A DNA stretch of 64,000 bases from positions 4,472,001 through 4,536,000 of the forward strand of contig NZ_CP004388.1 in the NCBI RefSeq assembly GCF_000300235.2, given 5' to 3'. The notes below the pieces were generated by a model. The model was not told the DNA's origin, did not search any database, and was given only the letters and a program-made list of their open reading frames with translations. Both the position numbers and the translations under genes were made by a program. Positions within the stretch are counted from its first letter, which is position 1. Each line of letters starts with the position of its first letter. Below are positions 1-64,000 of this stretch, one piece after another. The stretch is from Thalassospira xiamenensis M-5 = DSM 17429. Lineage in GTDB: Bacteria; Pseudomonadota; Alphaproteobacteria; Rhodospirillales; Thalassospiraceae.

Positions 1-234
1 GTTTCATTCTTCTTTGATGATATGCCTGACGAGATTTCGACGAAATCCGTGCATGAGCGTCGCGAAATGTCGGAAAGCCCGGATCCGTTCGATAATGATC
101 CGATGAACCGCCGTGAAACCCTTGAACTGGTACGTGCATATTATCGGATCACCGATCCGACCCAGCGCAAGCGTGTTTTCGAGTTGGTTAAATCGATGGG
201 CATTCTTGTTGCCGATAACGAAAATGCGAAATAG
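1..234 (+). CDS. XRE-family transcriptional regulator, C-terminal fragment
   Basis: The reading frame is open from base 1 and ends at a TAG, so this is the 3' end of a gene that begins outside the window; the ATG at 22 is internal. The visible start reads VSFFFDDMPDE, which resembles the linker after the helix-turn-helix in small alphaproteobacterial XRE regulators, and the tail (LELVRAYYRITDPTQRKRVF) matches the helix that follows in that group. The DNA-binding helices themselves are not visible. An intrinsic terminator follows 30 bases after the stop, so it is transcriptionally separate from metK. The family call rests on the tail only. Confidence 0.6.
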   Translation, partial: VSFFFDDMPDEISTKSVHERREMSESPDPFDNDPMNRRETLELVRAYYRITDPTQRKRVFELVKSMGILVADNENAK

Positions 235-263
235 AAGACACCCGAAATTATGATTTCAAAAAG

Positions 264-297
264 CGCATTTGCCAGAAAGTTGCAGATGCGTTTTTTC
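264..297 (+). terminator. Intrinsic terminator of the XRE gene
   Basis: A 9-bp stem (264-272 with 282-290, one G-U pair) and a 9-nt loop are followed by six T residues at 291-296. Confidence 0.75.
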
Positions 298-419
298 TTT
301 GTTTCCTTCGAGTTTCTGGCCGAAATGCGTCAGGCGCGTTACGCTTATGCGTCGATCTTTCTTGACCCGAAAATGTCATTGAGGCAAAACCGCAGCTTGG
401 GTGATAAGCCCAATTGAAT

Positions 420-470
420 ACGTGGACGGATTTGGACCGCTTGCCACCACGTTAAAAAAGGCTAAGTGGG
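420..470 (+). promoter_or_regulatory. SAM-II riboswitch upstream of metK
   Basis: The sequence carries the landmarks of the SAM-II aptamer: P1 of 6 bp (420-425 with 447-452) closing a loop with GGATTTGGACCGCTTGCC, then a TTAAAAAAGGCTAAG strand. The loop segment CCGCTTGCC (437-445) pairs with GGC (460-462) and AAGTGG (464-469), with U463 unpaired and one G-U pair, forming the H-type pseudoknot expected of this class. SAM-II occurs in alphaproteobacteria upstream of methionine and SAM synthesis genes. The next gene is SAM synthetase, so feedback repression is the likely role. The call is from pattern recognition, not a covariance-model search. Confidence 0.85.
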
Positions 471-499
471 CGCAATTGGTGCAAACTTGTACCGATGCC

Positions 500-540
500 C
501 TCCGGTCCAGTTGTGGAACTCCTTTTTTACCGGAGAAGGT
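500..540 (+). promoter_or_regulatory. Possible expression platform: hairpin covering the metK Shine-Dalgarno
   Basis: CTCCGGT (500-506) is a perfect 7-bp complement of ACCGGAG (529-535), and that 3' arm contains the GGAG of the metK ribosome-binding site (GGAGAAGG, 532-539). The loop holds a small inner stem, TCCA/TGGA (506-509 with 514-517). The hairpin sits 30 nt after the SAM-II pseudoknot and could hide the ribosome site. No alternative antisequestor pairing was modelled. Confidence 0.5.
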
Positions 541-544
541 TTGA

Positions 545-1717
545 ATGTCTCTTTCCGAATATCTTTTTACCAGTGAGTCGGTTTCCGAGGGTCACCCGGA
601 CAAGGTCTGTGACCGCATTTCCGATTCCATCGTTGATGCGTTTCTGGCCGCCGATGAAGATTCTCGCGTTGCCGTTGAGACTCTGGCAACCACCAATCGT
701 GTGGTTCTGGCTGGCGAAGTTCGCGGTCCTGAGAGCGTTTCCAAGGAAGTCATGATCGAAAAGGCACGTGAAGCTATCCGTGCCATCGGTTATGAGCAGG
801 AAGGCTTCCACTGGAAAACGGCCGAAATCGAGTGCCACGTCCACGAGCAGTCTGCTGATATTGCCCAAGGTGTCGACTCCGCTGGTGAAAAAGACCTCGG
901 TGCGGGTGATCAGGGCATTATGTTCGGTTATGCCTGCAACGAGACGGACGAGCTGATGCCAGCTCCGATCCAGTTCTCGCATCGTATCCTGCGCAAAATG
1001 GCCGAAGACCGCCATTCTGGAAAATCAGCCGAGTTCGGTCCAGATGCAAAAAGCCAGGTTACCTTGCGCTATGTAGATGGCAAGCCAGTTGGGGCGACGT
1101 CGGTTGTTGTTTCGACCCAGCACGCAGATGACCTTAATCAGGCCGATGTGCGCTCGCTTGTCATGCCCTATATCCAGAACATTCTGCCGGAAGGCTGGAT
1201 GCCAGCCGAAGACGAGATTTACATCAACCCGACGGGTCGTTTTGTTATTGGTGGCCCTGATGGCGACGCCGGTCTGACCGGTCGTAAAATCATCGTTGAT
1301 ACCTATGGTGGCGCTGCACCGCATGGCGGTGGTGCGTTCTCGGGCAAAGATCCGACCAAGGTTGACCGCTCGGCTGCTTATGCTGCGCGTTATCTTGCGA
1401 AAAACGTTGTTGCCGCTGGTCTTGCTGAACGTTGCACCATTCAGGTTGCTTATGCGATCGGTATTTCCAAGCCGCTGGCTCTTTATGTGAATAACCATGG
1501 CACCGGTAATGTGGATGAAATCAAGCTGGGCAGTGTGCTGCGTCAGTTGATGGATCTCAGCCCACGTGGCATTCGCGAACATCTTTCGCTGTGTCGTCCG
1601 ATTTACACCCCGACTTCTGCGTACGGTCATTTTGGTCGTCAGCCGCAGGAAGATGGTCACTTCTCTTGGGAACGTACCGATCTGGTGGGTGATCTTAAGT
1701 CGGCATTCGGTGCCTGA
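545..1717 (+). CDS. metK: S-adenosylmethionine synthetase
   Basis: This enzyme makes S-adenosylmethionine from methionine and ATP in the cytoplasm. At 390 residues it has the usual family length. The N-terminal ATP and methionine motif [17 protein letters not shown] starts at residue 15, [12 protein letters not shown] lies in the middle of the N-terminal half, and the glycine-rich loop [18 protein letters not shown] lies near residue 258. The start has a good Shine-Dalgarno (GGAGAAGG, 532-539) at normal spacing. A SAM-II riboswitch lies in the leader and a strong terminator follows, so the gene looks monocistronic and feedback regulated by its product. Confidence 0.98.
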
Positions 1718-1770
1718 TTGGCTGAAAAGCCAACGCGCGATTTGCCAAAATCGTGTGGCATGATATGAGG

Positions 1771-1812
1771 CGGGCGGCCCCGATACAGTTCCGGGGCCGC
1801 CCGTTTGATTTT
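1771..1812 (+). terminator. Intrinsic terminator of metK
   Basis: A perfect 12-bp GC-rich stem (1771-1782 with 1792-1803) with a 9-nt loop is followed by a T-rich tail. It lies inside the longest possible trmB frame, which argues that trmB starts downstream of it. Confidence 0.85.
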
Positions 1813-1848
1813 GAACCCCTTTTCGAACCCGTCCTGACAGATAAGACA

Positions 1849-2565
1849 ATGCGCAACAGCAACCGCCCGCTACCAACTCCGGATCGTCCAAATTTTTATG
1901 GCCGTCGTGGCAGCCGTCCTCTTAAGGATTCGCGCCGGGCGCTGGTCGACGAACTGTTGCCGAAAATCGGGATTACCTATCCCGATCAGGCTGATGTCGA
2001 TCCGAATAGCTATTTCGCGGAGAAACCGGAACAGCTTTGGCTCGAGATCGGCTTTGGCGGGGGGGAACATCTGGCGGGCCAGGCTCAGGCCAACCCGCAG
2101 ACGGGGATTATCGGGGCTGAACCGTTTATGGACGGGGTTGGCAGCCTGTTACGCCATATCGATGAGCGCGGACTGACCAATGTTCGGGTCATTGCGGACG
2201 ATTCCCGACCACTGCTTTATAAGCTGGTTGATGCCTGCTTTGATCGCGCATTCCTGCTGTTCCCGGATCCGTGGCCGAAAAAGCGTCATGCCGAACGTCG
2301 ATTCATTGGCCCCAAAAACCTTGCATTGCTGGCGCGACTTCTCAAAGATGGGGCCGAGTTCCGGGTGGCCAGCGACGATATGCAGTATATTTCCTGGACA
2401 CTGCAACATATGCACAATCATCCGGATTTCGAATGGCTCGCTGAAAGCCCCGAAGACTGGCGCAATCCGCCCGTTGATTGGGTCAAAACCCGTTATGAAC
2501 AAAAAGCACTCCGTCAGGGCAAAAAGTGCAACTATTTGCGGTTCCGTCGTAAAAAGCGTTCCTGA
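1849..2565 (+). CDS. trmB: tRNA (guanine-N7-)-methyltransferase
   Basis: TrmB uses SAM to methylate G46 in the variable loop of tRNAs. The product is 238 residues. It has the SAM-binding glycine motif EIGFGGGEHLAGQA near residue 65 and the diagnostic motif FPDPWPKKRHAERRF near residue 138. The N-terminal FYGRRGSRPL is also typical. The frame is open from 1753, but that longer start would run through the metK terminator, so ATG 1849 is preferred. An intrinsic terminator follows. Lying next to metK, the gene uses the SAM that metK makes, although the terminator between them suggests separate transcription. Confidence 0.95.
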   Translation: MRNSNRPLPTPDRPNFYGRRGSRPLKDSRRALVDELLPKIGITYPDQADVDPNSYFAEKPEQLWLEIGFGGGEHLAGQAQANPQTGIIGAEPFMDGVGSLLRHIDERGLTNVRVIADDSRPLLYKLVDACFDRAFLLFPDPWPKKRHAERRFIGPKNLALLARLLKDGAEFRVASDDMQYISWTLQHMHNHPDFEWLAESPEDWRNPPVDWVKTRYEQKALRQGKKCNYLRFRRKKRS

Positions 2566-2591
2566 TCTGCACGGTTTTGTATTGTTATCTG

Positions 2592-2633
2592 ACCCGCACC
2601 AAAGGCTTTTCGCTGTGTGCGGGTTTTCTTTTG
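2592..2633 (+). terminator. Intrinsic terminator of trmB
   Basis: ACCCGCAC (2592-2599) pairs with GTGCGGGT (2617-2624), and a TTTCTTTT tail follows. Confidence 0.75.
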
Positions 2634-2678
2634 CGTGAATGACATAACGGCACAATTTCAATAAGTTGAAATTTTAAT

Positions 2679-2693
2679 TGAGAATGATTGTCA
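2679..2693 (+). promoter_or_regulatory. Fur-like box upstream of the ECF sigma gene
   Basis: TGAGAATGATTGTCA matches 12 of 14 informative positions of the 7-1-7 Fur consensus TGATAATNATTATCA. It lies about 105 bases before the sigma factor start. Iron or heme repression through a Fur-family protein is inferred. Confidence 0.65.
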
Positions 2694-2797
2694 TGTGCGA
2701 TATTCATGTTGTTCCACTGATATGACATTGTCGCAAAATCGCTTGTGCCAAATGCCGGTAACAACAATTTTTGCACATAATTCCAAAGGTCCGAACC

Positions 2798-3307
2798 GTG
2801 ACACACTGGGATGTCAACATACTGTTCCGAACCTATCGCTCCCGGTTGCTGCATTTTGTGCAGCGGCGGAAGTTGTCGTGGCACATGGCCGACGACATCG
2901 TGCAGGACACCTTCCTTCGGGTTGTGGCCACACCATCGCTACCCGATCCGCAATTTGCCCAGTCCTATCTTTTTAGGACGGCCCAAAATCTGGTGATCGA
3001 TCATTTCCGGCGGGAACGAATACTGACCTTCGTTCAGGAACCCGATAAAGCATTTGAATTCGTTGCCGATGACGCTCCGTCCCCCGAACAGATCGCATGG
3101 TCTCGTCAGGAACTGCGCCATCTACAGGCTTCACTGAATGCTTTGCCAAAAAACCTTCGGACTGTTTTCATTCTTGCCCGGCTTGAAGGCAAAACATACG
3201 TCGAAATCGGCGAACAACTTGGCATTCCAACACAAACCGCGTTTAGCCGCATGGTCCGTGCCCTGAAACTTGTCAAAGAGGCAATGGATAAATCGGAAAA
3301 AAATTGA
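2798..3307 (+). CDS. FecI-type ECF sigma factor of the heme-uptake cluster
   Basis: This is a 169-residue group IV sigma factor with two regions. Sigma-2 includes ADDIVQDTFLRVV and a segment SYLFRTAQNLVIDHFRRER; sigma-4 has LPKNLRTVFILARLEGKTYVEIGEQL and a C-terminal recognition helix. The first possible start is a TTG at 2771, but the GTG at 2798 has AAAGG at 2785-2789 and gives the family-typical beginning THWDVNILFRTYR. It precedes a FecR-like anti-sigma gene and an STN-type TonB receptor, the classic cell-surface signalling order. The likely role is to transcribe the receptor and hemophore genes when heme-loaded hemophore binds the receptor, as HasI does in Serratia. A Fur-like box lies upstream. 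Confidence 0.9.
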   Translation: MTHWDVNILFRTYRSRLLHFVQRRKLSWHMADDIVQDTFLRVVATPSLPDPQFAQSYLFRTAQNLVIDHFRRERILTFVQEPDKAFEFVADDAPSPEQIAWSRQELRHLQASLNALPKNLRTVFILARLEGKTYVEIGEQLGIPTQTAFSRMVRALKLVKEAMDKSEKN

Positions 3308-3411
3308 ATGTTGGATCAGAAATATGCGCTTCAGGTTCGTCCCAATAGTTGGGGTGTTTGTGTGATACGCCCAAAGACCATCTGATCAATGACGCACGGA
3401 ACCCGGCATTC

Positions 3412-4338
3412 ATGGCTATGACAGGTGAAAATCACCTCGCAAATCTGCCCGATACGGTGTCGGAGCAGGCGATCTATTGGTTTGCACTATTGCTTGATGG
3501 CAGTGAAACCGAAGAAGACCGTCGGGCATTCGCCCGCTGGGTCGAGGCTGATGCGGCGCATCTTGAGGCCTTTGGCGAGATAGAAAGGCTTTGGAGTGGC
3601 AGTACTAGCCTTAATCTTTCAACAGGCAATAAGGTCGGTCGACGTGCCTTTATGACGGGAACGGCGGCAGCGCTTGTCATCAGTGCGGGTTGGGCATTCT
3701 CCCCGCGTCACCCTTTTGCCGATATCCGGACTGTAACCGGCGAACGGCATAGTTTTTCCCTTCCCGGCGGTGTCGAGGCCGAACTGGCGAGCGATACCGT
3801 TATGTCCTACGTCTCGCGTGACGGGATAAACGGTGTCGAACTCCATAGCGGCGAAGCATGGTTCAATCATTCGGCAACAGGCAACGCCTTTTTTGTTGCT
3901 GCTGCCCATGGCGCAAGCTGGTCGTGGGGCGGAAGGCTCGACGTGGCTGCTTATGATGGGGGTGTCACGGTAATCGCCGAACAAAATCCGTTGATTGTTC
4001 GTGTTGGCGGCGCGCAAACCCAAGTGGCTGCGGGAAATGCCGTGCGCTATCGAGATGTGCAAATCGGGCGGCCTTACGAGGTTGATCTTTCGGCAGAGCT
4101 GGCCTGGCGGAACGGTCAGCTCGTCTTTATGGGGAGGCCGCTCGGCGAAGTCGTCCGCGTTTTGCAGCGCTGGCAGAACGGCAAGATCATGATCATCGGC
4201 GAAGAACTCAAATCCCGCCCGGTAACCCTTGTGGTCGACCTTGAACGGTCAAAGGATGTTCTGCCGGTTCTGGCTCGTGTTCTGTCGATCAATGTGCATC
4301 GGTTTACAGATTACCTGACGGTCATTCGCGCCGCCTGA
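3412..4338 (+). CDS. FecR-type anti-sigma factor (HasS-like)
   Basis: This is a single-span inner-membrane regulator paired with the upstream sigma factor. The N-terminal DUF4880-like segment (EQAIYWFALLLDGSETEEDRR) is cytoplasmic. A hydrophobic span, FMTGTAAALVISAGWAF, follows an RR pair near residue 80. The periplasmic FecR domain holds TVTGERHSFSLPGGVEAEL, and a C-terminal STN-like part completes the protein. TTG at 3349 would be a longer start; ATG at 3412 fits the family beginning better and ATG 3418 is also possible. It lies 105 bases after the sigma gene. It should hold the sigma factor inactive until the receptor's STN domain signals across the periplasm. Confidence 0.88.
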   Translation: MAMTGENHLANLPDTVSEQAIYWFALLLDGSETEEDRRAFARWVEADAAHLEAFGEIERLWSGSTSLNLSTGNKVGRRAFMTGTAAALVISAGWAFSPRHPFADIRTVTGERHSFSLPGGVEAELASDTVMSYVSRDGINGVELHSGEAWFNHSATGNAFFVAAAHGASWSWGGRLDVAAYDGGVTVIAEQNPLIVRVGGAQTQVAAGNAVRYRDVQIGRPYEVDLSAELAWRNGQLVFMGRPLGEVVRVLQRWQNGKIMIIGEELKSRPVTLVVDLERSKDVLPVLARVLSINVHRFTDYLTVIRAA

Positions 4339-4395
4339 CCCTCTCAAATTCCAAAATCACCAATCGATATGATCCTTCGGTTCGGTCAGAATATT

Positions 4396-4418
4396 TTGAT
4401 AATAAAAATTATTATCAA
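4396..4418 (+). promoter_or_regulatory. Palindromic Fur/Irr-like operator upstream of the receptor gene
   Basis: TTGATAATAA and TTATTATCAA are perfect inverted arms around a 3-nt centre. The TGATAAT and ATTATCA halves are Fur half-sites, though their spacing is wider than a single 7-1-7 box. It lies about 115 bases before the receptor start. Which Fur-family protein binds is not known. Confidence 0.65.
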
Positions 4419-4532
4419 AAAAATGCAATGAATATCAGATATCTGAATTTCAGCCTCGTCTAACTGAGTAACGAAATAAAGAATGAGACGCAATCTCATA
4501 TGTATGCATTCGTGACTCAGGAGACAAAAAGA

Positions 4533-7259
4533 ATGCTCTCGAACGGGGTGGGTCGCATTGTCGACACCAACAAAATAATTCGTAAATCCAGTACACCTAT
4601 TGGGGGTGTTCGCACAATTGCCCTGACAGCCGTTGGCAGTGGCATGATTGCTTTGATGCCGCTTGCCGTGGAGGCTCAAACCCGGGGCGCAGAAATATTG
4701 CAACAGGCTAACAAGGCTGAAATTGCGCAGGTCGCTGAAGAGGGCGTGACCTTGTCAAATGATATGCTCTCATTTGACATATCCGCACAACCGCTTGCCA
4801 TGGCATTGGTCGATTTTTCGCGTGTATCGGGGATTGATGTTGCCGTGGACGGGACATTGCCCGACGGTACACAAAGCGTTGCCGTACAGGGGAATATGAC
4901 GGCTGGCGCAGCCCTTGATCGCATGTTGTCGCAAAGCGGTTTGATCTGGAACGCCGTCCATCCGACAACCATTTCCATCATTGATCCTGTACGGGAAGAT
5001 GCCGGTAACGCCTCAATCATAACTGTTCCGGTCACCGTAACGGCGACTGAACGGGCGCTTGGTCCTAATGGGGTACCGGACAAAGTGTATGAAACGCCGG
5101 GCTCGGTAGCGGTAATTACCCAGGAAAGTATGCGAAAGTCGCCCGTACGCGAAGCGCGCGAGATTTTCAACAATGTTGCCGGTGTGGATATTTCCAATGA
5201 CGCGCGTGACCCCGGTTTGACAGTCAACGTTCGCGGTCAGCAGGAAATGGGGCGCGTGAACGTCAATATCGACGGCGCGCGTCAGAACTATAATCAGATG
5301 ACACATGGCACATCTTCTCGTGTGTATCTGGACCCTGCTTTGTTGGCAGAAGTGGAGATCGAGAAATCCAATCTCAACCAGAATGGTGGTGCCGGATCTT
5401 CTGCAGGTATCGTCACAATGCGTACCCTCAATACACAAGACATTCTTGATGATGGCGAAAAATGGGGCGGCAAGGTAAATGTCAGCCACGGCACGAATGA
5501 TTACGAATTTGCGGGCGATGCTGCTGGAGGTGTTAGGCTTGCGCCAAGGTTTGACATCTCAGCCGCGGTAAGCCGGAAGGTCATTGGTGACTATAGTCCG
5601 GGGAAACGCAATCCAGCCCTGTTTACTGACGGAAACGGCAATTATCACGATGTACACAGTTCCAGACCTGAATACACTTTCCTTCGCCAGACATCCGGTT
5701 TGGTGAAAGCGAATGTCCATCTTACAGATGATCAGGAACTGAATCTTGGGTATGTTGGCTCAAAAAGCAATTACACCAAAACCAACGACGTCACGAATAC
5801 AAGACCGGATCTGAACGAAACCAAAACCCATACCCTGACCGCCAAGCACAACTGGAATCCGTCGACTGATTTGGTCGATCTGGATACGCACGTTTATTGG
5901 ACCCGAACAGAAAGTCACCAATACAGGCCAACCAGATTTAACACCAGTGGATCAGTTAGCCAGAACCCCTACGACACGGACTATACGCTTGATACGACAG
6001 GGATTGATTTGGCCAACAGTAGCAAGTTCGAGCTATATTCAGTGGGTGATGGCCTGAGCAAGGTTAGCTTTGACTATGGTACCGAGTTCTTTCACGACCG
6101 GGCAAAGACAACCTCGGAGGTCGAGGACCTTGGAGGATCAGGTTCTGCCTATCAGGCAGAAGGAACAACCCCATCCGGGGAGCGTGATGTCTATGGTGGG
6201 CATGTAACGGCGACATATGGCTGGAACGACGTGTTTCAAATCAATGGTGGTTTTCGCTACGACCGTTACGAATTGACAGGTGACTCGTATTGGTGTGAAG
6301 CGTTACCCGGCGGTTTTACATCACAGCAGTGCGGGAGCGGCAATGACGTACCTTTGGACGTTGATTTGTCGGAGGACCGGGTTTCGCCATCTTTTGGTGC
6401 AAGCGTGACGCCATTCCCCGGTCTGCAACTCTTTGCCAATTACCGCGAAAACCTGCGGGCGCCGACAGTTATGGAAGCCATGTTCAAGGGGATGCATATC
6501 GGTGATCAGCCGGTTACCTATTTTTCGAACGCCAATCTCAAGGCTGAGGAAGTTGAAACCAAAGAAGTTGGTGTCAACTTCATGTTCGACAACGTCATAA
6601 AGCAGGGCGACGGATTCAGAGCCAAACTGTCCTACTACCGTTCAACAATCGACAATTATACGACTGTTGGTTTTGTGCCTTTGCCGTCACTGCCGTCAGT
6701 GAACTGGCCATCGGTTGGGGCGGGCATGGTCAACCTTAGTGACCCTGTCTATATGACCGGTACGGAGCTCGAGGCCTTCTATGATGCTGGTGAGTACTAT
6801 TTTGGCGGTACATTGACGACATCGGACATTGATCTGATCGGGAATTATAACCAGTTCATTCTTGATACCACCTATTCTACTGCAGCGCAGAACGCAGCTA
6901 CTTACGGTACAGTTGGCGGATTGTTTGGCATTTATGCGCCGCCCAAACGCAAATACACGCTTGACGGCGGGTTCCGTCTTTTCGATCAGGATCTTGTCTT
7001 GGGAATGCGGGCGACATTCGTTTATCCGGAAGAAAACTATGGTTCCCAGGTCGGGTCGGTAAGTCTCTCGACCGTTGGTGGCGAATATTACAAGTACCGC
7101 GTATTCGACTTTTACAGTTCCTATGACATCAACGATGCCGTGAAACTGCGGTTCGCCGTCAATAACCTGTTCGATGAGGGATATGTTCAAGGAAGCGGGG
7201 GAACGTATGCCCCGGCACCGGGACGTACCGCGATCATCAGTCTCAGCGGCAACTTCTAG
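4533..7259 (+). CDS. hasR: TonB-dependent heme/hemophore receptor with STN signalling domain (HasR-like)
   Basis: This outer-membrane receptor should bind heme or heme-loaded HasA and import heme using TonB energy. From ATG 4533 (Shine-Dalgarno AGGAG at 4519-4523) it has 908 residues. A signal peptide ends near MPLAVEAQ. An STN domain (LSFDISAQPLAMALVDFSR onward, about residues 80-145) should contact the FecR protein. The plug contains GSVAVITQES and NIDGARQNYNQM, and a 22-strand barrel ends in a terminal Phe (SLSGNF). It lies between the sigma/anti-sigma pair and the hemophore gene, which supports HasR over a siderophore receptor. A Fur-like palindrome precedes it and a perfect hairpin terminator follows. 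The exact ligand is inferred from context. Confidence 0.88.
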   Translation: MLSNGVGRIVDTNKIIRKSSTPIGGVRTIALTAVGSGMIALMPLAVEAQTRGAEILQQANKAEIAQVAEEGVTLSNDMLSFDISAQPLAMALVDFSRVSGIDVAVDGTLPDGTQSVAVQGNMTAGAALDRMLSQSGLIWNAVHPTTISIIDPVREDAGNASIITVPVTVTATERALGPNGVPDKVYETPGSVAVITQESMRKSPVREAREIFNNVAGVDISNDARDPGLTVNVRGQQEMGRVNVNIDGARQNYNQMTHGTSSRVYLDPALLAEVEIEKSNLNQNGGAGSSAGIVTMRTLNTQDILDDGEKWGGKVNVSHGTNDYEFAGDAAGGVRLAPRFDISAAVSRKVIGDYSPGKRNPALFTDGNGNYHDVHSSRPEYTFLRQTSGLVKANVHLTDDQELNLGYVGSKSNYTKTNDVTNTRPDLNETKTHTLTAKHNWNPSTDLVDLDTHVYWTRTESHQYRPTRFNTSGSVSQNPYDTDYTLDTTGIDLANSSKFELYSVGDGLSKVSFDYGTEFFHDRAKTTSEVEDLGGSGSAYQAEGTTPSGERDVYGGHVTATYGWNDVFQINGGFRYDRYELTGDSYWCEALPGGFTSQQCGSGNDVPLDVDLSEDRVSPSFGASVTPFPGLQLFANYRENLRAPTVMEAMFKGMHIGDQPVTYFSNANLKAEEVETKEVGVNFMFDNVIKQGDGFRAKLSYYRSTIDNYTTVGFVPLPSLPSVNWPSVGAGMVNLSDPVYMTGTELEAFYDAGEYYFGGTLTTSDIDLIGNYNQFILDTTYSTAAQNAATYGTVGGLFGIYAPPKRKYTLDGGFRLFDQDLVLGMRATFVYPEENYGSQVGSVSLSTVGGEYYKYRVFDFYSSYDINDAVKLRFAVNNLFDEGYVQGSGGTYAPAPGRTAIISLSGNF

Positions 7260-7286
7260 GCCGCTTAAAAGGAAAAATGCCAATCA

Positions 7287-7331
7287 CCGGTCAGGTCATC
7301 GACCTGACCGGATAGGTTTGTCTTTCTTTCA
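7287..7331 (+). terminator. Intrinsic terminator after the receptor gene
   Basis: A perfect 11-bp stem (7287-7297 with 7301-7311) with a 3-nt loop is followed by a T-rich stretch. It separates receptor transcription from the hemophore promoter. Confidence 0.8.
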
Positions 7332-7372
7332 ATTAAGTATTTGATTTTAAACATTATTTTGTTGACTCATGA

Positions 7373-7387
7373 TGATAATAATAGTCA
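7373..7387 (+). promoter_or_regulatory. Fur-like box upstream of the hemophore gene
   Basis: TGATAATAATAGTCA matches 12 of 14 informative positions of the 7-1-7 Fur consensus. It lies 55 bases before the hasA start, a normal operator position. Confidence 0.7.
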
Positions 7388-7441
7388 TCCTCATCATGTT
7401 GCTCCAATGGTTGGGGCGGAAACAAACCAGGAGATGTCTAA

Positions 7442-8170
7442 ATGACTATTACAATTGATCTGAACGCAGATGGTTCCGGAAATGGTGTTGATCTGCATGG
7501 TCTGTTGGAAGATTTCGACGCCAACTTTTCCAAGGGATTGTTCAACTACGGCGAGTTTCTGAATGGTGGGCTCTTTGACGGTCCGCAATACTATCTCAGC
7601 GATGAAGACAGTTCATCAAGCTACACCGATGGCTTCCTTGCAACGACCGGTGGCGGAGATGACTTCACCTATGACATCAGCACCCATCAGATTGTCGGAA
7701 ATCTTGATCAGCTTTCATTCGGGGAAACGTTGGTTCAGGATTCTAGCGGCGATTACAATCTTAGCGACTCGTCGGTCGATATTTCTGGCCTTGACCTCAG
7801 CAGCAGCAAGACTGGTATGGTCCTGACCGCGCTTTTTGGTGGTGACAGTTCAGAATTGCAGTCTGTTTTTGCCTCCGAAGGTGTCGAAATCAACGGCAGT
7901 TCCGGCGCGGATGTGATCGGCGGTTTTGCAGGTGACGACGTCCTGACTGGCAATGGCGGGGCAGACACTTTCGAGTTCGATACTTCGGCATCGTTCGGTG
8001 ATGACACCGTTACCGACTTCACCGATGGCACCGATCTTCTCGATATCGATTACAACTCGGTCACGATTGGAGATGATGGTGCTGGCAATGCGCTCATTAC
8101 CCATGCCACCGGCACCATCACCCTGACTGGTGTTGACTTCAACGACCTTGACGCAAGCGACTTCGTTTAA
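7442..8170 (+). CDS. hasA: HasA-type secreted hemophore with RTX-like C-terminal tail
   Basis: This extracellular protein should capture heme and deliver it to the receptor. Residues 1-145 follow the HasA fold: FTYDISTHQIVGNLDQLSFG aligns with the HasA heme loop, giving Tyr77 as the axial ligand and His82 as its hydrogen-bond partner. The 30-45 loop, which carries the second axial His in Serratia HasA, has no His here. Residues about 151-180 hold RTX-like nonapeptides (GSSGADVIGGFAGDDVLTG), and the protein ends in DASDFV, an acidic-hydrophobic end like that of type I secreted proteases. There is no N-terminal signal peptide. AGGAG at 7430-7434 supports the start. It is acidic and lies just before its exporter genes. 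Confidence 0.88.
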   Translation: MTITIDLNADGSGNGVDLHGLLEDFDANFSKGLFNYGEFLNGGLFDGPQYYLSDEDSSSSYTDGFLATTGGGDDFTYDISTHQIVGNLDQLSFGETLVQDSSGDYNLSDSSVDISGLDLSSSKTGMVLTALFGGDSSELQSVFASEGVEINGSSGADVIGGFAGDDVLTGNGGADTFEFDTSASFGDDTVTDFTDGTDLLDIDYNSVTIGDDGAGNALITHATGTITLTGVDFNDLDASDFV

Positions 8171-8223
8171 CGAAGACGGCCCGCTCCGCAGGCGGCGGAA
8201 CGGGCACAAGGTCTTTGATTGCA

Positions 8224-8276
8224 GGGCACCGCGGAACAGCGGTGCCCACCCCACCCCATCCTATCTTTTTCTTTTC
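8224..8276 (+). terminator. Hairpin between hemophore and exporter genes (partial terminator)
   Basis: GGGCACCGC (8224-8232) and GCGGTGCCC (8239-8247) form a perfect 9-bp stem with a 6-nt loop. The T-rich stretch (TCTTTTTCTTTT) begins about 20 bases later rather than directly after the stem, so termination may be incomplete. A second GC-rich imperfect hairpin lies at about 8178-8204. Both would let hemophore mRNA exceed exporter mRNA. Confidence 0.55.
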
Positions 8277-8291
8277 CGGAATGGAAACAGC

Positions 8292-10040
8292 GTGTTCGAA
8301 CAGGTCCATTCGCAACATTTGTCCAAATCGTCCGTATTCTCCCCGTTGGCGGCCGCCATTCGATCCGTGCACGGAGCGTTCCTGTCGGTCGCGGCGTTAA
8401 GCGGCGTGTCAAATATCCTGATGCTGACCGGGCCGCTTTTCATGCTGCAGGTTTATGATCGGGTTCTGGCGAGCCGCAGTGTGCCGACGCTGGTCGCGCT
8501 CGTTGTTCTGATGCTGGCGCTATACATGTTTCTGGGAACTGTCGATGCGCTTCGGGCGCGGATGCTGGTGCGGATTGGCTGGCGGGTGGATGAGCAAGTT
8601 GGTCCGTTGGCGCTGGCAACCACTCTTGATCAGGTGCTGCGAAATGATAACGCAGCCGTAAGACCGCTCAACGATCTTGATCAGATTCGCCAGTTTCTGG
8701 GCGGAGCCGGGCCCATCGCGATTTGTGATATGCCTTGGATGCCGCTGTTTCTGGGGATTGTTTTTGCTTTTCATCCCTGGCTTGGTTTTTTGGCCTTTGT
8801 TGGTGGTATCCTCCTTGTGATTCTGACGCTGATCAGCGAGCTTGCCACCCGTCGCCAGGTTGAACGGATGAACCGCCAAGCCGTTTCACGTGCAAATCTT
8901 GTCGAAGCTGGGCGTCGAAATGCCGAAGCCATTCGCGCGATGGGCATGCTGGCGAGTTTCACGGACTATTGGGCACGTCTGAATGACAGGTATTTACGCG
9001 ACAATACCGGTGTCGGTGACGTCAATTCGACCTTCTCGGCCTATATCAAGGTCATTCGCCTTGCGATGCAGTCAGGCGTTCTGGCACTTGGTGCCTATCT
9101 GGCGATCCTGCAGGAAGTCACACCGGGTGTGATGGTTGCCGCCTCAATCCTGACAGCGCGGGCATTGTCCCCGGTCGAACAGGCGATTGGCAACTGGCGC
9201 GGATTTGTTGGTGCCCGTCAATCGCGACAACGTCTTGAACGCTGCTTTGCCGACACACAAAAAACGTCTGAACGCCTCGAGCTGCCTGCCCCGCAACAAA
9301 GCCTGCATGTTTCCAATCTGATCGTTCGGGCCCCTGCAAAGCGGGTGGAAGGAAAGCTGGCCGCACCAGGGCGCGTATTGCTGCGCATCAACGACGTGTC
9401 CCTGAAAGCAGGCGACGGGCTTGGCATTATTGGGCCAAGCGGATCGGGGAAATCTACATTCGGTCGCGCACTGGTCGGGATTGGTGCGATCCAGAATGGC
9501 ACCATCCGCCTGGATGGGGCGGAGCTTGATCACTGGGAGCCGGATCGGCTGGGGGCGCATGTCGGTTATTTGCCGCAGGACGTCGATCTGTTTGACGATA
9601 CTGTTGCCCGCAATATTGCGAGGCTACGTAGCGATGTGGACTCTGCGGCAATCGTTAAGGCCGCGCAATTGGCCGGGGTGCATAACATGGTCCTGTCTCT
9701 GCCCAAGGGGTATGACACGCCGATCGGAAGTGGCGGGCTTATTTTGTCAGGTGGGCAACGCCAACGGATCGGGCTGGCGCGTGCCCTGTTTGGTGATCCG
9801 TTCCTGATTGTCCTTGATGAACCCAATTCCAGTCTGGACAGTGCCGGGGAACAGGCCCTGATCGAAGCGGTCCGTCTGGCCCGGCAACGCGGGGCGATTG
9901 TTGTCATGATTGCCCATCGCCCCGGCGCATTGGCAACGGTCAATCTGGCGATGGTTATTCAGGATGGACGCCAGATTGCCTTTGGTGCGCGTGACGACAT
10001 TCTGCGCAAAACCATGCGCCAGGTCGGAGAAAGCGCATGA
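8292..10040 (+). CDS. hasD: Type I secretion ABC transporter, HasD/PrtD family
   Basis: This inner-membrane ATP-driven component exports the hemophore. It has 582 residues from GTG 8292. An N-terminal membrane domain of about 300 residues (ALSGVSNILMLTGPLFMLQV opens the first span) is followed by an ATPase with Walker A GPSGSGKST, signature LSGGQRQRIG, Walker B FLIVLDEPNS and an H-loop MIAHRP. There is no C39 peptidase domain, as expected for the PrtD/HasD group. The frame is open from 8130, but that would overlap hasA by 41 bases, and family proteins begin near AAAIRSVHGAFLSVAALSG. It overlaps hasE by 4 bases. Confidence 0.93.
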   Translation: MFEQVHSQHLSKSSVFSPLAAAIRSVHGAFLSVAALSGVSNILMLTGPLFMLQVYDRVLASRSVPTLVALVVLMLALYMFLGTVDALRARMLVRIGWRVDEQVGPLALATTLDQVLRNDNAAVRPLNDLDQIRQFLGGAGPIAICDMPWMPLFLGIVFAFHPWLGFLAFVGGILLVILTLISELATRRQVERMNRQAVSRANLVEAGRRNAEAIRAMGMLASFTDYWARLNDRYLRDNTGVGDVNSTFSAYIKVIRLAMQSGVLALGAYLAILQEVTPGVMVAASILTARALSPVEQAIGNWRGFVGARQSRQRLERCFADTQKTSERLELPAPQQSLHVSNLIVRAPAKRVEGKLAAPGRVLLRINDVSLKAGDGLGIIGPSGSGKSTFGRALVGIGAIQNGTIRLDGAELDHWEPDRLGAHVGYLPQDVDLFDDTVARNIARLRSDVDSAAIVKAAQLAGVHNMVLSLPKGYDTPIGSGGLILSGGQRQRIGLARALFGDPFLIVLDEPNSSLDSAGEQALIEAVRLARQRGAIVVMIAHRPGALATVNLAMVIQDGRQIAFGARDDILRKTMRQVGESA

Positions 10041-11374
10041 GCCGAAAAAAGTCGCACACGTCGTCAAAAACTCCATTCGTCAGCCCCGCAATGCATAGTT
10101 TGCGTCGACATACCCTGTTTGGCGTATCCGTGATGCTGGCATTGTTTGCTGGTCTGGGAAGCTGGATGGCGTTGGCCAATCTTTCCGGGGCGGTGGTTGC
10201 CACCGGCAAACTGGTGGTCGAAAGCAATGTCAAGGATGTGCAGCACCCTGACGGAGGCATTATTGGTGAAATCCACGTGCGTGACGGGGATCGGGTGCAG
10301 GCCGGTGATCTTCTGATCCGGCTGGACGATACGATGGCACGCGCAAGCCTTGGCATTGTCGATAGCCAGATCGATGCCTTGCGGGCGCGCAAAATGCGTC
10401 TGGTTGCTGAACGGAACGAAGCGAAAATCGTTGCCGTGCCCGATTTGTTCGCGGCCCGTATGCAGGACCTGGCAATCGTTGAGCTGGTTGCGGCCGAGAC
10501 AAAACTATTCGAAGCAAGGCGTAAAAGTCTGGAGGGTGAAAAGGCCCAGCTTGAGCAAAAACTGTTGCAGCTTTCGGAGACGATCATCGGGCTTGAGGCC
10601 CAGAAAGCTGCCAATGAAGAAGAAAGCCGCCATATTCGCGATGAACTTGACGGGCTTGAAATGCTTTACAAAAAGCAGCTTGTACCGATTACCCGTGTTG
10701 CGGCATTGCGTCGTGAACGCGCCAGTCTGAGGGGCAAACACGGGGAGTTGACGGCACAGATTGCCGCGACCGGCATGCAAATCTCGGAAACAGAAATGTC
10801 GATCCTGCAGCTTGACCGGAACCGCCAAACCGAAGTCCTGACGGAACTGGGTGACATTGATCAACAATTGGCTGAATTGATGCAAAAGCAGGTTGCGTTG
10901 CGCGATCAACTGCGTCGTGTCGACATCCGTGCCCCCTATGACGGGACGGTCTATCAGATGACGGTACATACGATTGGCGGCGTGGTTGCGGGCGGGGACC
11001 GGATCATGGGGATTGTGCCTGATCAGGATGAGCTGGTGATCGAAGCCCGAACCAACCCGCGCGATATTGACCAGGTCCATCCAGGGCAAAAGGCGATGCT
11101 GCGTTTTACTGCCTTTAATCAGCGCACAACGCCGGAACTTTCCGGGACGGTGTCCTTTGTGGCAGCGGACCTGTCACGCGATGAACTGACAGGCGAAACC
11201 TACTATAATGTCCGGGTGAAAATTGCCGGTGGCGAGATGGAAAAACTTGATGGGCAAGGTCTGATGCCCGGCATGCCGGTTGAAACCTTTATCGCAACGG
11301 GGGATCGCACCGCACTTAGCTATCTTGCCAAACCGCTTACCGATCAGTTTGCCCGCGCGTTCCGCGAAGAATAA
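10037..11374 (+). CDS. hasE: Type I secretion membrane fusion protein, HasE/HlyD family
   Basis: This periplasmic adaptor links the ABC exporter to a TolC-like outer-membrane channel. Its 445 residues contain one N-terminal membrane span (residues about 28-55), a lipoyl half-motif VQHPDGGIIGEIHVRDGDRV, a long coiled coil (about 130-290, rich in Glu, Gln and Leu), and a second lipoyl half with IRAPYDGTVYQMTVHTIGG. The ATG overlaps the hasD stop, so translation is probably coupled. No TolC homologue is encoded next to it, so the outer-membrane partner must lie elsewhere. Confidence 0.92.
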   Translation: MSRKKSHTSSKTPFVSPAMHSLRRHTLFGVSVMLALFAGLGSWMALANLSGAVVATGKLVVESNVKDVQHPDGGIIGEIHVRDGDRVQAGDLLIRLDDTMARASLGIVDSQIDALRARKMRLVAERNEAKIVAVPDLFAARMQDLAIVELVAAETKLFEARRKSLEGEKAQLEQKLLQLSETIIGLEAQKAANEEESRHIRDELDGLEMLYKKQLVPITRVAALRRERASLRGKHGELTAQIAATGMQISETEMSILQLDRNRQTEVLTELGDIDQQLAELMQKQVALRDQLRRVDIRAPYDGTVYQMTVHTIGGVVAGGDRIMGIVPDQDELVIEARTNPRDIDQVHPGQKAMLRFTAFNQRTTPELSGTVSFVAADLSRDELTGETYYNVRVKIAGGEMEKLDGQGLMPGMPVETFIATGDRTALSYLAKPLTDQFARAFREE

Positions 11375-11474
11375 TTTTTCACCGGTTTCGGATATCGAAC
11401 GCCCCGAATCGTTTCTGCTTTGAAGGGCTGCGAATTCATGCGGCATTTGCGGACAGGGACGAAAGGTAATCGGG

Positions 11475-12077
11475 ATGACTTTGGATATAACAGCAGACGG
11501 TGTGATAAAAACCCGCCTTCAGAACCTCAAACAGGCAACAACCGGCGACCATCAGCACATCGATGACATGGTGATGGAAATGGCACCGTTTGAAAGCCGC
11601 GATAACTACGCCCGGTTTGTCGGGATGCAGTATGTGTTTCACCGCGCTGTAAAACCGCTTTATGACGCCAGTGACCTGAACGACCTGATACCCGGGCTTT
11701 CGATGCGCAGTCGGTTCAATCATGTCTGTGCAGATCTTGCAGACCTGCAATGCAGCCTACCTGAAAATACCAAACCATTTCCTGTTCCCCAAACCGGAAT
11801 GGGTCGTCTGGGATGGTTATATGTTTGTGAAGGTTCGTCGCTTGGGGCGGCATTTTTGCTGAAAGCAGCCGGAAATATCGGGCTGAATGCCGAGTTTGGT
11901 GCCCGTCACCTGGCTGGGCACGAAGACGGTCGCGGCAAGCATTGGCGCGAATTTGTTGATCAGGTCAATGGCTTGGCTTTAAGCGCTAAACAAGAACAGG
12001 AAGTGATTGATGGTGCTATTGCTGCCTTTGACTTTTTCCGAACCCTTTTGATCGAAGATCGCAAGCTTGCCGCATAG
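11475..12077 (+). CDS. hemO: Biliverdin-producing heme oxygenase
   Basis: This cytoplasmic enzyme opens imported heme to release iron, CO and biliverdin. The 200-residue length fits the bacterial HemO/BphO group. A proximal-His segment (ATTGDHQHIDD, His26 or His28) lies near the N-terminus, and the distal helix motif RLGWLYVCEGSSLGAAFL is near residue 110. AAAGG lies upstream at good spacing. As the last gene of the heme cluster it completes the path from hemophore to free iron. A phytochrome-chromophore role (BphO) is the alternative, but no phytochrome gene is nearby. Confidence 0.9.
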   Translation: MTLDITADGVIKTRLQNLKQATTGDHQHIDDMVMEMAPFESRDNYARFVGMQYVFHRAVKPLYDASDLNDLIPGLSMRSRFNHVCADLADLQCSLPENTKPFPVPQTGMGRLGWLYVCEGSSLGAAFLLKAAGNIGLNAEFGARHLAGHEDGRGKHWREFVDQVNGLALSAKQEQEVIDGAIAAFDFFRTLLIEDRKLAA

Positions 12078-12139
12078 GCGCAAATCCCTTGGTTGAAAGG
12101 CTTGCAGAGACAGGATCGTGACTTGATTTCTGGCAAAGT

Positions 12140-12167
12140 CGGCTGTATAAAGCCGCCAAGCTTTTTG
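12140..12167 (+). terminator. Weak intrinsic terminator after hemO
   Basis: CGGCT (12140-12144) pairs with AGCCG (12151-12155), and CTTTTT follows a few bases later. The stem is short. Confidence 0.4.
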
Positions 12168-12180
12168 TAAATTCTGACAA

Positions 12181-12216
12181 AGAGTGGGCCCTTCGCCCGC
12201 TCTTTTGTGCTTTTTG
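12181..12216 (+). promoter_or_regulatory. Terminator-like hairpin in the rimP leader
   Basis: AGAGTGGGC (12181-12189) pairs with GCCCGCTCT (12195-12203) through one T-G pair, followed by TTTGTGCTTTTT. It ends 18 bases before the rimP start codon. It may be an attenuator in the rimP-nusA leader or the true end of upstream transcription. NusA itself acts on such hairpins, so autogenous control is possible but not shown. Confidence 0.5.
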
Positions 12217-12233
12217 GGGTATGGCATCGCTAT

Positions 12234-12773
12234 ATGGCTGAGCTGATCGGACAACAGTTGAAAGACCCGCTGATGATGCGGATCACGGAGATTATCGAGC
12301 CGTCGATCAATGCGCTGGGTTTCGAACTGGTACGTGTGTCCATGATGGGCAAGGACAGCAATGTCTTGCAGATCATGGCAGATCGTGCGGATGGCAACGG
12401 CAGCATCAATGTTGAAGATTGCGCCGAAATCAGCCGTACCGTCTCTGCCCTGATGGATGTCGAGGACCCGATTTCCGGGGCTTATCACCTTGAAGTCAGT
12501 TCACCGGGTATTGACCGCCCGCTGACCCGTGCCAAGGACTTTGATGTCTGGCGCGGGTTCGAGGCAAAGGTCGAGCTGGTGGTGGCCCAGAATGGCCGTC
12601 GCCGTTTCAGCGGAAAGCTGGATGGAGTTGAGGATGATGCGGTCGCCCTGATTGTCGATGGCGAACGTGAATTGTTGCCGTTGGCCGATATCGCAAAGTC
12701 GAAATTGGTGCTGACGGATGAATTGATCGCGCATGTCACCGGCAAGGGCCGGTCTGACGAAAACGCAGAATAG
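12234..12773 (+). CDS. rimP: Ribosome maturation factor RimP
   Basis: RimP assists late assembly of the 30S subunit. From ATG 12234 the protein has 179 residues, with the family's N-terminal domain (IIEPSINALGFELVRVSMMG) and the SH3-like C-terminal domain after YHLEVSSPGIDRPLTRAKDF. A longer TTG start at 12207 would lie next to the leader hairpin. It begins the conserved rimP-nusA-ylxR-infB-rbfA-truB block and ends 9 bases before nusA. Confidence 0.95.
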   Translation: MAELIGQQLKDPLMMRITEIIEPSINALGFELVRVSMMGKDSNVLQIMADRADGNGSINVEDCAEISRTVSALMDVEDPISGAYHLEVSSPGIDRPLTRAKDFDVWRGFEAKVELVVAQNGRRRFSGKLDGVEDDAVALIVDGERELLPLADIAKSKLVLTDELIAHVTGKGRSDENAE

Positions 12774-12782
12774 AGGTTGGAT

Positions 12783-14342
12783 ATGGAAGCAACTTCGGGA
12801 ATGCCGCGGCCGGAACTTTTGCAGGTTGCAGATGCCGTTGCCCGTGAAAAGGGCATTGATCGTGATGAAGTTCTTGGCGCAATGGAACAGGCCATCCAAA
12901 AGGCCGGCCGTTCCAGATATGGCCACGAGCATGACATCCGTGCCCATATCGACCGTAAAACCGGTGAAATCAAGCTGGCCCGTTTCATCGAGGTCACGGA
13001 TGATATCGAAAACGACTTCACCCAGATGTCGCTGGAACAGGCGCGTATTCGCAACGAAAATATCCAGCTTGGTGAATTCCTGATTGATCCGCTGCCGCCG
13101 ATCGATTTCGGACGTATTGCTGCGCAGACCGCAAAACAGGTTATCGTGCAGAAGGTCCGTGATGCGGAACGTGAGCGTCAGTTCGAAGAATATAAAGACC
13201 GTGCCGGTGAAGTGATCAACGGCGTCGTCAAACGAGTCGAGTTTGGTAATGTTCTGGTCGATATGGGCCGTGCAGAAGCCATTCTGCGCCGCGAAGAACT
13301 GATCCCGCGTGAAACTGTCCGTCAGGGTGATCGCGTTCGTGCGCTGATCCTTGATGTGCGTCGCGAACAGCGTGGGCCGCAGATCTTCCTGTCGCGTACC
13401 CATCCGACTTTCATGGCAAAACTGTTTGCCCAGGAAGTTCCGGAAATCTACGACGGTATTATCGAAATCAAATCGGTTGCCCGTGATCCGGGTTCGCGCG
13501 CCAAGATTTCCGTTCAGTCGTCGGATAACTCGATCGACCCGGTCGGGGCATGTGTCGGTATGCGTGGTTCGCGCGTGCAGGCTGTTGTTGGCGAACTTCA
13601 GGGCGAAAAAATCGACATCATCCAGTGGTCGGAAGACCCGGCAACCTTCGTTGTGAACGCATTGGCTCCGGCCGAGGTCACCAAGGTTGTTCTTGATGAA
13701 GAAACCAATCGTATTGAGGTTGTCGTCCCCGACGATCAGCTGAGCCTGGCCATTGGCCGTCGCGGTCAGAATGTGCGTCTGGCGTCCCAGCTGACCGGAT
13801 GGGATATCGATATCCTGACCGAGGAAGACGAAAGCGAACGTCGCCAGGAAGAAGCCCGTAAACGGGCGGAGATGTTCATCAAGGCACTTGATGTTGATGA
13901 AGTCATTGCCCATCTTCTGGTCGCCGAAGGCTTTACCTCGATCGAGGAAGTCGGTTACGTGCCGTTGGCCGAACTGGCAGAGATCGAAGGTTTCGAAGAA
14001 GAAATCGCCGAAGAGCTGCGCACGCGCGCTCGTAACTTCCTTGCCGAAGAAGCCGAACGTCTTCAGAAGCGTCGTGAAGAGCTTAAGGTTGCCGATGACC
14101 TCGTCGAATTTGGCGGACTGTCGCTGGCCGTTGTTGTTCGCCTAGGCGAGAACGATGTCAAAACCCTTGAGGACTTTGCGGATCTCGCAAGCGACGAGCT
14201 GATCGAATATGTCGGTGATGCGGACAACATGACCATGGATCAGGCCAATGACCTGATCATGGACGCGCGTCGTCAGCTTGGCTGGTTCGAAGGACTTGAA
14301 GAAGAAGTTTCCGAAGATGCCGAAGAAGGCGAAGACGCCTGA
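12783..14342 (+). CDS. nusA: Transcription termination/antitermination factor NusA
   Basis: NusA binds RNA polymerase and nascent RNA and modulates pausing, termination and antitermination. From ATG 12783 (AGAGG at 12772-12776) it has 519 residues. The polymerase-binding N-terminal domain spans about 1-130, S1 (GEVINGVVKRVEFGNVLVDM) about 135-200, and the two KH domains about 210-350, the second with AIGRRGQNVRLASQLTGWDI. Two C-terminal helix-hairpin-helix repeats follow, with a short acidic tail. Confidence 0.98.
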   Translation: MEATSGMPRPELLQVADAVAREKGIDRDEVLGAMEQAIQKAGRSRYGHEHDIRAHIDRKTGEIKLARFIEVTDDIENDFTQMSLEQARIRNENIQLGEFLIDPLPPIDFGRIAAQTAKQVIVQKVRDAERERQFEEYKDRAGEVINGVVKRVEFGNVLVDMGRAEAILRREELIPRETVRQGDRVRALILDVRREQRGPQIFLSRTHPTFMAKLFAQEVPEIYDGIIEIKSVARDPGSRAKISVQSSDNSIDPVGACVGMRGSRVQAVVGELQGEKIDIIQWSEDPATFVVNALAPAEVTKVVLDEETNRIEVVVPDDQLSLAIGRRGQNVRLASQLTGWDIDILTEEDESERRQEEARKRAEMFIKALDVDEVIAHLLVAEGFTSIEEVGYVPLAELAEIEGFEEEIAEELRTRARNFLAEEAERLQKRREELKVADDLVEFGGLSLAVVVRLGENDVKTLEDFADLASDELIEYVGDADNMTMDQANDLIMDARRQLGWFEGLEEEVSEDAEEGEDA

Positions 14343-14361
14343 GGGCTGATCGGAGGACGCC

Positions 14362-14952
14362 ATGTCGCACCGTAAAGGCGGCAAGGTAGCCGAGGTTCCG
14401 GAACGCCGGTGTATCGTCACCGGCGAAGTCCGGCCCAAGGAAGACCTTCTTAGGGTTGTGATCGGACCGGATGATTCGGTTGTTCCCGACCTTGAGGAAC
14501 GGTTGCCTGGACGGGGATTATGGTTGTGCCCGTCGCGGGATGTGATAAATACCGCCTGTGCAAAAAATGCCTTTGCCAAGGCGGCGCGGCAAAAAGTCGT
14601 GATTGATCCTGCGCTGGCAGACCGGATCGAGAAGCTTTTGCTTCAGAAAAGTCTCGATCTGCTGTCGCTTGCGCGCAGAGCCGGTCAGGCGGTTGCCGGT
14701 TACGAAAAAGTCAGGGCCCAGATTGACGAGGGCGCGGCAATGATATTGGCAGCCCGAGATGGTGCTGCGGACGGAAAATCCAAGATCGAGGCGAAAGCCC
14801 GGGATCTGCCGATTTATACCGTTCTGGATGCTGCCGAGATTGGCGCGGCCTTTGGCCGCGAAAAAGCAGTACATGTGGCTGTTGCGCCAGGTGGACTGGC
14901 AAAACAGTTAAGTCGCTCGCTTAGGCGGCTAGAAGGATTTCGCGCGGTCTGA
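14362..14952 (+). CDS. ylxR: YlxR-family protein fused to an L7Ae-like RNA-binding domain
   Basis: The N-terminal 90 residues are a YlxR (DUF448) domain with [19 protein letters not shown] and [13 protein letters not shown]. The C-terminal half resembles ribosomal protein L7Ae ([18 protein letters not shown]). In Firmicutes the two domains are separate adjacent genes, while the fusion is common in alphaproteobacteria. It lies between nusA and infB, as in most bacteria. YlxR (RnpM) has been reported to modulate RNase P in Bacillus; whether that holds here is unknown. Confidence 0.92.
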
Positions 14953-15032
14953 AGGCAGGCTTGCGCAGAACGGACAGGACAGGACAGGCAAAGGATGCCG
15001 GTCCCGCAGGAAATGAGGAAGTTGGACGGATT

Positions 15033-17687
15033 ATGAGTGATCGCGATCAGGAGAAGAAACCGCTGAGCCTCAACAGATCGAAACTTGAACTGAGCAAGAC
15101 GGTCGAGGCTGGGCAGGTACGGCAAAGCTTCTCGCATGGACGGTCCAAATCTGTGACTGTCGAAGTGCGCAAGAAGCGGACTTTCGAAAAGAACGAATCC
15201 GGCCGCTTCCGTGAAGTGAAGAAGGATGCGGTTGCTGAACAGCAACCTGCCGCACCGGCGCCGGCAGCAAAACCCGAACCGGTTGCCAAACCGGAACCGG
15301 TTGAAGACCACGGCAATCTTACCGATAGCGAGCGTGCAGCACGCATGGCTGCCCTGAAAGCAGCCGAAGAGCGCCGCAAGCAGGAAGAAGCCGAAGCAGC
15401 CCTACGTGCCGCTGAGGAAAGCAAGCGCAAGGCAGAAGAAGCCGAACGTCGTAAACAGGAAGAGGCCGAAGCAGCAAAAGCTGCTGCGGCAGAAACCCCT
15501 GTGCTAGAAAAGGATGCCCCGGTTTCTGTAGAAGAAGTCGAGAAAGCCCTTGAAGCATCGACGACCAAAGGCAAATCCAAACCGAAGCCTGCTGCTGTTG
15601 CCAAGAAACAGGAAGAAATCATTCCTGGCGAACCGGCAGAACCGCTGGTTCCGGAAGAACGCCGTCGTGCCGATCCGTCCACCGTCAAGCCGAAAAGCCG
15701 CAAGGAACTGGACGAGGAAGAAGCCCGTACCGCAGCCGCACGCAAACGCGCCGAAGAGGAAGCTCTTGGCCGTGCCGCGCGCACGAAGGGTGACGAAGGT
15801 CGCCGTCGTGGCAAGCTTTCGATCAATAATGCGATGACCGGTGACGAAGGTGGCCGTCGTCGTTCGATGGCCTCGATCAAGCGTCAGCAGGCAAAAGCAA
15901 AGGCCCGTATGCAGGGCCAGCAGAAGCCGAAAGAGAAAATCGTGCGTGATGTTATCGTTCCGGACGTTATTACCGTTCAGGAACTTGCCAACCGTATGGC
16001 TGAACGTGCTGCCGACGTCATCAAGTGCCTGATGGGCCTTGGCGTTATGGCAACCATCAACCAAAGCCTTGATCCCGATACCGCACAGCTGGTTGTCGAG
16101 GAATTCGGCCACAAGATGAAACGCGTTTCGGATGCCGATGTTGAAGAAGCGCTGGTCAGTGCCGTTGACAACGAAGATCAGCTGATCGGTCGTCCGCCGG
16201 TTGTGACCGTCATGGGTCACGTTGACCATGGTAAAACCTCGTTGCTCGATGCCCTGCGCAAAACGGACGTTGTCAGTGGCGAAGCCGGCGGCATCACCCA
16301 GCATATCGGTGCCTATCAGGTGACGATGGAAACAGGATCGAAGATTACCTTCATCGATACCCCGGGCCACGCTGCCTTCACGGAAATGCGTTCGCGCGGT
16401 GCCAAGGTTACCGACATCGTCGTTCTGGTTGTTGCTGCTGACGACTCGGTCATGCCGCAGACGATCGAAGCCATCAGCCATGCGAAAGCAGCCGGTGTGC
16501 CGATGATCATTGCGATCAACAAGATCGACAAACCGGGTGCAAACCCGTCGAAGGTTAAAGCCGAACTGCTTCAGCACGAAGTCGTCGTCGAGGAAATGGG
16601 CGGTGAAGTTCAGTGTCTTGAAGTTTCCGCCAAACAGGGCCTCGGCCTGACCGAGCTGGAAGAAGCCATTCTGCTTCAGGCCGAGGTTCTTGACCTTAAA
16701 GCCAACCCAGCACGTGTTGCTGACGGTGTTGTCGTTGAAGCCCGCATGGAAAAAGGTCGCGGCCCGGTTGCCACGGTTCTGGTTCAGCGCGGTACGCTTA
16801 AAAACGGTGATATCTTTGTTACGGGTGCCGAGTGGGGCCGCGTTCGTGCGTTGGTCAACGATCATGGTATTCGCATCGAAGAAGCCATTCCGGGCATGCC
16901 GGTCGAAGTAACCGGTCTGAACGGCGTGCCGTCTGCCGGTGATGACTTCGTTGTTGTCGAAAACGAAGCCAAAGCGCGTGAGATTTCCGACTATCGTCAG
17001 CGTCGCATCCGCGAAACGCAGGCTGCTGCGATGAAGAAATCGGCACTTGAGAACATGTTCTCGAGCTCGGGCGACGTCAAGGAACTGCCGATCCTTATCA
17101 AAGGTGACGTGCAGGGTTCTGTCGAAGCGCTTATCGGTACCCTGCAGAAGCTGGGTAACGAGGAAGTCAGTGTACGCGTCCTGCATAGCGGCGTTGGCGG
17201 GATCAACGAGTCCGATGTCACGCTGGCGCGCGCGTCGAATGCGCTGATCATCGGCTTTAACGTGCGTGCCAATCAGCAGGCCCGTGAACAGTCCCGTCGC
17301 GACAATGTCGACATTCGTTATTATTCGATCATCTATGATGTTGCAGACGACATCAAAAAGATGCTGTCGGGCATGCTGTCGCCGGAAGTTCGCGAGAAGT
17401 TCCTGGGGTACGCAGAAATCCGCGACATCTTTACCATCTCGGGCAACAAGATTGCCGGTTGTATGGTTACCGAGGGTACCGTCAAGCGTGGTGCGGGCGT
17501 TCGCCTGCTTCGCGACAACGTCGTGATCCATTCGGGCGAGCTGTCGACACTGCGTCGCTTCAAGGATGAAGTAAAAGAAGTCCGCGAGGGCTATGAATGT
17601 GGCATGTCATTCGCCAAGTATAATGACCTGCAGGTCGGCGATATGATCGAGTGCTTCGAGCAGGAGGAAATCGCCGTCGAACTTTAA
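15033..17687 (+). CDS. infB: Translation initiation factor IF-2
   Basis: IF-2 is the GTPase that places initiator tRNA on the ribosome. From ATG 15033 it has 884 residues. An N-terminal IF2-associated segment ([17 protein letters not shown]) is followed by about 230 residues of Ala/Glu/Lys-rich, probably helical, low-complexity sequence. The G domain starts near residue 390 with [14 protein letters not shown], then [16 protein letters not shown] and [13 protein letters not shown], and the beta-barrel and initiator-tRNA-binding C-terminus follow. The frame is open from 14961, but the longer start would give an atypical N-terminus. Confidence 0.98.
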
Positions 17688-17704
17688 GGCGGTGGATTGA
17701 CGAT

Positions 17705-18124
17705 ATGGCGAAGCAACCGGCCAAAGCACCAAGTCAGCGACAGTTGCGCGTGGCGGAGGAAATCCGCCAAGCCCTGTCGCAGGCACTTGAGCGCGGAGAT
17801 ATTTATGACCCGGACCTGACCCGGCGCCCGGTAACCATTACCGGCGTCAGTTTGAGCCCGGATATGCGCAATGCCATGGTATCCTTTACGCCGCTTGGCG
17901 GGGGCGAGGCGGAAACCTCGCTTAAGGCGCTAACGCGGCAGAAGGGCCATTTGCGTACCCATGTGGCGCGTACGGTTCATATGAAATACGTACCGGCGTT
18001 GCGTTTTGTGGAAGACAAAAGTTTCGATGTCGCCGACCATATCGGTGCCCTCCTGCGTGACCCTCATGTCGCACAGGATCTTGCGGCGGACCGGTCGGAC
18101 GACCATGAGAATGAGGACGACTGA
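17705..18124 (+). CDS. rbfA: 30S ribosome-binding factor RbfA
   Basis: RbfA binds the 5' helix of 16S rRNA during late 30S maturation. The 139-residue protein starts at ATG 17705, giving the normal beginning QRQLRVAEEIRQALSQAL. The single KH-like domain ends near LRFVEDKSFDVADHIGALL, followed by an acidic tail. A longer frame from 17651 overlaps infB and is unlikely. The TGA stop overlaps the truB start. Confidence 0.95.
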   Translation: MAKQPAKAPSQRQLRVAEEIRQALSQALERGDIYDPDLTRRPVTITGVSLSPDMRNAMVSFTPLGGGEAETSLKALTRQKGHLRTHVARTVHMKYVPALRFVEDKSFDVADHIGALLRDPHVAQDLAADRSDDHENEDD

Positions 18125-19050
18125 TGGCGCGTCGGCGTCGCGGTAGAAGCATCAATGGCTGGCTGGCAGTCGACAAGCCCTTGGAAATCACCTCTTCGAC
18201 GGTGGTCAATCAGGTGCGTCGTCTGCTTGATGCGGCAAAGGCCGGTCACGGCGGGACACTTGACCCATTGGCGAGTGGTGTCCTGCCTATTGCATTTGGC
18301 GAGGCGACAAAAACGGTTGCCTATGTCATGGATGGCAGCAAAAGTTATCGTGTGACGCTTAAATTCGGCGAAGCACGCAGCACCGACGATGCCGAGGGCG
18401 AGGTTACGGCCACCTCGGATCATCGTCCGGATGCAGACGAAATAAAGGCCGTGCTGGGTGAGTTTATTGGCGAAATCCAGCAGGTGCCGCCAAAGTTTTC
18501 GGCGATCAAGGTTAATGGCAAGCGTGCCTATGATCTTGCCCGTCGCGATGAAGACGTGGTGCTTAAACCGCGTCCGATTCTGATCAAGGATCTTCGACTG
18601 GTCGATATGCCGGATCGCGATCATGCCGTTCTCGAAGTTGTTTCGGGCAAAGGGGCATATATGCGGTCTTTGGCGCGCGATATTGCGCTGCGCCTGGGTT
18701 CTGTCGGCCATATATCCGCCCTTCGCCGCACGTCGGCGGGGCCGTTTCCTGAAACGAGTTCCATTCCGCTTGCGGAGTTGCTTGAAATGGATCCGGATGC
18801 GGTGTTGGAGAAATTGCTTCCGGTCGAGACCGCGCTGGACGACATCCCGGCGCTGGCCCTGACCGAAGTCGAGGCGCAGCGGCTATCGAGTGGGCAACCT
18901 GTCGGGTTGTTGCCGGTGGCAAAACGCAGTGCCCTCGAAACCCCCGTCGTGCAGGACGATATCGTCTGCGCCATGCTCCATGACCGCGCGGTTGCGTTGG
19001 CGGAGATAAGTGGCGGCGAAATCCGGCCTGTACGTGTTTTTAATCTCTAA
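18124..19050 (+). CDS. truB: tRNA pseudouridine(55) synthase
   Basis: TruB makes pseudouridine 55 in the T-arm of tRNAs. It has 308 residues. The catalytic Asp lies in [20 protein letters not shown], and the later motifs [20 protein letters not shown] and [16 protein letters not shown] are typical. An insert-free C-terminal PUA-like segment ends the protein. The ATG overlaps the rbfA stop (TGATG). Confidence 0.97.
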
Positions 19051-19067
19051 AGGCGAAAGGATGCCTG

Positions 19068-19337
19068 ATGTCGATTACTGCTGAACGCAAAGCTGAGCTG
19101 ATCAAAGAATACGCTCAGAAAGACGGTGACACCGGTTCCCCCGAAGTCCAGGTTGCAATCCTGACCGAGCGGATCAAGAACCTGACCGAACACATGAAAG
19201 AACATAACCACGACTTCCATAGCCGTCGTGGTCTTCTTATGATGGTTGGCCAGCGCCGTCGTCTGCTGAAGTACCTGCAGCGCAAAGACCAGTCGCGTTA
19301 CGAGACCGTTATCGAACGCCTCGGTATTCGCCGCTGA
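19068..19337 (+). CDS. rpsO: 30S ribosomal protein S15
   Basis: S15 binds the central domain of 16S rRNA. Its 89 residues contain the conserved stretches [16 protein letters not shown] and [21 protein letters not shown] Shine-Dalgarno-like GGCGAAAGG precedes the start. It lies between truB and pnp in the usual order, and a strong terminator follows, so pnp probably has its own promoter as well. Confidence 0.98.
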
Positions 19338-19347
19338 TATCGAACTG

Positions 19348-19386
19348 CGGCGGAGGTGGTTGATCCCCTCCGCCGTCGTTTTTTTT
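19348..19386 (+). terminator. Intrinsic terminator of the nusA-rpsO operon
   Basis: CGGCGGAGG (19348-19356) pairs with CCTCCGCCG (19367-19375), followed by TCG and eight T residues. Confidence 0.9.
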
Positions 19387-19458
19387 AATGTCCCGAGCGG
19401 ATCGGGAAACACGGGGAAGCAGGGTCGGATGGGCCGACCTCTTTGCTTGGTCCGGACC

Positions 19459-19498
19459 CATTAATTATGCAGCTTTTATGAAAGCCTCATAATTAATG
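19459..19498 (+). promoter_or_regulatory. Long stem-loop in the pnp leader
   Basis: CATTAATTATG (19459-19469) is a perfect 11-bp complement of CATAATTAATG (19488-19498). After a CA/CT interior mismatch, an inner 5-bp stem GCTTT/AAAGC closes a small loop. No T-run follows. It lies 62 bases before pnp. In E. coli a leader hairpin is cut by RNase III and lets PNPase repress its own mRNA; the same role is inferred here. Confidence 0.6.
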
Positions 19499-19560
19499 TG
19501 TTCGGAACTCGTGTATGACTATCCGGGTCCGCTGAAGGTTTGTAAGAGGAAGAGAAAATA

Positions 19561-21687
19561 ATGTTTAATGTCGTCCGCAAGGAAATGCAGTGGGGCAATG
19601 CCAAGCTGGTTCTCGAAACCGGTAAGGTCGCGCGCCAGGCCGATGGTGCCGTCATGGTCACCTACGGCGAGACCGTTGTGCTTTGTACCGCTGTTGGCGC
19701 GAAATCACCGCGCCCGGATATCGACTTTTTCCCGCTGACCGTGAACTATCAGGAAAAAGCATTTGCTGCCGGTAAAATCCCGGGTGGTTTCTTCAAGCGT
19801 GAAGGCCGTCCTTCGGAAAAGGAAACCCTGGTTTCGCGTCTGATCGACCGTCCGATCCGTCCGCTGTTCCACCCGCTTTATCGTAACGAAACCCAGATCG
19901 TTTGTACCGTTCTGTCCCATGACATGGAAAATGATCCGGACGTGGTTGCGATGATCGGTGCGTCTGCGGCGCTGACCATTTCCGGTCTGCCGTTCCTCGG
20001 CCCGATCGGTGCTGCGCGCGTTGGTTACAAAGACGGCGAATATATCCTGAACCCGGCAACCGAGTCGGTTAAGGAAAGCGACCTTGATCTGGTTGTTGCC
20101 GGTACCCGTGACGGTGTGATGATGGTTGAATCCGAAGCCAGCGAGCTTTCGGAAGAAATCATGCTTGGCGCCGTTAAATTCGGTCACGAGCAGTTCCAGT
20201 CGGTTCTTGATCTGATCATTTCGCTGGCCGAAGACGCCGCGAAAGAGCCGCGCGACATTGCAGAACTGCCGGAAGGCTATGATGCGCTGGTCGAAAAAGT
20301 CGCTGCCCTTGGCACCGACGGACTGACCAAAGCATACAGCCATGTCGTCAAGCAGGAGCGTTCAGCTGCTGTTTCTGACGCCAAAGCCGCGATTGCGGAA
20401 AAACTGGCCGAAGAAGAAATTGCCGATGCCCTGAAAGGCAAGGTTTCGTCGATCATCAAGGATCTGGAAAAAGACATCGTTCGCGGTGCGATCCTGAAAA
20501 CCGGCAAACGTATTGATGGCCGTACAGGTGCTGACGTTCGCCCGATCCTTGGCGAAGTTTCGGTTCTGCCGCGTGCACACGGTTCCGCGATTTTCACCCG
20601 TGGTGAAACCCAGGCACTTGCCGTTGCCACCCTTGGCACCGGTCAGGATGAACAGATCGTTGACGCGCTTGACGGCGAATATCGCGAAAACTTCATGCTG
20701 CACTATAACTTCCCGCCCTACTCGGTTGGTGAAGCTGGTCGTATGGGTTCGCCGGGCCGTCGTGAAATCGGTCATGGTAAACTGGCATGGCGTGCCCTGC
20801 ACCCGCTGATGCCGGGCAAGGACGCGTTCCCTTACACCATTCGTATCGTTTCTGAAGTAACCGAATCGAATGGTTCGTCCTCGATGGCGACCGTATGCGC
20901 AACCTCGCTTGCGATGATGGATGCCGGTGTTCCGCTGGCACGTCCGGTTGCCGGTATTGCCATGGGTCTGATCAAGGAAGGCGATGATTTTGCCGTTCTG
21001 TCCGACATTATGGGTGATGAAGATCACCTTGGCGATATGGACTTCAAGGTTGCCGGTACCGAAAAAGGTATCACCTCGCTGCAGATGGATATCAAGATCA
21101 CCTCGGTGACTCCGGATATCATGCAGATCGCACTGGGCCAGGCCCGTGACGGCCGTCTGCACATCCTTGGCGAAATGTCCAAAGCACTTCCGGAAGCACG
21201 TGGTGAAGTTTCGGGCAATGCACCGACCATCACCCAGTTCTCGATCCCGCGTGACAAAATCCGTGACGTTATCGGGTCGGGCGGCAAGGTCATTCGCGAA
21301 ATCTGCGAAGAAACCGGTGCGAAGGTCGATATCGAAGACGATGGCTCGATCACTGTTGCACATACCGACGGTGCAAAAGGCAAACAGGCAGTCGATTGGA
21401 TCAAATCGATCGTTGCGGAACCTGAATTGAACCATATCTATGATGGTAAGGTTGTTAAGGCTGTCGACTTTGGCGCATTCGTCAATTTCTTTGGCGCGCG
21501 CGACGGTCTGGTCCATATCTCCGAACTGGCGCAGGAACGCGTCAAACAGGTTTCGGATATCGTCAAGGAAGGCGACGCGGTCAAGGTCAAGGTCATTGGC
21601 TTTGATGATCGCGGCAAGATCAAATTGTCGATGAAACGCGTTGACCAGGAAACCGGTGCCGATCTCGACGCCGGCGACGCTGAATAA
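19561..21687 (+). CDS. pnp: Polyribonucleotide nucleotidyltransferase (PNPase)
   Basis: PNPase degrades RNA 3' to 5' using phosphate and is a core of the RNA degradosome. It has 708 residues. The first RNase PH domain includes [20 protein letters not shown], an all-helical linker follows, and the second PH domain holds [13 protein letters not shown] and [12 protein letters not shown]-like sequence with [17 protein letters not shown] ([20 protein letters not shown]) and S1 ([19 protein letters not shown]) domains close the protein. AAGAGGAAGAG precedes the ATG. Leader hairpin upstream, terminator downstream. Confidence 0.98.
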
Positions 21688-21700
21688 TCCGATCTGATAG

Positions 21701-21738
21701 ACCGGACGGCGATAACAACAACACGCCGTCCGGTTTTC
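21701..21738 (+). terminator. Intrinsic terminator of pnp
   Basis: ACCGGACGGCG (21701-21711) and CGCCGTCCGGT (21724-21734) form a perfect 11-bp stem, followed by a short T-run. Confidence 0.85.
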
Positions 21739-21793
21739 CAAATGCGATGCCGGGGCATCGCTGGCGATGAAAAGCCGAATGGGAGAGACGAAT

Positions 21794-23188
21794 TTGAAAG
21801 CCCTTAAACCGCTCGTCATGTCGGGAAAAGAGGTCTTGCCACTGATTGAAGGTGGCAAAGGTATCGCTGTTTCGACGGGTAAAAGTTCCGGCGCATGGGC
21901 AGCTGCTGGTGGCATCGGGACGTTTTCCGCCGTCAATGCCGATTCTTATGACGAAAATGGCAATCTGGTTCCGGTCGAATATGCCGGAAAAACCCGCGGT
22001 GAGCGCCATCAGGAACTGATCGCCTATGGCATCCGCGGCGGTATCGCCCAGGCACAGATCGCACACGAAATGCGCGGCGGCGAAGGCCGCCTGCACATGA
22101 ACGTTCTGTGGGAAATGGGCGGTGCGGAAGAAATTCTGCGTGGTGTGCTTGAGGGCACCAAGGGGCTTGTCCATGGTGTGACCTGTGGTGCGGGTATGCC
22201 TTACAAGGTATCGCAGATCGCAGCCCAGTATGGCGTGCATTATTACCCGATCGTCTCGTCGGCGCGCGCATTCCGTGCCTTGTGGCTGCGGTCGTATAAA
22301 AACACCCCGGAATGGCTTGGCGGCGTGGTCTACGAAGATCCATGGCGTGCCGGTGGCCACAATGGCCTGTCAAATTCCGAAGACCCGCTTGTGCCCGAAG
22401 ACCCGTACCCGCGGGTTGCAGCCCTTCGCGAATACATGAATTCGGTCGGCCTGAATGAAGTTCCGATCATTATGGCGGGTGGCGTCTGGTTCCTGCGTGA
22501 CTACGAAGACTGGCTTGATAATCCGGAGGTTGCCCCGGTGGCGTTCCAGTTTGGAACCCGTCCGCTGCTGACCAAGGAAAGCGAAATTTCCGAAGAATGG
22601 AAAAACCGTCTTCTGACGCTGCAGAACGGCGACGTGTCGTTGCATAAATTCAGCCCGACCGGTTTTTACAGCTCGGCTGTTCGGAACGACTTTCTTGAAG
22701 ACCTGCATCAGCGTTCCGATCGTCAGGTCCGTTATTCGCGCACCGCAGAGGCCGATCTGCATGTCGGTATTCCGCTGGGCCGTCGCGGTCGTCCAATCTA
22801 TGTCCGCGAAGATGATGCCGACAAGGTTCGGGCATGGCTTGATGCTGGTTATACTGAAGGCATGCCGACACCCGATGAAACCATGGTGTTTGTCACGCCT
22901 GACAGTGCGCTGACGATCAAGAAAGACCAGATCGATTGCATGGGGTGCCTGTCACAGTGCCAGTTCTCGAACTGGGAACAGCATAGCGGCACCACCGGCA
23001 AGCGTGCCGATCCGCGTTCATTCTGCATCCAGAAAACGCTCCAGAACATTGCACATGGTGCGATGGTTGAAAACGAGCTGATGTTTGCCGGTCATAATGC
23101 CTATAAATTTGGTGAAGATCCGTTCTACGCCAACGGCTTTGTCCCGACGGTCAAACAGTTGGTCGACCGGATCGCCACGGGCGATTAG
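21794..23188 (+). CDS. Nitronate monooxygenase-like flavin oxidoreductase with a C-terminal cysteine cluster
   Basis: The N-terminal two thirds resemble the NPD/nitronate monooxygenase TIM barrel, with GGIAQAQIAHEMRGGEGRL, HGVTCGAGMP, PIIMAGGVWFLRDY and FQFGTRPLLTKE as likely FMN-binding loops. The C-terminal part carries CMGCLSQCQFSNW (Cys382, Cys385, Cys389 from TTG 21794) and a later Cys near residue 413, a pattern that could bind a metal or an Fe-S cluster. The TTG at 21794 has GGGAGAG at 21781-21787; ATG 21767 and 21779 are longer options. It stands alone between two terminators. The substrate is not known, and the nitronate activity is only the family label. Confidence 0.75.
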   Translation: MKALKPLVMSGKEVLPLIEGGKGIAVSTGKSSGAWAAAGGIGTFSAVNADSYDENGNLVPVEYAGKTRGERHQELIAYGIRGGIAQAQIAHEMRGGEGRLHMNVLWEMGGAEEILRGVLEGTKGLVHGVTCGAGMPYKVSQIAAQYGVHYYPIVSSARAFRALWLRSYKNTPEWLGGVVYEDPWRAGGHNGLSNSEDPLVPEDPYPRVAALREYMNSVGLNEVPIIMAGGVWFLRDYEDWLDNPEVAPVAFQFGTRPLLTKESEISEEWKNRLLTLQNGDVSLHKFSPTGFYSSAVRNDFLEDLHQRSDRQVRYSRTAEADLHVGIPLGRRGRPIYVREDDADKVRAWLDAGYTEGMPTPDETMVFVTPDSALTIKKDQIDCMGCLSQCQFSNWEQHSGTTGKRADPRSFCIQKTLQNIAHGAMVENELMFAGHNAYKFGEDPFYANGFVPTVKQLVDRIATGD

Positions 23189-23225
23189 GTTAGACAACAA
23201 ATCAGACACTGGTCTTTTACGGATC

Positions 23226-23257
23226 AAAAAGGGGTCGGGTTTCCGACCCCTTTTTGT
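23226..23257 (+). terminator. Strong intrinsic terminator
   Basis: AAAAAGGGGTCGG pairs with CCGACCCCTTTTT around a GTTT loop; both sides are suited to termination, so it may work in both directions. Confidence 0.88.
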
Positions 23258-23407
23258 TGTTTGATCCCCTATGGGCCATTGAAAATCGGTATGATTGGAG
23301 TTGATCAAAATCAAAGAAAGGTGCGTCTTGGTTCCTTAATATACGCTTGGATTTGATCGGGAACCGGGCATTGGCCGGTCCTGAAAAGCGTATGAAGGGA
23401 CAATTTC

Positions 23408-23845
23408 ATGACGACGAACCCGCGTCCTTACACCCATGCCCTGAACCGCCTGAAAGAGGCCGGGTTGCGCCCGACCCGTCAGCGCTTGGCATTGGCCCGC
23501 CTGCTGTTTGATAATGGTCATCGGCACATCACCGCCGAACAGCTTCATTCCGAGGCCATGAGCCAGAATATCAAGGTATCACTGGCGACCGTATACAATA
23601 CGTTGCACCAGTTCACCGAGGCAGCGCTTCTGAATGAAATCGTGATTGATTCCGGTCGATCCTATTTCGATACCAATACCGCCCCGCATTACCACTTCTA
23701 TTGCGAAGAAGACGGCATGCTCAGCGACATACCCGCTGATGCGGTGCAGCTTGCACGCGTCCCCAATATGCCCCGTGGTACGGAATTGGCATCGGTTGAT
23801 CTGGTGTTTCGTTTGCGGCGCCAGTCGGCCCGCAATGCTGCCTGA
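23408..23845 (+). CDS. irr: Iron response regulator Irr (Fur family)
   Basis: Irr is the Fur-family regulator that senses iron status through heme in alphaproteobacteria. It has 145 residues. The winged helix includes GLRPTRQRLALARLLF and KVSLATVYNTLHQFTEAALL, and the histidine-rich HYHFY (His94, His96) is the heme- or metal-responsive region. It lacks the N-terminal heme-regulatory Cys-Pro motif of Bradyrhizobium Irr, as many Irr proteins do. It is followed by a rubrerythrin gene, a frequent alphaproteobacterial pairing. It may also act at the Fur-like boxes of the heme cluster, but that is inference. Confidence 0.88.
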   Translation: MTTNPRPYTHALNRLKEAGLRPTRQRLALARLLFDNGHRHITAEQLHSEAMSQNIKVSLATVYNTLHQFTEAALLNEIVIDSGRSYFDTNTAPHYHFYCEEDGMLSDIPADAVQLARVPNMPRGTELASVDLVFRLRRQSARNAA

Positions 23846-23993
23846 TTGCTATTGGGTCGGTTTATTCGGCAGGGCTGTGTCGCAAATATAGCGGTGCGGT
23901 GACAGCGAAATGACGCGTCGATGAAAACCGCCTGAAATGGCGCGAAACGTCCCTTCAGTGCTTGACGGGCAGGGTTTTCAAGACAAATACAGA

Positions 23994-24028
23994 GGCGACG
24001 GTTCCACATGGAACGGTCGCCCTTTTTT
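23994..24028 (+). terminator. Intrinsic terminator between irr and the rubrerythrin gene
   Basis: GGCGAC and GTTCC pair with GGAAC and GTCGCC around an ACAT loop, with one G-G mismatch in the stem, followed by seven T residues. It lies 150 bases after the irr stop, so it ends a long irr 3' UTR or a short separate transcript. Confidence 0.7.
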
Positions 24029-24092
24029 TACCTATGTGTGTGACAGCAACACCGCATATTTCAGACTTCAACGACAAAAAAGGAAGCCCGTA

Positions 24093-24530
24093 ATGGTGCT
24101 CAAGGGAACACGGACCGAGGAACTTCTGCGTGCGGCATTCGCATCTGAAGCACAGGTCAATCGTCGTTATCTTTATTTCGCGCAGCAGGCTGATATCGAA
24201 GGCCATCCGGAAATTGCCGAAATGTTCCGCGCCACCGCCGAAGCCGAAACTGGCCATGCCTTTGGCCATCTCGAATTTCTTGAACAGGTCGGGGACCCTG
24301 CAACCGGGCAGCCGATTGGTACCACCAGGCTTAATCTTGAAGCCGCATTTGCCGATGAACAGAACGATGCCAGATCCCGATATCCCGAAATGGCCCGTAT
24401 TGCGCGCGAAGAAGGTTTTAACGATATTGCCGACTGGTTTGAAAGCCTTGCGCGTGTCGAAGATGCCCATGCCGCCCGAATGGAACGCGCCCTGGCATCT
24501 TTTGGGACTGTTTCCGAACCGGTGGAATAA
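24093..24530 (+). CDS. Rubrerythrin-family ferritin-like protein
   Basis: This 145-residue four-helix diiron protein has the two ExxH-type pairs seen in rubrerythrins: FASEAQVNRRYLYFAQQAD with AEAETGHAFGHLEFL, and later ARVEDAHAARMERAL. There is no C-terminal rubredoxin domain. Its likely role is peroxide reduction with its diiron centre. AGGAAG lies 6 bases before the ATG at 24093; the frame is open further upstream, but that would run through the terminator. In alphaproteobacteria such genes (MbfA/Rbr) often lie beside irr and are Irr targets. Confidence 0.85.
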   Translation: MVLKGTRTEELLRAAFASEAQVNRRYLYFAQQADIEGHPEIAEMFRATAEAETGHAFGHLEFLEQVGDPATGQPIGTTRLNLEAAFADEQNDARSRYPEMARIAREEGFNDIADWFESLARVEDAHAARMERALASFGTVSEPVE

Positions 24531-24532
24531 GG

Positions 24533-25561
24533 TTGAAGACAATCCGACGATGCCTTTACAGAAATAGCGCCTTTCTGCTTCTGGTGATGTTAATGGCACC
24601 GCTTGCGGCCAAGGCACAATCGTCGGTGGACCTTGACGATATCCTGACCCATGCGGGGCGTTTGGAGCCCTTGCAGGCCGTGATTATCGCCCACCGTGGT
24701 GACGTGATCGCGACGCAGGGCTACCATGGTAGTTCCCCCGATCAGGCGGCCAATATCAAATCCGCATCGAAATCGATTATTTCGGCATTGGTTGGCATTG
24801 CCATAGAACGTGATGTTTTGACCGGTACGGATCAGAAAATCGCCCTCTTGCTGCGGGATCAGTTACCTGCCGATCCCGACCCCCGACTGTTTGATATTAC
24901 CATCGGGCATCTTTTGTCGATGCAGGCCGGCCTGGGGCGGACATCGGGGCAATATTACGGTCAGTGGGTCGCGCAATCGAACTGGGTGCGTGCTGCTCTT
25001 GCCCGCCCGTTTGCCGACGATCCGGGTGGTGACATGCTGTATTCTACCGGCTCAAGCCACCTGCTGTCGGCCATCCTGACACGCCAAACCGGAAAAACGA
25101 CGCTGGAACTGGCGCGTGAATGGCTGGGGCCATTGGACGGTTTTGCTATTACCGCTTGGGATCGCGACCCTCAGGGTATTTACTTTGGTGGGAATCAGAT
25201 GGCGATGAGCACCAGATCGCTTCTGGCTTTTGGCGAACTTTACCGGAATGGCGGGCGCACCGCGGATGGCAGACAGATCATCACGCAAAGCTGGATCGAT
25301 CAAAGCTGGCAGCATCGGACAAATTCACGCTTTACTGGCGATGAATACGGTTATGGTTGGTTTATGCGCGATCTTGCCGGGCAGGATGTGGTCTATGCGT
25401 GGGGATATGGTGGGCAGATGCTTTACATCGTTCCTAGCCTTGAATTGACCGTGGCGATGACATCGGACGAAACAAAACCCTCGGCCCGAACCGGATACCG
25501 CGATCAGCTGCATGGCTTAATGGCCGATATCATCGACAGGATAGAAGCAGATACAGGCTGA
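24533..25561 (+). CDS. Secreted serine hydrolase of the beta-lactamase/PBP family
   Basis: A signal peptide (LLLVMLMAPLAAKAQ) is followed by a class C-like serine hydrolase domain. The nucleophile motif is Ser77-Ala-Ser-Lys80, and Tyr170-Ser-Thr stands where class C enzymes have Tyr-x-Asn. A late GYGG sequence may be the third motif. Such proteins include esterases and D-aminopeptidases as well as beta-lactamases, so the substrate cannot be told. The TTG start has GGTGGA upstream and lies 2 bases after the rubrerythrin stop, so the two are probably co-transcribed. Confidence 0.8.
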   Translation: MKTIRRCLYRNSAFLLLVMLMAPLAAKAQSSVDLDDILTHAGRLEPLQAVIIAHRGDVIATQGYHGSSPDQAANIKSASKSIISALVGIAIERDVLTGTDQKIALLLRDQLPADPDPRLFDITIGHLLSMQAGLGRTSGQYYGQWVAQSNWVRAALARPFADDPGGDMLYSTGSSHLLSAILTRQTGKTTLELAREWLGPLDGFAITAWDRDPQGIYFGGNQMAMSTRSLLAFGELYRNGGRTADGRQIITQSWIDQSWQHRTNSRFTGDEYGYGWFMRDLAGQDVVYAWGYGGQMLYIVPSLELTVAMTSDETKPSARTGYRDQLHGLMADIIDRIEADTG

Positions 25562-25579
25562 TCGCGGTGAGCGGACTTT

Positions 25580-26386
25580 TTACTGAGCCGCAATCCGTTC
25601 TGAAAGGTATTCGGCGGTGTGTCTATTGCCGGTGATCGGTCCGCGCAAAACAACATGCGGATGACCAAGCGAATTGCGTTCAACATGCCCATCAACCTGA
25701 TACACATCACGCAAAAGATCACGATCAATCACATTGGCGCATTCGCCAAATGCCACCATGCGGCCATCGCGAATCGCCATGGCGTGATCACAATATTGCA
25801 GCGCATGGTTCAGATCGTGGATCGCGATCAGGACGATTATTTTCTGGCGCTTGGCGATATCGCGCATGAAAGACAGGACCTCCATCTGACGATGCAGATC
25901 AAGGGCTGAGGTCGGCTCGTCCATCAGCAGGATTTCGGGTTCACGCACCAGCGTCTGGGCAATGGCAACTAGTTGGCGTTGACCACCACTAAGTTCGCCC
26001 AGATTGCGGGCGGCCAGATCAGAAATCCGAAGGGCGGCCAGAATATCGTCAATCCGGGCCAGTTCATCGGTCTGAACGCGCAATGACGATCCCTGTTTGG
26101 CGGCAAGGATAACCGACTCGTAAACAGAAAGAACCGCGTTTGATCCGGTGTCCTGCGGCATGTAGCAAATCGTGTTGCGGCTATAATTCGCCGTTTCGAC
26201 ATGCACTTTTCCGCCACCTTTGGCAAGACCGGCGACCCGTTTGAACAGGCTTGATTTGCCCGCTGCATTCGGGCCGATGACGGCAATTACGTCGCCCCCC
26301 GTCAGAACCGGTGTACTAACACCGGAAACCACCTCGGCGCGGCCATAACGGGTGCCAAGGTCTTCAAGACGAAGTGTTGTTACCAT
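25580..26386 (-). CDS. Iron-chelate ABC transporter ATP-binding protein
   Basis: This cytoplasmic ATPase powers the FecCD-type permease. Its 268 residues have Walker A GPNAAGKSS, signature LSGGQRQLVAIAQ, Walker B ILLMDEPTSALDLHRQ and H-loop IHDLNHAL. The frame is open to 26746, but ATG 26386 gives a normal N-terminus (VTTLRLEDLGTRYG) and overlaps the permease stop by 7 bases. It is the last gene of the binding protein-permease-ATPase operon. Confidence 0.93.
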   Translation of the reverse strand: MVTTLRLEDLGTRYGRAEVVSGVSTPVLTGGDVIAVIGPNAAGKSSLFKRVAGLAKGGGKVHVETANYSRNTICYMPQDTGSNAVLSVYESVILAAKQGSSLRVQTDELARIDDILAALRISDLAARNLGELSGGQRQLVAIAQTLVREPEILLMDEPTSALDLHRQMEVLSFMRDIAKRQKIIVLIAIHDLNHALQYCDHAMAIRDGRMVAFGECANVIDRDLLRDVYQVDGHVERNSLGHPHVVLRGPITGNRHTAEYLSERIAAQ

Positions 26387-27441
26387 GATTTTCTCCGGCT
26401 TGCGAAAATCAGCGAGAAGAAGAACGGCACGCCGACAAGCGCGGTAATTACCCCAATGGGCAGGATCGCGCCGGGGACCAGAAGTTTTGACAGAACCGAC
26501 GTCGCCGACAGGATCAACGCCCCGCACAGGACGGATGCCGGCAGGAAGAAACGCTGATCCTCGCCCACCAGCATGCGGGCGATATGCGGCCCGACCAGAC
26601 CGATGAACCCGATGGTCCCGACAAAGGAAACCGGGATTGCCGCCAGCATACTGACCAGCAACATCGTCTTCAGGCGCAACGACTGGACATTTACCCCAAA
26701 ACTTTCCGCCTTTGCATCTCCTAACCGAAGAGCGGTCAGTGCCCACGCCTGGCGGGTAAACAGCGGAAGGGCGATGGCAACCGCTATGGCCGTGATGGCA
26801 ACCTTGGACCAGGTCGCCTTGACCAGACTGCCCATGGTCCAGAATACGACCGCGGCCAATGCCTGTTCGCTGGCGAGATATTGCAGCAACGCCAGAAGCG
26901 CGTTGAAGGTAAAGACCAGCGCGATCCCCAGAAGGACGATGGTTTCAACCGTGACACCGCGCATACGGCTGAAGAAATGAATGATCAACGCGGTCGCCAT
27001 AGCCATCAGAAAGGCATTGATCGGAATAATGAATTCGACAAAAGCCGGCAGGATCGCGACCCCGAGAACCAGTGCCAAGGCTGCACCGAAACCGGCCGCA
27101 GCCGAGATACCCAGCGTAAACGGGCTGGCGAGCGGGTTGGCCAGGATGGTTTGCATTTGCGCGCCTGCGGTCGAAAGGGCCGCACCCACGGTCAGCGCCA
27201 TCAGGGCGACCGGCATGCGAATTTCCCAGATCACGACGCGCAACTGATCGCTGGCATCCGACGGGTTCAGCAGTGCGAAAATCACATCAGCCAGCGGATA
27301 ATTGGCCGGGCCGGTTGCCAGATCAACAGCAAATGACAGGAACAGCGCAATTGTCATGCCGCTCAGGATCAGGATACGACGCAGGGAACGCGCCTTGTAA
27401 TGCGCGCTCCCTGCCATAACGGTGGTTTGATCGGAGATCAT
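26380..27441 (-). CDS. Iron-chelate ABC transporter permease (FecCD family)
   Basis: This inner-membrane protein has 353 residues and about ten hydrophobic segments. It shows FecCD/BtuC family features such as LANPLASPFTLGISAAAGFGA and GTIGFIGLVGPHIARMLVG. It starts 5 bases after the binding-protein stop and overlaps the ATPase start, so translation is probably coupled. BtuC and heme permeases belong to the same family, so the cargo cannot be told from this gene alone. Confidence 0.93.
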   Translation of the reverse strand: MISDQTTVMAGSAHYKARSLRRILILSGMTIALFLSFAVDLATGPANYPLADVIFALLNPSDASDQLRVVIWEIRMPVALMALTVGAALSTAGAQMQTILANPLASPFTLGISAAAGFGAALALVLGVAILPAFVEFIIPINAFLMAMATALIIHFFSRMRGVTVETIVLLGIALVFTFNALLALLQYLASEQALAAVVFWTMGSLVKATWSKVAITAIAVAIALPLFTRQAWALTALRLGDAKAESFGVNVQSLRLKTMLLVSMLAAIPVSFVGTIGFIGLVGPHIARMLVGEDQRFFLPASVLCGALILSATSVLSKLLVPGAILPIGVITALVGVPFFFSLIFASRRKSW

Positions 27442-27446
27442 GGAAA

Positions 27447-28571
27447 TCAGTTCTGATCGCTGATGGAAATGAAGTAACCCGGCTGATAATCGATCGGTAG
27501 AAATCTTTCATGCAGTTCGCGGAATGATGCCTCCGGTTCGATATCGGCAAACAAATCCGGGTGGAACCATTTTGCCATTTGTTCGATCACCACGAACTGA
27601 TAGGGGCTGTTATAGAATTGATGCCAAACGATGTGGATATTGTTGTTTTTGGTCGCCTTGATATCCCGGAATGCCGGGCGTTCTGTCAGGCCAATCAATT
27701 TGCGTTTGGCTTCTTTCATGTCAGCTCCGGGACCAACAGGAACCCAGCCCATGCCGGGTGCATATGCTTCCCAGTCACCGCCAGTACCGACAAATTGGTC
27801 GGGGTTGCTGGCAACAACCTGTTCCGGGTTAATTGTACCGAAAGTGCCCGGAATGATATCGGCTGCAATGTTTTTGCCACCGGCAAGTTCAACCATTTTA
27901 CCGAAATTCTCATTACCAAACGACATGCAGCATTCGTCGGAATAGCCGGCGGCACGTTCGATGAAGACGTCGGGTATTTTGGGGTTGGCCTTGGCAAGGC
28001 GATCAGTGACCAGTTTGATATGATCGGCGCGGAATTTGATGAATTCCTCGGCGCGCGTTTCCAGACCGGTTAACTGACCAAGAATGCGCATACTGGTTTC
28101 CGTGTTCTTCATCGGTGATTCACGGAAGTCGATATAGACCAGCGGAATACCTACAGCAGCGAGTTTTTTGTCAAGGCTGGCATCATCGGTCGCACCCTTT
28201 GCTTCAAGGTTCATCACAATGACATCAGGTTTAAGCGATATGGCCTGTTCGACATCGAATGTCCCATCCTTGATACCGCCAAACGTCGGCAAGCTATCAA
28301 TTTCCGGATACTTTGCTGCATATATGCCGTAACCTTGCGGATCGGCTTTTTTAAGATCATCGCGCCAGCCAACGACTCGCTTGAACGGCGCGTCGGTATC
28401 AAGCGTCGCGAGGCCATAAATCAGACGACCTTCGCCAAGAATAAGCTTTTCTGCCGGAACTTTGACCGAAACTTCGCGGCCTGCCACATCGGTGATCGTG
28501 ACGGTTTCTGCTGCGTGAACGGTCCCCGCGACCATTAACGCAACGGCAGCAATAGCGCCAAAAATTTTCAT
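27447..28571 (-). CDS. Iron-chelate ABC transporter substrate-binding protein
   Basis: This periplasmic binding protein has 374 residues with a signal peptide (AAVALMVAGTVHAAE). The TroA/FhuD-type fold is shown by VTITDVAGREVSVKVPAEKL at the start of the mature protein and KPDVIVMNLEAKG. The motif DECCMSFGNENFGKMVELAGG in the second lobe is seen in several Fe(III)-chelate binding proteins. Its ligand is unknown. A Fur-like site lies 48 bases upstream, and a methyltransferase gene is divergent. Confidence 0.88.
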   Translation of the reverse strand: MKIFGAIAAVALMVAGTVHAAETVTITDVAGREVSVKVPAEKLILGEGRLIYGLATLDTDAPFKRVVGWRDDLKKADPQGYGIYAAKYPEIDSLPTFGGIKDGTFDVEQAISLKPDVIVMNLEAKGATDDASLDKKLAAVGIPLVYIDFRESPMKNTETSMRILGQLTGLETRAEEFIKFRADHIKLVTDRLAKANPKIPDVFIERAAGYSDECCMSFGNENFGKMVELAGGKNIAADIIPGTFGTINPEQVVASNPDQFVGTGGDWEAYAPGMGWVPVGPGADMKEAKRKLIGLTERPAFRDIKATKNNNIHIVWHQFYNSPYQFVVIEQMAKWFHPDLFADIEPEASFRELHERFLPIDYQPGYFISISDQN

Positions 28572-28618
28572 CCCCGTACCCTTATTTAGGATTGCCTGAC
28601 CGCGGCATTATCATTTAT

Positions 28619-28633
28619 TGAGAATGCAAATCA
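28619..28633 (-). promoter_or_regulatory. Fur-like site in the divergent region before the iron ABC operon
   Basis: TGAGAATGCAAATCA matches 10 of 14 informative positions of the 7-1-7 Fur consensus, and an ATTATCA half-site lies just beside it (28607-28613). It is weaker than the heme-cluster boxes and could serve both divergent genes. Confidence 0.45.
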
Positions 28634-28759
28634 ATACTTTTCGCAATAATTGATTTTTTTATGGATTTGGTGATATTTGGCGCGGTATCTGCCGCCGTGT
28701 GATCCCCGCAAGATCGCGCGGCCTTTTGCAGAGACAGGCTATTGGGGATTCTTCGAACG

Positions 28760-29548
28760 ATGACGACGCATTCAAGCAATTTCAATCTGCGTGACGAGAT
28801 CAAGGAATACTGGTCAATGCGCGCCGACACGTTCGATCAACAGCCTGGGCACGAGATTTTTTCAGATCAGGAACGTCTGGCGTGGCACGACCTGTTTCGC
28901 CGTCATCTGGGCGACGGGACCGGCAAACGTGCGCTTGACCTTGCCAGTGGCACCGGCGTTATCAGCCATTTGATGCATGACATCGGTTTTGAGGTTACCG
29001 GGCTTGATTGGTCCGAAGCGATGCTGGAAAAGGCGCGCGCCAAATCGAAACAGCGTCAGTCCAATATCCGTTTCCTTCTGGGCGATGCGGAAAACACCCT
29101 TGAAGACGATAACAGCTATGACGCCATCGTCACCCGGCATCTGGTCTGGACGCTGGTTGATCCGGCTGCAGCCTTTGCCGAATGGTTCCGGGTTCTGAAA
29201 CCGGGGGGCAAGCTGCTGGTGGTGGATGGTGATTTCGTCTCGCCCACTTGGATCAGTACGCTAAGCAAGGCGATGACGGGGTTCCTGCAATCCATCGGAT
29301 TGAAGCGCGATGTTGCCGAAATCCCGCAACTCAAAACCCATCAAGATATTCTGTCGCGCGTTCATTTTTCGCAAGGTGCGCGGGCCGATGAAGTGACATC
29401 GATGTTGAAAACCGCCGGATTTGATCCGGTTGTTGCCGATTTCAACATGCGCCAGATTCACCGCGCCCAGTCAAAACACCTTACGCTTGCCAAGGGCTTG
29501 GAACGGGGAGCCCAGCACCGTTATGCCATCTGCGCGACCAAGCCGTAG
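28760..29548 (+). CDS. Class I SAM-dependent methyltransferase
   Basis: The 262-residue protein has the Rossmann SAM motif ALDLASGTGVISHLMHD, a post-I acidic position GLDWSEAMLEKA and motif IV DAIVTRHLVWTLVDP. The later RVLKPGGKLLVVDGD is typical of small-molecule methyltransferases. The start at ATG 28760 follows no strong Shine-Dalgarno. It is divergent from the iron ABC operon across 188 bases with a Fur-like site, so a role in modifying an iron chelator or precursor is a reasonable guess, unproven. Confidence 0.75.
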   Translation: MTTHSSNFNLRDEIKEYWSMRADTFDQQPGHEIFSDQERLAWHDLFRRHLGDGTGKRALDLASGTGVISHLMHDIGFEVTGLDWSEAMLEKARAKSKQRQSNIRFLLGDAENTLEDDNSYDAIVTRHLVWTLVDPAAAFAEWFRVLKPGGKLLVVDGDFVSPTWISTLSKAMTGFLQSIGLKRDVAEIPQLKTHQDILSRVHFSQGARADEVTSMLKTAGFDPVVADFNMRQIHRAQSKHLTLAKGLERGAQHRYAICATKP

Positions 29549-29681
29549 AAGGTCACACAGAATTGACTGATTGCAGGCTACCGGAAAACATTGCGATGCG
29601 CCACGACATCGCATCCAGCAACGGGTGAAGCAGCGCAAGTTGCGCATCTTCCGTGTCCAGCTTAACCGTCAGGTAATTACC

Positions 29682-30137
29682 CTAATCAAGTTTGATGCTG
29701 ATTTCGGTTTTGACCGAATTGGCAAGAAAGCAGGCCTCGTGGGCCGCGTGATGCAGTTCGGCCTCGACCTCGGCCGTCGGCGTTGCGGCGGCATAGGTGA
29801 CCTTGGGGTAAAGTTCGACTTTGGTGATGACTGTTTTGCCGTCCTGCTTTTCCATGACACCTGTTGCAGCATCGACATAACTGTCGACGACGATTTTCCG
29901 GCGTGATGCGAAGTCAAGGAAGAACAGCATGTGACAGCTTGAAAGGGCCGCCACATAGGCTTCTTCGGGGTCGACATTTTCGGCGACGGAATAGGGCAGT
30001 GGCACGACATGCGGGGATGAGGATGCGGGGACTTCGACCCCGCCGTCAAATCGCCAGAGATGACCACGGCTATAGCGGCGGTCGGCAAAGTTTGCGCCGT
30101 CGCGTTGCCATGTGACTTCTGCACCGAAACTGCTCAT
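29682..30137 (-). CDS. OsmC-family peroxide reductase
   Basis: The 151-residue protein has the two redox cysteines of the OsmC/Ohr superfamily: Cys68 in AALSSCHMLFFL and Cys136 in HHAAHEACFLANS. It is nearer to the YhfA/OsmC-like subgroup than to Ohr by its length and the spacing of motifs. Such enzymes reduce organic peroxides with thiols. The start overlaps the stop of the upstream GntR gene by 4 bases, so the two form an operon. Confidence 0.85.
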   Translation of the reverse strand: MSSFGAEVTWQRDGANFADRRYSRGHLWRFDGGVEVPASSSPHVVPLPYSVAENVDPEEAYVAALSSCHMLFFLDFASRRKIVVDSYVDAATGVMEKQDGKTVITKVELYPKVTYAAATPTAEVEAELHHAAHEACFLANSVKTEISIKLD

Positions 30138-30766
30138 TGAGGGGCTCCGCTTTCGGGGTGGACGACAAGTTGTCGTGATGTGATGCCGATGTGTTTTTCA
30201 ATGATTTCGACGGCTTTGTTGACATCGCCAAGGCTGCATACGGCTAGCAAGTCATTATGTTCTTCATAAAACGCTTTGCGCGCCTGCGATCCTGCGGGTT
30301 GCCGGTGATAGGAACGGCGCGCTTCGCCGCGTAATTCGTCAATCATCTGCATCAGGCGACCATTACCACACGGGGCATACAGGGTCCGGTGAAACGCGAT
30401 ATCGAGTTCCTCAATGATCTTCGGGTCTTCTTCTTCAAAAAGTTCGTCGTTCAGGCGGATCCCCTTGCGCAGGTCGCGTTGTGTCAGATGCGGGATCGAG
30501 AGGATAAGAGCGGTTGATTCAAGTGAAATACGTATTTGCGACAGTTCGTGGGCCTCGTTGGCGCTTAAACCGTTTACTGCGAGGCTGCGGTCGGAACGTT
30601 TGGTCAGTAATCCGTTTGCCAGTAAGCGTTCCAGCGCTTGACGCACCGGCTGGCGGCTGACGCCAAATCGTTCGGCCAGCCGTTCCTGTTTCAGGATTGT
30701 GCCGGGCGAAAGGGTGCCGTTTTCGATTTCGCTTTGAAGCGTTTCTGTAATTTTATTTGGATCCAT
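30134..30766 (-). CDS. GntR-family (FCD) transcriptional regulator
   Basis: The 210-residue protein has a winged helix at the N-terminus (LAERFGVSRQPVRQALERLL) and an all-helical FCD ligand domain with ELDIAFHRTLYAPCGNGRL and a metal-binding type His/Asp pattern. The frame is open to 31141, but ATG 30766 gives the normal N-terminus. A perfect 20-bp palindrome lies over the start codon, suggesting self-repression. The downstream osmC-like gene overlaps it and is probably in the same regulon. The effector is unknown. Confidence 0.85.
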   Translation of the reverse strand: MDPNKITETLQSEIENGTLSPGTILKQERLAERFGVSRQPVRQALERLLANGLLTKRSDRSLAVNGLSANEAHELSQIRISLESTALILSIPHLTQRDLRKGIRLNDELFEEEDPKIIEELDIAFHRTLYAPCGNGRLMQMIDELRGEARRSYHRQPAGSQARKAFYEEHNDLLAVCSLGDVNKAVEIIEKHIGITSRQLVVHPESGAPQ

Positions 30767-30775
30767 GGATCCAAA
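30756..30775 (-). promoter_or_regulatory. 20-bp palindrome over the GntR start codon, likely operator
   Basis: TTTGGATCC and GGATCCAAA are perfect inverted arms around an AT centre, and the central ATG is the GntR start. GntR/FCD proteins bind short palindromes of this kind, and autoregulatory sites usually lie at the start of the gene. Confidence 0.5.
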
Positions 30776-30990
30776 ATCAAGCAGATTTGCCAAAGAGTCA
30801 AGTGGGTTCGTTGGGATGAATTCACCCGAAATTTGATGCGACAGCATCGTAAATCCCGGTCGCATTTTATTTGTATGAGGATTTAACCTGGGGCATTGTC
30901 GAGGTGGTGTGGACGTTGGGCGTTTGCCCGAGGGATGCTCAAGGGCTCCGGGGGCTAAGGGGCGGCGGCTTCGGCGGGCATTCCCTCGAG

Positions 30991-33342
30991 TTATTGGGCC
31001 GGGATGGCTGCGGTCAAGGTGCTGTCGGCCGGGGCGGTTTTGGAGACGAAGTCGATCACGCGATTGACCGCATTGTCGATATCCTCGTTCAGGATGCCGT
31101 GCCGGTCGGATGCGAGCATCTGGATATCCAGTTTGCTGCATCCTGTGGCGTGGCGTTTGATCAGGGTGGCACTGGCGGGGTCAACCACCTGATCGCCGTC
31201 GCCCTGCAAAATCAGGATCGGACAGGCGATATCGGGCAGACGGTTTTGCATTTCGGCAACCGCCTGGCGCAGATTGTGCAGGCCGCCAATCGGGATGTTG
31301 CGGTAATTGATATCGGGATGTTCGGATTCGTTAAGCCGGAAACTGAGCATTTCCTGTGCCGAAGGTACCCAGCCCATCAGTTTGTTCGCCCCATAAAGTA
31401 ACGGCACAAACATAAGGTTGCGGTTTCGGAATTTAAGCGGTGTTGATGCCACGACGAGCCCGGCCAGTTTTTCGGGCCGGTCGGCTGCCAGAATGGCCGA
31501 CAGCGCCCCGCCGGTTGAAAAGCCGACAATAATGATGTTGTCGCAAAAGGCCGACAGGATTTCATAGCCGCGCCGAACCGATGCCAGCCAGTCACCCCAT
31601 GTGCGTTTTTGCAATTCATGCGGTGATGTGCCGTGCCCGGCAAGGCGCACCCCCATTACGGCATAATCGCGCGCGGCCAGCCGATCCCCAAGATTGCGAA
31701 GTTCGGCCGGAGAGGCAAGGAAGCCATGCACGACCAGAACGCCGGTGGTAAAATGTTCGTTGCCATTGGGCAGCAATAGATAGGGGCGGCTATCGGCGGT
31801 GGCGGTTTCCTGATCATTGATCGCGGCGTATTTCGGTTTTTGATATTTCGCGCGGTTCCATTGCCATGCACGGATTTCATCATCGAACCGGCGTTTGGCA
31901 AAATCGCGTGGTGTCAGATGATCGACTTCGTCCCGCGCCTTTTCAAGTGCAGTCCAGGCGGCGTTGATCGGGGCCATTTCATTGGCATAGACCATCACCG
32001 GATTGTCCATGCGGATCTGGTCAAAAGTGGCTTCTTCCTGCAATTTCGGCAGGAAGCAATATTTGCCATCAGCGCGTTCGATCAGGCCAAGTTGTACAGC
32101 GGCATCGATATATTCGCGGATCTGCGGGCATTTCAGATCAAAAATGCCAATATAATCTGCCGGGTTGCGCATGCCGCGATGCAGATGAACGCCTTCGGCC
32201 TGCTGGACATTTTTGATCGCCAGATAAAGGGTGCGGTCGAAATGGGCGATATCGACCTCGGTCACGCCATCGGCCAGCCACATCATGATCAGGCGCGATG
32301 CCAGATGACTGACATTGAGCGTGAGGTTCGAATACATCACCGCCATGCAATGATCGCGAAGCGGGCTGATATGGCGGGTAATGGCGTATTGCGTGATGCG
32401 ATCCGGGATTTTTTCAAGCGTCTTGGCCGGGCGGAACAGATCATCGATGCAGGTCGCGGTTTCAACCCGATGGGCCAGCATGCGCCGATCAATCCAGTTG
32501 AATTGATGGCGTGGATCAACCGGATCGCCAAGCCGGATATCCATATCTGTGCGTTTGAACAGAAGATTGCCTTCGATGATCAGTTCTTCGGCCATCTTGG
32601 GGCTAAGCCCGCCGGCGAAAAGATCGGCACCGCGCGCCAGCAGGTTCTGATCAACGCGGAGCGGATGGAAGGTGATGTTGGCGGGAAACATCAGGGTCGG
32701 CTTGGCAAGGGCGGCTTTGAGAATTTCGGGCGTGGTATCAATCGCAGTCGCCCAGCGATCAAGTTCATCGTGTTTGCCTTTGTCCAGCAGCATCGACAAA
32801 CCGGTTTTAAAACCATCGATGCAAAGTGCGAGCAGGGCCGCGCCGCTATGATGGGCGCGCCGTTGATCGGCGGAGCGGGAATAGATGCTGTAATCCGGGC
32901 GTTTGGGATGCGGTCGTTCGGCGGCCAGAACGCGCCGGTCCTTGACCATGCCGCCTTCGGGAAAGATCACCACCTTACCGCCGCGCAGGATTTCTTCGGC
33001 AAGGAACGGCAGCAGACGTTCGTAATCATTGGGCACACCGCCAAGAGCCCGCAAGTACCGAGAAAATTTGTTGTCTTCGACGAAAAACTCGCCCGACGCG
33101 ATGGACCGGCAAAACACCCCGGTTTCAAGCGCGATCAGATATTGCGGGATAAAGGTTTCAAACCGGGCGAAATGGTTGAACATGAAAATGTCGCCCTGGG
33201 CCAGGTGATCGCGGTCGCCATGCATCTTGATGTTGATGTCGACCTTGGCGCGCAGTGCGGTCATGGCCCTGAGGGTCCATTCGCAAGTCTGGTTGCGGAT
33301 CGCGAATTTTTCGCGCTCGATTTCCCGAAAGTTCTGATGCAT
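30991..33342 (-). CDS. Fusion of a PlsC-like acyltransferase and an alpha/beta hydrolase
   Basis: The N-terminal part resembles glycerol-phosphate or lysophospholipid acyltransferases: NHFARFE (near residue 57) stands for the HX4D region, and VVIFPEGG (near 125-131) is the FPEG motif. A middle segment of about 350 residues has no motif that I recognise. The C-terminal 250 residues are an alpha/beta hydrolase, with HGFLASPAEL as oxyanion loop, GFSTGG with Ser609 as nucleophile, and a late Asp and His (GDGDQVVDP, SDRHGIL). Both domains act on acyl chains, so lipid remodelling is likely. ATG 33342 is preferred; the frame is open to 33576, so the start is uncertain. It stands alone. Confidence 0.72.
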   Translation of the reverse strand: MHQNFREIEREKFAIRNQTCEWTLRAMTALRAKVDINIKMHGDRDHLAQGDIFMFNHFARFETFIPQYLIALETGVFCRSIASGEFFVEDNKFSRYLRALGGVPNDYERLLPFLAEEILRGGKVVIFPEGGMVKDRRVLAAERPHPKRPDYSIYSRSADQRRAHHSGAALLALCIDGFKTGLSMLLDKGKHDELDRWATAIDTTPEILKAALAKPTLMFPANITFHPLRVDQNLLARGADLFAGGLSPKMAEELIIEGNLLFKRTDMDIRLGDPVDPRHQFNWIDRRMLAHRVETATCIDDLFRPAKTLEKIPDRITQYAITRHISPLRDHCMAVMYSNLTLNVSHLASRLIMMWLADGVTEVDIAHFDRTLYLAIKNVQQAEGVHLHRGMRNPADYIGIFDLKCPQIREYIDAAVQLGLIERADGKYCFLPKLQEEATFDQIRMDNPVMVYANEMAPINAAWTALEKARDEVDHLTPRDFAKRRFDDEIRAWQWNRAKYQKPKYAAINDQETATADSRPYLLLPNGNEHFTTGVLVVHGFLASPAELRNLGDRLAARDYAVMGVRLAGHGTSPHELQKRTWGDWLASVRRGYEILSAFCDNIIIVGFSTGGALSAILAADRPEKLAGLVVASTPLKFRNRNLMFVPLLYGANKLMGWVPSAQEMLSFRLNESEHPDINYRNIPIGGLHNLRQAVAEMQNRLPDIACPILILQGDGDQVVDPASATLIKRHATGCSKLDIQMLASDRHGILNEDIDNAVNRVIDFVSKTAPADSTLTAAIPAQ

Positions 33343-33625
33343 GGCTGTTTCCGCCCCGAAGGCATGAATGCCGTGTTGATCGGCGTTATAATTAACTGCT
33401 GTTGTTTCCTTTAGGTCCTGATGCCTGAAACAGATATGTGTTTTCCCAACGGGTTTGAGAAGGCCAGATACACGCATCAGGCGAACAATCTGTGGCACGT
33501 ATCTTTGCGTATCCCTATAATCGTTACGATACGTTAAATTACTGTTCTGTCCGGATAGCAGGCCATTTCGCCCCAAATATGGCCGTCAAATGCAACCGTC
33601 CGGTGCACCATGATCCCGCCCCGTC

Positions 33626-34903
33626 ATGAAAACTGGAAAATCCGTGCTGCCACCAACCGCCGAGCCATCCCGGAAATCGATCTTTCAGGATCGCAACTTT
33701 GTCCTGTTTCTGATCGGGCAATGCATCACCACACAAGGACTTTGGGTGCAGAAAATCGCCATGTCGTGGTTGGCATGGTCATTGACCGGGTCGGCATTCT
33801 GGACAGGGTTGATTGCGGCACTTAATTTCGCCCCGGCTTTTATTCTGGGGCCGGTTTTCGGCGTGATGGCGGATCGGGTCAATCTGCGCAAAACGGCGGT
33901 TACCCTGAACCTGATGATGGCAGCAACCGCATTTCTGTTGATGATGCTGTCGATGGCAGGGCAAATCAACCTGTTCTGGATGGTGGTTCTGGCAGGGGCG
34001 AACGGGGTTCTGGCCAGTGCGATGACGCCTATTCGGCTTTCACTGGTGCCGGTGATTGTTCAACGTGAATTCATGAGCCGGGCGGTGGCCTATGCGGCGA
34101 TGAATTTCAATATTTCACGTCTGGTCGGTCCCGCCATTGGCGGTGTCGTGATCGCGACATGGGGAACCGGGGCGGCATTCATGATCAATGCGGCGTCCTA
34201 TATCCCGATGATCTTTGTTCTGGCGACTGTCAAAATCCATGTAGAACGGGCACCCGATGCCAAAAGCAAGAGGGTTCTGGCGGCCCTTGTCGACGGGGCC
34301 CATTACGCCCTTCATCATCCGATGATCCGGTCTGTTCTGGCGCTATCGTGTTTTGTCGCACTGGTCGGAACCGGGATGGTTGAACTGATGCCGGTCTTCG
34401 CCGAGGCGGTTTATGACCGCGGCGTCACCGGGCTTGGCATGCTGGCATCGGCAAGCGGGGTTGGCGCAGTTGCATCGACATTCATGTTGTCGCGGGTCAG
34501 ATCCGATCCGGCCGCCTTTCAGCGGGTGACGATTATCGGGGCCTTTGCCGCCGGATGCGGCATGCTGGGGCTTGGTTTTGCACCGTGGTACGAGCTTGCC
34601 GTGGTTCTGGTTGCGATTACCGGTTTTGGTTTGACGGCGGTCGGGGTTGGGTCGCAAACCGCATTGCAATTGACGGTGGATAACAAGCTGCGCGGTCGGG
34701 TGATGAGCTTCTGGAGTGCGACAAGCTTTGGCGGGATTGCCTTGGGCGGCACGATGCTGGGTGCGATATCGGAGGCCGGACACATTCAATATACCGCACG
34801 TGGATCAGGGATATTGATTTTGTGCGCGGCGGTTTTCGGGTTTTGGCGCTTGTATCGCATTGCGACAAATAGTTCGAAACCTGCCACAGAAACGGCAAAA
34901 TGA
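33626..34903 (+). CDS. MFS transporter (MFS_3/EntS-like)
   Basis: The 425-residue membrane protein has about twelve hydrophobic segments and a cytoplasmic loop motif GVMADRVNLRKTAV between segments 2 and 3, typical of drug or siderophore exporters. ADLSR-type sequences are replaced by NISRLVGPAIGGVVIA in segment 5. It resembles the EntS/MFS_3 group, which exports small molecules including siderophores. Its cargo is unknown. It is divergent from the acyltransferase-hydrolase gene across about 280 bases in which I see no clear operator. Confidence 0.85.
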   Translation: MKTGKSVLPPTAEPSRKSIFQDRNFVLFLIGQCITTQGLWVQKIAMSWLAWSLTGSAFWTGLIAALNFAPAFILGPVFGVMADRVNLRKTAVTLNLMMAATAFLLMMLSMAGQINLFWMVVLAGANGVLASAMTPIRLSLVPVIVQREFMSRAVAYAAMNFNISRLVGPAIGGVVIATWGTGAAFMINAASYIPMIFVLATVKIHVERAPDAKSKRVLAALVDGAHYALHHPMIRSVLALSCFVALVGTGMVELMPVFAEAVYDRGVTGLGMLASASGVGAVASTFMLSRVRSDPAAFQRVTIIGAFAAGCGMLGLGFAPWYELAVVLVAITGFGLTAVGVGSQTALQLTVDNKLRGRVMSFWSATSFGGIALGGTMLGAISEAGHIQYTARGSGILILCAAVFGFWRLYRIATNSSKPATETAK

Positions 34904-34993
34904 TCTTGTTTTTCGGGGCTCTTTGTAAACGCTTGTTTAAAACTCGTCGGGTTAGGGTGACGGATCATTTTGCATTTCTTGGGGGAATATCGC

Positions 34994-35557
34994 ATGCGGC
35001 TGGCGGTCGTTATCGGATTTTGTATGCTTGTATCGGGATGCTTTGCATCTGCAAGTACACCAAAACCCAATAGCGGCCTTGAAAGTGACGGCGTTTCGAC
35101 CGTGACCAATGTCAGCTTGCCGTCATCGCGTCTGTTGCCATTTGCCCCCACCGACGAATTTTTGCAATGCGTGCCTTATGCGCGTGCTGTGTCGGGCATT
35201 GAAATTTATGGCGATGCCTGGACATGGTGGGATCAGGCGAAAAATACCTATAACCGGGGCAAAAAACCCGAAGTCGGTGCGGTTCTGGCGCTGAAGAAGA
35301 CATCGCGGTTGAGATACGGGCATGTGGCGGTGGTTGCCGCCATCCTCGACAGTCGCAAGATCATGGTCAATCATGCCAACTGGGGCAGCGATTCGCGTAC
35401 GCGGGGCAAGGTGCATTATCGCCAGCCGGTTGTCGATGTTTCGCCCAATAATGACTGGTCTGAAGTGCGGATGATGAACACGATCGGCACGTTCGGCCGG
35501 GTTTATCCGGCGCATGGCTTTATCTATCAGCCACACGAAACCGCCGAAGCCCACTAG
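34994..35557 (+). CDS. CHAP-domain lipoprotein, probable peptidoglycan amidase
   Basis: A 187-residue secreted protein. A short signal ends in a lipobox, LVSG before Cys16, so it is probably a lipoprotein. The CHAP domain has catalytic Cys59 (LQCVPYARAVSGIEIYG) and His110 (YGHVAVVAAIL), with NHANWG as the later polar residue region. GGGGGA at 34981-34986 supports ATG 34994 over the TTG at 34970. CHAP enzymes cleave peptidoglycan cross-links or stem peptides. It stands alone downstream of the MFS gene. Confidence 0.85.
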   Translation: MRLAVVIGFCMLVSGCFASASTPKPNSGLESDGVSTVTNVSLPSSRLLPFAPTDEFLQCVPYARAVSGIEIYGDAWTWWDQAKNTYNRGKKPEVGAVLALKKTSRLRYGHVAVVAAILDSRKIMVNHANWGSDSRTRGKVHYRQPVVDVSPNNDWSEVRMMNTIGTFGRVYPAHGFIYQPHETAEAH

Positions 35558-35612
35558 ATTTTCCGTCCTTTTCCTGCCTGCTTCCCTCTTCCCGCTTTCC
35601 TGGCCCGTTTAT

Positions 35613-35682
35613 AAAAAAGACGAAGGCCCGACTGAGGGGCGCTTCGCCAAGGGGAACCTTGTGCGGGTGGGCCGCACAAGGT
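35613..35682 (-). terminator. Intrinsic terminators of the bioYB operon
   Basis: After the bioB stop, going left, comes a perfect 11-bp hairpin (35672-35682 with 35656-35666), then a second stem (35621-35629 with 35637-35646, one bulge) and six T residues on the minus strand (35613-35618). The second is a typical terminator. Confidence 0.7.
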
Positions 35683-35703
35683 CGGGGGTTGATGTGGATA
35701 TTT

Positions 35704-36696
35704 TCAGGCCGCCGATGCCGGAACCGGACCAAGCGCTGCAAACAGGGCGGTGTCGCAATCTTCTTCCGGGTTTGGTGTGGTCAAAAGTTTTTCGCCGTAG
35801 AACACCGAATTGGCCCCGGCCATCAGGCACATGATCTGGGCTTCGCGCGTAAGGTCGGCGCGCCCGGCCGAAAGGCGAACGGTGGATTTCGGCATGGTGA
35901 TGCGGGCGGTTGCAACCATGCGGACCAGTTCAAGGGCATCGACGGGCTCGCGGTCGGCAAGCGGTGTTCCGGCCACTGGCACCAGTGCGTTGATCGGTAC
36001 ACTTTCGGGATGTGGCGCGAAACCGGCCAGAACATGGAGCATCGATGCCCGGTCCCGGATGCTTTCGCCCATGCCGATGATCCCGCCGCAACACAGGTCA
36101 ATCCCGGCACCGCGCACGGCAGCCAGCGTATCGAGCCGGTCCTGATAGGTCCGGGTGGAGATGATCTGGCTGTAATATTCCGGGCTGGTATCAAGATTGT
36201 GGTTATAGGCGGTGAGGCCAGCCCCGGCGAGGCGTTCGGCGTGGCGGGTTTCGAGCATGCCAAGGGTCACGCAGGCCTCCATGCCGAGGTTGCGGACACC
36301 GCGTACCATTTCGATCACCGCGTCAAAGGCCGCACCATCGCGCACGCGACGCCATGCGGCCCCCATGCAGAAACGATCCGCCCCAGCAGCCTTGGCACGC
36401 GCCGCCATTTTCAAAACCATACCGGGGTCCATCAACTGTTCCCTGCCCAACTTGACCTCGCGGTGGTGGGCTGATTGCGGGCAATAGGCGCAATCTTCGG
36501 GGCAGCCGCCGGTTTTGATCGACAGCAGGCTGGCCTTTTGCACTGCATTGGGATCGTGATGGGTGCGATGGACCGCGCTGGCGCGGCCCATCAGTTCAAG
36601 CAGGGGCAGGCGATAGATCGCCTCGATCTCGTCCACCGTCCAGTCGTGACGGAGGGTTTGATCGATTGCCGGGTTTTGTGCGGGAAGGCTGTTCAT
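35704..36696 (-). CDS. bioB: Biotin synthase
   Basis: BioB is the radical-SAM enzyme that inserts sulfur into dethiobiotin. The 330-residue protein has the radical-SAM cluster motif Cys65-x3-Cys69-x2-Cys72 ([13 protein letters not shown]). The second cluster ligands appear as conserved Cys and Arg, for example ACVTLGMLE and [23 protein letters not shown] is a further family motif. Its start overlaps the bioY stop by 4 bases (ATGA), so biotin uptake and the last step of synthesis are co-expressed. No other bio gene lies in the window. Confidence 0.97.
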
Positions 36697-37271
36697 CAGG
36701 CGGTGCCGCCTTTGTTGTGTTTGATGAAGCGGGTGCAGGCCGCACTGCCAAGGGCAACGAGGGCGATTTTGATGGTGTCGCCCAGAATGAACGGGGTGAA
36801 GCCATATTCAGCAACCTTTTCAAGCGGCACAAAGGCGGCAAGCCATGCCAGACCCAGAAGATAAACCGGGATCATACCGGCCATCATGATGCCAAATCGC
36901 GCCAGCGTACCGCGCCCCTGAGCAAGCGCACCGACCAGCCATGAGGCAATCAGATAACCCAGCAGATAGCCGCCGGTCGGCCCGACCATATAGGCAAGCC
37001 CGATGCCACGTTCCGGCGTTCCGGCAAAGACCGGCAAGCCAGCCGCACCCGCCGCCAGATAACTCAGCATGGTGGCACAGGCGACGCGTGGGCCGGTGGC
37101 GAGTGCAATAGCCATGATCGCCATGGTTTGCAGGGTCATTGGCACCGGCCAGAAGGGAACGGTGATTTTGGCGCTGGCGGTCAGGATGGCGACACCGGCC
37201 AGAACCATCAGGCTATATTTCATTCCTGTCGAGATGCGGGTTTCGGCCGGTTTGGAGACTGCATTGCTCAT
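36696..37271 (-). CDS. bioY: Biotin transporter BioY
   Basis: BioY is the biotin-binding S component of ECF transporters and can work alone at lower rate. The 191-residue protein has about six hydrophobic segments with the family motifs [16 protein letters not shown] and [15 protein letters not shown]. BioM and BioN are not next to it. It leads the bioYB operon and has a perfect BioR box 35 bases upstream of its start. Confidence 0.95.
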
Positions 37272-37305
37272 GGTGATTTCATCCTCCTCTGGATCGCATT
37301 CAAAA

Positions 37306-37315
37306 TTATAGATAA
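37306..37315 (-). promoter_or_regulatory. BioR box, proximal, upstream of bioY
   Basis: TTATAGATAA fits the BioR consensus TTATMKATAA exactly. It lies 35 bases before bioY. Confidence 0.85.
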
Positions 37316-37445
37316 AAAACGAATCTCATCTATTAATTACGCCGTGATCGGAGGGTGAAATCAATCCCCAAAATAGATAATCGGGTGGAATTGGCCGATG
37401 TTTGAGGAAATGTATCGTTAATATGTTGATTTATATGTTATATTT

Positions 37446-37455
37446 TTATCTATAA
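37446..37455 (-). promoter_or_regulatory. BioR box, distal, between bioR and bioY
   Basis: TTATCTATAA fits TTATMKATAA exactly. It lies about 175 bases upstream of bioY and 100 bases after the bioR stop. A degenerate copy (AAATAGATAA, 37371-37380, 8 of 10) lies between it and the proximal box. Confidence 0.65.
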
Positions 37456-37558
37456 AATTGGAGATTTGCACATAAGCAGATGTCCTGCATTGCCAAAACG
37501 CAGGCAGGATCAGGTTCGGACCGTGGATTTCGGGTTCGGGAGACAGTTCTGGAAGGGG

Positions 37559-38209
37559 TCAGGAAAGGGTTTGCGGGCGGGTTTTGGTGCCCGGCTTGGT
37601 GCCAATCCATTTGACGTGGCGTGCAAGGGTGGCGGCGGCGACGTCGAACTGTCTTTCGCGCAGAGCTTTCAGGATGGCGCGGTGATCCTGATCGGTCGGG
37701 GCTTCCCATTCCATGCGGAAGCCGGAAAACAGGAAGCGGGCACTTGCGGCATGCAGATCGTCAATGGTTGCCAGCAGGCGGGGCATGCCGCACGGGGTCA
37801 GGATGAGGCGATGGAAGGCGCGATTGGCTTCTTCCCATGCCCGGACATCGGGGGCATTTTCGCCCGCACGGTTGATCGCCTCTGCCTCGTCGAGAATGGC
37901 GCTGGTCAGGTGCGGGGCGGCATGGCGAAGGGCGAGGACTTCGAGGGATGCGCGCATTTCAGCGACTTCGCGGACTTCTGCGATATCAAAGCTGGCAACC
38001 CGAACACCGCGGCGCGGTTCGCTGACGACCAGCCCCTGTGCTTCGAGGCGACGAAAAGCCTCGCGAACCGGCACGTGGCTTGCGCCGAATTCCTCGGCAA
38101 AATGGTCCTGCCGCAATTTCGTGCCCGGCGCGATATGCCCGGCGATGATGCGGTCAGCCAGTTCGCGGGTGATCCTGCCGGTAACGGTATTATCAATGCC
38201 ACTTTTCAT
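37559..38209 (-). CDS. bioR: Biotin repressor BioR (GntR/FCD family)
   Basis: BioR represses biotin genes in alphaproteobacteria that lack a DNA-binding BirA. The 216-residue protein has a winged helix (HFAEEFGASHVPVREAFRRL) and an FCD domain with ANRAFHRLILTPCGMPRLL. The identification rests on context: it lies beside bioYB, and exact BioR boxes occur before bioY and just before its own start. The small molecule it senses is not settled in the literature known to me. Confidence 0.88.
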   Translation of the reverse strand: MKSGIDNTVTGRITRELADRIIAGHIAPGTKLRQDHFAEEFGASHVPVREAFRRLEAQGLVVSEPRRGVRVASFDIAEVREVAEMRASLEVLALRHAAPHLTSAILDEAEAINRAGENAPDVRAWEEANRAFHRLILTPCGMPRLLATIDDLHAASARFLFSGFRMEWEAPTDQDHRAILKALRERQFDVAAATLARHVKWIGTKPGTKTRPQTLS

Positions 38210-38213
38210 GATT

Positions 38214-38223
38214 TTATAGATAA
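38214..38223 (-). promoter_or_regulatory. BioR box at the bioR start
   Basis: TTATAGATAA is an exact BioR site 4 bases before the bioR start codon, consistent with self-repression. Confidence 0.8.
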
Positions 38224-38289
38224 TTTGCGCGCCCGATTTTGTCGAGCACGCATATCCGTAACCGGTAAATTAATCGTGCGATATCAGGT

Positions 38290-39036
38290 TTAACAGTCCG
38301 GCGCACAATGTTCGTCGGGCATATCGGCGAATGCTTCGCGCAATGCCTGCGACCAGGCGTCCGAAAGGGCCTTGAACCCGGCATCTTCGGCATCAATCCG
38401 GCGATGTTCGGAGAATTGGCACGATCCATCGGGCAGGACGGCAAGATCAAGCGGCATGCCGACTGAAAGGTTCGAACGCAATGTTGAATCCATCGACAGC
38501 AATGCGGCTTTGACGCCATCGGCAATTGGCGTTTCCGGGGTGATCACGCGATCAAGGATCGGTTTGCCGTATTTATGTTCGCCGATCTGAAGATAGGGGG
38601 TGTCTTCGGTGGCCTCTATAAAGTTGCCTGCCGCATAGACCAGAAACAGGCGCTGAGCTCCGCCCTTGCGCTGCCCGCCGACCATGATCGAGGCGGAGCT
38701 GCTTTCCTTGCGCTGTTCAAGGGTGTCCTGATATTTGTGCTGAACTTTCTGCATCGCCTCGCCCATCAGTTCAGCGACGCGAAACATGCTGGGCGCGCTC
38801 AGGATACAGTCGCCCGGTTCGGTTTCCGGGTTGTCGATGGCTTCCTGCAGGGTGCTCATGACTGCCTGCGTGATCGCGAGGTTGCCCGCCGTCAAAGCCA
38901 CGATGGCGCGTTCGCCGGGGACTTCCCAGGTGAACATCTTGCGATAACGCGAAATGTTATCAAGCCCGGCATTGGTTCGGGTGTCGGAGAGGAACACCAT
39001 CCCCTCATCAAGCATCAAGCCCACGCAGTAGGTCAT
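38290..39036 (-). CDS. Anbu-type bacterial proteasome homologue
   Basis: Anbu (also called BPH-like or proteasome-type protease) is an Ntn hydrolase related to HslV and 20S beta subunits. The 248-residue protein starts MTYCVGLMLDEGMVFLSD, so Thr2 would be the N-terminal nucleophile after removal of Met. Further family features are SDTRTNAGLDNISRYRKM with a Lys near residue 33, and ALTAGNLAITQAVM. There is no ATPase partner gene nearby. It is the last gene of the ATP-grasp/alpha-E/transglutaminase/Anbu operon, 19 bases after the transglutaminase stop. Known Anbu structures form open rings or helices; no natural substrate is established to my knowledge. Confidence 0.9.
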   Translation of the reverse strand: MTYCVGLMLDEGMVFLSDTRTNAGLDNISRYRKMFTWEVPGERAIVALTAGNLAITQAVMSTLQEAIDNPETEPGDCILSAPSMFRVAELMGEAMQKVQHKYQDTLEQRKESSSASIMVGGQRKGGAQRLFLVYAAGNFIEATEDTPYLQIGEHKYGKPILDRVITPETPIADGVKAALLSMDSTLRSNLSVGMPLDLAVLPDGSCQFSEHRRIDAEDAGFKALSDAWSQALREAFADMPDEHCAPDC

Positions 39037-39055
39037 ATTCTATTCTCGGGTCCGG

Positions 39056-39874
39056 CTATTGCTGTGATTGCGCAACGATGACTGTTACATCCAAATCCTC
39101 GTTTGCACCACCAGTATGTACACCCCGTATAGGTGTGGCACCCTGTGCATCAAGTCCAGACCCCAGACGAATATAATAATCGGTCGGGCAGCAGCGGTTT
39201 GCCGGGTCAAACCCGACCCAGCCCAGTTCGGGCAAATGCAGTTCCGCCCACGCATGGGATGCTTCGTGTGATTTGCCATCCTGATCGGCAAACAGATAAC
39301 CCGATACATAGCGTGCGGGAATGCCAAGATGGCGGGCGGCCGAAATCATGACATGGGCGTGATCCTGACAGACGCCCTGACCATCGGCCAAGGCATCGGC
39401 CGCGGTGGTATGGACATGGGTGCTGCCCGGGACATAGGCGACGGCATCGGACACGGCTGCCGAAAGGGCGTGGGCCCGTTCAAGCAGGTTATCCGGGCTG
39501 GTTTTCTTTTCGACTTTGGCGGCGAGTTTGCGGATCGCGGCACTGGATTTGGTGACCGGGGTCGAGCGTAGGAACACCGCAGGAAAGGCGCGTTCCTTAT
39601 GCCCGCGAAGCATGCCGGTGGTATCGGTGGTTTCGACTTCGCCGGACACAACGACATCAACAGAATCAACTGGCCCGGTTGCGGTCAGCGTGCTGATGGT
39701 GTCGCCATTGCCATCGACAAATTCGGAATTGATGACGCATCCCTCGGCCTTGATCGACCAGCGGATGATTTTCTGTCCGTCAAACAGGGACGGCGTAAGC
39801 TTTAGACTTTGCACGACATAGCGTGCCGACGGGGAAAACCGATAATGGGTGCGGTGTTCAACAGTCAGGCGCAT
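39056..39874 (-). CDS. Transglutaminase-like cysteine protein of the Anbu operon
   Basis: The 272-residue protein has an N-terminal Bact_transglu_N beta domain (MRLTVEHRTHYRFSPSARYV) and a transglutaminase-like core with a catalytic triad: Cys169 (GQGVCQDHAHV), His207 (ASHAWAELHLP) and Asp223 (GFDPANR). There is no signal peptide, so it should act in the cytoplasm. Such proteins are usually peptidases or amidases rather than cross-linkers. ATG 39874 lies 1 base after the alpha-E stop; a longer frame to 39907 overlaps that gene. The role in the operon is unknown. Confidence 0.88.
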   Translation of the reverse strand: MRLTVEHRTHYRFSPSARYVVQSLKLTPSLFDGQKIIRWSIKAEGCVINSEFVDGNGDTISTLTATGPVDSVDVVVSGEVETTDTTGMLRGHKERAFPAVFLRSTPVTKSSAAIRKLAAKVEKKTSPDNLLERAHALSAAVSDAVAYVPGSTHVHTTAADALADGQGVCQDHAHVMISAARHLGIPARYVSGYLFADQDGKSHEASHAWAELHLPELGWVGFDPANRCCPTDYYIRLGSGLDAQGATPIRGVHTGGANEDLDVTVIVAQSQQ

Positions 39875-39875
39875 C

Positions 39876-40823
39876 TTACTGGCCCCCGAAATAATAGGTT
39901 TCGGCAATTGCCGATGACAGGGTCTGATTTCGTTTGAGAAAATCAGACAGGAATTCGTGAAGGCCCTGGCTGAAAATTTCGTCCATGCGGGTTTGGGTCA
40001 GCAGGGAATATGTTTCTACTGCCAGGCTGTGCACCGGGCTTCGTTGGCCGTAATGGCGGGCCAGATGTTCCAGATGGTTGGTGATCTGTTCCGAACAATG
40101 GGCCAGCGACCGGGGGCTGAAAGGATTGAGGATCAGGAAGTGCGCGATGTGATAGGGTGAATAATCATCGCGATAAACCCAGTGGAAGGCACGCAGGGAT
40201 GATGCCGCCCGCAGAACCGTCGTCCATTGGTAATTATCGACACCGTCGCCGACCATACTGGTTTCGGGTAGCAGGACATAATATTTCACGTCAAGCAATC
40301 GTGCGGTGTTATCGGCGCGTTCGATAAAAATGCCAAGACGGATGAAATCGTACCCGTCGTTGCGCAGGATTGTTGAGTCGGTCGCGCCGCGAAACAAGGC
40401 ACCCTGCCGTTTGACCCAGTCGATGAATTCAGGCAGATCGGTTTTTGCAAGGTTATGCATTGCCGTTCGGCGCAATTCCATCAGGGCATTGTTCAATGCT
40501 TCCCACATTTCGGCGGTGATGGCGGTACGCATGGCGCGCGCGTTGGCGCGTGCATTTTCAAAACAGTTCAGGATCGAAGACGAATTATCGCGATTGAAGA
40601 TCAGGTAATCGGCAACTTCGGCCTGACGGAGTGGCATGTCGGGATCATAGCCCTGTGCGCAGCCCGAGGCCGAGAGAACCGACGCCCATTCTGACCGGTT
40701 GCCGTCGCCGGCGGCCGGCATCAGGGCCATGCGATAGCCCATTTCCATCAGTCGGGCCATGTTTTCGGCCCGTTCCACATAACGCGACAACCAGAAAAGG
40801 TTGTCTGCTGTACGACTAAGCAT
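39876..40823 (-). CDS. Alpha-E domain protein (DUF403) of the Anbu operon
   Basis: The 315-residue protein is all-helical by its sequence character and begins with the family signature MLSRTADNLFWLSRYVERAE, which is present in nearly all alpha-E proteins. No catalytic motif is visible, and the biochemical function of the domain is unknown. It lies between the ATP-grasp gene (18 bases upstream) and the transglutaminase gene. Where found, it is almost always encoded with these partners or fused to the ATP-grasp protein. Confidence 0.88.
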   Translation of the reverse strand: MLSRTADNLFWLSRYVERAENMARLMEMGYRMALMPAAGDGNRSEWASVLSASGCAQGYDPDMPLRQAEVADYLIFNRDNSSSILNCFENARANARAMRTAITAEMWEALNNALMELRRTAMHNLAKTDLPEFIDWVKRQGALFRGATDSTILRNDGYDFIRLGIFIERADNTARLLDVKYYVLLPETSMVGDGVDNYQWTTVLRAASSLRAFHWVYRDDYSPYHIAHFLILNPFSPRSLAHCSEQITNHLEHLARHYGQRSPVHSLAVETYSLLTQTRMDEIFSQGLHEFLSDFLKRNQTLSSAIAETYYFGGQ

Positions 40824-40841
40824 GTGACTTCCCTTTCTTCT

Positions 40842-42245
40842 CTACTCGGCCATGATCCAGGTGTCTTTTACCCCGCCGCCCTGCGACGAGTTGACGACTA
40901 GTGATCCTTCGCGCATGGCAACGCGGGTCAGGCCGCCCGGCGTCAGCCGGATGTCATCGCCGACAAGGCAGAAGGGGCGGAAATCGACATGGCGCGGGGC
41001 GATACCGCTTTCAACGAAGGTTGGACAGGCAGAAAGGGCAAGGGTCGGCTGGGCGATGAAATCGCCCGGATCGGCCTTGATGCGTTCGGCATAGGTAGCC
41101 TGTTCTTCCTTTGTCGATGCCGGGCCGACCAGCATGCCGTAACCGCCCGAACCATGGACTTCCTTGACGACCAGTTCGCCAAGGTTTTCCAGAACATATT
41201 TCAGGTCGTCCGGGTTGGCGCATTTCCATGTCGGTACGTTATTCAGGATCGGTTCCTGCCCAAGGTAAAACCGGATCATGTCGGGCACATAGGTATAGAT
41301 TGCCTTATCGTCGGCAACACCGGCGCCCGGTGCCGAACAGATCGCAACCCCGCCTGATCGATAGACATTCATCAGGCCGGGAACGCCCAGCACGGAATCG
41401 GGCCGGAAACAGAGCGGATCGATAAAGGCATCGTCGATCCGGCGATAAATCACATCAACCCGGGCGGGCCCGCGCGTTGTGCGCATATAGACGCGGCCTT
41501 CGGACACGAACAGATCCTGCCCCTCGACAAGTTCAACACCCATCTGGTCGGCAAGGAAGGAATGTTCGTAATAGGCGCTGTTCATTGCACCCGGTGTAAG
41601 GACCACGATATTTGGCTCGCGATCGCACCGTTTGGGCGCGATGCTTTTGAGCGTCTTATGGAGCATGTCCGGATAGCTTTCGACCGGTTCGATCCGTAAT
41701 TTCGAAAACAGTTCCGGGAACATCCGCATCATGATTTCGCGGTTTTCCAACATATAGGAAACGCCAGACGGGGTGCGGCAGTTATCTTCCAGCACATAGA
41801 AATCATCCGGGCCGACGCGCACGACATCAACGCCGACAATGTGGCTATAGACCTTGCGCGGGGGATCGATGCCGATCACGGCCGGCTCAAACGCGGCGTT
41901 CCTGAACACCAGATCGGCGGGGATGATCCCGGCCTTGATGATTTCGGCGTTGTGATAGACGTCATACAGGAAGGTGTTGAGCGCGCGTGCGCGCTGCTTG
42001 ACGCCGCGTTCGAGCTTGCGCCATTCCGTGGCGGTGAAAATACGTGGAATAAGATCGAACGGAATCAGCCGTTCCGGATCGCCACCTTCGCCATAGACCG
42101 CGAAGGTGATGCCGATTTTGCGAAAAAGAGTTTCTGCCTCTAGTCGCTTCTGCTGGAGGGTTTCGGGCCCGCTGGCCTCCATCCAGTCAACCAGTGCGCG
42201 ATAAGGTTCGCGTACTTCATCGTTCATCATCATTTCGTTGAACAT
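40842..42245 (-). CDS. Circularly permuted type 2 ATP-grasp protein of the Anbu operon
   Basis: The 467-residue protein belongs to the DUF404/DUF407 ATP-grasp group, in which the domain order is permuted. Features are PFDLIPRIFTATEWRKLERG, FYVLEDNCRTPSGVSYMLEN, the Mg/ATP-binding stretch VVKEVHGSGGYGMLVGP and, near the end, RLTPGGLTRVA. The family is predicted to form amide or peptide bonds (carboxylate-amine ligase), without known substrate. A GTG at 42251 is possible, but ATG 42245 is best placed relative to GGGGAG (42251-42256). That Shine-Dalgarno lies in a strong leader hairpin. First gene of the operon. Confidence 0.9.
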   Translation of the reverse strand: MFNEMMMNDEVREPYRALVDWMEASGPETLQQKRLEAETLFRKIGITFAVYGEGGDPERLIPFDLIPRIFTATEWRKLERGVKQRARALNTFLYDVYHNAEIIKAGIIPADLVFRNAAFEPAVIGIDPPRKVYSHIVGVDVVRVGPDDFYVLEDNCRTPSGVSYMLENREIMMRMFPELFSKLRIEPVESYPDMLHKTLKSIAPKRCDREPNIVVLTPGAMNSAYYEHSFLADQMGVELVEGQDLFVSEGRVYMRTTRGPARVDVIYRRIDDAFIDPLCFRPDSVLGVPGLMNVYRSGGVAICSAPGAGVADDKAIYTYVPDMIRFYLGQEPILNNVPTWKCANPDDLKYVLENLGELVVKEVHGSGGYGMLVGPASTKEEQATYAERIKADPGDFIAQPTLALSACPTFVESGIAPRHVDFRPFCLVGDDIRLTPGGLTRVAMREGSLVVNSSQGGGVKDTWIMAE

Positions 42246-42252
42246 GCACACT

Positions 42253-42293
42253 CCCCTTGCTTATCCTTTGATTAAAGGCGGTGCTGCAAGGGG
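42253..42293 (-). promoter_or_regulatory. Leader hairpin hiding the Shine-Dalgarno of the Anbu operon
   Basis: On the transcript, CCCCTTGC pairs perfectly over 8 bp with GCAAGGGG (42286-42293 with 42253-42260), and the 3' arm holds the GGGG of the ribosome site. Inside, CCTTT/AAAGG (42274-42278 with 42265-42269) forms a second 5-bp stem with a 4-nt loop. No T-run follows. A translational switch is inferred; the trigger is unknown. Confidence 0.6.
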
Positions 42294-42409
42294 CGGTCAA
42301 GCATGTTCACGGTTGAAATGTTTCTTTTTTCAGCAAAAACAGGATTTGCTGAAAATATGGGCCGGGTCGTCTAACTGATTGTGCAAAAAACGGGCGTTTT
42401 ACAGTTCGG

Positions 42410-43171
42410 TTACGGTTTTGCTGGCCGCAAAACATGGGTGTGATCGGCAGCATACAGGCGGGAATCGGTGAAATCCTTCCGCCCAAAGACCCCGCCCACC
42501 ATGATGAGAGCCGTCCGGGTGATACCACTACCTTTGACCTTGGCGCGGATATCGCCAAGCGTCCCGTGGATGAATTGCTGATCGGGCCAGGTGACGCGAT
42601 AGGCGACAACAACCGGGCAATCTTCCCCGTAATGCGGGATCAGATCGCGAACGACATTGACCAGATTATTGATCGACAGATGCACCGCAAGGGTGGCGCG
42701 CGAACGACCCAATTCGGCCAGACTTTCACCTTCGGGCATGCAGGATGATCGCATGGCTGTGCGCGTCAGGATGACGGTTTGCGAAATATCAGGCAGGGTC
42801 AGCTCCGCCCCCAGTTCGGCGGCAGTGGCGGCATAGGCCGAAACGCCCGGCGTGATGTCATAGGGGATGCCAAGGTCATCAAGCCTGCGGATCTGTTCGG
42901 CAATTGCGCCATAGATCGACGGATCGCCGGAATGCACGCGCGCGACATCCTGCCCCGCGGCATGTGCCATTTCAATCTCGGCCAGAATTTCATCAAGGTT
43001 CATCGGCGCGGTATCAATCACGCGCGCGCCATCGGGGGCGGATTTGACGATTTCCTCGGGCACGAGTGATCCGGCATAGAGGCAGACCTGGCATTTTTCG
43101 ATCAGTTTAAGCCCGCGAACGGTGATCAGATCGGGGGCGCCGGGACCGGCACCGATAAAATGAACGGTCAT
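42410..43171 (-). CDS. cobM: Precorrin-4 C11-methyltransferase
   Basis: This SAM-dependent enzyme methylates C11 of the corrin precursor (CobM in the aerobic, CbiF in the anaerobic pathway). Its 253 residues have the uroporphyrinogen-methyltransferase fold with VHFIGAGPGAPDLITVRG, RVHSGDPSIYGAIAEQI and a third glycine motif VVAYRVTWPDQ. The start overlaps the cbiG-cobJ stop (ATGA). Last gene of the corrin operon. Confidence 0.95.
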   Translation of the reverse strand: MTVHFIGAGPGAPDLITVRGLKLIEKCQVCLYAGSLVPEEIVKSAPDGARVIDTAPMNLDEILAEIEMAHAAGQDVARVHSGDPSIYGAIAEQIRRLDDLGIPYDITPGVSAYAATAAELGAELTLPDISQTVILTRTAMRSSCMPEGESLAELGRSRATLAVHLSINNLVNVVRDLIPHYGEDCPVVVAYRVTWPDQQFIHGTLGDIRAKVKGSGITRTALIMVGGVFGRKDFTDSRLYAADHTHVLRPAKP

Positions 43172-45126
43172 CAGTTTGCCTTATCGTTTTTGGGGTCGTT
43201 TTTGGGATTATCGAGGCTGTGGACCGGGGCGTTTGCAGCGTCCGGGCCCTTTTTGGCATAGCCGCGTGGGGTATAGACCCAGCTGTTTTCACCGCGTGTG
43301 ATATGGCGGCTGTTGCTGGAGCCGACCAGAACGGTGGTCAGCATGTCGACCATATCGACTTCAAGTTTCGCAAGCGGAACGACTGTTATCTGTTCGTCCG
43401 GGCGGCCAAGCTGCCGACCCAGCACGACCGGCGTTTCCGGCCCGCGATGTTCAAGCAGGATATCGCGGGCTTGTGCCAGAAGATCACGGCGGCGTTTCGA
43501 TACCGGGTTATAGAAGGCGATGACAAAGTCGCCCTCGCCCGCGGCCTTGAGCCGAAGCAGGATATCCTCGCGCGGGGTCAGAAGGTCAGAAAGCGATATC
43601 GCGCAGAAATCGTGGCCCAGAGGCGCACCGATCCGTGATGCGGCGGCTTGCAGGGCGGAAATGCCTGGTGATACCTGAACCGCAACCCGGTTCCAGTCAG
43701 AACGATCTTCGCGATCCAGCAGTTCAAACACAAGCGTTGCCAGCGCATAAATCCCGGCATCGCCAGACCCGATCAGGGCGACGTCCCTGCCAGTGGCGGC
43801 CAGTTCAAGTGCGTGTCTGGCACGGGCTTCTTCAGCGCCAAGGTCGGAATGATGGCAGGATTTGCCGTCAATCAGTGGCCCCAGAAGATCAAGATACATC
43901 TGATAACCGACAATATCGGTCGCACGCGAAATCAGGCTGCTGGCTTCGGGACTGCGCCAGCCGGGCTGTCCAGGGCCGATGCCGACAATCGACAAACGTC
44001 CCTGCGGACGACCCGATTGCAGCGGGACAATATCATCGATTGAAAGCCCGATGGCACAGGTGGCCCGTTTTGATTTCTGTTTCGAAACGATCAGGGTGCC
44101 ATTGCTGCCGATGGTGGCAAGGGCTGCACCCTCGGCAACGCCGTGACAGCCGGTTTCGGCAAAGACGATGTCGGAGGGATTGGCAAGGCGGGGGGCTTCG
44201 GCTTCCAGTGTGGCGGCGTCATAGAAACGTGCCGGGACGCCGAGATGGTCGGCCAGTGCGTGAACGGCGGCTTCGTCTGCCTTGAGGTCGATGGACACAA
44301 CGCACGCAACGTTTTGCGCACTCAGGCCATTTGCGACAAGGGTTTCGGTGGCGAGTTTGATCAGCTCGTCGGGAGCGCAGTGACGTTCGCAACCGACGCC
44401 AAGCGCCAGGACCGGCGGGCGATAGACGATTTCGTGATTGTTCTTGTCGTCGCCAATCGTATTTGTGGCTTTTGCGGTAGCGCGAATAACCACCGTGCCG
44501 GTGTCGCTGCGTTCGATATTGCTGTTGGTCAGCCAGGCGGCCGATCCTGCCTCGATCTCGAACCGGGCGGTTTCACCGGCCAGAAGGGCGGCGGTGGCCG
44601 GTTTGACGGCTTGCGGATTGGCAAGATGCCAGCCGACGGGGGGCTCATCAAGGGCCAGTCCCAGCATCGCATCGCCGGGCGTGGTGATCGCCGCCTGCCC
44701 GCCCAGTCGTTCGGCCAGATCGCGCGCCAGCCGGTTGCCACCGTGATGCCCGCCCAGAAGCGGGATGAAGGTGCTACCGGCTTCATCGACAGCGATGACG
44801 GCGGCGTCCTGCCATTTATCGGCCAGAAGCGGTGCCAGAGCACGGATCAGGATGCCCGATGCGCAAACACCGATGATCACATGGTCGGCCGAAAAAGTTC
44901 GTTGCAGATGTGCAATGGTATCGTCAAACGCCACATCAACGTCACTTGTTGAAACGCGTGTGCGCAGCCCATGCACCGATGCCCCCTGCAGGTTGGCAGC
45001 GATGCGTTTGGCGGTGGCAAGGGCGCGTTGCGTCAGGCAGACAACCGCAATTGGCGCAATCGGGTCCGTCGGCAGGATCGGGTTGGTGTTGCTGGCGGTG
45101 GGGATATTCGGGGGCGTCATCGCCAT
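43171..45126 (-). CDS. cobJ: CbiG-CobJ fusion: cobalt-precorrin 5A hydrolase and precorrin-3B C17-methyltransferase
   Basis: The 651-residue protein has two parts. Residues about 25-370 resemble CbiG (VIIGVCASGILIRALAPLL, ALGVGCERHCAPDELI, FAETGCHGVAEGAAL). Residues about 375-620 are a CobJ/CbiH methyltransferase with LSIVGIGPGQPGWRSPEA and ALIGSGDAGIYALATLV, and end in SNSRHITRGENSWVYTPRGY. CobJ contracts the ring and methylates C17; CbiG opens the lactone. Such fusions occur in some alphaproteobacteria. ATG 45126 and 45120 are both possible; the second gives an ATGA overlap with cobI. Confidence 0.92.
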   Translation of the reverse strand: MAMTPPNIPTASNTNPILPTDPIAPIAVVCLTQRALATAKRIAANLQGASVHGLRTRVSTSDVDVAFDDTIAHLQRTFSADHVIIGVCASGILIRALAPLLADKWQDAAVIAVDEAGSTFIPLLGGHHGGNRLARDLAERLGGQAAITTPGDAMLGLALDEPPVGWHLANPQAVKPATAALLAGETARFEIEAGSAAWLTNSNIERSDTGTVVIRATAKATNTIGDDKNNHEIVYRPPVLALGVGCERHCAPDELIKLATETLVANGLSAQNVACVVSIDLKADEAAVHALADHLGVPARFYDAATLEAEAPRLANPSDIVFAETGCHGVAEGAALATIGSNGTLIVSKQKSKRATCAIGLSIDDIVPLQSGRPQGRLSIVGIGPGQPGWRSPEASSLISRATDIVGYQMYLDLLGPLIDGKSCHHSDLGAEEARARHALELAATGRDVALIGSGDAGIYALATLVFELLDREDRSDWNRVAVQVSPGISALQAAASRIGAPLGHDFCAISLSDLLTPREDILLRLKAAGEGDFVIAFYNPVSKRRRDLLAQARDILLEHRGPETPVVLGRQLGRPDEQITVVPLAKLEVDMVDMLTTVLVGSSNSRHITRGENSWVYTPRGYAKKGPDAANAPVHSLDNPKNDPKNDKAN

Positions 45127-45857
45127 GCGTCTCCGCGACGGTGGATCAGGATCATCGAGAAATAGGGGGCGGTTGCATCCGCCGGAAGATCACCCAGCGG
45201 GATCATTTTCTGGGTTTCAAGTGTTGCGCGTTCGATATAGCGCGCCCGGTCGGTCAGGCCAAGTTCTTCGATCACCTTGCGGACTTTGGCGAAGTGACGG
45301 CCAAGTTTGATGATGGCGGCCGCATCGGTGTCGCCAAGTTGCGCGCGCAGGCGTTCTTCGGACAAGGGTCCCGGAATGACCTGCAACACATCGTTTCTGG
45401 CGGCAAGCGGTGCGCCAAGCTGGGCGGCGCAGGCCATCATCGAACTGACACCCGGCACGGTTTGAACCGGGTGGCCGGCCTCGGCCAGGCGACCAAACAG
45501 ATACATGAAGCTGCCGTAAAAGAACGGATCGCCTTCGCACAGGACGGCAACGTTTTTTCCGGCTTTCAGATATTCGCCGATTTCAAGGGCGGCGGCATCA
45601 TAGATCGGGTCGGCGGGTTGGCCCATGGTGATGCGAATGGCAATTTCGATCCGGCCATCAGGGACATGCTGGGCCACGATCTGGCGGGCCAGACTGGCAC
45701 CGTCTTCGAGGGCCGGATAGGCAATCACATCCGCCTTTTGCAGGATGTTATAGGCTTTGAGCGTGATCAGGTCGGGTTCGCCCGGACCGATGCCAAGGCC
45801 ATAGGCCGTACCCGCCACGGGTAATGCGCTGGCGGGTGTTGTGGCCGCGTCGCTCAT
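45117..45857 (-). CDS. cobI: Precorrin-2 C20-methyltransferase
   Basis: This enzyme adds the C20 methyl group with SAM (CobI, or CbiL when cobalt is already inserted). Its 246 residues have GLGIGPGEPDLITLKAYNIL, CEGDPFFYGSFMYLF and GVSSMMACAAQLG. It overlaps the cobL stop at its start (ATGA) and the next gene at its end, so translation is coupled through the operon. Confidence 0.95.
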   Translation of the reverse strand: MSDAATTPASALPVAGTAYGLGIGPGEPDLITLKAYNILQKADVIAYPALEDGASLARQIVAQHVPDGRIEIAIRITMGQPADPIYDAAALEIGEYLKAGKNVAVLCEGDPFFYGSFMYLFGRLAEAGHPVQTVPGVSSMMACAAQLGAPLAARNDVLQVIPGPLSEERLRAQLGDTDAAAIIKLGRHFAKVRKVIEELGLTDRARYIERATLETQKMIPLGDLPADATAPYFSMILIHRRGDAWR

Positions 45858-47107
45858 GCTTTTACTCCGACATAGTGGGTGACGGGGGCAAGGTTGCTCC
45901 AGCCCCTGAAGCTGCCGCGTGGAACCAGCCGGGAAACCGACAGGCGCGACAGGGTGCCACCGTTTTTATTGTAAAATCGTAATAATTGTTCTTCGCCTTC
46001 CAGCGTGACCGTATTGGCCACCAGCCGCCCATGCATCGGCAGGATATCCCAGCACCGATCCATCAGACCGGATGTCGTGATGCCGCCGCCGACGAAAATC
46101 GCATCGGGTGTCGGAAGTTGATCGGCGAAGGCAATCACATCCTCGATCCCCTTTTGGCGGATCATCAGATCGGGTGTACCAAGGCGGATGGCATTTTTTG
46201 CGATCAGGTCGCAGCGTTTTGCATCGCGCTCTATGGCGATGGCCTGCCCCCCGGCGCGCATCCATTCGATTGAAACCGAACCGCATCCCGCCCCCAGATC
46301 CCAAAGCATGGCATCGCGCCATGGGGCAAGGGATGACAAGGTTTGGGCACGGATTTCGGATTTGGTGATCATCCCGTCATGGATGAAGGCATCATCGGGA
46401 AGACCGGCCCCATTGCCCAGAACGCGGCTTTTGGGACCGGCCACCAGATCAATCATGATCAGGTTCAGTGGATCAACCGGTTTGACATCGGGCATTGAGG
46501 TTGCCGTGGACTGCCATGTTTGGGCGGTCTGGGTGGTAATGCGTTCTTCTGTACCGCCCAGCCGTTCGCAAATCGTCATATGGCTTTGATCGTAGCCGGC
46601 TTCGCACAGCATGACGGCAACCAGTGCCGGGGTACTGCCATCGGCACTAAGCGCGATCAGTCTACCGCGCGATCGCAGGTGCGATCGCAGGATTTCCGGT
46701 TCGCGCCCATGCAGCGTGATCACATCGCATTCGGCAAGCGCCCAACCCATGCGGGCGGCTGCCAGACTGATGCTGGACGGGTGTGGGATCACGGTAATTG
46801 ATCTGGATCCGAAATAATTGACCAGTGTATTGCCGACACCAAAGAACATTGGGTCGCCACTGGCGAGAATAACCGGGTTCTGATCAAGGCAATCCTCGAT
46901 CAGGGGCATATTGGCCTCGAACGGGGTGATCCAGCTGTTCTGGGTGGCAATATTTGATCCGGGCAGCATGGCGATGTGGCGTTTGCCGCCAAAAATCACG
47001 CTGGCGGTTTCCAGAATCTGACGGGCAATCGTGCTTAGTCCGTCATAACCGTCTTCGCCAATGCCGATCACGGTGATTTTGCCGTTCAAGGGCGATTGTT
47101 CGTTCAT
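45854..47107 (-). CDS. cobL: Precorrin-6Y C5,15-methyltransferase (decarboxylating)
   Basis: The 417-residue protein is the CbiE-CbiT fusion typical of CobL. The N-terminal CbiE part has ITVIGIGEDGYDGLSTIARQ and ILASGDPMFFGVGNTLV. The C-terminal CbiT part (from about 235) has LWDLGAGCGSVSIEWMRAGG, binding a second SAM, and DAIFVGGGIT. It methylates C5 and C15 and removes the C12 acetate carboxyl. It overlaps cobH by 4 bases. Confidence 0.95.
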   Translation of the reverse strand: MNEQSPLNGKITVIGIGEDGYDGLSTIARQILETASVIFGGKRHIAMLPGSNIATQNSWITPFEANMPLIEDCLDQNPVILASGDPMFFGVGNTLVNYFGSRSITVIPHPSSISLAAARMGWALAECDVITLHGREPEILRSHLRSRGRLIALSADGSTPALVAVMLCEAGYDQSHMTICERLGGTEERITTQTAQTWQSTATSMPDVKPVDPLNLIMIDLVAGPKSRVLGNGAGLPDDAFIHDGMITKSEIRAQTLSSLAPWRDAMLWDLGAGCGSVSIEWMRAGGQAIAIERDAKRCDLIAKNAIRLGTPDLMIRQKGIEDVIAFADQLPTPDAIFVGGGITTSGLMDRCWDILPMHGRLVANTVTLEGEEQLLRFYNKNGGTLSRLSVSRLVPRGSFRGWSNLAPVTHYVGVKA

Positions 47108-47796
47108 TTGCCATTCCCCTTGTCAGGGTCGGTGGGTTTTGTGGCCGTGCCATCCGGTGTCTGCCCCGGCGATGCGAGGCGCGCCAATGCGTTAAGCGTT
47201 GCCGCGGTGACCGCACTGCCGCCAAACCGGCCGCGCAATGTGACGAACGGGATGTCACCGGCATGGGCAATCAGGGCTTCTTTGCTTTCCTCCGCACCGA
47301 CAAAGCCCACCGGCATGCCGATGATCAATGCCGGTTTCGCCAGACGGTTCGAAATCAGGGCCTCAAGCAGATGAAAAAGCGCCGTTGGCGCGTTGCCGAT
47401 GGCAATTATTGCACCATCGATATGATCTGCCCAATCTTCGATGGCGGCAGCCGACCGTGTGGTAGCAAGCTTGGCTGCGCGTTCGGCGTTGCCATCTGTA
47501 TTCAGGGTGCAAATGACCGGGTTCTGTTGGGGCAGAAGGCGGTAAATGATCCCGTGACGGACCATTTCCGCATCACACAGGATCGGTTTGCCATTTTGCA
47601 GGGACCTGATTGCTGCGGTCACCACGTCGCCGCCAAAAGCAATCAGATCTCCCTTTTCAACCATGCCACAGGCATGAATGATCCGTACGGCAACCGACCG
47701 CAATTCTTCGGGAAAGCGGGCGAGATCGGCTTCGGCTTCGATGGTTGTAAAGCTTTGCCGATAGATTTCCTGCGGGTCCCGCAGATAGTCGAACAT
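47104..47796 (-). CDS. cobH: Precorrin-8X methylmutase
   Basis: CobH (CbiC) moves the C11 methyl to C12 to give hydrogenobyrinate. The 230-residue protein has VRIIHACGMVEKGDLIAFGG with the catalytic His, CDAEMVRHGI, and GMPVGFVGAEESKEALIAH. ATG 47796 is preferred to 47820 because AAAGG lies about 8 bases upstream. It follows cbiX by 35 bases and overlaps cobL. Confidence 0.95.
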   Translation of the reverse strand: MFDYLRDPQEIYRQSFTTIEAEADLARFPEELRSVAVRIIHACGMVEKGDLIAFGGDVVTAAIRSLQNGKPILCDAEMVRHGIIYRLLPQQNPVICTLNTDGNAERAAKLATTRSAAAIEDWADHIDGAIIAIGNAPTALFHLLEALISNRLAKPALIIGMPVGFVGAEESKEALIAHAGDIPFVTLRGRFGGSAVTAATLNALARLASPGQTPDGTATKPTDPDKGNGK

Positions 47797-47831
47797 CGCC
47801 ACACCTTTCGCAGGGAACAAAGGGCGACCGG

Positions 47832-48857
47832 TCAGGAACCGGTCGCTTTATTGGTTTCGTGGCTGTGATCGTGGCTGTGCCCGTGATCATGGCTGTGGTC
47901 ATGAGAATGATCATGAGAATGCCCATGATGATGGTGCCCGTGATCATGGCCATGACTGTGGCCGTGACTATGCCCGTCGGTGCCAATCCCCATCACATGA
48001 TGATGATGGCCGACCTGCGGGGTTGCAACGTCGCCTTCATATCCAATGATCTGTTCGCGATATTTGCACAGCTGGCAGTTCATATTGTTGTCGCCGGTGT
48101 CAATTTCGGCCAGGCGTTCGGCAAAGCTTTCCAGCACCAGCGGATGATCGCGCAGATATTCCGCCTTAATGAATTCAACATCTTGGAATTCGGCCGCGAT
48201 TTCGTCGGTATGGGCGTAAATCCGGTCGATCAAAATGCCTGCAAACAGGAAATACGGGAATACCACCACACGCTTGTAGCCAAGCTTCATGGCTTCGCGC
48301 AGACCGGCATTGACGCGCGGATGCGCAACCCCGGAATAGCTGATTTCGGTACGCCCGAAACCAAGCCCTTCCTGTAACATGCGTGCGACCTTATAGACGT
48401 TTGAATTGGCATCCGGGTCATTGGTGCCACGCCCGACGACCATCAAAAGCGTATCCTTGCGCGAGATGCTGTCATCAGCGGTTGCAAGGGCTTCTTCGAT
48501 GCGATCAGCACTGGCACGCAGAAGTTTCGGGTCAATCGCCAGATCACGTCCGAATTTAACGTCGATATCCGGGTTTTCATGGGCGAAATTGTTCACTTCG
48601 CTTGGCAGGTCATTTTTGACGTGACCGGCGGCAAACAGCATGCCCGGCAGGGCGTAAATCTTTTTGTGGCCCATGGCTTTGAGTTTTTCAAAGCCATCGC
48701 GCAGGATCGGGTGCGCAAATTCGAGAAAGCCGCTTTCGACATCATAATCGGCCAGATGGGTCTGCTTCATTGTTTCAACCATGGCGTTGAACTGTGAAAC
48801 AGCGCGCTCATCACGCGAACCGTGTCCGCATATCATTACGGCGCCTTTGGGGGACAT
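47832..48857 (-). CDS. cbiX: Sirohydrochlorin cobaltochelatase CbiX, long form with His-rich tail
   Basis: CbiX inserts Co(II) into sirohydrochlorin, the early step of the anaerobic pathway. From ATG 48857 (AAAGGAG upstream) the protein has 341 residues. The chelatase halves carry MICGHGSRDERA and ALPGMLFAAGHVKNDLP with the metal-handling histidines, and FPYFLFAGILIDRI in the second half. A C-terminal extension has MNCQLC (Met259-x-Cys261-x2-Cys264), the MxCxxC cluster motif of Bacillus megaterium CbiX, and about 60 residues of His repeats (HSHDHSHDHSHDHG). The His tail probably stores or buffers cobalt. It leads the corrin operon. Confidence 0.92.
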   Translation of the reverse strand: MSPKGAVMICGHGSRDERAVSQFNAMVETMKQTHLADYDVESGFLEFAHPILRDGFEKLKAMGHKKIYALPGMLFAAGHVKNDLPSEVNNFAHENPDIDVKFGRDLAIDPKLLRASADRIEEALATADDSISRKDTLLMVVGRGTNDPDANSNVYKVARMLQEGLGFGRTEISYSGVAHPRVNAGLREAMKLGYKRVVVFPYFLFAGILIDRIYAHTDEIAAEFQDVEFIKAEYLRDHPLVLESFAERLAEIDTGDNNMNCQLCKYREQIIGYEGDVATPQVGHHHHVMGIGTDGHSHGHSHGHDHGHHHHGHSHDHSHDHSHDHGHSHDHSHETNKATGS

Positions 48858-49275
48858 AAAAGGCTGCTCCTTTGTCTCTCTCGTGTTTTGGTGCGCGACG
48901 GTCACAAACCGCCACGGTACCCGATGCCACCCCCGTTTTCACCGATTGGCCTGCGGAATGCAAGCCACAGCTGATTGGATAATCGTCGTAAGGGCGGGTC
49001 GGATAGAAAATACAAACTGTTGTGGTTTGTTTTACGGGCGATTGCAGATGTTGTGGTCACAAATCTTGCTACCCGAAATGATGGAATGGGTAAGTAACAG
49101 GTTTGAGGCCTCCTGATCTGGATGCTGAAGTGTTGTATGAGGAAAAAAATAAAAGTATGAATTTCTTTTATCAAAGCCCGTACCGATTGGCAAATCGTGC
49201 TGTTTGTTCGGTAATTTTCCCATGTAATCCCGGATGATGATTGACGGGCATGTGCCTGCGACGCACATTGCCGCA
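48858..49275. other. Divergent intergenic region between cbiX and cobD
   Basis: This 418-base region must hold the promoters of the corrin operon (minus) and cobD (plus). The part near 49130-49175 is AT-rich. I see no intrinsic terminator and no convincing cobalamin riboswitch on either strand: a GGTGAAAA stretch near 48930 on the minus strand lacks the CCCGCnACTGT box. Confidence 0.5.
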
Positions 49276-50292
49276 ATGGAAACCATGATTCTTGAATTTC
49301 TGATTCCGCAGCCCGGTTTCATGGGCCCGCTTTTCACCGTGCTGGTTCTGGCACTGGTGCTTGATGCGGTTTGTGGGGATTTCCCGTGGCTGTTCGGGCG
49401 GGTGCCGCATCCGGTGGTCTGGATCGGCAATCTGATTGACTGGTTTGAAAAGCGCCTGAACAAACCGCGATATGGTAACAGTAATCGCTTTTTACGCGGA
49501 AGCCTCACCAGTCTGGCGGTGATTGCCTGTGCGGCGTCGTTTGGCGGCATGATCCAGCTGATATCGTCATTTGGCGATGTTTTCCGGTTTGCCGATATTC
49601 TGCTGCTTGCCATCCTGATTGCGCAAAAGGGGCTTTATCAGCATGTCAAAGACGTCTCGGTCGCGTTAAAGCGCGATGGCCTTGCAGGCGGAAGGGCAGC
49701 GGTTTCGATGATTGTCGGACGCGATCCGCAATCACTTGATGATGCCGGGGTCAGCCGGGCGGCGATTGAAAGCTGTGCGGAAAACTTTTCGGACGGCGTG
49801 GTCGCGCCGCTGTTCTGGTACGTGCTGGTCGGGCCGATTGGGCTTTGTGCCTATAAGGCGATCAATACGCTTGATTCGATGATCGGTCATCGCAGTGACC
49901 GTTATCTTTATTTCGGCAAGTTCGCGGCACGTCTTGATGATGTTGCGAACTTTGTCCCTGCACGGATTGCCGGTGGGGTGATCTGCCTTGCCGCTGTGAT
50001 GGGCCGCAAAACTTCCGGCGCGCATGCCTGGAAAATCATGCTGCGCGATGCGTCAAAACACAAATCGCCCAATGCCGGGTGGCAGGAAGCTGCCTTTGCC
50101 GGGGCACTTGACCTGTCGCTTGCCGGACCGCGTCAATACGGGGCGGAGCTGGTTGAAGACCCCTATATCGGGGATGGCAGGCGGGATGCCGATGCCAGCG
50201 ATATTGACCGTGCGCTTAAACTTTACACGACAGCATGCATTCTTAATGCCGCGTGGCCGGTGGTGTTGAAGATGATGTGGGTTTCGCTATGA
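49276..50292 (+). CDS. cobD: Adenosylcobinamide-phosphate synthase (CobD/CbiB)
   Basis: This membrane enzyme attaches the aminopropanol arm to adenosylcobyrate. It has about 338 residues with several hydrophobic segments and the family motifs LDAVCGDFPWLFGRVPHPVV, ESCAENFSDGVVAPLFWY and KAINTLDSMIGHRSDRYLYF. The frame is open from 49234, and METMILEF at 49276 is the preferred but weakly supported start. It is divergent from cbiX and overlaps the next gene by 4 bases. Confidence 0.93.
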   Translation: METMILEFLIPQPGFMGPLFTVLVLALVLDAVCGDFPWLFGRVPHPVVWIGNLIDWFEKRLNKPRYGNSNRFLRGSLTSLAVIACAASFGGMIQLISSFGDVFRFADILLLAILIAQKGLYQHVKDVSVALKRDGLAGGRAAVSMIVGRDPQSLDDAGVSRAAIESCAENFSDGVVAPLFWYVLVGPIGLCAYKAINTLDSMIGHRSDRYLYFGKFAARLDDVANFVPARIAGGVICLAAVMGRKTSGAHAWKIMLRDASKHKSPNAGWQEAAFAGALDLSLAGPRQYGAELVEDPYIGDGRRDADASDIDRALKLYTTACILNAAWPVVLKMMWVSL

Positions 50293-50894
50293 GCTCAGGG
50301 AATGCCGTTGATCAGGTTGAGCAGGGGCAGCTGTTTCTTGATCTGGTGTTACGTAACCGTTTCAATCGGACAATCCTTGATCGGTTTGGTGATTTGGGAA
50401 TTGATGACTGGTGGTTAACGGCTGGGTGTCTGGCGCAATCAATATGGAATATTTCAGCAAACCGTCCTGCTGAAGACCGGATTGATGACTATGATCTATT
50501 CTATTTTGACCCTGACATCCGTTGGAATGCTGAAGATAAGGTGATTGCACGAGTTGCTGATTTGTTCTCAGATCTGCCCATTCGGATCGAAATTCGCAAT
50601 CAAGCAAGGGTGCCGATTTGGTACCGGAAGAAATTCGACATTGAATATGGTGATGTATCAGCTGCGTGCGACGGGATTGATCGATTTGCTTATCGAACAA
50701 CTGCAATCGGGCTGCGCAAACTGCATGACGAGTATCGTATATACGCGCCATTTGGGCTTGAAGCGGTTTTGGAAGGCACAATCATTCCGAACCCCGTCCT
50801 GCCGATCCGGGATGTGTATGCGGCCAAAGTCATGCGATGGCGGAAAAAGTGGCCCTGCCTTAAAGTGATGCCATGGCCCGATAACCCGGAATAA
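50289..50894 (+). CDS. Nucleotidyltransferase-like protein (NTP_transf_6/DUF925 type)
   Basis: The 201-residue protein resembles the nucleotidyltransferase family with a DDYDLFYFD motif near residue 64 that would be the metal-binding Asp pair, and IRIEIRNQARVPIWY later. Its function is unknown. ATG 50289 overlaps the cobD stop. Its base composition looks lower in GC than its neighbours, and there is no link to cobalamin synthesis, so it may have been inserted after cobD. It faces hldE convergently with only 6 bases between the stops. Confidence 0.65.
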   Translation: MSSGNAVDQVEQGQLFLDLVLRNRFNRTILDRFGDLGIDDWWLTAGCLAQSIWNISANRPAEDRIDDYDLFYFDPDIRWNAEDKVIARVADLFSDLPIRIEIRNQARVPIWYRKKFDIEYGDVSAACDGIDRFAYRTTAIGLRKLHDEYRIYAPFGLEAVLEGTIIPNPVLPIRDVYAAKVMRWRKKWPCLKVMPWPDNPE

Positions 50895-50900
50895 TCTGGA

Positions 50901-52373
50901 TTATTTCTTGCCCTGATTGATCCGCGCAATGGTGGAGGTCGTCGAAAAACCGTCGGCGAGATTGGCCAGAACGACCTTGCCGCCATAGCCCTGAACGATA
51001 TTTGCGCCGACAACCTTGTCGATGGTGTAATCGGCACCCTTGACCAGAATATCGGGTTTGAGGGCCTCGATCACCGTGATCGGGGTGTCTTCGCCGAAAA
51101 TCACCACACCGCTGACGGTTTCAAGAGACCCCAGGACAGCCGCACGGGCAGCCTCGGATTGCACGGGGCGTGCTTCGCCCTTAAGGCGTTTGACCGATGC
51201 ATCGGAATTAAGCCCGACAATCAGCCGGTCACAGTTGGATCGCGCCTGTTGCAGCAGGCTGAGATGGCCCGGATGCAGCAGATCGAAACAGCCATTGGTG
51301 AAGCCGACCTTATAACCCTTGCGGCGCCAGCGTTCGACACGGTCCACCATGCGGTCAAGCGGCATCAGTTTGGCTTCGCCGATCATCAGGTCGTGATGAT
51401 GCAGAACAGAAATCAGTTCGTCCGGATAAACAACAGCGGTGCCGATCTTGCCAACCACGATGCCCGCGGCAACATTGGCAATACGCGCAGCGTCTGAAAG
51501 TGATGCGCCCCCGGCAATCGCCGATGCAAGGCAGGCAACGACCGTGTCACCGGCCCCCGATACATCAAATACTTCGCGTGCTTCGGTCGGAAGGTGGGTT
51601 GCCTCACCTTTGCTGGTGACAAGCGTCATGCCATCCTGGCTTCGGGTCAGAAGGACGTTTTCAATACCGCATTCGGTGATGATTTTGGTGGCTGCGGCAA
51701 TTGCATCCTCGTCACTTTGAATGTCGATGCCGGTTGCGGCCTGGGCTTCGGCTCGGTTCGGGGTGACGACCGTCGCACCGCGATAGATGCTGTAATCTGT
51801 ACCCTTGGGATCGACAATAACCGGTTTTCCGGCCTTGCGCGCGGCAGCAATGGTTGCGGCGACAACGTCACCATGCAAAACGCCCTTACCATAATCGGAA
51901 AGGATAATGGCACTGACATCGGGCGCTAGTTGTGCAGCCAAGGCAGACAGGTTGCTGATGGTTGGGGCGGCAAGCGTTGCGGTGGTTTCGTTATCAGATC
52001 GTAACAATTGTTGTCCGCCCGCGATATAGCGGGTTTTGATCGTTGTCGGGCGGTTGCGTTCAATCTGGATATAGGGCTCGACACCCTTGTCATTGGCGAC
52101 ATATTCCATCACCTCCCGGCCTGGAAGATCATCACCGACAAGGGAAAGAAAACGAACCGATGCGCCAAGGGCCGTCGCATTGCGGGCAACGTTGCCCGCA
52201 CCACCCAGCATTGCACTTTCGCGTTCGACCCGGATGATCGGGATCGGTGCCTCGGGCGAAATACGGGTGACCGAGCCATAGACAAACCGGTCAAGCATCA
52301 CATCGCCGATGCAAAGTACCTTGGCATTGGGCAGTTGTTCAACCAGTTGGGCCAGATGGCTGAGATCGGTCAT
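50901..52373 (-). CDS. hldE: Bifunctional heptose 7-phosphate kinase / heptose 1-phosphate adenylyltransferase
   Basis: HldE catalyses two steps of ADP-heptose synthesis for LPS core. The 490-residue protein has an N-terminal PfkB kinase (GDVMLDRFVYGSVTRISPEA, then VSGAGDTVVACLASA with the catalytic Asp) and a C-terminal cytidylyltransferase-like domain with GFTNGCFDLLHPGHLSLLQQ. It follows gmhA by 42 bases on the same strand. Confidence 0.97.
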   Translation of the reverse strand: MTDLSHLAQLVEQLPNAKVLCIGDVMLDRFVYGSVTRISPEAPIPIIRVERESAMLGGAGNVARNATALGASVRFLSLVGDDLPGREVMEYVANDKGVEPYIQIERNRPTTIKTRYIAGGQQLLRSDNETTATLAAPTISNLSALAAQLAPDVSAIILSDYGKGVLHGDVVAATIAAARKAGKPVIVDPKGTDYSIYRGATVVTPNRAEAQAATGIDIQSDEDAIAAATKIITECGIENVLLTRSQDGMTLVTSKGEATHLPTEAREVFDVSGAGDTVVACLASAIAGGASLSDAARIANVAAGIVVGKIGTAVVYPDELISVLHHHDLMIGEAKLMPLDRMVDRVERWRRKGYKVGFTNGCFDLLHPGHLSLLQQARSNCDRLIVGLNSDASVKRLKGEARPVQSEAARAAVLGSLETVSGVVIFGEDTPITVIEALKPDILVKGADYTIDKVVGANIVQGYGGKVVLANLADGFSTTSTIARINQGKK

Positions 52374-52415
52374 GTGCGTATCGTCTTCTGTTCGTTAAAT
52401 CGAAAGTGGCTCGGA

Positions 52416-53000
52416 TCAGGCCTTGGTCAGGCCAAGGGTATGTTCGAGTGCGCCAACAAGCATTTGCCCGAGCTGTATATGCATTTCCTGAATACGGGCG
52501 GTGGTGTTGCTTGGCACGATCATCAACGGATCACACAGATCAACCATGGCGCCACCGGTTTTACCGGTCCAGCCAGTGGAAATCAGCCCCATCTTGCGCG
52601 CCTTTTCAAGGCCGAGATTGACGTTTTTGCTGTTGCCCGATGTCGAAATACCAATTGCGACATCTCCTGGCCGACCCAGTGCCTCGATCTGGCGGGAAAA
52701 CAGATAATCAAATCCGAAATCATTGCCGATTGCGGTCAGTGCCGAGCTATCGGTTGTCAGGGCAATGGCCGGCAATGCACGCCGGTCATTGATGTAACGA
52801 ACCGTGAATTCGGTTGCGATATGCTGCGCGTCGGCTGCTGATCCACCATTGCCAAAGAACAGGAGTTTGTTGCCTTCGTTCAGCGCATTGGTGCAGATCG
52901 ATACCAGTTTTGCAAAGGGCGCACGCGTTGCTTCGCGGGTTTTGTCGACCAGATCAAGATGCTCGTCAAATTCGGCATCGAAGAAGGCATTGATATCCAT
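52416..53000 (-). CDS. gmhA: Sedoheptulose 7-phosphate isomerase
   Basis: GmhA converts sedoheptulose 7-phosphate to heptose 7-phosphate, the first step of heptose synthesis. The 194-residue SIS-domain protein has KLLFFGNGGSAADAQHIATE and GISTSGNSKNV as sugar-phosphate loops, and the late metal-binding His (EMHIQLGQMLVGALEH). It forms an operon with hldE. Confidence 0.96.
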   Translation of the reverse strand: MDINAFFDAEFDEHLDLVDKTREATRAPFAKLVSICTNALNEGNKLLFFGNGGSAADAQHIATEFTVRYINDRRALPAIALTTDSSALTAIGNDFGFDYLFSRQIEALGRPGDVAIGISTSGNSKNVNLGLEKARKMGLISTGWTGKTGGAMVDLCDPLMIVPSNTTARIQEMHIQLGQMLVGALEHTLGLTKA

Positions 53001-53256
53001 GTTTTGATCTCTGGAATGTTCGAGGCTGATGAAATCGGCCTGAAACTAGCAGCTTGGATGATCCATTGCCATGACTTATCGTTTTTAAAAGTGGTGTTTT
53101 CGGCAAATATCGGAACATCAGGAAATGACTGATTTTCGGGTTTGGTTTCAATTTGTCACAATGATAAATACATAAGCTGTTAACGGCCCGCGAACTATTG
53201 TATTTCAATCGGGACTTTCGCCGCGCGTTGCACATTGGAAAATCTGGTCATCCTGT

Positions 53257-54486
53257 ATGTCTGAAAGCACGTTACCCTCACCCGAAGCCTTTTTGGTCGA
53301 TTATGTGCGCCGTCTTGAGCGTCGCAAGGATGGTGTGGGGGCGGTTCATGTGCATTTTTCAAAGCTGCTGCCGTTCAACCGGCGCGATCACCATATCCGC
53401 ACGGCAATTGCATCATTCGAAGAAATCGTTCCTGATGTGACCGGGCGTATTTTCACGCTGTCCAATCAGGATCTGATTTTCATCTTTGATGCGGCCGAGA
53501 TTGACGAGGTCAATGCAGTCATATTCCGGCTCAAATTCCTTTTCAATGATGATCCGCTGATCAGTGACGGCAAGGATGAAAGCGGCGCGCCTGCGACCTT
53601 TACCGACTATTTCGATGTCGCACAGCAATACAAGGATTTCCTGCATCTGGCACAAACGCTTGTGCGCTCAAACGCCAACCGTCCGCGTCAGGTCAGCAAG
53701 GCGGCCGAGCGTCACAACGACAGCCCGATGCTTGAAGATGATCGTGCACCGCTGACACCCAAAATACTGGGGCGTATTGACGAGGCATTGCGCAGGGCTG
53801 ATCTTTCGAACCTGATGCGCAGGCAGGCGATTTGTGCGGTTGTCGGTGATGCGAACCCGACGCCGGTTTTTCACGAATTGTTCATTTCGATCAAGGATTT
53901 ACAGCAAACACTGCTGCCCGATGTCAATGTTTTGTCCAATCGCTGGCTGTTTCAGCATCTGACGGAAATTCTTGATCGTCGCATGTTGTCGTTGCTGACA
54001 CGCAGCAATGACGCATCGGTGACCGGTTCGGTCAGTATCAATCTGAATGTTTCGACCCTGCTATCGCCGGATTTCCTGACATTTGACAGCAACGTCAAGG
54101 CAGGTCAGCGCGGAACCATCGTGCTTGAACTGCAAAAGATCGATATCTTTGCCGATCTTGGCGCATTCTTCTTTGCGCGTGATTTCTGCCGCGATCGTGG
54201 CTACCGGATTTGTATTGACGGGATCAGCCATCTTTCGCTGCCCTATATCAACCGCAACAAGCTTGGCGTTGATATGATCAAGATGATCTGGGATCCGGAA
54301 ATGGAAAATCTGGACGAAGAGCACGGCAACGCCATGCGCGAAGCTGTGGCGCAATCAGGCGATACGCGCGTGATCATGTGCCGCTGCGATGATGAGCGGG
54401 CGATCAAATTTGGTCATTCGATCAATATCACCATGTTCCAGGGTCGCCATGTCGAGCATCTGCTGAGCGAGCGCACCAAAAAATAA
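53257..54486 (+). CDS. Protein with a degenerate EAL-like domain
   Basis: The 409-residue protein has an N-terminal part without recognised domain (about 1-190) and a C-terminal part with the spacing of an EAL domain. The EAL motif is replaced by HEL (206-208), a later ELQ (291-293) stands where EAL proteins have ELTE, and IDGI (320-323) replaces the metal-binding DDFG. FGHSINITMFQGRHVE near the end matches the usual QG-GYLF region loosely. The catalytic metal ligands are missing, so it cannot be an active c-di-GMP phosphodiesterase; a binding or scaffold role is possible. Alone between gmhA and cobT. The call is from pattern alone. Confidence 0.6.
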   Translation: MSESTLPSPEAFLVDYVRRLERRKDGVGAVHVHFSKLLPFNRRDHHIRTAIASFEEIVPDVTGRIFTLSNQDLIFIFDAAEIDEVNAVIFRLKFLFNDDPLISDGKDESGAPATFTDYFDVAQQYKDFLHLAQTLVRSNANRPRQVSKAAERHNDSPMLEDDRAPLTPKILGRIDEALRRADLSNLMRRQAICAVVGDANPTPVFHELFISIKDLQQTLLPDVNVLSNRWLFQHLTEILDRRMLSLLTRSNDASVTGSVSINLNVSTLLSPDFLTFDSNVKAGQRGTIVLELQKIDIFADLGAFFFARDFCRDRGYRICIDGISHLSLPYINRNKLGVDMIKMIWDPEMENLDEEHGNAMREAVAQSGDTRVIMCRCDDERAIKFGHSINITMFQGRHVEHLLSERTKK

Positions 54487-54531
54487 CGCCAGCAAACGGC
54501 CGGTACCTTTTTAATTCCGAAATCAAAACGA

Positions 54532-55563
54532 TTACGCGTCGCGGCTTGTGACACCTGCCTTGGCAAAGGTTGCCATGCCGTTGTGGCATTCCGCCGATGC
54601 CCGCAATAGCGGAATGGCAAGGGCTGCACCCGATCCTTCGCCAAGGCGCATGCCAAAATCGAGAAGCGCCTGTTTTCCAAGCTTTTCGATCAGTCGTTTA
54701 TGGCCCGGTTCGGCCGAAACATGCCCGATCAGACAATGGTCAAGGGCATCGCTGCGAATAGTGCCAAGGATTGCCGCAGCTGCACAGGAAACATATCCAT
54801 CAAGAAGAACCGGTACCCGTTGGTAACGCGCGGCCAGAATGGCACCGGCCATCGCGGCAATTTCGCGTCCGCCGACACAGCGCAGAACGTCGAATGCATC
54901 ATGGAACTGATTTTTGTGCAGGATGATGGCATCCCCGACCACGCGTGTTTTGCGTTTAAGCGTTTCATCGTCGATGCCGGTGCCGCGTCCGGTCCAGTCG
55001 GCGGCTTCACCGCCAAACAGGGCATAGGCAATGGCGGCGGCCGAGGTGGTATTGCCGATCCCCATTTCACCGGGCACAAAAAGGTCAATCCCCTTTTCGA
55101 TGGCGCTCATGCCAAAGGCCATTGCTTCGGCGCAGCCTTCGTCATCCATGGCGGGTTCTTGCGAGAAATCGTTGGTCGGGATTTCAAGGGCGACTTCCAT
55201 CACGCGCAGTTCCGCGTCAACCGTTTTGCAGATCTGGTTGATTGCCGCACCGCCATTGATGAAGTTTTCAACCATCTGCTGGTTGACCTCGGCCGGGAAT
55301 GCCGACACGCCCTGTGCACAGACGCCGTGGCTTCCGGCAAAGACCGTGACACGCGGGCGTGTCATGTTCGGTCGTGAATTTCCTTGCCACCCGGCCAGCC
55401 AAAGGCTGATATCTTCCATCCTGCCGAGCGCGCCTGCGGGCTTGGTCAATTGTGGCTCGCGCGTACTTACGGCTGCCTGTGCCTCTGCATCGACACCGGG
55501 CAATTGGGCCATCAGGGTGCGGATTTCATCAAGACTTTGGGGGGGATGCTTGGGATCGAACAT
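54532..55563 (-). CDS. cobT: Nicotinate-nucleotide--dimethylbenzimidazole phosphoribosyltransferase
   Basis: CobT makes alpha-ribazole phosphate for the lower ligand of cobalamin. The 343-residue protein has GSHGVCAQGVSAFPAEVNQQ, NFINGGAAINQICK, FVPGEMGIGNTTSAAAIAYAL and the C-terminal GMRLGEGSGAALAIPLL with the catalytic Glu. GGAG about 8 bases upstream supports ATG 55563 rather than the longer frame. It is divergent from cobS. Confidence 0.96.
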   Translation of the reverse strand: MFDPKHPPQSLDEIRTLMAQLPGVDAEAQAAVSTREPQLTKPAGALGRMEDISLWLAGWQGNSRPNMTRPRVTVFAGSHGVCAQGVSAFPAEVNQQMVENFINGGAAINQICKTVDAELRVMEVALEIPTNDFSQEPAMDDEGCAEAMAFGMSAIEKGIDLFVPGEMGIGNTTSAAAIAYALFGGEAADWTGRGTGIDDETLKRKTRVVGDAIILHKNQFHDAFDVLRCVGGREIAAMAGAILAARYQRVPVLLDGYVSCAAAAILGTIRSDALDHCLIGHVSAEPGHKRLIEKLGKQALLDFGMRLGEGSGAALAIPLLRASAECHNGMATFAKAGVTSRDA

Positions 55564-55704
55564 GGAAAATCTCCGGCTGGCGGACAAGGATGCAAAGCGT
55601 CTTCTGCTTGGCTTCTGTCGCGCCCATGATTAGTCTGATTGCGTGCAAAATGCCAGTTCGAATATCGGAACACACCCGTGAACAATGATCATAATCAAAC
55701 CGGA

Positions 55705-56553
55705 ATGAATTTGAAAAACCTTGATGATGATCAAGTTGATGCCAAACAGCCAGAAACCGGATCTGAATCAGAGCCTGAGCCTGACGCCCCCCCCAAGGGG
55801 ATGCTTGCTGATTTTTGGCGTGCTCTTGCCCTGCTAAGCCGGATACCGGTTTTCATTCCATGTGACTTCAGCGCGCATGCGATGGCACGATCAGTTTGGT
55901 GCTGGCCGCTGGTTGGGTTGTTCATGGCCGGGATTGCGATCATTCCGGCCTACGTCATCGAGATTCTGACCGGCAATGTCGTGATTACGGCCATTGTCGC
56001 GACTTTTACCCTGATCGCGTTGACTGGGGCGATGCATGAGGATGGCATTGCCGATTGTGCCGACGGGTTTGGCGGTGGATTGGACCGTCAACGCAAGCTT
56101 GACATCATGCGCGATAGCCGGATCGGGACTTATGGGGTTGTTGCGCTTGTTTTATGCCTTGCGATGCGCATCGCCCTTCTGGATGCTGCGGGTGAAAGTG
56201 GCAGCATGGCCGCCATCCTGATTGTGATGGCGACACTATCGCGCGCGGCGATGCCGATCGTGACCTATGTGTTTGATCCGGCGCGTGAAGATGGTCTTGG
56301 CAAAAGTGCCGGGCGACCCGACATCAAAGTGGTGAGCGCGGGTATTGCCATCGCCTTGGTTCTGGTGGTGATTGTTGCGGGTGCGGTGACCGCGTTCATG
56401 TGTCTGATTGCCATGATGGTCGGGGCATCGGTTGTCGGATGGATCGCCCGGCATCAGATTGGTGGCCATACTGGCGATGTGCTGGGCATGACTCAAATCA
56501 TCTCCGAGCTGCTTGTCGGTATTGCATTTATCGCGATACTTCAGATTGCCTGA
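55705..56553 (+). CDS. cobS: Adenosylcobinamide-GDP ribazoletransferase (cobalamin synthase)
   Basis: This membrane enzyme joins adenosylcobinamide-GDP to alpha-ribazole. The protein has about 282 residues with the family motifs LTGAMHEDGIADCADGFGGG and IMRDSRIGTYGVVALVL and several hydrophobic segments. An acidic N-terminal stretch (ESEPEPDAPP) precedes the core. GTG 55678 is another possible start. It precedes cobC by 83 bases on the same strand. Confidence 0.94.
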   Translation: MNLKNLDDDQVDAKQPETGSESEPEPDAPPKGMLADFWRALALLSRIPVFIPCDFSAHAMARSVWCWPLVGLFMAGIAIIPAYVIEILTGNVVITAIVATFTLIALTGAMHEDGIADCADGFGGGLDRQRKLDIMRDSRIGTYGVVALVLCLAMRIALLDAAGESGSMAAILIVMATLSRAAMPIVTYVFDPAREDGLGKSAGRPDIKVVSAGIAIALVLVVIVAGAVTAFMCLIAMMVGASVVGWIARHQIGGHTGDVLGMTQIISELLVGIAFIAILQIA

Positions 56554-56636
56554 TGATAAGATCATGAAAAGAACCGTTTAAAACGGCGCCCAAACCCGGA
56601 TCGTATTTTTCGACCGCATTTTTCCTTGGGGGAAGA

Positions 56637-57248
56637 ATGAACAAAGCAGTGACAACCCGTTGGTGGCTTGTTCGCCATGCGCCGGTTCTCAACCCGGAAC
56701 GGCTTGTCTATGGCCGAAGCGACATGCCGGTTGATCTTACCGATGAAAAGGCATTGCGTGCCCTGTCGCGCCATTTGCCAAACGACGCGGTCTGGATTAC
56801 GAGCCACCTTTCGCGCACGCTTGATACCGCGCTTAAACTTCTTGAGCTGATGGATGAAAACATCCTGCCTACGCGTGAAACCGGCTTTGCGGAACAGCAT
56901 TTTGGCGCATGGGAAAAGAAACACTGGAATGATCTGCCCAAAGGGGAAACCACCCGTTTCTGGGCCGATTTCGCGCGCCAGCATCCTCCGAATGGTGAAA
57001 GTTTCAGCGACGTTGTCGAACGGGTTGGGCCAATATTTGACCGGCTGACAAGATATTGGGCCGGGCGCGATATTGTGGCCGTTATTCACGGCGGGACGGT
57101 GCGGGCGGCCCTTGCCAATGCGCTTGGTCTGTCGCTTGAGGCAGCTTTATCATTTCATATCGATACGCTTGGCGTGACACGGATCGAACATATAACCGGC
57201 GTCGATCAGCCGGGCTGGCGGGTGACCGGTGTTAATCTGCGTTACTGA
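56637..57248 (+). CDS. cobC: Histidine phosphatase, probable alpha-ribazole phosphatase
   Basis: This 203-residue enzyme of the phosphoglycerate-mutase superfamily has the phospho-His motif WLVRHAPVLN (His14) and later VIHGGTVRAALANAL with the second catalytic His. GGGGGAAG precedes the start. Location after cobS supports dephosphorylation of alpha-ribazole phosphate or cobalamin phosphate over other roles in this broad family. Confidence 0.85.
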   Translation: MNKAVTTRWWLVRHAPVLNPERLVYGRSDMPVDLTDEKALRALSRHLPNDAVWITSHLSRTLDTALKLLELMDENILPTRETGFAEQHFGAWEKKHWNDLPKGETTRFWADFARQHPPNGESFSDVVERVGPIFDRLTRYWAGRDIVAVIHGGTVRAALANALGLSLEAALSFHIDTLGVTRIEHITGVDQPGWRVTGVNLRY

Positions 57249-57278
57249 TTAAAGGGGGCTGGGCAGTACCCATCTGCC

Positions 57279-57326
57279 GATACCCTGTGGGGCTTGAATG
57301 ACATGCCACACAGGGTATCAGTTTTC
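57279..57326 (+). terminator. Terminator after cobC
   Basis: GATACCCTGTG (57279-57289) and CACAGGGTATC (57309-57319) form an 11-bp stem, followed by AGTTTTC. It lies between two converging genes. Confidence 0.6.
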
Positions 57327-58062
57327 AGGCGGATTTCCGTTGATCGGTTTCCTGCGCATCGACAAGCGCATACTCCGACAAAAAGCGATCTACCATATCG
57401 GCAGAGACATCGTATCTGCCACAGATTGACGCGACATCGTCGAGATAGGCTTCGTAGTAGGGAATAGGTCGGCTGCGCGATTTGCCGCGAAGCTCGTTGA
57501 TTTCCTTAAAATCGGATGCAAATTCCGGTGCTTCGATAACCTGAATGATCGTGTCGTCGATGATGGCGGCGGGTTTGCCTTTGTATTTCTTGCCACAGGC
57601 TGAAAGCATTTTGCTGGCGGTCGGGATGGATATCCCAGGCTGGCCCAGAAGCAGTGACATTTGATCTTCGTCGAAATCGTCATTTTCGAACAATTCCACG
57701 AGTTTCGTCAGGTCACGAACCAGAAGCGAAAGCGCATTTACGCGGATGCCACGCGCATGCGACCAGATGATGGTCGCGACAACACCACAGGTCGGACGGT
57801 TGGCATAAATGTTTCGAACATCACGACGCGCCAATGATATTTCACCATTTACAGCATGATGTTGCAGGAATTCGGGAAAGGATTGATCATTATAGTTCAA
57901 TCTATCCAGCAGCCCGCGCCACATGTCTTCGCGTGATACGGTTTGCCAGGTTGTTGATTTCAGATTCCGAATTCGTTGAATTTGTTCATGAATTGCCATT
58001 TGATCAGCAAATTTCCAATTAACCCCAAGAAGTTTTTCCGAAACCCTTTGCGGTTTCGGCAT
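57325..58062 (-). CDS. Unknown protein, possible helix-hairpin-helix fold
   Basis: The 245-residue protein is not recognised. A GQPGISIPTASKMLSACG stretch in the middle resembles the helix-hairpin-helix region of DNA glycosylase-like folds (Gly-x-Gly-x-x-x-A-S/T-x-x-L), and AIIDDTI follows where such proteins have an acidic residue. No second motif backs a DNA-repair role. Many positions are charged and there is no signal peptide or membrane segment. ATG 58062 is preferred over GTG 58098. It sits among cobalamin genes without any visible connection to them. Confidence 0.5.
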   Translation of the reverse strand: MPKPQRVSEKLLGVNWKFADQMAIHEQIQRIRNLKSTTWQTVSREDMWRGLLDRLNYNDQSFPEFLQHHAVNGEISLARRDVRNIYANRPTCGVVATIIWSHARGIRVNALSLLVRDLTKLVELFENDDFDEDQMSLLLGQPGISIPTASKMLSACGKKYKGKPAAIIDDTIIQVIEAPEFASDFKEINELRGKSRSRPIPYYEAYLDDVASICGRYDVSADMVDRFLSEYALVDAQETDQRKSA

Positions 58063-58234
58063 CCGGACTTTGTTTGTTTTGTAATGTCCGGCGGTCACGC
58101 GGGCGGCTTTTGTCGGCTCTGATCCAACGTGACAAAATTATGTTCTCCTAAAGAATAACCGCCGACAAGCAGTCAATTCTTACAAATACTGACCTTATGG
58201 CTAGGTCGGAGTTTGGGCTTTGGTCGTGGGGGTA

Positions 58235-58430
58235 AAGCTGCTAGGTTCGGCGCTGCCGTTTGGTGATGGGAAACCGGTGTGATGCCGGTGCTGCCCCCGC
58301 AACTGTAACGGGTTGGGTGATCCGGGTGATGTGATGTCACAAGCCACCGGTAATGTTGATTTGCAGACAACATGCCGGGAAGGCGGATTGCTTTCATGCC
58401 CGCAGCCAGAAAACCAGCCATCGGTATCCC
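58235..58430 (+). promoter_or_regulatory. Cobalamin (AdoCbl) riboswitch upstream of cobU
   Basis: Landmarks of the B12-element occur in order: GGGAAACCGGTG (58268-58279), the core box CCCCCGCAACTGTAACGG (58294-58311), AAGCCACCGG (58341-58350) and GCCGGGAAGGCGG (58374-58386). It lies in the long leader of cobU-cobW-cobN, and cobalamin should lower their expression. No terminator hairpin with T-run follows, so translational control of cobU is more likely. Confidence 0.93.
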
Positions 58431-58496
58431 TGTTCGTAAGGATATGGGGTAACGCAATCCGGCCTCGGTGGGAGGTCAAAGCGAAGGAAAACGGGC

Positions 58497-59036
58497 ATGA
58501 CCCAGAATATGGCTGATAACAGCCAGCTTGCCGGGATCCATCTGATCCTTGGCGGTGCCAGATCGGGCAAAAGCCGGTTTGCCGAAAACCGGATCAACCA
58601 TGCAGGCGGCGGTATTTATATCGCGACCGGCCGGGCATGGGACGAGGAAATGGCAAATCGCATCGAACTTCACAAATCATCGCGCGGCGAGATATGGCAA
58701 ACGATTGAGGAACCGCTTGATCTTTGCGCTGTCCTGTCTGCCTGCAATCATGACGGCAGCAAACCGGTGCTGGTCGATTGCCTGACGCTTTGGCTGACCA
58801 ATCTGATGCTGGAAGATCGTGATATCGGGGCCGAGTTTGACCGGCTTTGCGACCTTTTGCCGGGGCTGGATATCCCAGTTCTTCTGGTTTCGAACGAGGT
58901 TGGTTTCGGGATTGTGCCGGAAAATGCCATGGCGCGCAGCTTTCGTGATCATGCCGGACGATTGCATCAACGGATTGCCGAGCTTGCCAATCAGGTGACG
59001 CTTGTGGTTGCGGGCATTCCGATGTCGGTTAAATAG
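58497..59036 (+). CDS. cobU: Adenosylcobinamide kinase / adenosylcobinamide-phosphate guanylyltransferase
   Basis: CobU (CobP) phosphorylates adenosylcobinamide and transfers GMP to it. The 179-residue protein has the P-loop HLILGGARSGKSRFAE, YIATGRAWDEEM with the guanylylated His region (IELHKSSRG), VDCLTLWLTNLM and SNEVGFGIVPEN. GAAGGAAA lies before ATG 58497. A cobalamin riboswitch lies directly upstream. Confidence 0.96.
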   Translation: MTQNMADNSQLAGIHLILGGARSGKSRFAENRINHAGGGIYIATGRAWDEEMANRIELHKSSRGEIWQTIEEPLDLCAVLSACNHDGSKPVLVDCLTLWLTNLMLEDRDIGAEFDRLCDLLPGLDIPVLLVSNEVGFGIVPENAMARSFRDHAGRLHQRIAELANQVTLVVAGIPMSVK

Positions 59037-59068
59037 ATCAGAATTCATAGATTTAAGGGTAATTGAAT

Positions 59069-60109
59069 ATGGCACAGCTTGGAAAAATTCCGGCAACAGT
59101 GATCACCGGTTTTCTTGGTGCAGGCAAAACCACGATGATCCGCAATATGCTGGAAAATGCCGGGGGTAAGCGGATTGCGCTGATCATCAACGAATTTGGT
59201 GATCTGGGCGTGGACCGCGAAGTGATAAATGGTTGTGGCATTTCGGGATGTGCCGAGGACGACGTTGTCGAACTTGCAAACGGTTGCATCTGTTGCACGG
59301 TGGCCGATGATTTCCTGCCGACCATCAAGGGCCTGATTGATCGCGACACGCCGCCTGATCATATCGTTATCGAAACATCAGGGTTGGCACTGCCAAAACC
59401 GTTGGTCAAGGCGTTCAACTGGCCGGAAATCCGTTCACGGGTCACGGTAGATGGTGTGGTGGCTGTTCTGGACGGGGCGGCATTGCGCGACGGGCTGTTT
59501 GCCCATGATCATCATGCGGTTCAGGCCCAACGCGAGGCGGATGATAATCTTGATCATGAAAGCCCGCTTGAGGAACTGTTTGAAGAGCAGCTTCATTGCG
59601 CCGATATGGTGGTTCTGAACAAAACCGATTTGCTGAGCGCTGCCGAAGTTGCCAAGGTCGAGGCAGATATCCGGGCCGAGCTGAAACGCCCATCGGTCAA
59701 GATCATCGCGACCGCGCATTCGAAGGTCGAAAATGCTGTTTTGCTGGGACTTGGAGCGGCGGCCGAAGACGATCTTGATAGCCGCCCCTCACATCATGAC
59801 GATGGTCACGAACATGACCACGACGATTTTGAAAGCTTTGTCGTGTCACTTGACGCGGTTGACGATGCGGCCTTACTTGAAAAACGCCTGATTGATGTCG
59901 TGCGTCAGTTCGATGTCCTGCGGATCAAGGGGTTTCTCGATATTCCCGGCAAGCCGATGCGCCAGGTTGTTCAGGGCGTTGGTGAGAGGTTCCAGCGTTA
60001 TTTCGACCGGCCGTGGGCCGAAACCGAAACGCGCCGGTCGGAACTGGTGGTTATCGGCCTGCATGGCTTGGATCGCGGTGCCATCGAAGCGGCAATCAAG
60101 GCATCGTGA
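59069..60109 (+). CDS. cobW: CobW, G3E-family GTPase
   Basis: CobW is a metal-handling GTPase thought to deliver cobalt for cobalamin synthesis. The 346-residue protein has Walker A GFLGAGKTTMI, the metal-binding CxCC motif NGCICCTVADDF, the GTPase motif NKTDLLS and a His-rich stretch HHDDGHEHDHDDFE near residue 240. The TTG at 59063 is an alternative start. It stands directly before cobN. Confidence 0.95.
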   Translation: MAQLGKIPATVITGFLGAGKTTMIRNMLENAGGKRIALIINEFGDLGVDREVINGCGISGCAEDDVVELANGCICCTVADDFLPTIKGLIDRDTPPDHIVIETSGLALPKPLVKAFNWPEIRSRVTVDGVVAVLDGAALRDGLFAHDHHAVQAQREADDNLDHESPLEELFEEQLHCADMVVLNKTDLLSAAEVAKVEADIRAELKRPSVKIIATAHSKVENAVLLGLGAAAEDDLDSRPSHHDDGHEHDHDDFESFVVSLDAVDDAALLEKRLIDVVRQFDVLRIKGFLDIPGKPMRQVVQGVGERFQRYFDRPWAETETRRSELVVIGLHGLDRGAIEAAIKAS

Positions 60110-60123
60110 CGTTTTGAAATTGT

Positions 60124-60164
60124 AAGATCATCCGGTCGACAACGTTGTGCGGGCGGATGATCTT
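60124..60164 (+). other. Perfect stem-loop between cobW and cobN
   Basis: AAGATCATCCG (60124-60134) and CGGATGATCTT (60154-60164) form an 11-bp perfect stem with a 19-nt loop that holds a CAAC/GTTG inner stem. No T-run follows, so it is not an intrinsic terminator. It may be an mRNA processing or stability element that sets cobN apart from cobW. Confidence 0.5.
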
Positions 60165-60199
60165 GAACCAGCACACGATAAAAGAAACGGACATTTCCG

Positions 60200-63100
60200 A
60201 TGCATCTGCTTGCCGCCCAGCCTGGGCTTGTTACCGATGGAAGCGAAGCCGTCGATTTGGGGCAAAGCCCGGGCGATGTCGTTATCCTGTCGGCGGCAGA
60301 GTCCGAGCTTGCCTGTCTGGCGGGGGCGCAGGCGCGATTGACTTCGGCATTTGGTGATGTGACACCATCGCTGCGATTGGCAAGCCTTTTGCAGTTGGGC
60401 CACAACATGTCGGTCGATCTTTATGTCGACGATGTTCTGGCCGATGCCAAATTCATCATCGTGCGCATTCTGGGCGGTCGGGGATATTGGGAATACGGGA
60501 TCGAACAGCTGGTCGAACTGGCCCGTCGCAACGACGTGCCGTTGGTACTGTTGCCAGGTGACGATCAACCCGATGCGGAACTGTTGTCGTTATCGACGGT
60601 AAAGGGTGCAACGTATCAGCAAATCTGGCGATACCTGATCGAAGGTGGTCCGGGAAATGCTGAACATTTATTGCGTCTTATATATGAAAAGTTGAACCCG
60701 TCTGTCAGTTGGGACTGGAAGCCGGCGGCACCCTTGGTCAAGGCAGGCCTTTATTGGCCGGGGAAAATCACCGCAAATCTCGAAGAAATTGAACAGAATT
60801 GGAAACAAAATCATCCTGTTGTCCCAATCATCTTCTACCGTGCATTAATTCAGGCTGGTAATCTGGATGTAATTGATGCGCTGGTTGAGGAGTTGTTGGG
60901 TAATAGCCTCAATCCATTGCCTGTTTTTGTTGCCAGCCTCAAAGACCCGGTTGCGGCGGCCTTGGTTGAAGAATGGCTGGGGTCAACACGTGCGGATTTG
61001 ATCCTGAACACCACCGGCTTCTCTCTTTCCGTTCCGGGTGTGGAACGAAAAGACGGGCCGTTTGATGTTGTCGATGCACCGGTTTTCCAGGTGGTGCTAT
61101 CTGGCGGTGGTGAAGCATCGTGGCGGGATGGGGTGAACGGCCTTGCCGCGCGGGATATTGCGATGAATGTCGCACTTCCCGAAGTGGATGGCCGTATTTT
61201 ATCGCGCGCCGTGTCGTTCAAGGGATCGGCGGGCAAGGATGCCCTGACCCAGATTGATCTGGTCAAATATATCCCGGTGCGCGATCGGGTGGCGTTTGTT
61301 GCCGAACTGGCGGCCAATTGGGTCAAATTGCGCAAGACGGATGCCCCGGTGCGCAAAGTTGCGATGATCATGGCCAATTATCCCAACAAGGATGCGCGCC
61401 TTGGCAATGGTGTGGGGCTTGATACACCGGCCGGGATGATTGAAACCCTTCGGGCGATGAAGGATGCCGGGTACAGGATTAATGAGCTGCCGGAAAATGG
61501 CGATGCCCTGATCGCGGCGGTCAAGGCCGGACCGACGAATGATTTCAAGTCGCTGGCGGATCGCACCGTTCGTGTGACGATCCCGGTTGCCGATTATCGC
61601 GCGGCATTTGCCGTCCTGCCCGCACGCATCCGTCAGCAGGTAACGGATGCCTGGGGAGAGCCGGAAAGTGATCCGTTTTATCTGCCGGATCGGTCGGCGA
61701 TTGCCCTTTCGATCCTGCCGATGGGCAATGTTGTGGTTGGGCTGCAACCGGCACGCGGATACAATATCGATCCGCTTGAAAGCTATCATTCGCCCGATCT
61801 GGTGCCGCCGCATAACTATTTCGCGTTTTATATCTGGCTGCGCCATCATTTCGGGGCGCAGGCAGTCATTCATTTCGGCAAACACGGCAATATGGAATGG
61901 CTGCCGGGCAAGTCATTAGCGCTGTCGGAAGAATGCTTCCCCGAAGCCGTGTTTGGCCCGACACCGCATTTCTATCCCTTTATTGTCAATGATCCGGGGG
62001 AAGGCACACAGGCCAAGCGCCGTGCGCAGGCGGTGATCCTTGATCATCTGACCCCGCCTTTGACGCGGGCGGAAAGTTACGGACCGCTTAAGGATCTTGA
62101 GGCGCTGGTTGATGAATATTACGACGCAGCAGCAGTTGATCCACGCAGATTGATCATCCTGAAGCGTGACATCCTTGAACTTGCTATTCGTATCGGCCTT
62201 GATCGTGATTGCGGGATTGAGCCGGGCGAGGACGAGGAAAGTGCGCTTGCCAAGCTTGATAATTATCTGTGCGAATTGAAGGAACTTCAGATCCGCGATG
62301 GTTTGCATATCTTTGGTAAGGCACCGGAAGGGGATCTTTTGACCGATCTTCTGGTCGCACTGGCAAGATTGCCGCGAGGGGCTAGCGAGGGGCCAAAGGC
62401 GTCGCTTCATCGGGCCTTGGCCGCCGATATCCTTGGCGATCCCGGTTTTGATCCGCTTGATTGTGCCTTTGCGGAATTTTGGCCGGGGATAAAACCAGAA
62501 ATCCTTGCGCAATATGACGTTGGGGCGTGGCGTACTACGGGCGATACGGTGGAGCGGATTGAGCTTCTGGCGCGTGATCTGGTGCGTGGGGAGGTGGTCG
62601 CGGATCAGGCATTGCTGCGGACAATTGAAGTTCTTTCCGATATCGAAATATCTATTCGCCCGGCGGTGACAGCCTGTGGAGAGGCTGAGATTGCCGGGCT
62701 TTTAGACGGTCTTGCGGGCAAGTTTGTCGAACCGGGACCATCGGGTGCGCCAACGCGCGGGCGGCCAGATGTTTTGCCGACCGGGCGGAATTTCTATTCG
62801 GTCGATACGCGGACGGTTCCGACCCCGGCGGCATGGCAATTGGGCTGGAAATCAGCCGAACTGTTGTTGGAGCGGCATGTTCAGGATCACGGTGAATGGC
62901 CCGCGGCCCTTGGTCTTTCGGTTTGGGGCACCAGCAATATGCGCACCGGGGGCGATGATATTGCCCAGGCGCTTGCCCTGATGGGGGTTCGGCCAACATG
63001 GGACAGCGCATCGCGCCGTGTGACCGGGTTCGAGATTATGCCCGCATCTCTGCTGGGGCGACCGCGCGTTGATGTGACGTTGCGCATATCGGGCTTTTTC

Positions 63101-63967
63101 CGCGATGCATTTCCCGGCCTGATTGACCTGTTTGACAGCGCGGTACGTGCGGTCGCCGCGCAAACCGACGAAGCGCCTGATATGAACCCGATTGCGGTTC
63201 GGGTGGCGGCAGAAACGGTAAAGCTGTGTGCCGCCGGGGCAAGTCCTGATCAGGCCAGAAAACAGGCGGCATTTCGCGTGTTTGGTGCCAAGCCCGGTGC
63301 CTATGGCGCGGGATTACAGGCAATGATTGATGAAGAGCTTTGGGAAGATGACGCCGATCTGGCGGATGCCTATCTGGCGTGGGGTAGTTATGCCTATGGC
63401 AACGGGGCGGAAGGTGAAGCCGCGCGTGATCTGTTTGAAACGCGGCTGTCGCGAGTAGACGCGATTGTTCATAATCAGGATAACCGCGAACATGATTTGC
63501 TCGATTCCGATGATTATTATCAGTTCGAAGGCGGAATGACATCGGCAGTTCGGCATCTGTCCGGCAAGCAGCCGACGGTTTATCACAGTGACCATTCCCG
63601 TCCGGAAAGCCCGAAAATCCGTACATTGGAAGAAGAAATTGCCCGTGTTGTCCGGGCACGCGTGGTCAATCCGAAATGGATCAAAGGCGTAATGCGCCAT
63701 GGTTACAAGGGCGCATTTGAAATGGCTGCAACGGTGGATTATCTGTTTGCCTTTGCCGCAACGGCGCGCTGTGTTGCGGATCATCATTTTGATCTGGTTT
63801 ATGATGCGTATCTTGGCGATCGCGATGTGCGTGAATTCCTCAGGGATCATAATCCCGATGCGCTTCGCGATATTCGCAACCGCCTGCGCGAGGCGATTGA
63901 TCGTGGCCTTTGGCAGCCGCGCCGAAATTCCGTCTCGGCCGATCTGATGGGGAATAGCGCCCCATAA
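60200..63967 (+). CDS. cobN: Cobaltochelatase subunit CobN
   Basis: CobN is the large subunit of the ATP-dependent chelatase (CobNST) that inserts cobalt into hydrogenobyrinate diamide in the aerobic pathway. The 1255-residue length matches the family. Recognisable stretches are VDLYVDDVLADAKFIIVRIL, IHFGKHGNMEWLPGKSLALS, AFGDYIP-like GFFRDAFPGLIDLFDSAV and, at the end, FEMAATVDYLFAFAATARCV. It follows cobW as usual. CobS and CobT chelatase subunits are not in the window. Confidence 0.97.
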   Translation: MHLLAAQPGLVTDGSEAVDLGQSPGDVVILSAAESELACLAGAQARLTSAFGDVTPSLRLASLLQLGHNMSVDLYVDDVLADAKFIIVRILGGRGYWEYGIEQLVELARRNDVPLVLLPGDDQPDAELLSLSTVKGATYQQIWRYLIEGGPGNAEHLLRLIYEKLNPSVSWDWKPAAPLVKAGLYWPGKITANLEEIEQNWKQNHPVVPIIFYRALIQAGNLDVIDALVEELLGNSLNPLPVFVASLKDPVAAALVEEWLGSTRADLILNTTGFSLSVPGVERKDGPFDVVDAPVFQVVLSGGGEASWRDGVNGLAARDIAMNVALPEVDGRILSRAVSFKGSAGKDALTQIDLVKYIPVRDRVAFVAELAANWVKLRKTDAPVRKVAMIMANYPNKDARLGNGVGLDTPAGMIETLRAMKDAGYRINELPENGDALIAAVKAGPTNDFKSLADRTVRVTIPVADYRAAFAVLPARIRQQVTDAWGEPESDPFYLPDRSAIALSILPMGNVVVGLQPARGYNIDPLESYHSPDLVPPHNYFAFYIWLRHHFGAQAVIHFGKHGNMEWLPGKSLALSEECFPEAVFGPTPHFYPFIVNDPGEGTQAKRRAQAVILDHLTPPLTRAESYGPLKDLEALVDEYYDAAAVDPRRLIILKRDILELAIRIGLDRDCGIEPGEDEESALAKLDNYLCELKELQIRDGLHIFGKAPEGDLLTDLLVALARLPRGASEGPKASLHRALAADILGDPGFDPLDCAFAEFWPGIKPEILAQYDVGAWRTTGDTVERIELLARDLVRGEVVADQALLRTIEVLSDIEISIRPAVTACGEAEIAGLLDGLAGKFVEPGPSGAPTRGRPDVLPTGRNFYSVDTRTVPTPAAWQLGWKSAELLLERHVQDHGEWPAALGLSVWGTSNMRTGGDDIAQALALMGVRPTWDSASRRVTGFEIMPASLLGRPRVDVTLRISGFFRDAFPGLIDLFDSAVRAVAAQTDEAPDMNPIAVRVAAETVKLCAAGASPDQARKQAAFRVFGAKPGAYGAGLQAMIDEELWEDDADLADAYLAWGSYAYGNGAEGEAARDLFETRLSRVDAIVHNQDNREHDLLDSDDYYQFEGGMTSAVRHLSGKQPTVYHSDHSRPESPKIRTLEEEIARVVRARVVNPKWIKGVMRHGYKGAFEMAATVDYLFAFAATARCVADHHFDLVYDAYLGDRDVREFLRDHNPDALRDIRNRLREAIDRGLWQPRRNSVSADLMGNSAP

Positions 63968-64000
63968 CAGCGCATTATCCAATATTGCGAATCACGAGAA

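Follow-up and report, generated by a model that had tools for sequence, protein, structure and literature searches.

The four genes at 38290-42245 of the window (the whole stretch of 64,000 nucleotides of Thalassospira xiamenensis DNA analyzed here) form, as judged from their sequences, the already described (canonical) Anbu operon with all genes intact. The core of such operons is the pair made by the ATP-grasp ligase and the alpha-E protein. All 114 Anbu genomes examined, that of the window included, contain both; therefore, the two go together and Anbu was in no case found without them. The dependence runs from Anbu to the ligase pair and not the reverse, and the transglutaminase-like gene is dispensable. 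The literature already describes the composition of the operon and states that it has no established substrate; what is added here is the dependency pattern, the optional transglutaminase, a difference in the promoter, and the duplication in alpha-E.

The four genes and their products

The genes lie on one strand in the order ATP-grasp, alpha-E, transglutaminase-like protein, Anbu:

42245-40842, minus strand: first gene, circularly permuted ATP-grasp ligase, 467 residues
40823-39876, minus strand: second gene, alpha-E protein, 315 residues (PF04168, E = 2.5e-96, 323 bits)
39874-39056, minus strand: third gene, transglutaminase-like cysteine hydrolase, 272 residues (PF01841, E = 2e-24, and PF08379, E = 1.1e-13)
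39036-38290, minus strand: fourth gene, Anbu, a proteasome-like Ntn hydrolase, 248 residues (PF00227 and homology to solved Anbu structures)

A preliminary description of the locus had named these four proteins in genes separated by 1 to 19 bases; the coordinates give gaps of 18, 1, and 19 bases in gene order, and the identities are borne out by Pfam matches above the curated cut-offs (553 bits to PF14403 and 505 to PF04174 for the ATP-grasp; 86 to PF01841 and 52 to PF08379 for the transglutaminase-like protein; 28.5 to PF00227 for Anbu; for alpha-E, the PF04168 cut-off is 20.8 bits). At E 0.001, no NCBIfam model is listed for any of the four. In agreement with that description, reading of the N-termini gives no signal peptide in the four proteins. 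A search of the genome itself finds a single match each to PF14403, PF04168, PF08379, and Anbu.

Anbu is present in 29 of 29 genomes of the genus, and the gene order is the same in the 27 relatives with a fetched locus (in one genus genome that was left out, G134, a short contig carries Anbu broken in two). Median dN/dS values, over 27 genus comparisons each, are 0.041 for the ATP-grasp, 0.058 for Anbu, 0.066 for alpha-E, and 0.124 for the transglutaminase, which shows purifying selection on each of the four within the genus. Since the order is kept in 27 of 27 relatives, each family has one match in the genome, and dN/dS is low, the arrangement of the four genes is not a matter of chance.

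The halves of alpha-E, about 150 residues each, align to one another (hhalign probability 98.9, E = 1.3e-17), so that the protein is an internal duplication, of which we found no mention in the literature searched (with the comparative paper Iyer 2009 outside its scope). The conserved ER motif is present twice, as E17-R18 and E168-R169. The protein is helical, carries in addition a conserved set of arginines, and is modeled by AF2 with a pLDDT of 91.8; the model has no good match among solved structures.

Anbu is homologous over the full length to 5nyj (residues 1-239; phmmer, E = 3.3e-71), with matches also to 5loy, deposited as Designed Anbu Protein (4.9e-84), 5nyf (1.2e-70), and 5lox (9.2e-63). 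The window has T2, D18, and K33 (the latter two being Asp17 and Lys32 in Thr1 numbering) and no propeptide; Thr2 would be exposed if the start Met is removed. In 106 aligned Anbu sequences, the Asp and the Lys are invariant and the Thr is found in 105, with Ser in the remaining one. The Ntn Thr nucleophile and the active-site Asp and Lys are shared with HslV and the 20S proteasome beta subunit; unlike these, Anbu has no unfoldase gene beside it and the published assembly is an open split ring. Eight neighboring genes were scanned for a partner of the HslUV type and none has an AAA+ domain, as the preliminary description had it. Thr2 and the Cys169/His207/Asp223 triad of the transglutaminase-like protein, which carries the triad together with PF08379 and PF01841 as in bacterial transglutaminase-like proteins, are read as it stated, and their loss in close relatives, which it regarded as telling against its reading, does not occur: both are kept in 27 of 27 genus relatives.

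The published operons of Yersinia bercovieri and Pseudomonas have the same four genes in the same order, with the same catalytic residues and no adjacent AAA+ gene (PMC6376114, PMC5666114). The first describes Anbu as mostly encoded in this four-gene operon of fixed order, reports phosphate release from ATP by its ATP-grasp, and finds neither peptidase activity of Anbu nor a specific complex among the operon proteins and leaves the proposed roles unconfirmed (PMC6376114). In the second, epoxomicin and MG132 bind Anbu at Thr1, Anbu is inactive on many substrates (including casein and fluorogenic peptides) and has no AAA+ partner, and it is induced in nitrogen-limited P. putida; its authors favor protein degradation and call a role in peptide synthesis, hinted at by Iyer et al. 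2009 as cited there, less likely (PMC5666114). In this respect, the earlier statement that no substrate is established agrees with both. The literature searched, which covers few subscription papers, gave no experimentally shown function for either Anbu or alpha-E.

Dependence of Anbu on the ligase pair

In a draw of 114 genomes from the class, Anbu is found in 34 and alpha-E in 43. Alpha-E is present in 34/34 genomes with Anbu versus 9/80 of the others (p = 5e-21), those 9 being genomes with alpha-E and no Anbu. In a draw from the phylum, 166 of 396 genomes have Anbu, and alpha-E occurs in all 80 of these that were examined, one per genus. The census of loci consists of 25 class Anbu loci and these 80 phylum-draw genomes, chosen by the author; outside it are the genus of the window, 8 genomes with a divergent Anbu, second Anbu copies (L162, L163), G134, and other genera. 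Of the 105 loci, 83 have ATP-grasp and alpha-E encoded upstream of Anbu in the same orientation, and the other 22 do not. In these 22 non-standard genomes and the 8 with a divergent Anbu (30/30), the ATP-grasp is present and each time adjacent to alpha-E.

The transglutaminase behaves differently. Its triad is intact in 72 of 83 operons; in 8, the 1.8 kb preceding Anbu hold no gene for it, and the Cys is replaced by Tyr or Pro in 3. No transglutaminase occurs anywhere in the fetched 13-16 kb for 7 of the 8 loci; in the eighth (G076), a long transglutaminase on the opposite strand adjoins the operon. Among 55 homologues (27 from the genus; a set partly overlapping the census), the His is always kept, the Asp is lost in one (L171), and the Cys is lost in four (L127, L137, L152, L156), all outside the genus, with one further Cys loss found in the census. 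Three genomes (G167, G214, G342) contain Anbu, ATP-grasp, and alpha-E, and no PF08379 protein at all; therefore, the hydrolase step is not universal. The preliminary description was thus right about the identification and the operon as a recurring set. The equal partnership of the four genes that it implied fails, because ATP-grasp and alpha-E were always found as a pair and Anbu in no genome without that pair, while 11/83 operons have no transglutaminase or a Cys-less one.

Many genomes hold a second, lower-scoring alpha-E copy in a frame of at least 790 residues, except in G054 (393 residues) and G106. We call this second system fused because, in all 19 genomes where the ATP-grasp was searched as well, a single long frame encodes both it and alpha-E. 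Long transglutaminase genes were seen near it in the examples viewed. The second copy occurs in 9/11 genomes with a lost or Cys-less transglutaminase versus 22/72 others (p = 0.0018; with G054 uncounted, 9/11 vs. 21/72, p = 0.0013). Taking a single genome from each family across the two samples gives a median p of 0.003. The class (discovery) sample gives 6/7 versus 2/13 (p = 0.004); the new sample alone gives 3/4 versus 20/59, which is not significant (p = 0.13), and the association is for that reason a lead and not a result. G076 and G167 are exceptions to the pattern. The absence of any PF08379 protein in G167, G214, and G342 is at odds with sharing of a transglutaminase in trans. Separation of Anbu from the pair also goes with the second system (16/22 vs. 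31/83, p = 0.004), with a median p of 0.21 when one genome per family is taken.

The GntR/FCD gene downstream (37559-38209) was rejected as an operon member, with relatives in 13 of 28 genus loci and none elsewhere; it is preceded by a palindrome of its own. The upstream cobalamin genes were rejected as partners: the first is present in 28 loci of the genus and was seen once outside it, and is therefore a case of local synteny. Clustering of the flanks gives one cluster in 56 genera, which we regard as ORFs running antisense to the operon. Two more clusters, one ABC-transporter-like (11 genera) and one short-chain-dehydrogenase-like (10 genera), represent common kinds of genes. Among flanking ORFs of at least 100 residues, a size at which a short tag could be missed, there is no recurrent small tag protein, and no precursor gene or exporter was recognized among the recurrent genes.

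Promoters of the operon

Three elements precede the ATP-grasp gene of the window:

42251..42258, minus strand: Shine-Dalgarno-like AAGGGGAG before the ATG of the ATP-grasp gene, as read, similar in the genus leaders
42271..42301, minus strand: sigma70-like promoter block CTTGACC-N18-TTTAATC, kept across the genus leaders
42327..42355, minus strand: AT-rich inverted repeat upstream of the promoter, partly kept in the main clade of the genus

In the 28 genus leaders (window included), CTTGACC is found in 28 and CCTTTAATC in 27, with a spacer between hexamers of 18 bases in 27 leaders and 17 in one. The block resembles a sigma70 promoter; an RpoH-type promoter is also possible. A strict consensus scan, in which the second base of the -10 element must be A, does not return it. 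The inverted repeat may possibly be an operator. A leader hairpin, CCCCTTGC...GCAAGGGG, over the Shine-Dalgarno was considered as a regulatory RNA and rejected, because its left arm falls within the spacer of the promoter and is not conserved (e.g., in L094 and L096).

Sigma54-like sites were scanned with the sigma54 consensus (10 of 12 positions, GG and GC fixed as GG-N10-GC) in the 250 bases that precede the ATP-grasp gene, for 87 loci outside the genus (the 83 operons and 4 loci with the ATP-grasp apart from Anbu). They occur in 11 of 65 class loci, where control windows taken from those loci predict 0.5. Outside the class the count is 8 of 22, again with 0.5 expected; in total, 19 of 87 have a site and 68 have none at that threshold. 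NtrC-like sites are inconsistent among the relatives with a sigma54-like site. Judging from these sites, sigma54 probably activates the operon of some relatives when nitrogen is short. We take COG3484 to be Anbu. Published studies place COG3484 among the sigma54 regulons of alpha-, beta-, and gammaproteobacteria (PMC12316311), describe a B. cenocepacia cluster with DUF404/DUF407, DUF403, and a pair of transglutaminase-like genes as NtrC-dependent (PMC5491218), and report that P. putida PP2686 (transglutaminase-like) and its neighbors PP2685 and PP2687 rise under nitrogen limitation (PMC3325844); with these data, the sigma54 link of Anbu operons is partly known already. That PP2685-PP2687 belong to such a cluster is our guess.

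In the genus of the window, the gene content is identical to that of the published operons but the promoter differs, with a conserved sigma70-like block and no site of the sigma54 type. At the threshold used above (10 of 12 positions), none occurs within 250 bases in the 27 relatives, nor within 400 bases in any of the 28 leaders, and a nitrogen (sigma54) promoter was rejected for the genus. We found no mention of this absence in the literature searched.

A possible mechanism and its rivals

The ATP-grasp is a CP-ATP-grasp of type 2 by its profile (PF14403) and its fold. Among characterized proteins, glutathione-type synthetases and peptide-polyamine ligases are the closest to it in structure, and this fold class suggests the formation of peptide-amine bonds. 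The likeness is one of fold: the protein has no match at E 0.001 to the glutathionylspermidine synthase Pfam family and is 8-12% identical to glutathionylspermidine synthetase/amidase, YgiC/YjfC, and trypanothione synthetase. The name putative glutathionylspermidine synthase given to 3n6x (Methylobacillus flagellatus) rests on its depositors' annotation. The fold class leaves the substrate unfixed; glutathione synthetases take amino acids and not polyamines, and free peptides (glutathione, homoglutathione) are among its products. In glutathionylspermidine synthetase/amidase, the amidase is fused and of the CHAP type, and we know of no Anbu or alpha-E associated with systems of that type.

The reading that we tentatively prefer, at somewhat less than even chances, is that ATP-grasp and alpha-E join peptides to amines and that the resulting conjugates are hydrolyzed by the cysteine hydrolase and by Anbu, in the service of nitrogen economy; we infer the reaction, its substrates, the order of steps, and the purpose. 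The ATP-grasp would join the carboxylate of a peptide (or of a protein C-terminus) through an amide bond to an amine, maybe a polyamine or an amino acid, with alpha-E as an obligate partner subunit or substrate holder. The transglutaminase-like protein would be a cysteine amidase or peptidase reversing or trimming the bond, modeled on the amidase half of glutathionylspermidine synthetase/amidase, which likewise undoes it. Anbu would act after the ligase as an N-terminal-Thr hydrolase that degrades or releases the conjugated peptide, and would need no AAA+ unfoldase because its substrates would be small or unfolded. Sigma54 would turn the operon on at nitrogen shortage in some relatives, with a sigma70-like promoter instead in the genus of the window. 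The dependence of Anbu on the ligase pair and the ligase fold class support this conjugate cycle. Against it count the negative published biochemistry, with no substrate or amide product shown, the lack of a sigma54 site in the genus (and in 68/87 loci elsewhere), and the match of the ligase to PF14403 and PF04174 only. A bolder version is speculative and unlikely as a whole: a two-subunit peptidyl-polyamine ligase of ATP-grasp and alpha-E would store or tag nitrogen, Anbu would be a dedicated conjugate hydrolase and not a general protease, transglutaminase activity on the same type of bond would be common to the operon and the fused system, and the ER motifs and arginines of alpha-E would hold an acidic or acyl-phosphate substrate.

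Protein tagging and degradation, in which the ATP-grasp adds a peptide or amino acid tag, Anbu degrades the tagged protein, and the transglutaminase removes or edits the tag (as a small analogue of ubiquitin or Pup), appears rather unlikely. It has been proposed in print, and the dependence of Anbu on the ligase pair speaks for it; so do inhibitor binding at Thr1 and the preference of the authors for protein degradation (PMC5666114). However, no unfoldase lies among the eight neighbors scanned, the published ring is open and split with peptidase activity undetected, and the flanks (ORFs of at least 100 residues) show no recurrent small tag protein.

A pathway akin to those of peptide natural products, with a small modified peptide or metabolite made and Anbu as maturation peptidase, is decidedly unlikely. 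The same ligase fold class makes free glutathione and homoglutathione, and the hint at peptide synthesis by Iyer et al. 2009 goes in this direction, but the authors who cite it judge such a role less likely (PMC5666114), and the recurrent flanks (ORFs of at least 100 residues) hold no recognized precursor or exporter, although an ABC-transporter-like cluster recurs in 11 genera. General protein turnover by Anbu alone under nitrogen starvation, the other genes being merely co-regulated, would fit the 22/105 loci with Anbu outside the standard arrangement, the sigma54-like sites, and the nitrogen-limitation data, but is very improbable given the pair in 114/114 Anbu genomes and the lack of activity on casein and fluorogenic peptides in print (PMC5666114).

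Anbu is a proteasome relative with solved structures, and the comparison narrows the question of its role to a ligase-pair core with an optional hydrolase. Taken with the ligase fold, which points to peptide-amine bonds, it suggests specific substrates for assay and predicts which deletion mutants would have a phenotype in common.

Second alpha-E copies and atypical Anbu

A second, lower-scoring copy of alpha-E, mostly lying in a long frame, which it shares with the ATP-grasp in all 19 genomes searched for both ("fused"), was seen in 19 of the class genomes and in 37 of the 80 others (Anbu-positive genomes of the phylum draw, one per genus), and only in genomes that also have the higher-scoring first copy; in G054 and G106, the second copy is not clearly fused. 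Two additional short matches to alpha-E positions 1-23 are present in genome G442 (contig C1, 4515546-4515754), immediately upstream of the alpha-E gene, as if the start of alpha-E were repeated.

At the nucleophile position of Anbu, Ser replaces Thr in a single case (L219:7060 of genome G159, starting with MSYC) in the alignment of 106 Anbu. In G134, a member of the genus with an incomplete genome, Anbu is in two pieces (L090 and L091, on the 6 kb contig C100), through either assembly error or decay.

Neighboring genes

Clustering of the flanking genes places family f142, which appears MutS-like by its sequence, in the flanks of Anbu in six genera, and in these Anbu is located apart from ATP-grasp and alpha-E. 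In locus L218, it lies directly next to Anbu.

In the window, a gene of note lies near the biotin genes:

34970-35557, opposite strand: CHAP-domain protein (domain match)

Its N-terminus appears, by eye, lipoprotein-like.

Repeats on either side of the operon

Two repeats flank the operon:

42327-42355, ahead of the promoter of the operon: inverted repeat, AT-rich, TTTTCAGCA...TGCTGAAAA
38226-38252, in the gap that separates the GntR/FCD gene from Anbu: palindrome TGCGTGCTCGACAAAATCGGGCGCGCA, then AATTATCTATAAAAT

Within the genus, the main clade keeps part of the inverted repeat, with some of the changes paired; the repeat is a possible operator. The palindrome, found in similar form in several members of the genus, is perhaps the control region of the GntR gene.
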